Positions 1 to 13,471 of a DNA stretch of 13,471 nucleotides are shown here, piece after piece. The position numbers were made by a program, and so were the translations under genes. Position 1 is the first letter of the stretch; every line of letters starts with the position of its first letter. The notes beneath the pieces were generated by a model. It was not told the origin of the DNA, did not search any database, and saw nothing but the letters and a program-made list of their open reading frames with translations. Origin of the DNA: Lachnospiraceae bacterium UBA4316 (GTDB taxonomy: Bacteria > Bacillota > Clostridia > Lachnospirales > Lachnospiraceae); the NCBI GenBank assembly GCA_002394535.1, contig DGUG01000073.1, forward strand, positions 1 through 13,471. Reading direction: 5' to 3'.

Positions 1-1069
1 CAAGTTTAAACATTTTATCGGAACCTATTTTATTTTTTTCCAGCAGTTCCGATTTTCTTTGCTCCGCATCAGGGTACATCGTGCGAAACTTATACATCCG
101 GAAAGGCTTACCGTTCTTGCCGATCCTCTCCTGGACAAAAATCACCGGACCCGGGCTGTTTACACATATAAGCGGTGCAATGAAGATATACAAAATTCCG
201 GTAACAATACACCCCAAAACACCTCCGGCAATATCGGCACATCTTTTTACAAACGCGTCGGTTGCGGTCATAGACCTTCTTCCGGCCGTAAATACTTTAT
301 ATGGTCCGATCTTTCTGATCCTGATACTGTTCCAGCTCCCCTTTATTGGTAGTGTGATTGCACAGCTTACGTCAATCCCCACATTTATGAGCCCTTCGGT
401 CATTCTCTTGACCTTCTTCGCATACAGTCCTTCATCGGGAACCATGATGAGTACCTCATCAACCCATCGTCGCGTTATACTTGTAGGATCAAGATCATCA
501 TAGGGCATTACCGGTATGCCCTTATTATTCTTCAATTTTGGCTCGTCATCAAGCAACACAACCGAGTCAAGAAAATAAGCCTTATCCTGCGATAATCTGC
601 TGAAATCTTCTTCCAGCCTGTCATTTGTAGTTACAAGTACAAGAGAACGGGAAACGTTCCTGGCCGCAAGCAGCCGCCACTTGTTAGCAAGCCTTACTGC
701 ATAATCAAGAATGACGAAAAAAACAACTGTTCCGCCATACTGCAGCCTCGATACTTCGCCTGTTCTGTGTACAACAAACAGATACACAAGGGCAATCAGA
801 AATACCCAGCCCGTATATTTGATAACAGCAACGGCCTCATCGATACGGCCGCGCCGAAGAATTCCCCCGTAACTGTTAGAAAAAGCGATCACAAGCATCT
901 GTGATGCCATGATCACCACCGCCTGATACTGAAATGAATCATTTCTGTACGGATTTGACAGATCATGAAATATCCAATAGGCAAGCACAAAGCTTACCTG
1001 CATAAATATCAGATCCAGCAGTATAAAATCAATATGCTTGACAAGGCCTTTTTGAGGAGCCCGATCCAT
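1..1069 (-). CDS. Undecaprenyl-phosphate sugar-1-phosphate transferase, module B (partial, C-terminus beyond window)
   Basis: Transfers a sugar-1-phosphate from a nucleotide sugar to undecaprenyl phosphate at the inner face of the membrane, the first step of polymer synthesis. The 356 visible residues show four N-terminal membrane segments (about 13-34, 48-64, 84-101, 112-126), a middle cytoplasmic domain (about 140-265), and the start of the bacterial sugar transferase domain: KRCADIAGG (275-283), a hydrophobic segment (284-302), NSPGPVIFVQERIG (304-317) and FRMYKFRTM (323-331). The frame runs open off the left edge, so about 125 residues, including the catalytic Asp-Glu pair, lie outside. 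ATG at 1069 is preferred over ATG at 1075 because GGAGA (1076-1080) directly abuts the latter but is 6 bases from the former. It is a clear paralogue of the transferase at 6241-7689. The sugar specificity cannot be read from the sequence. Confidence 0.93.
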   Translation of the reverse strand, partial: MDRAPQKGLVKHIDFILLDLIFMQVSFVLAYWIFHDLSNPYRNDSFQYQAVVIMASQMLVIAFSNSYGGILRRGRIDEAVAVIKYTGWVFLIALVYLFVVHRTGEVSRLQYGGTVVFFVILDYAVRLANKWRLLAARNVSRSLVLVTTNDRLEEDFSRLSQDKAYFLDSVVLLDDEPKLKNNKGIPVMPYDDLDPTSITRRWVDEVLIMVPDEGLYAKKVKRMTEGLINVGIDVSCAITLPIKGSWNSIRIRKIGPYKVFTAGRRSMTATDAFVKRCADIAGGVLGCIVTGILYIFIAPLICVNSPGPVIFVQERIGKNGKPFRMYKFRTMYPDAEQRKSELLEKNKIGSDKMFKL

Positions 1070-1100
1070 AGTCATTCTCCGGATAACACTTTTTCAAAAC

Positions 1101-1126
1101 GTCTGCAGCCCGCAAGGGCTGCAGAC
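1101..1126 (-). terminator. Strong hairpin between secreted-protein gene and sugar transferase gene
   Basis: A perfect 11-bp stem (GTCTGCAGCCC / GGGCTGCAGAC) closes a 4-base loop. In the leftward transcript it is followed by GUUUUG and then AAAAAG. The U-run is short, so it may be a leaky intrinsic terminator or a 3'-end stabiliser for the secreted-protein message, with partial readthrough into the transferase gene that starts 32 bases later. The flanking gap 1070-1183 also holds a 10-bp palindrome GTACTAGTAC (1143-1152). Confidence 0.6.
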
Positions 1127-1183
1127 AGCTACCACATGATTTGTACTAGTACGTTATGTCTTAATAGATATTAATGATTTTGC

Positions 1184-1741
1184 TTATTTAACTACGTTGT
1201 AAACGCAAGGGATCGGAAGTCTGGCACTGATAGTTCCGTTTCTTCCGACTGTTGCTGTAAGTACCTTGGGAGTAGGATCACCGGGTACATAGTAAAGAAT
1301 GGTGACTTTCTCTCCGGGTGCTGTCATTGCAACAGTAAGGCTAACCCTCTTTGTGCCTGTGCTGCCATCAGCATTCGCGATAAGCTGGGAGGCAACGATT
1401 ACACCTGTGCCTCCGTTCTTGATGATAGCCTGCTGAACACTTACATCCTTTAAGATGTCAAGCTTAGCCATGGCAACTACAGCAGGTGCTGCTGCTCCTG
1501 TTGCTACTCCGGCTGTATTAACAGCTGCTGTTGTAGCAAGAGCTACTGCCTGCTGAGGAGTTGTTGCAACTGCTGCTGACTCAGCGGCTGTAACCGCATA
1601 TCCCTTTGCTGCTGCAACTGATGTCGAAACCGATACAGGTGTTGACATTACAGTTGAAGTGCTGGGACTTGCCGCAAATACAGGCATTGCTGTTGCCGCA
1701 AGAACAAGTGCAGCTGTTGCGATTGAAACTAACTTCTTCAT
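1184..1741 (-). CDS. Small secreted protein, module B (unknown function)
   Basis: A 185-residue exported protein of unknown function. It has a standard Sec signal peptide (MKK, hydrophobic core 8-20, likely cleavage after VFA at residue 23), then a low-complexity Ala/Thr/Val/Ser-rich stretch (24-92), then a compact domain (about 93-185) ending in a predicted beta-rich region. The reading frame stays open further upstream, but the ATG at 1741 is chosen because a full AAAGGAGG ribosome binding site (1752-1759) lies 10 bases away and the signal peptide starts there. The upstream extension would run through a hairpin repeat. The last 45 residues resemble the end of the secreted protein at 10118-10609 (VTILYYVPG/VFAYILLPNG, then a conserved RNG). 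There is no LPxTG-type anchor or membrane segment at the C-terminus. It lies between LCP and sugar transferase genes. Confidence 0.85.
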   Translation of the reverse strand: MKKLVSIATAALVLAATAMPVFAASPSTSTVMSTPVSVSTSVAAAKGYAVTAAESAAVATTPQQAVALATTAAVNTAGVATGAAAPAVVAMAKLDILKDVSVQQAIIKNGGTGVIVASQLIANADGSTGTKRVSLTVAMTAPGEKVTILYYVPGDPTPKVLTATVGRNGTISARLPIPCVYNVVK

Positions 1742-1751
1742 TGGACACATC

Positions 1752-1759
1752 CCTCCTTT
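1752..1759 (-). promoter_or_regulatory. Full AAAGGAGG ribosome binding site that sets the start at 1741
   Basis: AAAGGAGG on the minus strand, 10 bases before ATG 1741 but only 1 base before the in-frame ATG at 1750. The spacing rules out the latter and excludes the longer open frame. Only the two small secreted-protein genes in this window have this complete motif. Confidence 0.8.
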
Positions 1760-1785
1760 CTGAAAGATGTCATGTGGTATATTTT

Positions 1786-1894
1786 GCAGATAGGGAGAAC
1801 CACGTAGTGGTGGGACCCTGTCTGCACGTGGAGCGCCCAATCTGTGACTGCGTAGCAGTCCCAGATTAGTCATCGATTCCGTAGGAATCGTGAC
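1786..1894. repeat. Three consecutive hairpins with identical GTA/TAC loops (REP/MITE-like palindromic element)
   Basis: Three palindromes lie back to back, each with a GTA loop (plus strand; UAC in the leftward transcript). The first is 1786-1825: outer arms GCAGATAGGG / CCCTGTCTGC (one mismatch), inner arms ACCAC (1799-1803) / GTGGT (1807-1811), loop 1804-1806. The second is 1839-1867: 13-base arms with one mismatch, loop 1852-1854. The third is 1869-1894: GTCA + CGATTCC / GGAATCG + TGAC with one bulged base, loop 1881-1883. The block fills most of the 177-base gap between the LCP stop and the secreted-protein start, so it would be in that gene's 5' leader. It contains no credible ORF. It resembles a dispersed palindromic repeat, but whether it recurs elsewhere cannot be seen here. 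Confidence 0.7.
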
Positions 1895-1918
1895 ATAATG
1901 CGCGACACACCTATTTAA

Positions 1919-3001
1919 TCACGACCTCTGGTAAAACACTTCCAGTATCAGCCTGATCATTTCCTCCTCATCAGGGTGATACTGCTCAAAATCATCCTTA
2001 AATTCTGTTTCGCCCTTAATCGTATACATACTGTTCTCGTCAAAACTCATGTCCTTTGCGCTGTTTATAAGCTTAGGAAGGTCTATCGATGCTACGATAT
2101 AATCCTGTCCGGCTTCATAAAGCTTGTTTGCAAGTCCCGGGTTATCCAGAAGTTTTCTGATAAATGCGAGAATGTACTGCTTCTGGCGCTCCAGTCTGTC
2201 ATTTGCCGATGCGAACTTATCAACATCTCTTGTTCTTATGTAAGCATATGCCTGCTCACCGGTAAGGTTTATTGGTGTTCCCTGAGGGATTACGATATCT
2301 CCCCGCTTAACCGACTCTATCGGCGTGATCTCCACACCGCCTATGGCATCATTTACAGCCGCAAGGCCTCCCATGTTAAGGGACATATATCCCGATATCG
2401 GAACATTTCTAAACAGCCTGTCCACGGCCTCAACAGAACGTATACACGATAATTTCATACCGTCCCCGTATCCGTGCTGCAAGCATATCTGAAGCTCCAT
2501 CTGAACGAGGAAATTACCTTCCTCGTCATATACATCAACAGGCACCATGGTATTTCGGTTAATCGCAATGATCTTGACATCACGCTTTGCTTCATCGAGT
2601 ACCAGCAGAAACATAGCATCCGACTGTCCGCCGCTGATGCCGTCAGCTGCCGGAGCTGCGATATTGTCGTTATCAATTCCCATGAACAGATAGTTCTGAA
2701 GGTTCTCGTTGTACTTGTACAGCTGCCCGTCATACATGATGAGTCCTTCATTCCATTTCTCAGCCGCAAAATCATCAAGTGAGTTTATCTGTCTGTAGGT
2801 AGGCTCTGCTTCCGTTACTGTTTCTTCGGAAACAGGCGCGCTTACATTAGTCTCATTAATATCAACCGTATCTGTTAAGCCTTCATCCGAAGTCCTAAAC
2901 GCAAATATCACAAGTACGATACCTGCTATTGTCAGGACGCCTACTATTCCGATGGCTGCATATATCCACTTTTTTCTTTTACTGTTTTCCGGTGTTTCCA
3001 A
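1919..3001 (-). CDS. LytR-CpsA-Psr (LCP) family ligase, module B
   Basis: LCP enzymes transfer undecaprenyl-pyrophosphate-linked polymers onto peptidoglycan outside the membrane. This 360-residue protein has a short basic cytoplasmic N-terminus, one membrane helix (about 13-35), an acidic linker (36-100) and an LCP domain (about 104-285). Recognisable landmarks are LFMGID (105-110), the conserved Asp of the RTDT-like element as QSDAM (126-130), IAINRNT (145-151; canonical IPRDT, Arg149 kept), GGVEI (221-225), YIRTRD (254-259) and the Arg-rich RLERQK (269-274). The start is TTG at 3001, with AGGGG nine bases upstream; no ATG fits. It begins 3 bases after the stop of the GH3-like gene, so the two are probably translationally coupled. 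It is divergent from the LCP at 10637-11764, which argues for a different polymer or acceptor. Confidence 0.92.
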   Translation of the reverse strand: METPENSKRKKWIYAAIGIVGVLTIAGIVLVIFAFRTSDEGLTDTVDINETNVSAPVSEETVTEAEPTYRQINSLDDFAAEKWNEGLIMYDGQLYKYNENLQNYLFMGIDNDNIAAPAADGISGGQSDAMFLLVLDEAKRDVKIIAINRNTMVPVDVYDEEGNFLVQMELQICLQHGYGDGMKLSCIRSVEAVDRLFRNVPISGYMSLNMGGLAAVNDAIGGVEITPIESVKRGDIVIPQGTPINLTGEQAYAYIRTRDVDKFASANDRLERQKQYILAFIRKLLDNPGLANKLYEAGQDYIVASIDLPKLINSAKDMSFDENSMYTIKGETEFKDDFEQYHPDEEEMIRLILEVFYQRS

Positions 3002-3004
3002 TGT

Positions 3005-4183
3005 CTATTGCCCCTGTGCTGCCTTGGCAGCTTCCTCAGCCTGTTTTGTTGCTGCCTTCATGGCATCCTCCGCCTGCTTCTGCAATGCTTTTAATGCATC
3101 TTCCGCCTGCTTCTGTGCTGCAGCTGCCGCAGCCGCGGCTTCCTCCTCCGGAGTCATCTTCTTGGTCTCCTTCTTTGTTGTGGTCTTAACTGCAGGCTTA
3201 GGTTCCTCCTCAGGCGGCTCTTTCTCCGACTCCTCGGGTCTTATCTGTGTAAGTGTATATCTTGCCGTAAGTGCATAGCCTGCCGCACTGTCAAGTGCCT
3301 CTGGTATTATTGTTCCGTCATTTGCTGCTGCTACGAGTCCGTCTCTTACCTGCCGGAAATCTTCCGTCAGATATACGACAAGAGTTCCGTTATTTATTGC
3401 ATCTGCTATGGCTGCCGGATCATCGGACTTTGCTACGGTAAATCCGTTTATCTCACTGGCCTGTGCCAGCTCGCTCAGGTCGCCGTAATGAGCGCTTACC
3501 ATGTTTGCAGCAGTAGCAGCATCCCACAGTTCTGACTCGTTATCACTTCCTGACTGTATCTGATACAGGTTTATTCCCTTATCCGAAAGTGTAACCGGAT
3601 CCGTAGTATCACCCCAATATCCTAAGAACAGGTTCAATCCGTTAACATCCCTCGCCCATCCTCTAAGGTTGGCCAGCATCTTCATCCCATCTGTTTCAGA
3701 TGTGAAGTTACTGTCGGAAAATACAAGTCCCGATACGGGATCAGCTGCATATGATTCCTTAAACACATCCCCAGCTATTGTCACGTTATCTTTTCCGGTA
3801 AGCTGTTCAGGGGTGGTCATAAGGATCGCATCAATCTTCTGCTCCGTGCTCATATCCGCAAGAAGACTTAATACCTCTTCGGGATAATCCATCGTATACA
3901 ATGTCCCGACAGTTCCCACCTCCTCTGCCTCACTCTCGGCCAGAAGGTCTGTCGGGAGCTGTATATCCTCCATGGTAAGGCCCGTACTCTCTTCGGTCGG
4001 AACAGTGTATGATTTCGCAGTCTCATCACTATCCCCGTAAACGTTATGTACAAAAGCAGCCACTCCCACGCCAGCAAGAGCCAGAATCTCAAGACCTATC
4101 CAGATAGTGGCGGCGCTCTGTTTAATCTTCTTCTTTCGCAGCTTCTTTGCTATGCTGTTTTTCGTTTTGCTGTCCTTCTTCAT
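3005..4183 (-). CDS. Membrane-anchored protein with degenerate glycoside hydrolase 3-like domain and coiled-coil tail
   Basis: 392 residues: a very basic N-terminus (1-22), one membrane helix (about 24-46), an acidic linker (50-100), a domain at about 105-315, a charged Pro/Glu/Lys linker (315-345) and an Ala/Gln/Lys/Glu helix (346-392). The domain resembles both ends of a NagZ-type GH3 barrel. DMSTEQKIDAILMTTPEQLTG (110-130) and PVSGLVFSDSNF (149-160) match the barrel start; AIADAINNGTLVVYLTEDF (258-276) and NDGTIIPEALDSA (288-300) match its end. The central part carrying KHFPGHG and the nucleophile Asp is missing, and the usual D-E-G-G element after strand 3 reads GYWGDT (188-193). At about 210 residues it is far shorter than a GH3 barrel (about 330), so catalysis is unlikely. 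A sugar-binding or structural role in polymer handling is inference. The start overlaps the upstream kinase gene by 62 bases. Confidence 0.7.
   Translation of the reverse strand: MKKDSKTKNSIAKKLRKKKIKQSAATIWIGLEILALAGVGVAAFVHNVYGDSDETAKSYTVPTEESTGLTMEDIQLPTDLLAESEAEEVGTVGTLYTMDYPEEVLSLLADMSTEQKIDAILMTTPEQLTGKDNVTIAGDVFKESYAADPVSGLVFSDSNFTSETDGMKMLANLRGWARDVNGLNLFLGYWGDTTDPVTLSDKGINLYQIQSGSDNESELWDAATAANMVSAHYGDLSELAQASEINGFTVAKSDDPAAIADAINNGTLVVYLTEDFRQVRDGLVAAANDGTIIPEALDSAAGYALTARYTLTQIRPEESEKEPPEEEPKPAVKTTTKKETKKMTPEEEAAAAAAAAQKQAEDALKALQKQAEDAMKAATKQAEEAAKAAQGQ
3017..3115 (-). repeat. Three 33-bp in-frame repeats encoding 11-residue helical repeats
   Basis: Residues 357-389 of the GH3-like protein read as three 11-residue units: QKQAEDALKAL, QKQAEDAMKAA, TKQAEEAAKAA. 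At DNA level these are 33-base units with shared cctgctt / gcatcttccgcc-type words. A hendecad period points to a long straight amphipathic helix or right-handed coiled coil at the extracellular C-terminus. Confidence 0.8.
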
Positions 4184-4991
4184 CTTCCTTATTATCTTTC
4201 TCTATGGCCATGGATGCCCGTTTGATATCTTCAAGGTTCTGCTTCATGCTGGCCTTCTGCGGTACAGACCGCTTCTGCATGACCTTGCCCTGTCGGCCGT
4301 AATAGTTTCCGTAGTAATTACCGTAGTATTTGCCGTAGTATCCGGTCTTCTTCTTATCTACCTTATTAAGAACTGCTCCGAGTATCCTTACTCCTGATGC
4401 CTCAAGCTGCTTCTTTACCGAGACAACTGCTCTGCTTGATACCTCTCCCTGTGATATGACTATGACCGCCCCGTCACATTCCTTGGCTATTACAGCTGCA
4501 TCTATCGCAGCACCAAGCGGAGCGCAGTCTATCAGCACATAGTCGAACACACCCTTCATTGATTCGATAAGATCACTATAATATTTACCCTCAAGCAGTT
4601 CTGTCGGGTTAATAACAGAAGGTCCTGCGAAGATCATCATAAGGTTCGCAAACTGGGTCTGATACACAACCTCCTCGAGGCTCTTTTGCCCCGACAGGAA
4701 GTGGGAAAGTCCGAGTATCCCTGCTCCGTCACTCGTCTTAGCTCTATGTCTGCCGACTAAGACTGATTTTCTCATGTCCGCATCTATGACAAGCACTCTG
4801 TTATCAGCTTCTACAAGAGACCTTGCAAAGTCCATGACAACCGTACTCTTGCCTTCGTTGGGCATTACCGATGTGAACAGTATCGTCTTGATATCATTAC
4901 CGCAAAACCTGATGTTAGTCCTAAGTTCCCTTAGCGATTCTCTCATGGCATTGCTTTGTTTTCTCATCTCATTTAGCTTGACTTCCTGCAT
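4122..4991 (-). CDS. cpsD: CpsD/CapB-type bacterial tyrosine kinase, module B
   Basis: Cytoplasmic BY-kinase that pairs with the adjacent CpsC/Wzz and autophosphorylates a C-terminal tyrosine cluster to control polymer length and export. Visible are Walker A SVMPNEGKST (41-50), Walker A' VLVIDADMR (66-74), Walker B YVLIDCAPLG (151-160; TPP is usual in place of CAP) and INPTELLEG (128-136). The tyrosine cluster is four YYG units (218-232, eight Tyr). Unlike its paralogue, which ends at the cluster, this protein continues for 57 more residues with a Lys/Glu/Gln-rich tail. The last 62 bases of the gene overlap the start of the GH3-like gene in another frame. It starts 6 bases after the CpsC stop. 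No cognate phosphatase gene lies in module B, so CpsB from module A may serve both. Confidence 0.93.
   Translation of the reverse strand: MQEVKLNEMRKQSNAMRESLRELRTNIRFCGNDIKTILFTSVMPNEGKSTVVMDFARSLVEADNRVLVIDADMRKSVLVGRHRAKTSDGAGILGLSHFLSGQKSLEEVVYQTQFANLMMIFAGPSVINPTELLEGKYYSDLIESMKGVFDYVLIDCAPLGAAIDAAVIAKECDGAVIVISQGEVSSRAVVSVKKQLEASGVRILGAVLNKVDKKKTGYYGKYYGNYYGNYYGRQGKVMQKRSVPQKASMKQNLEDIKRASMAIEKDNKEDEEGQQNEKQHSKEAAKEED
4296..4343 (-). repeat. 12-bp tandem repeat encoding the tyrosine cluster of kinase B
   Basis: Four consecutive 12-base units encode x-YYG (GYYG, KYYG, NYYG, NYYG; residues 217-232). The unit resembles the repeat in kinase A at 7695-7757. Copy number could vary by slippage and change the number of phosphorylatable tyrosines. 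Confidence 0.8.
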
Positions 4992-4997
4992 AACGAC

Positions 4998-5699
4998 TTA
5001 GAAATCCTCCTCTTCTTCGATAGGCAAAGAAGCCAGAACCTTGATACCAACTTTGTTCTCCACATCTTCAGGAGAAGAAATGTCATCATTGAATATCGCT
5101 GTAAGTGCCACCAGCATGGCAGCAACAACAAAGCCTGCGGCAAAACCGGCAATGGTATAGAATACTATCCCGTGATTGACGGGTTTACCGTCCGAGTATC
5201 CTCCCTTTACAAGTGACGGCGGGTCCTGGTCCATCTTCTCGGCAATGAATGCAGCAGCCACCTTTGCTATCTGGTCACATATCGCTTTTGCCCTCTCGGG
5301 ATCTTCATCGTTTACGATTATCTTGATAAATCGTGTATTAGTAGGGTTTTCAACTTCCACCTTCTTCTCAAGTTCCTCATAATCCTCGGGAAGGGACAGA
5401 TAATCTATGACTTTCTCCAGAACCGGCCTGTCCTTTGTTACGATCAGATAATCCTGGGTCAGATTCGCACCGGTCTGAAGGTCTGCAAGGCTCGTTATAG
5501 ACGTACTCTTGGTCAGAACATACAGCAGTGCGTTTGACTCATAGAGGGGATTTACAAAGAAAAATCGGTAACAAAAAGCGATCACGGCTGCAAGAATTGC
5601 GGATATGAGTATAATCTTCCACGATGTAAGAAGCGAAAACGCCAATTCCCGCAGGTCAATCTCTATTTCATCGTTATTGTTCAGTCTTTCATCATTCAT
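4998..5699 (-). CDS. cpsC: CpsC/Wzz-type polysaccharide co-polymerase, kinase activator (module B)
   Basis: Membrane chain-length regulator and activator of the CpsD kinase encoded next to it. The 233 residues have two membrane helices (about 27-49 and 177-203) flanking an extracellular domain, with the Wzz start signature IDLRELAFSLLTSWKII (14-30). The short cytoplasmic end DISSPEDVENKVGIKVLASLP (206-226) is the usual kinase-contact segment. DLQTGANLTQDY (73-84) and RPVLEKV (91-97) correspond to DLQSGTQLTKDY and RPVLEEV in the paralogue at 8415-9365. It is the first gene of module B, about 62 bases from the predicted transcription start at 5762. No Shine-Dalgarno sequence is visible upstream of ATG 5699; instead TGATAAC occurs twice there (5701-5707 and 5711-5717), so initiation may be weak or controlled. 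Confidence 0.92.
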   Translation of the reverse strand: MNDERLNNNDEIEIDLRELAFSLLTSWKIILISAILAAVIAFCYRFFFVNPLYESNALLYVLTKSTSITSLADLQTGANLTQDYLIVTKDRPVLEKVIDYLSLPEDYEELEKKVEVENPTNTRFIKIIVNDEDPERAKAICDQIAKVAAAFIAEKMDQDPPSLVKGGYSDGKPVNHGIVFYTIAGFAAGFVVAAMLVALTAIFNDDISSPEDVENKVGIKVLASLPIEEEEDF

Positions 5700-5731
5700 T
5701 GTTATCAGAGGTTATCAATTTCCGTATTAAT

Positions 5732-5747
5732 AGGAAGCCTACTTCCT
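5732..5747. promoter_or_regulatory. Operator-like palindrome, site 1 (downstream of module B promoter)
   Basis: AGGAAG-ccta-CTTCCT, a 6-bp inverted repeat in the module B leader, downstream of the predicted start at 5762. It shares the core GGAAG...ACTTCC with two other sites nearby. Confidence 0.65.
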
Positions 5748-5768
5748 GTTTTTCTCCATAATCGGTTT

Positions 5769-5798
5769 ATTATAGGCGCTTTACTTCCTTTTTGTCAA
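5769..5798 (-). promoter_or_regulatory. Consensus promoter of module B
   Basis: A perfect TTGACA (5798-5793) and a perfect TATAAT (5774-5769), separated by 18 bases, read leftward into the cpsC gene at 5699. Predicted transcription start is about 5762. Palindromes lie on either side and within the spacer, so this near-ideal promoter is probably held in check by a repressor. Confidence 0.85.
5775..5788. promoter_or_regulatory. Operator-like site 2, inside the promoter spacer
   Basis: GGCGCTTTACTTCC, with an intact right arm ACTTCC and a degenerate left arm. It occupies the spacer between the -35 and -10 boxes of the module B promoter, where a bound protein would block RNA polymerase. Its centre is 42 bases from site 1 and 32 bases from site 3, close to whole helical turns. 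Confidence 0.55.
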
Positions 5799-5806
5799 AT
5801 CGTTTC

Positions 5807-5820
5807 GGAAGTATACTTCC
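5807..5820. promoter_or_regulatory. Operator-like perfect palindrome, site 3
   Basis: GGAAGTATACTTCC, a perfect 14-bp palindrome 8 bases upstream of the module B -35 box and about 40 bases upstream of the -10 box of the regulator gene. A further half-site TACTTCGG follows at 5824-5831. It is the best candidate for the binding site of the neighbouring XRE protein. Confidence 0.7.
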
Positions 5821-5862
5821 TATTACTTCGGATGACGCCCCAAATGAGCGTATTGAGGCAGA

Positions 5863-5868
5863 TATAAT
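5863..5868 (+). promoter_or_regulatory. Probable -10 box of the XRE regulator gene
   Basis: TATAAT reading rightward, 27 bases before ATG 5895. At the expected -35 spacing only CCAAAT (5840-5845) is found, so the promoter is weak or needs an activator. Confidence 0.5.
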
Positions 5869-5894
5869 TTTTAAGAATAGTGACGAGGAATGAT

Positions 5895-6230
5895 ATGTTA
5901 ATTTCAGATCCTAAAATAATAGGCGACAAACTTTTAAAAATACGAAAAGAAAAGAATCTGTCCCAGGAAGAGACAGCCTGGCGAGCCGGGATATCGCCCC
6001 GTGCATACGCTTCAATAGAGCGTGGAGAAACTCAGACACGGATTGAAACATTTGTTAAGATATGTGAGGTTTTCTCGGTGACTCCCGATGATATTCTCGC
6101 TGAAGATAAAAAAGCATCCCCACTGGAAAATCCCGTGGAAATGCTGAATAAACTAAATGACACAGAGCGCGAAACAGCCCTTCAATTACTGAATGTATAT
6201 ATCAGATCAATTGTAGATCCTTCCAAATAA
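5895..6230 (+). CDS. XRE-family helix-turn-helix transcriptional regulator
   Basis: DNA-binding protein of 111 residues and the only rightward gene. An HTH_3 domain fills about residues 7-68: IIGDKLLKIRKEKNLSQEETAWRAGISPR begins the domain, with helix 2-3 at SQEETAWRAGISPRAYASIERG and the closing helix FVKICEVFSVTPDDIL. The C-terminal half (about 75-111) is a short helical segment (PVEMLNKLNDTERETALQLL) that could mediate dimerisation. ATG 5895 is preferred to the in-frame ATG at 5880 because GAGG (5885-5888) is 6 bases upstream, whereas 5880 would leave only about 5 leader bases from the predicted start of transcription. The nearby palindromes suggest it controls module B and perhaps itself. 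A SinR-like role is analogy only: the site does not match the SinR consensus. Confidence 0.9.
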   Translation: MLISDPKIIGDKLLKIRKEKNLSQEETAWRAGISPRAYASIERGETQTRIETFVKICEVFSVTPDDILAEDKKASPLENPVEMLNKLNDTERETALQLLNVYIRSIVDPSK

Positions 6231-6240
6231 TCAAATCGGA

Positions 6241-7689
6241 TCACATCGCCCCTTCATCCCCTGCCACCAGCAGGCGGATTGTCTTGAATACCAGTTTGAT
6301 ATCGAGCGACATTGACCACTCGTCTATGTACTTCGTGTCAAGCTTTACAACCTCTTCAAAATCGGTAATAAGGGATCTTCCTGATATCTGCCACAGACCT
6401 GTGATTCCCGGCTTGCATGTAAGTCTTGCTCTGTGATGGTATTCGTATTTTTCCCATTCATCAACTGTCGGAGGTCTCGTTCCCACAAGCGACATTTGAC
6501 CCAGAAGTACGTTGAAGAACTGGGGGAATTCATCGAGGCTGTGCTTCCGAAGAAATGCCCCGATTCCGGTATGCTGCACGCCGTTTTCATCGACGGTGTT
6601 ACCGATGACTCTCGGATCAAAATCAAGCTTAAACATCATACCGTCTTCATTACGGTTCATGTTCTCAAGTTCTGATTTTTGCGCATCGGCACCCACGTGC
6701 ATCGTCCGTAATTTATACATACGGAATTTTCTGCCGTTTCGCCCGATCCTCTCCTGGGTATATATGACAGGCCCCGGGGACTGCTTCTTTATCATCGGAC
6801 CGCATATGGCAATTATGACAAGTGCCATAATGCTTCCCACAAGACCGCCGGTTATGTCCATCAGTCTTTTTATTGCATGCTCAAGCGGAGTTGCGTACCT
6901 CTCCGCAGCCGTCAGAACAGTGATGCCCGCGATCCTGTTACCGAAGGGATGACTTCCCATGTGCCTTAGCCCCGATACCGCAAAGTGCACCGTAACCGTC
7001 ATCTTTCTGCACTCTTCCATCAGCTTGTCTATTCGCGGAGTAATCTTCTCGCAGTCAATGAATACCGAATCGATCCACTCTCTACAGATGTAATCTCCCG
7101 CTTCTTCTATATTGCATACAACAGGTACACCGCAAACCTCACTTCGTTTGTCACGCTTTGTAAACACTATTCCGGTAACCTTGTACGTATCCCCATGATT
7201 TTCCGTAAGGGTCCTGATCGTCTCCTCCGCAAGTGCCGGATCGACTACAGCAAGCATAGACAGCTTGTTTGAATCATTTATCCTGGTATGATTGAGCACA
7301 TATTTCCATGAAATTCTCGTAAGATAGGATATCAGGACATGAAGAATAAAAGTCAGAAACAGCAGAATACGTGAATACTCTGCTCCGGCTTTCTGGGCAT
7401 ACATATATACTACCGAAAGTGCAAAAACGAGGATGCACGTTTTCACGGTCTCGACGAATTCTATGAAGAATCCGCGCTTTAGTACGTTGTGCATGGAATT
7501 GATCGACATCACCACCACGAAGTCAATGAGAAAGAGCACAAAGCCAAGTTCTCTGTATATGCCTTCACCATAGAGCACCTCGCGGAATCTCAGCCACATA
7601 GCCAGCACATACGCTATCTGGAGGCTTATCTCTTCCACTATTATAAAATCAAGATGTTTTGTCCATTCCTGCCGGTATCGTTTGTACAT
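6241..7689 (-). CDS. Undecaprenyl-phosphate sugar-1-phosphate transferase, module A
   Basis: Initiating enzyme that attaches the first sugar phosphate to undecaprenyl phosphate. The full-length 482-residue protein has four N-terminal membrane helices (about 13-34, 46-63, 82-98, 106-124), a Rossmann-like middle domain (about 140-265) and the C-terminal sugar transferase domain. The latter has KRLMDITGG (274-282), a membrane-inserted helix (283-300), QSPGPVIYTQERIGRNG (303-319), FRMYKLRTM (322-330), the catalytic Asp-Glu pair in SLDEFPQ (384-390; D386, E387), MSLVGTRPP (399-407) and KPGITGLWQISGR (426-438). This is the usual length for WbaP/CpsE-type enzymes; the sugar is unknown. It starts 2 bases after the kinase stop, so it is tightly coupled. 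It is the last gene of module A, and its stop faces the XRE stop 10 bases away with no terminator between. Confidence 0.95.
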   Translation of the reverse strand: MYKRYRQEWTKHLDFIIVEEISLQIAYVLAMWLRFREVLYGEGIYRELGFVLFLIDFVVVMSINSMHNVLKRGFFIEFVETVKTCILVFALSVVYMYAQKAGAEYSRILLFLTFILHVLISYLTRISWKYVLNHTRINDSNKLSMLAVVDPALAEETIRTLTENHGDTYKVTGIVFTKRDKRSEVCGVPVVCNIEEAGDYICREWIDSVFIDCEKITPRIDKLMEECRKMTVTVHFAVSGLRHMGSHPFGNRIAGITVLTAAERYATPLEHAIKRLMDITGGLVGSIMALVIIAICGPMIKKQSPGPVIYTQERIGRNGRKFRMYKLRTMHVGADAQKSELENMNRNEDGMMFKLDFDPRVIGNTVDENGVQHTGIGAFLRKHSLDEFPQFFNVLLGQMSLVGTRPPTVDEWEKYEYHHRARLTCKPGITGLWQISGRSLITDFEEVVKLDTKYIDEWSMSLDIKLVFKTIRLLVAGDEGAM

Positions 7690-7691
7690 GA

Positions 7692-8414
7692 TTATTTCCC
7701 GTAATAACTCCCGTAATATTTACCGTAGTACTTGCCATAATATTTACCGTAATACTTGCCACCGATCTCAACCTTGTTGAGTACGACTCCGAGTATGTTG
7801 CAGTCTGCTTTCTGGAGCTGCTCCACAACTCTTTGGGCAAAATTGCGGCTGATGGTTCTCGGCTCCATAACCACCACTGCGCCGTCACACTCCTTGGCGA
7901 CTATGGCGCTGTCTATTACACTGCCAAGAGGCGGCGTGTCAATAATGATATAATCAAACTGGCCCCGCAGTGTTTCAAGTGCGGTCCTGAATCTCTTTAC
8001 TCCGAGAAGTTCTGCCGGATTGGGCGGCACCGCTCCCGTCGGAATCAGGAATAATCTAGGGATATTGGTCTTGAATATGCACTCTTCAAGCGGCTTTCTG
8101 CCTGCCAGAAAATAGGCAAGCCCGCCTGTTGCCTTGGACATCTGATAGCGCCCGTTAAGTACGGATTTACGCATATCGGCATCAATAAAGAGCACCCTCT
8201 TTCCTGCCTCTATCATTGAAATTGCAAGATTAAACGATACGGATGATTTTCCCTCCCCCGGGACGCAGCTCGTAAAAGCGATAGTCTTGACATCATCTCC
8301 GCAAAAATCAATATTTGTACGGAGTGTTTTGAACGCCTCGCTTAAGCGAAAATCAAGGGTGATCTTTTTATTTATGGTTATTAGGTTCCGGCTCTCGTTT
8401 GTCTCCCCTGCCAT
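7692..8414 (-). CDS. cpsD: CpsD/CapB-type bacterial tyrosine kinase, module A
   Basis: Cytoplasmic BY-kinase working with the CpsC protein encoded immediately upstream. Among its 240 residues are a Wzz-contact N-terminus, EAFKTLRTNIDF (26-37), Walker A SCVPGEGKSS (49-58), Walker A' VLFIDADMR (74-82), Walker B YIIIDTPPLG (155-164) and PPNPAELL (130-137). The C-terminus (220-240) is five consecutive (K/S)YYG units, giving ten tyrosines and ending the protein. The ATG directly abuts the TAA of cpsC (stop 8415-8417, start 8414), and the sugar transferase follows 2 bases after its stop. The phosphatase CpsB at 9387-10115 is the expected antagonist. Kinase domain motifs are more canonical than in the module B paralogue. 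Confidence 0.95.
   Translation of the reverse strand: MAGETNESRNLITINKKITLDFRLSEAFKTLRTNIDFCGDDVKTIAFTSCVPGEGKSSVSFNLAISMIEAGKRVLFIDADMRKSVLNGRYQMSKATGGLAYFLAGRKPLEECIFKTNIPRLFLIPTGAVPPNPAELLGVKRFRTALETLRGQFDYIIIDTPPLGSVIDSAIVAKECDGAVVVMEPRTISRNFAQRVVEQLQKADCNILGVVLNKVEIGGKYYGKYYGKYYGKYYGSYYGK
7695..7757 (-). repeat. 12-bp tandem repeat encoding the tyrosine cluster of kinase A
   Basis: Five 12-base units plus a final Lys codon encode KYYG-KYYG-KYYG-KYYG-SYYG-K. Tyr codons alternate between TAT and TAC across units, so the repeat is somewhat diverged at DNA level while the protein pattern is exact, suggesting selection for the pattern. Confidence 0.85.
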
Positions 8415-9365
8415 TTATCTGACCCTCCTGTTATTTTCAAAACTGTCGTGAGTTTCTCCAAGTATGCTGTCTGCTTCCCTGAGTTCAACAGCCTGCGGAG
8501 CCTGTGGCTCGACTATCTCGCCTGTATTGTCCACAGCTGCAGAGATCGCTTTGACTTCCTTTTCTATCTTTGATGCATCCGATAGAGTTTCTGTCATTAC
8601 AACGTGGGAATGTGAAGAAACCTTCTTTTTCTTCTTGCTTGCGGATTTATTTCTGACTAGTTCCTCGTCAAGTACAGGGATCGAGCCAAGAACCGACAGC
8701 CCCAGATATTTTTCAACATCATCGGGATTTTTGATCGTATCATCCATTATGAATACAATAATGATTATCATAACGGCTACCGCTCCTCCGAGTACTCCTC
8801 CGATAAGCGTATTTCTGATAGTTTTGGGACTTGATATTTCTGTAGGGAGATTTGCCTCCTCAACGACGTTAACCGCTTCCGTATTCATAACATTTGCGAT
8901 ATGCTCGGATGCCGATTTTCTGATTCCGTCCGCCATTGCCCTTGCCATGTACGGATCGGTGTCTTCTGCGGTTATCGAAACGATACGTGTATCTGTAGGA
9001 ACCGATACCGTGATCTTCTTTTTAAAATCATCGTTATCGATGTCTATACTAAGTTCCGCCTTTACTTCCTCAAGCACCGGACGGCTCGTGACAAGTTCCT
9101 GATAGTCCTTGGTAAGCTGTGTTCCGGACTGAAGATCGCTGTAGGTAAGGGATTCGGAATTCTGTCTGTTTATAACATAGATTTTAGTTGTGGATTCATA
9201 CTTAGGAGTAATCAGAAAGAAGCATACAAGATATGTTGCGGCTGCAAAAACAAGCGCACTTACTATCACTATCCAAATCTTGGATAGTACAACCCCTGCC
9301 AGTTCGAGAATGTCTATTTCCAGAACATCCTCTCCGTCATTTACGGCACGACGATCCTGTTCCAT
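8415..9365 (-). CDS. cpsC: CpsC/Wzz-type polysaccharide co-polymerase, module A
   Basis: Membrane chain-length regulator and kinase activator. The 316 residues contain LEIDILELAGVVLSKIWIVI (15-34), two membrane helices (about 31-53 and 185-207), an extracellular domain with DLQSGTQLTKDY (78-89), RPVLEEV (95-101) and DTDPYMARAMAD (135-146), and the pre-TM2 proline segment ANLPTEISSP (171-180). After the normal kinase-contact segment NPDDVEKYLGLSVLGSIP (213-230) comes an unusual cytoplasmic tail of about 80 residues (237-316), starting with a Lys-rich patch ASKKKKKV and continuing acidic and probably disordered. The module B paralogue lacks this tail. A Gly/Ala-type AGGGGGAG ribosome binding site lies 4 bases before ATG 9365. 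The stop codon abuts the kinase start. Confidence 0.94.
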   Translation of the reverse strand: MEQDRRAVNDGEDVLEIDILELAGVVLSKIWIVIVSALVFAAATYLVCFFLITPKYESTTKIYVINRQNSESLTYSDLQSGTQLTKDYQELVTSRPVLEEVKAELSIDIDNDDFKKKITVSVPTDTRIVSITAEDTDPYMARAMADGIRKSASEHIANVMNTEAVNVVEEANLPTEISSPKTIRNTLIGGVLGGAVAVMIIIIVFIMDDTIKNPDDVEKYLGLSVLGSIPVLDEELVRNKSASKKKKKVSSHSHVVMTETLSDASKIEKEVKAISAAVDNTGEIVEPQAPQAVELREADSILGETHDSFENNRRVR

Positions 9366-9386
9366 TTTCTCCCCCTATTCCCCTTA

Positions 9387-10115
9387 TTAATCTACATACT
9401 CATTCGACAGAATTCTTGACGGATTTACTGAAAAGAGCCTGTCATGATAATCCTCTCCGTATTTTTTCGCAATATACTTCGAAGCCTTTGCAAGTTCAGG
9501 CGCTCTGTGCCCTACCCCGTGAGCATCAGTCGCCACAAAATGAACCATTTGATTCTTTAGAAGCTTTTTTACGAACCTTCTTATCCTGAAGTTCCCCTTA
9601 AGTGCCTCAGCATTTATCTGAACATAAGCACCCTTCTCGATAAGACCGTCCACAAAATCAATATCGCCCACAAGATTCTCATATCTTTCTATATGAGCAA
9701 TTATCGGAAGATATCCCGCATTGATCAGGTTTGTAATGCCATCTTCTATAGAATGTTTATCAAGTGTAAAACCAAACTCCGTTAGCACATAATCGGAGCC
9801 TGCCATTGTTAATACCGTTCCGTCCTCAAGCCACGATATGGCGCTGGGATAGTAATACACTTCACAGCCGAGATACAGCTCTATTCTGCCTGCCTTTTCG
9901 TCACCCTGCGCCACCCTGCGTAGCTTGTCAAAACGCTCACGGATCGTATCAACGTCCGCTTCCATATACCCCTTATGATAATGGGGCGTAAGGATAGCCC
10001 GTCTGATTCCTTCGTCATACATTACGCGAAGCATTGCAACAGACTTATCCATGTCTCTTGCTCCGTCATCAACTCCCGGAATCACATGGCAATGAATATC
10101 GGTAAGTCCGGTCAT
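9387..10115 (-). CDS. cpsB: CpsB/YwqE-type tyrosine-protein phosphatase (PHP domain)
   Basis: Metal-dependent phosphatase that removes phosphate from the CpsD tyrosine cluster. All PHP-fold metal-site elements are visible in its 242 residues: DIHCHVIPGVDDG (6-18; H8, H10, D16), TPHYHKG (43-49; H45, H47), GCEVYY (83-88; E85), IAHIERY (139-145; H141, R144) and ATDAHG (195-200; D197, H199). Length is normal for the family (about 240-255). It lies 2 bases after the stop of the small secreted-protein gene and 21 bases before cpsC, giving the classical B-C-D gene order in module A. It is the only phosphatase in the window. Confidence 0.96.
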   Translation of the reverse strand: MTGLTDIHCHVIPGVDDGARDMDKSVAMLRVMYDEGIRRAILTPHYHKGYMEADVDTIRERFDKLRRVAQGDEKAGRIELYLGCEVYYYPSAISWLEDGTVLTMAGSDYVLTEFGFTLDKHSIEDGITNLINAGYLPIIAHIERYENLVGDIDFVDGLIEKGAYVQINAEALKGNFRIRRFVKKLLKNQMVHFVATDAHGVGHRAPELAKASKYIAKKYGEDYHDRLFSVNPSRILSNEYVD

Positions 10116-10117
10116 TT

Positions 10118-10609
10118 CTAGTGAAGCGTAGCCTTTCCTGCTGATGTATTTGCTCCTGCGGGCGCATTAAGTTCCACGATTGAAACTGTTCCGAATGAAG
10201 GTGCCATGAAGCCTACATATCCGTTTCTTATAGTACAGGGAACGATAATTGTTTTTCCGTTGGGAAGCAGGATGTATGCAAACACATTTGTTGCCCCGTT
10301 CTTTAAGCCTGCTGCCGCAAGAAGAACCGGAACCACACCGCCCTTGTAGTTTGCAGGTGCTTCGATTGTTATCGTACCTTTAACGCTCGGAACCATGCCC
10401 AGGGATGCCGCATTACTGGAAATAAATGATCCTAATGACGTCAGCTCCTTCTGAGTCGGAACCTTGATAGATGCCACAGATGCACTTGTAGATCCCGGAA
10501 CAACTATTGATACGACTCCTGCCTGAGGGCTCGGAGCAGCAAAAGCTGTCGATGAAATTGCAAGCGTAAGGGCTGCGGTTAATGCTGCTAATGATTTGAT
10601 TTTTCTCAT
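10118..10609 (-). CDS. Small secreted protein, module A (unknown function)
   Basis: A 163-residue exported protein of unknown function. The Sec signal peptide is MRKIKS plus a hydrophobic core (7-20), with likely cleavage after TAFA at residue 24. The mature part is rich in Val/Ser/Ala/Pro with an amphipathic segment (52-72) and a predicted beta-rich end (75-146): GTITIEAP, NVFAYILLPNGKTIIVP, RNGYVGFMAPSFGTVSIVEL, then a loose Ala/Gly tail. Its C-terminal region resembles that of the module B protein at 1184-1741. The start at 10609 is chosen over the upstream in-frame ATG at 10633 because AAAGGAGG (10616-10623) lies 6 bases before it and the signal peptide begins there. There is no sortase motif. 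Tight spacing to cpsB (2 bases) places it within the operon. Confidence 0.86.
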   Translation of the reverse strand: MRKIKSLAALTAALTLAISSTAFAAPSPQAGVVSIVVPGSTSASVASIKVPTQKELTSLGSFISSNAASLGMVPSVKGTITIEAPANYKGGVVPVLLAAAGLKNGATNVFAYILLPNGKTIIVPCTIRNGYVGFMAPSFGTVSIVELNAPAGANTSAGKATLH

Positions 10610-10615
10610 TGGTCT

Positions 10616-10623
10616 CCTCCTTT
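10616..10623 (-). promoter_or_regulatory. Full AAAGGAGG ribosome binding site that sets the start at 10609
   Basis: A complete AAAGGAGG, 6 bases before ATG 10609. It excludes the longer in-frame start at 10633 and suggests strong translation. Confidence 0.8.
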
Positions 10624-10636
10624 GATAAGACACCGC

Positions 10637-11764
10637 CTACTCGGCAGGTGTGTAAAATCTGTCGACTATAAGCTGTTTTAGAGCATCTTCGTCAACGATG
10701 TAACCCATTTCATATTCGTAATCTTCTATTTCACCGGGCTCTATGCGTTTCATCTCACCCGGAACAGAAACTATATCTTTGTCGGACAGTTCCAGATCAA
10801 GCAGCAGCTTTGCCAGATAAGTCATCTCATCTATCGTAAGATTAGTCTTGACCTTGTCCGCCTCAGAGTTATACAGCGCTATGGGATATGTGATGTTTTC
10901 AGCCGTCCTGGCTTTAACCGCAGGGAAGAGTTTCTTGAGGTACATAACCTGTCTCTTCATCCTTCCCATTGCACTGTCATCTATGCCGGTATCTCTTCTT
11001 GCCACAAATATGACTGCATCCTTATTAAGAAGAAGATAATCCTTCGTTCCGGCTTTCATCTTCGGATTCCACTTTGTCAGATCCTCGGGTATGTCTACAG
11101 TGATTCCTCCGAGAGAATCATTGATATCGGGTATAGCCGTAATATCAACCGATACATATCTGTTTATAGGAATGCTGTACAGCAGATTGCTCACTGCATC
11201 CACCACGGCCTCGTTTGTCCTCTCGCCCTGAGTTCCGAAACTGTGCTGTATGGCTATGGGCCCTTTCTTGACCGTTGCAACCTCGTCATTAAGATCGAGC
11301 ACTTTTATGGAGGCCACGGTATCTCTCGGAATGCTCATGAAGCTTACTGTCTTCTTCACCGCATCTACCGTCCCGAGAACTATCGTATCTGCCTGATACG
11401 GATTGGCGTCGGTATCCTTGTCGCCCTTCAGTCCGTAGTCGTCTATACCCATAACGAGAATGTTTATCAGGTTGTCGTTGTATCTGTATTTCTTCCCATT
11501 ATAGGTTATCGTCACGTCTTCCTGATACTTTTTGGGCTGCGTCTTTTCAGGAGCCTCATCAAGCTCGTTGATCTTGTGCACCGAAATACCTGCCGGCTCA
11601 CTTGCCTGAAACATATCGGCGGTAAGATATGTAGCCCGCTGCCACTTGTGAAGAAGGAGCACGATTACTATACCGAGTATCCCTATTATAATAAGAAGCG
11701 TTATGAGCAATGCCTTAACCCATTCGGGCACTCTGCTTTTTTCTGTAGTGTCTTTCCTTCCCAC
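10637..11764 (-). CDS. LytR-CpsA-Psr (LCP) family ligase, module A
   Basis: Extracellular LCP ligase that attaches polyprenyl-linked polymer to the cell wall. The 375 residues comprise a basic N-terminus, one membrane helix (about 17-38), a linker and an LCP domain (about 98-285): ILVMGID (102-108), QADTIVLGTVD (124-134; D126), FMSIPRDT (142-149; R147), IQHSFG (172-177), SLGGITVDI (217-225), FVARRDTG (253-260) and GRMKRQ (267-272). All catalytic landmarks are more canonical than in the module B LCP. A short domain (about 290-375) follows. The start codon is GTG (11764), with AAAGG seven bases upstream; no ATG fits. It is 46 bases after the sortase stop and 27 bases before the secreted-protein gene. 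Confidence 0.94.
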   Translation of the reverse strand: MGRKDTTEKSRVPEWVKALLITLLIIIGILGIVIVLLLHKWQRATYLTADMFQASEPAGISVHKINELDEAPEKTQPKKYQEDVTITYNGKKYRYNDNLINILVMGIDDYGLKGDKDTDANPYQADTIVLGTVDAVKKTVSFMSIPRDTVASIKVLDLNDEVATVKKGPIAIQHSFGTQGERTNEAVVDAVSNLLYSIPINRYVSVDITAIPDINDSLGGITVDIPEDLTKWNPKMKAGTKDYLLLNKDAVIFVARRDTGIDDSAMGRMKRQVMYLKKLFPAVKARTAENITYPIALYNSEADKVKTNLTIDEMTYLAKLLLDLELSDKDIVSVPGEMKRIEPGEIEDYEYEMGYIVDEDALKQLIVDRFYTPAE

Positions 11765-11810
11765 TTCTTAACCTTTATGTCCCTCAAGAGTTACTTTTAT
11801 TTAAGTCGTC

Positions 11811-12665
11811 TCAATATCTTACTTCGTCCAGAACGCCGTACACGAACAGACGCTTATTCTCATCATCACAATGTGTCACGAGTCCGATCACATGATCCCC
11901 GAAGGAAGGTCTGGCTTCTTCCCTGAAGTTTGCGGACAGATCCCTTATGTCCTCCAACCCGTCAAAGAATTCCCCAAACTGCGCCGGATCGTTAAAATCA
12001 TATGCCAGAAGCATATTGTCGGCAGAGCCTGTGAAGCAGGCGTATATCCTGTATTTAAGCTCCGCATCGGATAAATATATGTTAATGCATTGATTTTCTT
12101 CGAAAAAATCGGAATCCCTGAATCTGTGCAGGCCCGCAAACATAGTGCCGTCTTCGGGATTGTGCCCGTATATAAGTGTCAGCGGGTCCGAAAAATCATC
12201 CGAATTCATGGAGTCGGTGATGATCATTCCTTTATCATCGGGATTCCCGTGTATGTCATGGGTGAAGTAGAAAGGATCCTCGGCATCCTCGCAATAGGCG
12301 ATAGGATAATCTATTCCACCACCGGGTATCTCTATCCATGCATATACATCGTCGCACTCGGCTGATGCACTCTCAAGTCCTGTTTCGTGCTCAGGCTCTC
12401 CCGAGCTTTCATATAATCCATACCAGCCGGAAGGTCTTGTTGCAACAGTTTCCTCTTCCGGGGTATTATTTTCAATCTGCTCGAAAATCGCGGGATCAAT
12501 TTCGCCAGTTCCCGCTTCCGGACTCTGCTGCCCGCCATCAGTGGCCTGTGTCTGCCCGTATCTTTCCTCTCTTATAATATAGGTAATCGCGGCTACCATC
12601 ACAGCTATAACAATAAGCGCTGCAACTATGGCGATTACTATCCCCTTGTTTGTACCTTTAACCAA
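11811..12665 (-). CDS. srtB: Class B sortase
   Basis: Membrane-bound transpeptidase that normally cleaves a sorting signal and links a protein to the wall. The 284 residues have a membrane helix (about 9-31), an acidic spacer (32-105) and a sortase domain: DVYAWIEIPGGGIDYPI (106-122), FYFTHDIHGNPDDKGMI (132-148), LIYGHNPEDGTMFAGL (164-179; His168), and LVTHCDDENKRLFVYG (262-277; Cys266 and Arg272). The TMFAGL element and overall length point to class B. The residue before the catalytic Cys is His instead of the usual Thr. The start is TTG at 12665 with AGGGA 8 bases upstream; the next Met lies inside the membrane helix. It begins 4 bases after the zinc-ribbon gene stop. No substrate with a sorting signal is encoded in the window. 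Confidence 0.92.
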   Translation of the reverse strand: MVKGTNKGIVIAIVAALIVIAVMVAAITYIIREERYGQTQATDGGQQSPEAGTGEIDPAIFEQIENNTPEEETVATRPSGWYGLYESSGEPEHETGLESASAECDDVYAWIEIPGGGIDYPIAYCEDAEDPFYFTHDIHGNPDDKGMIITDSMNSDDFSDPLTLIYGHNPEDGTMFAGLHRFRDSDFFEENQCINIYLSDAELKYRIYACFTGSADNMLLAYDFNDPAQFGEFFDGLEDIRDLSANFREEARPSFGDHVIGLVTHCDDENKRLFVYGVLDEVRY

Positions 12666-12669
12666 CTAT

Positions 12670-13284
12670 CTATTCCCTGACCACGTTTATTATATTCTGG
12701 GTGGTCACATTCTCTTCGTCATCATAAGTGGTATTCTTGATCTTCAATACCATATGCTTTATCTTGGCATCTTCGGTAACGTTACGCTTCTCTTCCTTCG
12801 TAAGCATTGCCCATTTATCGGCCGTATATCCAACATCGACCATGTCAGATCCGCACTCTTTACAATAATATGTGTCCTGTCTGCCGCTGTGCGTTGCGAC
12901 GCTGCTGCATTTGTAGCATACATACACTTTTTCTTCTTCGGCTATCTCTTCTTCGGATTCGGCTTCCGCCTCTTCCGCTTCGGGCACATCCGGCACCTCT
13001 GTCTCTTCAGACTCCGTTTTTTGAATATCGTGCGTTATCTCTTGCTCGGTATCCGCCTCGTCAGCAATAGCATCTGTTTTGTTATCATCAATAACGTCGG
13101 TTATTTCATCGTCCTCTGAAAACTTCCCTGCAATGATTTTTGCCCTCTCGTCATCTCCCATTGCATTCCATGCAGAGGATTCAATTCCGCAAGACTCGAT
13201 TATGCCGCCGCACCTGGGGCATACGCCGGTCACGTTCTCCACAAGATCAACGTATTTGCAGTTTTCACAGCATCCGATGTACAT
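12670..13284 (-). CDS. Duplicated zinc-ribbon protein with acidic linker (unknown function)
   Basis: Function not recognised; first gene of module A. The 204 residues have two zinc-ribbon units joined by a long acidic, probably disordered linker (56-118). Unit 1 has Cys6/Cys9 and CPRC (22-25), followed by a helix with W39, M42 and DDERAKII (44-51). Unit 2 has CYKC (123-126) and CKEC (141-144), followed by a matching helix with W158, M160 and KEEKRNV (163-169). The two units look like an internal duplication. No signal peptide or membrane segment, so it is cytoplasmic. The start is ATG 13284 with AGGGG about 6 bases upstream, 27 bases from the predicted transcription start. It could be a zinc- or redox-sensing or scaffold protein for the operon, but this is a guess. 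Confidence 0.85.
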   Translation of the reverse strand: MYIGCCENCKYVDLVENVTGVCPRCGGIIESCGIESSAWNAMGDDERAKIIAGKFSEDDEITDVIDDNKTDAIADEADTEQEITHDIQKTESEETEVPDVPEAEEAEAESEEEIAEEEKVYVCYKCSSVATHSGRQDTYYCKECGSDMVDVGYTADKWAMLTKEEKRNVTEDAKIKHMVLKIKNTTYDDEENVTTQNIINVVRE

Positions 13285-13317
13285 ACTTTCCCCTGTAACA
13301 TGCCCTTACAAAGATTT

Positions 13318-13346
13318 ATTCTAAAATGATTTACATAACTTGTCAA
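13318..13346 (-). promoter_or_regulatory. Promoter of module A
   Basis: TTGACA (13346-13341) and TAGAAT (13323-13318) with a 17-base spacer, reading leftward. Predicted transcription start is about 13311, giving a leader of about 27 bases before the zinc-ribbon gene. No GGAAG...ACTTCC site is present here, so control differs from that of module B. Confidence 0.8.
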
Positions 13347-13471
13347 CATATTTATGTGATATTGTAATAAGATATTATCCGTCAAAATTACGTTGACCGT
13401 ACTGGTCGTCATTCATTTTATAACCATATTATATCTTATAAGATCTTTTCAAATTTCCCTGCCTGTATATG
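13347..13471. other. AT-rich region upstream of module A, no gene seen
   Basis: No ORF, RNA gene or terminator is recognisable. It contains a perfect 12-bp palindrome ATCTTATAAGAT (13433-13444) and an imperfect inverted repeat GACC-gtact-GGTC (13395-13407), which may be regulator sites or by chance in AT-rich DNA. Confidence 0.4.

Follow-up and report, generated by a model that had tools for sequence, protein, structure and literature searches.

An XRE regulator gene with a putative repressor-operator array, kept in gut Clostridia and their kin while the facing gene changes, here beside a polysaccharide operon

In the lambda-type operator region three operators are located between divergent promoters beside the repressor gene, and the controller proteins of restriction-modification systems are small self-controlling regulators. 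For Bacillus subtilis SinR, an excerpt of PMC3163267 describes repression of the exopolysaccharide operon through several promoter sites, the site GTTCTYT in several orientations and SinI as the antagonist.

The stretch of 13,471 nucleotides analysed here (the window) contains an XRE gene next to a polysaccharide operon, and its comparison with SinR gives likenesses as well as differences. SinR, the repressor of epsA-O and the yqxM operon, has 111 residues (chain 1b0n_A) like the window protein; in both an HTH at the N-terminus is followed by a helical C-terminal part, and the window sequence matches SinR chains over the HTH. The polysaccharide operon beside several sites is a further likeness, known here from gene order and sites only. 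The operator is a different one, GGAAG..CTTCC in the window versus the GTTCTYT of that excerpt. For SinI the best PF08671 match in the window's own genome, which is 70.86% complete, stayed at 13.1 bits, below the cut-off of 31.4. SinR carries a C-terminal two-helix oligomerisation hook; the AlphaFold model of the XRE protein (mean pLDDT 89.6, pTM 0.59) shows HTH helices up to residue 68 followed by helices 80-85 and 89-107, but in a profile comparison with solved chains full-length SinR was aligned only over residues 9-75, and C.BclI ranked first.

The nearest solved folds to the model were ClgR, a Clostridioides protein (3ivp), C.AhdI and C.BclI, with SinR at rank 25. Restriction-modification controllers are thus among the closest chains both by profile and by fold; unlike at controller-protein loci, there are no restriction-modification genes among the 14 window proteins scanned. 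As in a lambda-type region, the sites A, B and C of the window occupy a divergent promoter region that adjoins a regulator gene; unlike the lambda operators, B is a half-site and the rightward promoter shows only a -10. The context of a phage CI/Cro system was absent: the Pfam scan of 14 window proteins revealed no phage gene, and the XRE protein matched none of 50,697 phage records at E 1e-8. PHROGs repressor families match its HTH part, as they do with many XRE proteins. The best NCBIfam match was RstR (NF041951) with 57.9 bits over residues 9-103, below the 80-bit cut-off. The protein passes the Pfam test for HTH_3 (PF01381, 53.7 bits versus a cut-off of 23), and no other domain was found in the Pfam scan. 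When the XRE protein of one relative (L058) was compared with 72,556 plasmid records, two distant matches (37%) were obtained, both from Paenibacillus. Since the operator differs from that of SinR and the RstR cut-off was missed, membership in SinR or phage-type systems is not established. By analogy, the mode of action of the XRE unit may resemble that of SinR on an exopolysaccharide operon and that of a small operator region of phage type.

The features of the window are compiled in Table 1. An earlier note on this DNA had claimed a near-perfect promoter, and the promoter scan confirmed it with a 12-of-12 match to TTGACA/TATAAT on the minus strand. Because of this orientation the promoter faces the leftward polysaccharide genes and points away from the XRE gene. 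Its spacer of 18 nt (5775-5792) starts with operator B. The candidate -10 of the XRE gene's own promoter has no recognisable -35; at every spacer of 15-19 the hexamer differs from TTGACA at 4-5 of its 6 positions. In the leader of the Wzz gene (5700-5762) no Shine-Dalgarno sequence was seen by eye just ahead of the ATG at 5699.

Table 1. Coordinates of the promoter elements, operator sites and genes of the window.
Feature	Position	Strand	Basis or remark
Operator A	5733-5746	.	GGAAGCCTACTTCC; in leader of leftward transcript
Operator B	5775-5788	.	half-site GGCGCTTTACTTCC; within -35/-10 spacer
Operator C	5807-5820	.	perfect palindrome GGAAGTATACTTCC; 8 bp upstream of leftward -35
-35 box TTGACA of leftward promoter	5798-5793	-	promoter scan
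-10 box TATAAT of leftward promoter	5774-5769	-	promoter scan
Candidate -10 TATAAT of the XRE gene's own promoter	5863-5868	+	inferred
XRE (HTH_3) regulator, 111 aa	5895-6230	+	PF01381 2.1e-14; divergent from leftward promoter
Wzz-type chain-length protein, first gene of facing operon	4998-5699	-	PF02706 2.3e-13
Polysaccharide tyrosine autokinase (CpsD-like)	4122-4991	-	TIGR01007 4.3e-57
Unnamed ORF, same direction	3005-4183	-	no Pfam/NCBIfam match
LytR-CpsA-Psr (LCP) glycopolymer transferase	1919-3001	-	PF03816 6.9e-19
Unnamed ORF, same direction	1184-1873	-	no Pfam/NCBIfam match
Polyprenyl sugar-phosphate transferase, off contig end	2-1075	-	PF02397 1.7e-18

The same note had described three GGAAG...ACTTCC sites. 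Two of them, A and C, are full sites, strong palindromes and the only exact matches to GGAAGN3ACTTCC in the window, whereas in B the right half alone fits the pattern; the array therefore consists of two full sites and one half-site. The coordinates bear out the site centres (5739.5, 5781.5 and 5813.5), their spacings of 42 and 32 bp, and the placement of C upstream of the -35 box, of B in the spacer and of A in the leader. The array sites are real. When the window was shuffled 500 times with dinucleotides preserved, GGAAGN4CTTCC occurred with a mean of 0.004 (largest 1), and none of these shuffles contained two such sites within 100 bp. When up to 2 mismatches to GGAAGN3ACTTCC were allowed, 9 matches were found in the window versus a shuffle mean of 2.87, and 3 of 200 shuffles reached 9.

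For the analysis of relatives, a protein search yielded 11 homologues, and an alignment of 9 sequences led to 159 confirmed genome-contig loci. From these, 80 loci were kept, with XRE proteins 42-51% identical to that of the window. According to the record titles they belong to Lachnospiraceae, Oscillospiraceae and other Bacillota, many of them from ruminant guts. The layout of the array as in the window was found upstream of the XRE start in most relatives. The unit TTTGTCAA-N8-site C was present upstream of the XRE gene at up to 4 mismatches in 69/80 loci, with no mismatch in 12, one in 29, two in 17, three in 7 and four in 4. The other 11 loci had 5-6 mismatches (5 loci) or at least 7 (6 loci); among the latter, L065 has only about 70 upstream bases, and L095 and L134 have another gap. 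The count of 69/80 is not blind, since the scored consensus was derived partly from the same 80 loci, and the contrast is supplied by the controls. At up to 4 mismatches the unit was found in none of 1,600 mononucleotide shuffles (best 5), in none of 78 downstream stretches (best 7) and in none of 85 other or more distant XRE loci searched on both strands over 266 kb (best 5). The link between array and XRE gene is strongly supported by these numbers. Loss of the palindromes where the XRE gene is kept had been set beforehand as the refuting outcome; instead, the palindromes were kept together with the gene in 69/80 loci and in 29/30 genomes searched in full.

The anatomy of the array was described from the 69 loci selected for a unit whose gap is 8 nt; 67 of them have enough upstream DNA. 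Since the -35 box and C served as selection criteria, they are conserved in this set partly by choice. The leftward -10, which was not a picking criterion, reads TATAAT in 34/67 loci and has at most 1 mismatch in 59/67. A spacer of 17 was assigned in 63/67 (best of 16-19, ties to 17), and in 33 loci of the 67 both promoter boxes are perfect. At the position of B, 32 bp from C, the right half has 0-1 mismatch in 52/67 loci and the left half at least 2 mismatches in 64/67. B is a half-site across the family, not in the window alone. Of the 60 loci in which an A could be recognised, 58 have it 54-55 bp away from C; in the window this distance is 74 bp, which leaves about 19 extra bp between A and B compared with the relatives. 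The helical phasing proposed earlier holds only in part. The 32 bp between B and C, about three turns, recur in the relatives, and by number A of the window fits as well (42 and 74 bp), but the usual distance of A to B is 22-23 bp, which is no whole number of turns. The sites of the relatives have the form GGAAN..NTTCC and those of the window GGAAG..CTTCC. A more distant XRE locus, L138, also has A, B and C at the 32-bp spacing, without a TTGACA (by eye). At L137, which contains a related XRE gene, the array was not found; other long inverted repeats were seen there by eye in the upstream region, perhaps a changed operator specificity.

In 56/69 loci C holds a TATAAT that faces the XRE gene, so that binding at C would also shut this gene. 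The window departs from the relatives in its 18-nt spacer and in a C without TATAAT, and the autorepression layout of most relatives is therefore absent in the window.

Sites over and around a perfect promoter make repression the natural reading. Very probably the array and the XRE protein are the off-switch of the polysaccharide operon itself, and it is likely that they form a dedicated repressor unit which shuts the leftward promoter and keeps the Wzz operon off until XRE activity drops. The XRE protein presumably binds the sites; the tight repression and the cooperativity suggested earlier, together with autoregulation, are likewise predicted properties of this protein. XRE dimers would occupy A and C, with a half-contact at B, so that the protein would cover the DNA just upstream of the -35 box (C), the spacer (B) and the early transcribed DNA (A). 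Bound XRE would block RNA polymerase at the leftward promoter, and the Wzz-led polysaccharide operon would stay off until XRE activity falls. As the array lies within the control region of the XRE gene, the protein probably controls its own synthesis.

Activators often act from a distance like that of C to the XRE start. It is therefore conceivable, if rather unlikely, that XRE is a dual regulator which represses the leftward promoter and activates its own promoter from C, possibly as a bistable switch. In the window the centre of C lies about 61 bp ahead of the inferred start of the XRE transcript, a distance typical for activators, and the TATAAT at 5863-5868 without a -35 has the common look of activator-dependent promoters. 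Against this stand the XRE -10 held by C in those 56 relatives, which points to autorepression, the fact that the start site is an inferred one, and a distance that by eye recurs in none of L057, L071 and L129.

The dedicated repressor reading can be set against the copy number of the unit. In a whole-genome search of 30 of the 80 genomes, 29 contained the unit at up to 2 mismatches upstream of the XRE gene, and one of these 29 had a further 2-mismatch match elsewhere; the single miss was the genome of L106, with a 9-nt gap. A search of the window's own genome that allowed up to 3 mismatches gave a single -35/site C unit, and a genome-wide regulon is unsupported there. Exact GGAAGN3ACTTCC was found at three places of this genome, namely A, C and C70:2601-2614, the last one inside an ORF that by eye is inositol-monophosphatase-like. 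At up to 1 mismatch the pattern gave 23 forward and 35 reverse matches, versus 22 and 27 for the backward pattern. Among 391 genomes of the class, 75 matched TGTCAA-N8-GGAANTATARTTCC at up to 2 mismatches, a threshold at which the backward control also matches some. The only exact match (G1100) is identical in coordinates and letters to the copy in the genome of L075; the window, G833 and G1007 have 1 mismatch and the remaining genomes of the 75 have 2. Judged by match counts and letters, no sign emerged of a second type of locus with an array but lacking the XRE gene. The XRE gene was found at E 1e-20 in 2/37 genomes of the window's genus, which suggests gain or loss and not steady inheritance.

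That some other protein binds the array, with the XRE gene merely one of its targets, appears very improbable in view of these results. The sites do cover the control region of the XRE gene as well, and binding by XRE is itself a prediction; however, the array tracks this XRE subfamily and is absent at the 85 other XRE loci, and a global regulator should show further copies, whereas the own genome has none and only one extra copy was detected among the 30 genomes. It is scarcely credible that the palindromes are RNA hairpins of a terminator or leader structure and not DNA operators, for although C was flagged as terminator-like on the plus strand and A lies in the leftward leader, C is upstream of the leftward -35, outside the transcript of this promoter, B is part of the spacer, and the T-run after C is weak. 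No Rfam match was obtained at the gathering threshold, and an RNA family was rejected on this ground.

We then compared the genes which the array faces in the relatives. A tree of 86 proteins placed the window in a group of 9 rows (support 100/99) together with P0003-P0007, L057, L071 and L129; the tree is based on few columns, the window branch is long, and the long branches of L071 and L129 may join falsely. Genomes related to that of L057 supplied two further members outside the tree, L260 and L261, whose proteins share 58% and 52% identity with the one of L057, and the DNA was read for six loci of the window group: the window, L057, L071, L129, L260 and L261. The window group keeps A, the -35 box and C; the perfect promoter and B are not kept. 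Each of the five other loci departs from the -10 consensus at 1-2 positions, and hardly anything of B is left in L261 and L071. Polysaccharide genes are faced in four of the six loci. In addition to the window these are L057, with CpsB followed by a Wzz fragment, L260, with a CpsB cut by the contig end, and L261, with two NusG-like proteins, a family 2 glycosyltransferase and then a weak, below-cut-off glycosyltransferase match. L071 faces a 63-aa ORF and then a YhcH-type gene, and L129 a gene that by eye is ribosomal protein S15-like; neither faces a polysaccharide gene. The Wzz fragment of L057 is 55% identical over 58 aa to the array-side Wzz of the window and 40% over 53 aa to the other one. 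The two NusG-like genes of L261 (3169-4237) come first behind the array, which suggests a second, antitermination layer of control.

A facing gene conserved throughout the family was rejected, as the facing genes vary among the 69 scanned by Pfam (the window's and 68 of 74 picked; the picks were automatic and sometimes skipped a nearer small ORF). Among the 25 Pfam families listed, out of 43, LRR_5 (6), DUF6591 (5) and LRR_8 (5) were commonest. Outside the window group the array faces leucine-rich-repeat surface proteins, S-layer-domain proteins, lipoproteins, small cysteine proteins and others. Facing ORFs were exported or membrane-like in 34/58 cases versus 148/584 for other ORFs of the same loci (Fisher p 4e-7), as judged by a crude N-terminal test with automatic choice of the ORFs and different length limits (facing at least 60 aa, other at least 100 aa).

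Several small facing proteins were seen in addition. A small ORF which by eye has a double-glycine-type leader lies opposite the array in L101 (5578-6000) and L102 (5597-6000), and in L101 a C39 peptidase ABC exporter lies behind it; the array unit may control a secreted peptide at these two loci. A family of 63-66 aa proteins, 33-61% identical, faces the array in L059, L083, L097, L110 and L058, and 4/5 members have an LHIxGxC-like stretch. In L099, L105 and L116 the facing gene encodes an MGTKEAxExW protein of 55-58 aa (51-55% identical), perhaps a helix-turn-helix protein.

The gene content of the window itself shows two tandem polysaccharide modules on the minus strand, 1-5699 and 6241-12665, with the XRE unit in between. 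Both contain a Wzz, a tyrosine kinase, an LCP protein and a sugar transferase, and the two Wzz proteins are 35% identical. The XRE gene and the sugar transferase gene of the right module are arranged tail to tail with 10 bases between their ends (6230-6241), and terminator-like matches in this region are weak. Because of the tail-to-tail ends and the weak terminators, transcripts of the right module might cross the XRE gene in antisense direction into the left module, and such read-through would by-pass the XRE switch.

In the open-licence PMC literature no paper was found on the array motif or on the XRE-array unit; a text search for the 14-mers in this literature returned one unrelated paper only, and an excerpt of PMC13121745 contains no mention of XRE. 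The unit is best read as a dedicated repressor-operator unit which is kept intact while the target gene changes, of SinR-like or lambda-operator-like kind and a new family. More tentatively, and with somewhat less than even confidence, we consider the XRE gene and the three-site divergent promoter as a portable, self-contained, single-copy control unit whose facing gene, often for a surface or exported product, has been swapped between lineages; lipoproteins, S-layer-domain and leucine-rich-repeat proteins, peptide exporters and polysaccharide operons would often be the swapped targets.

For the surface polysaccharide operon of an uncultured Lachnospiraceae-like bacterium, the analysis names a candidate regulator and defines both operator and promoter. 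A fixed array with changing targets raises the question of how a regulator with a single operator moves between surface genes. Dozens of gut Clostridia and their kin have the unit in front of other products, often exported ones, and results obtained at one locus would therefore bear on many.
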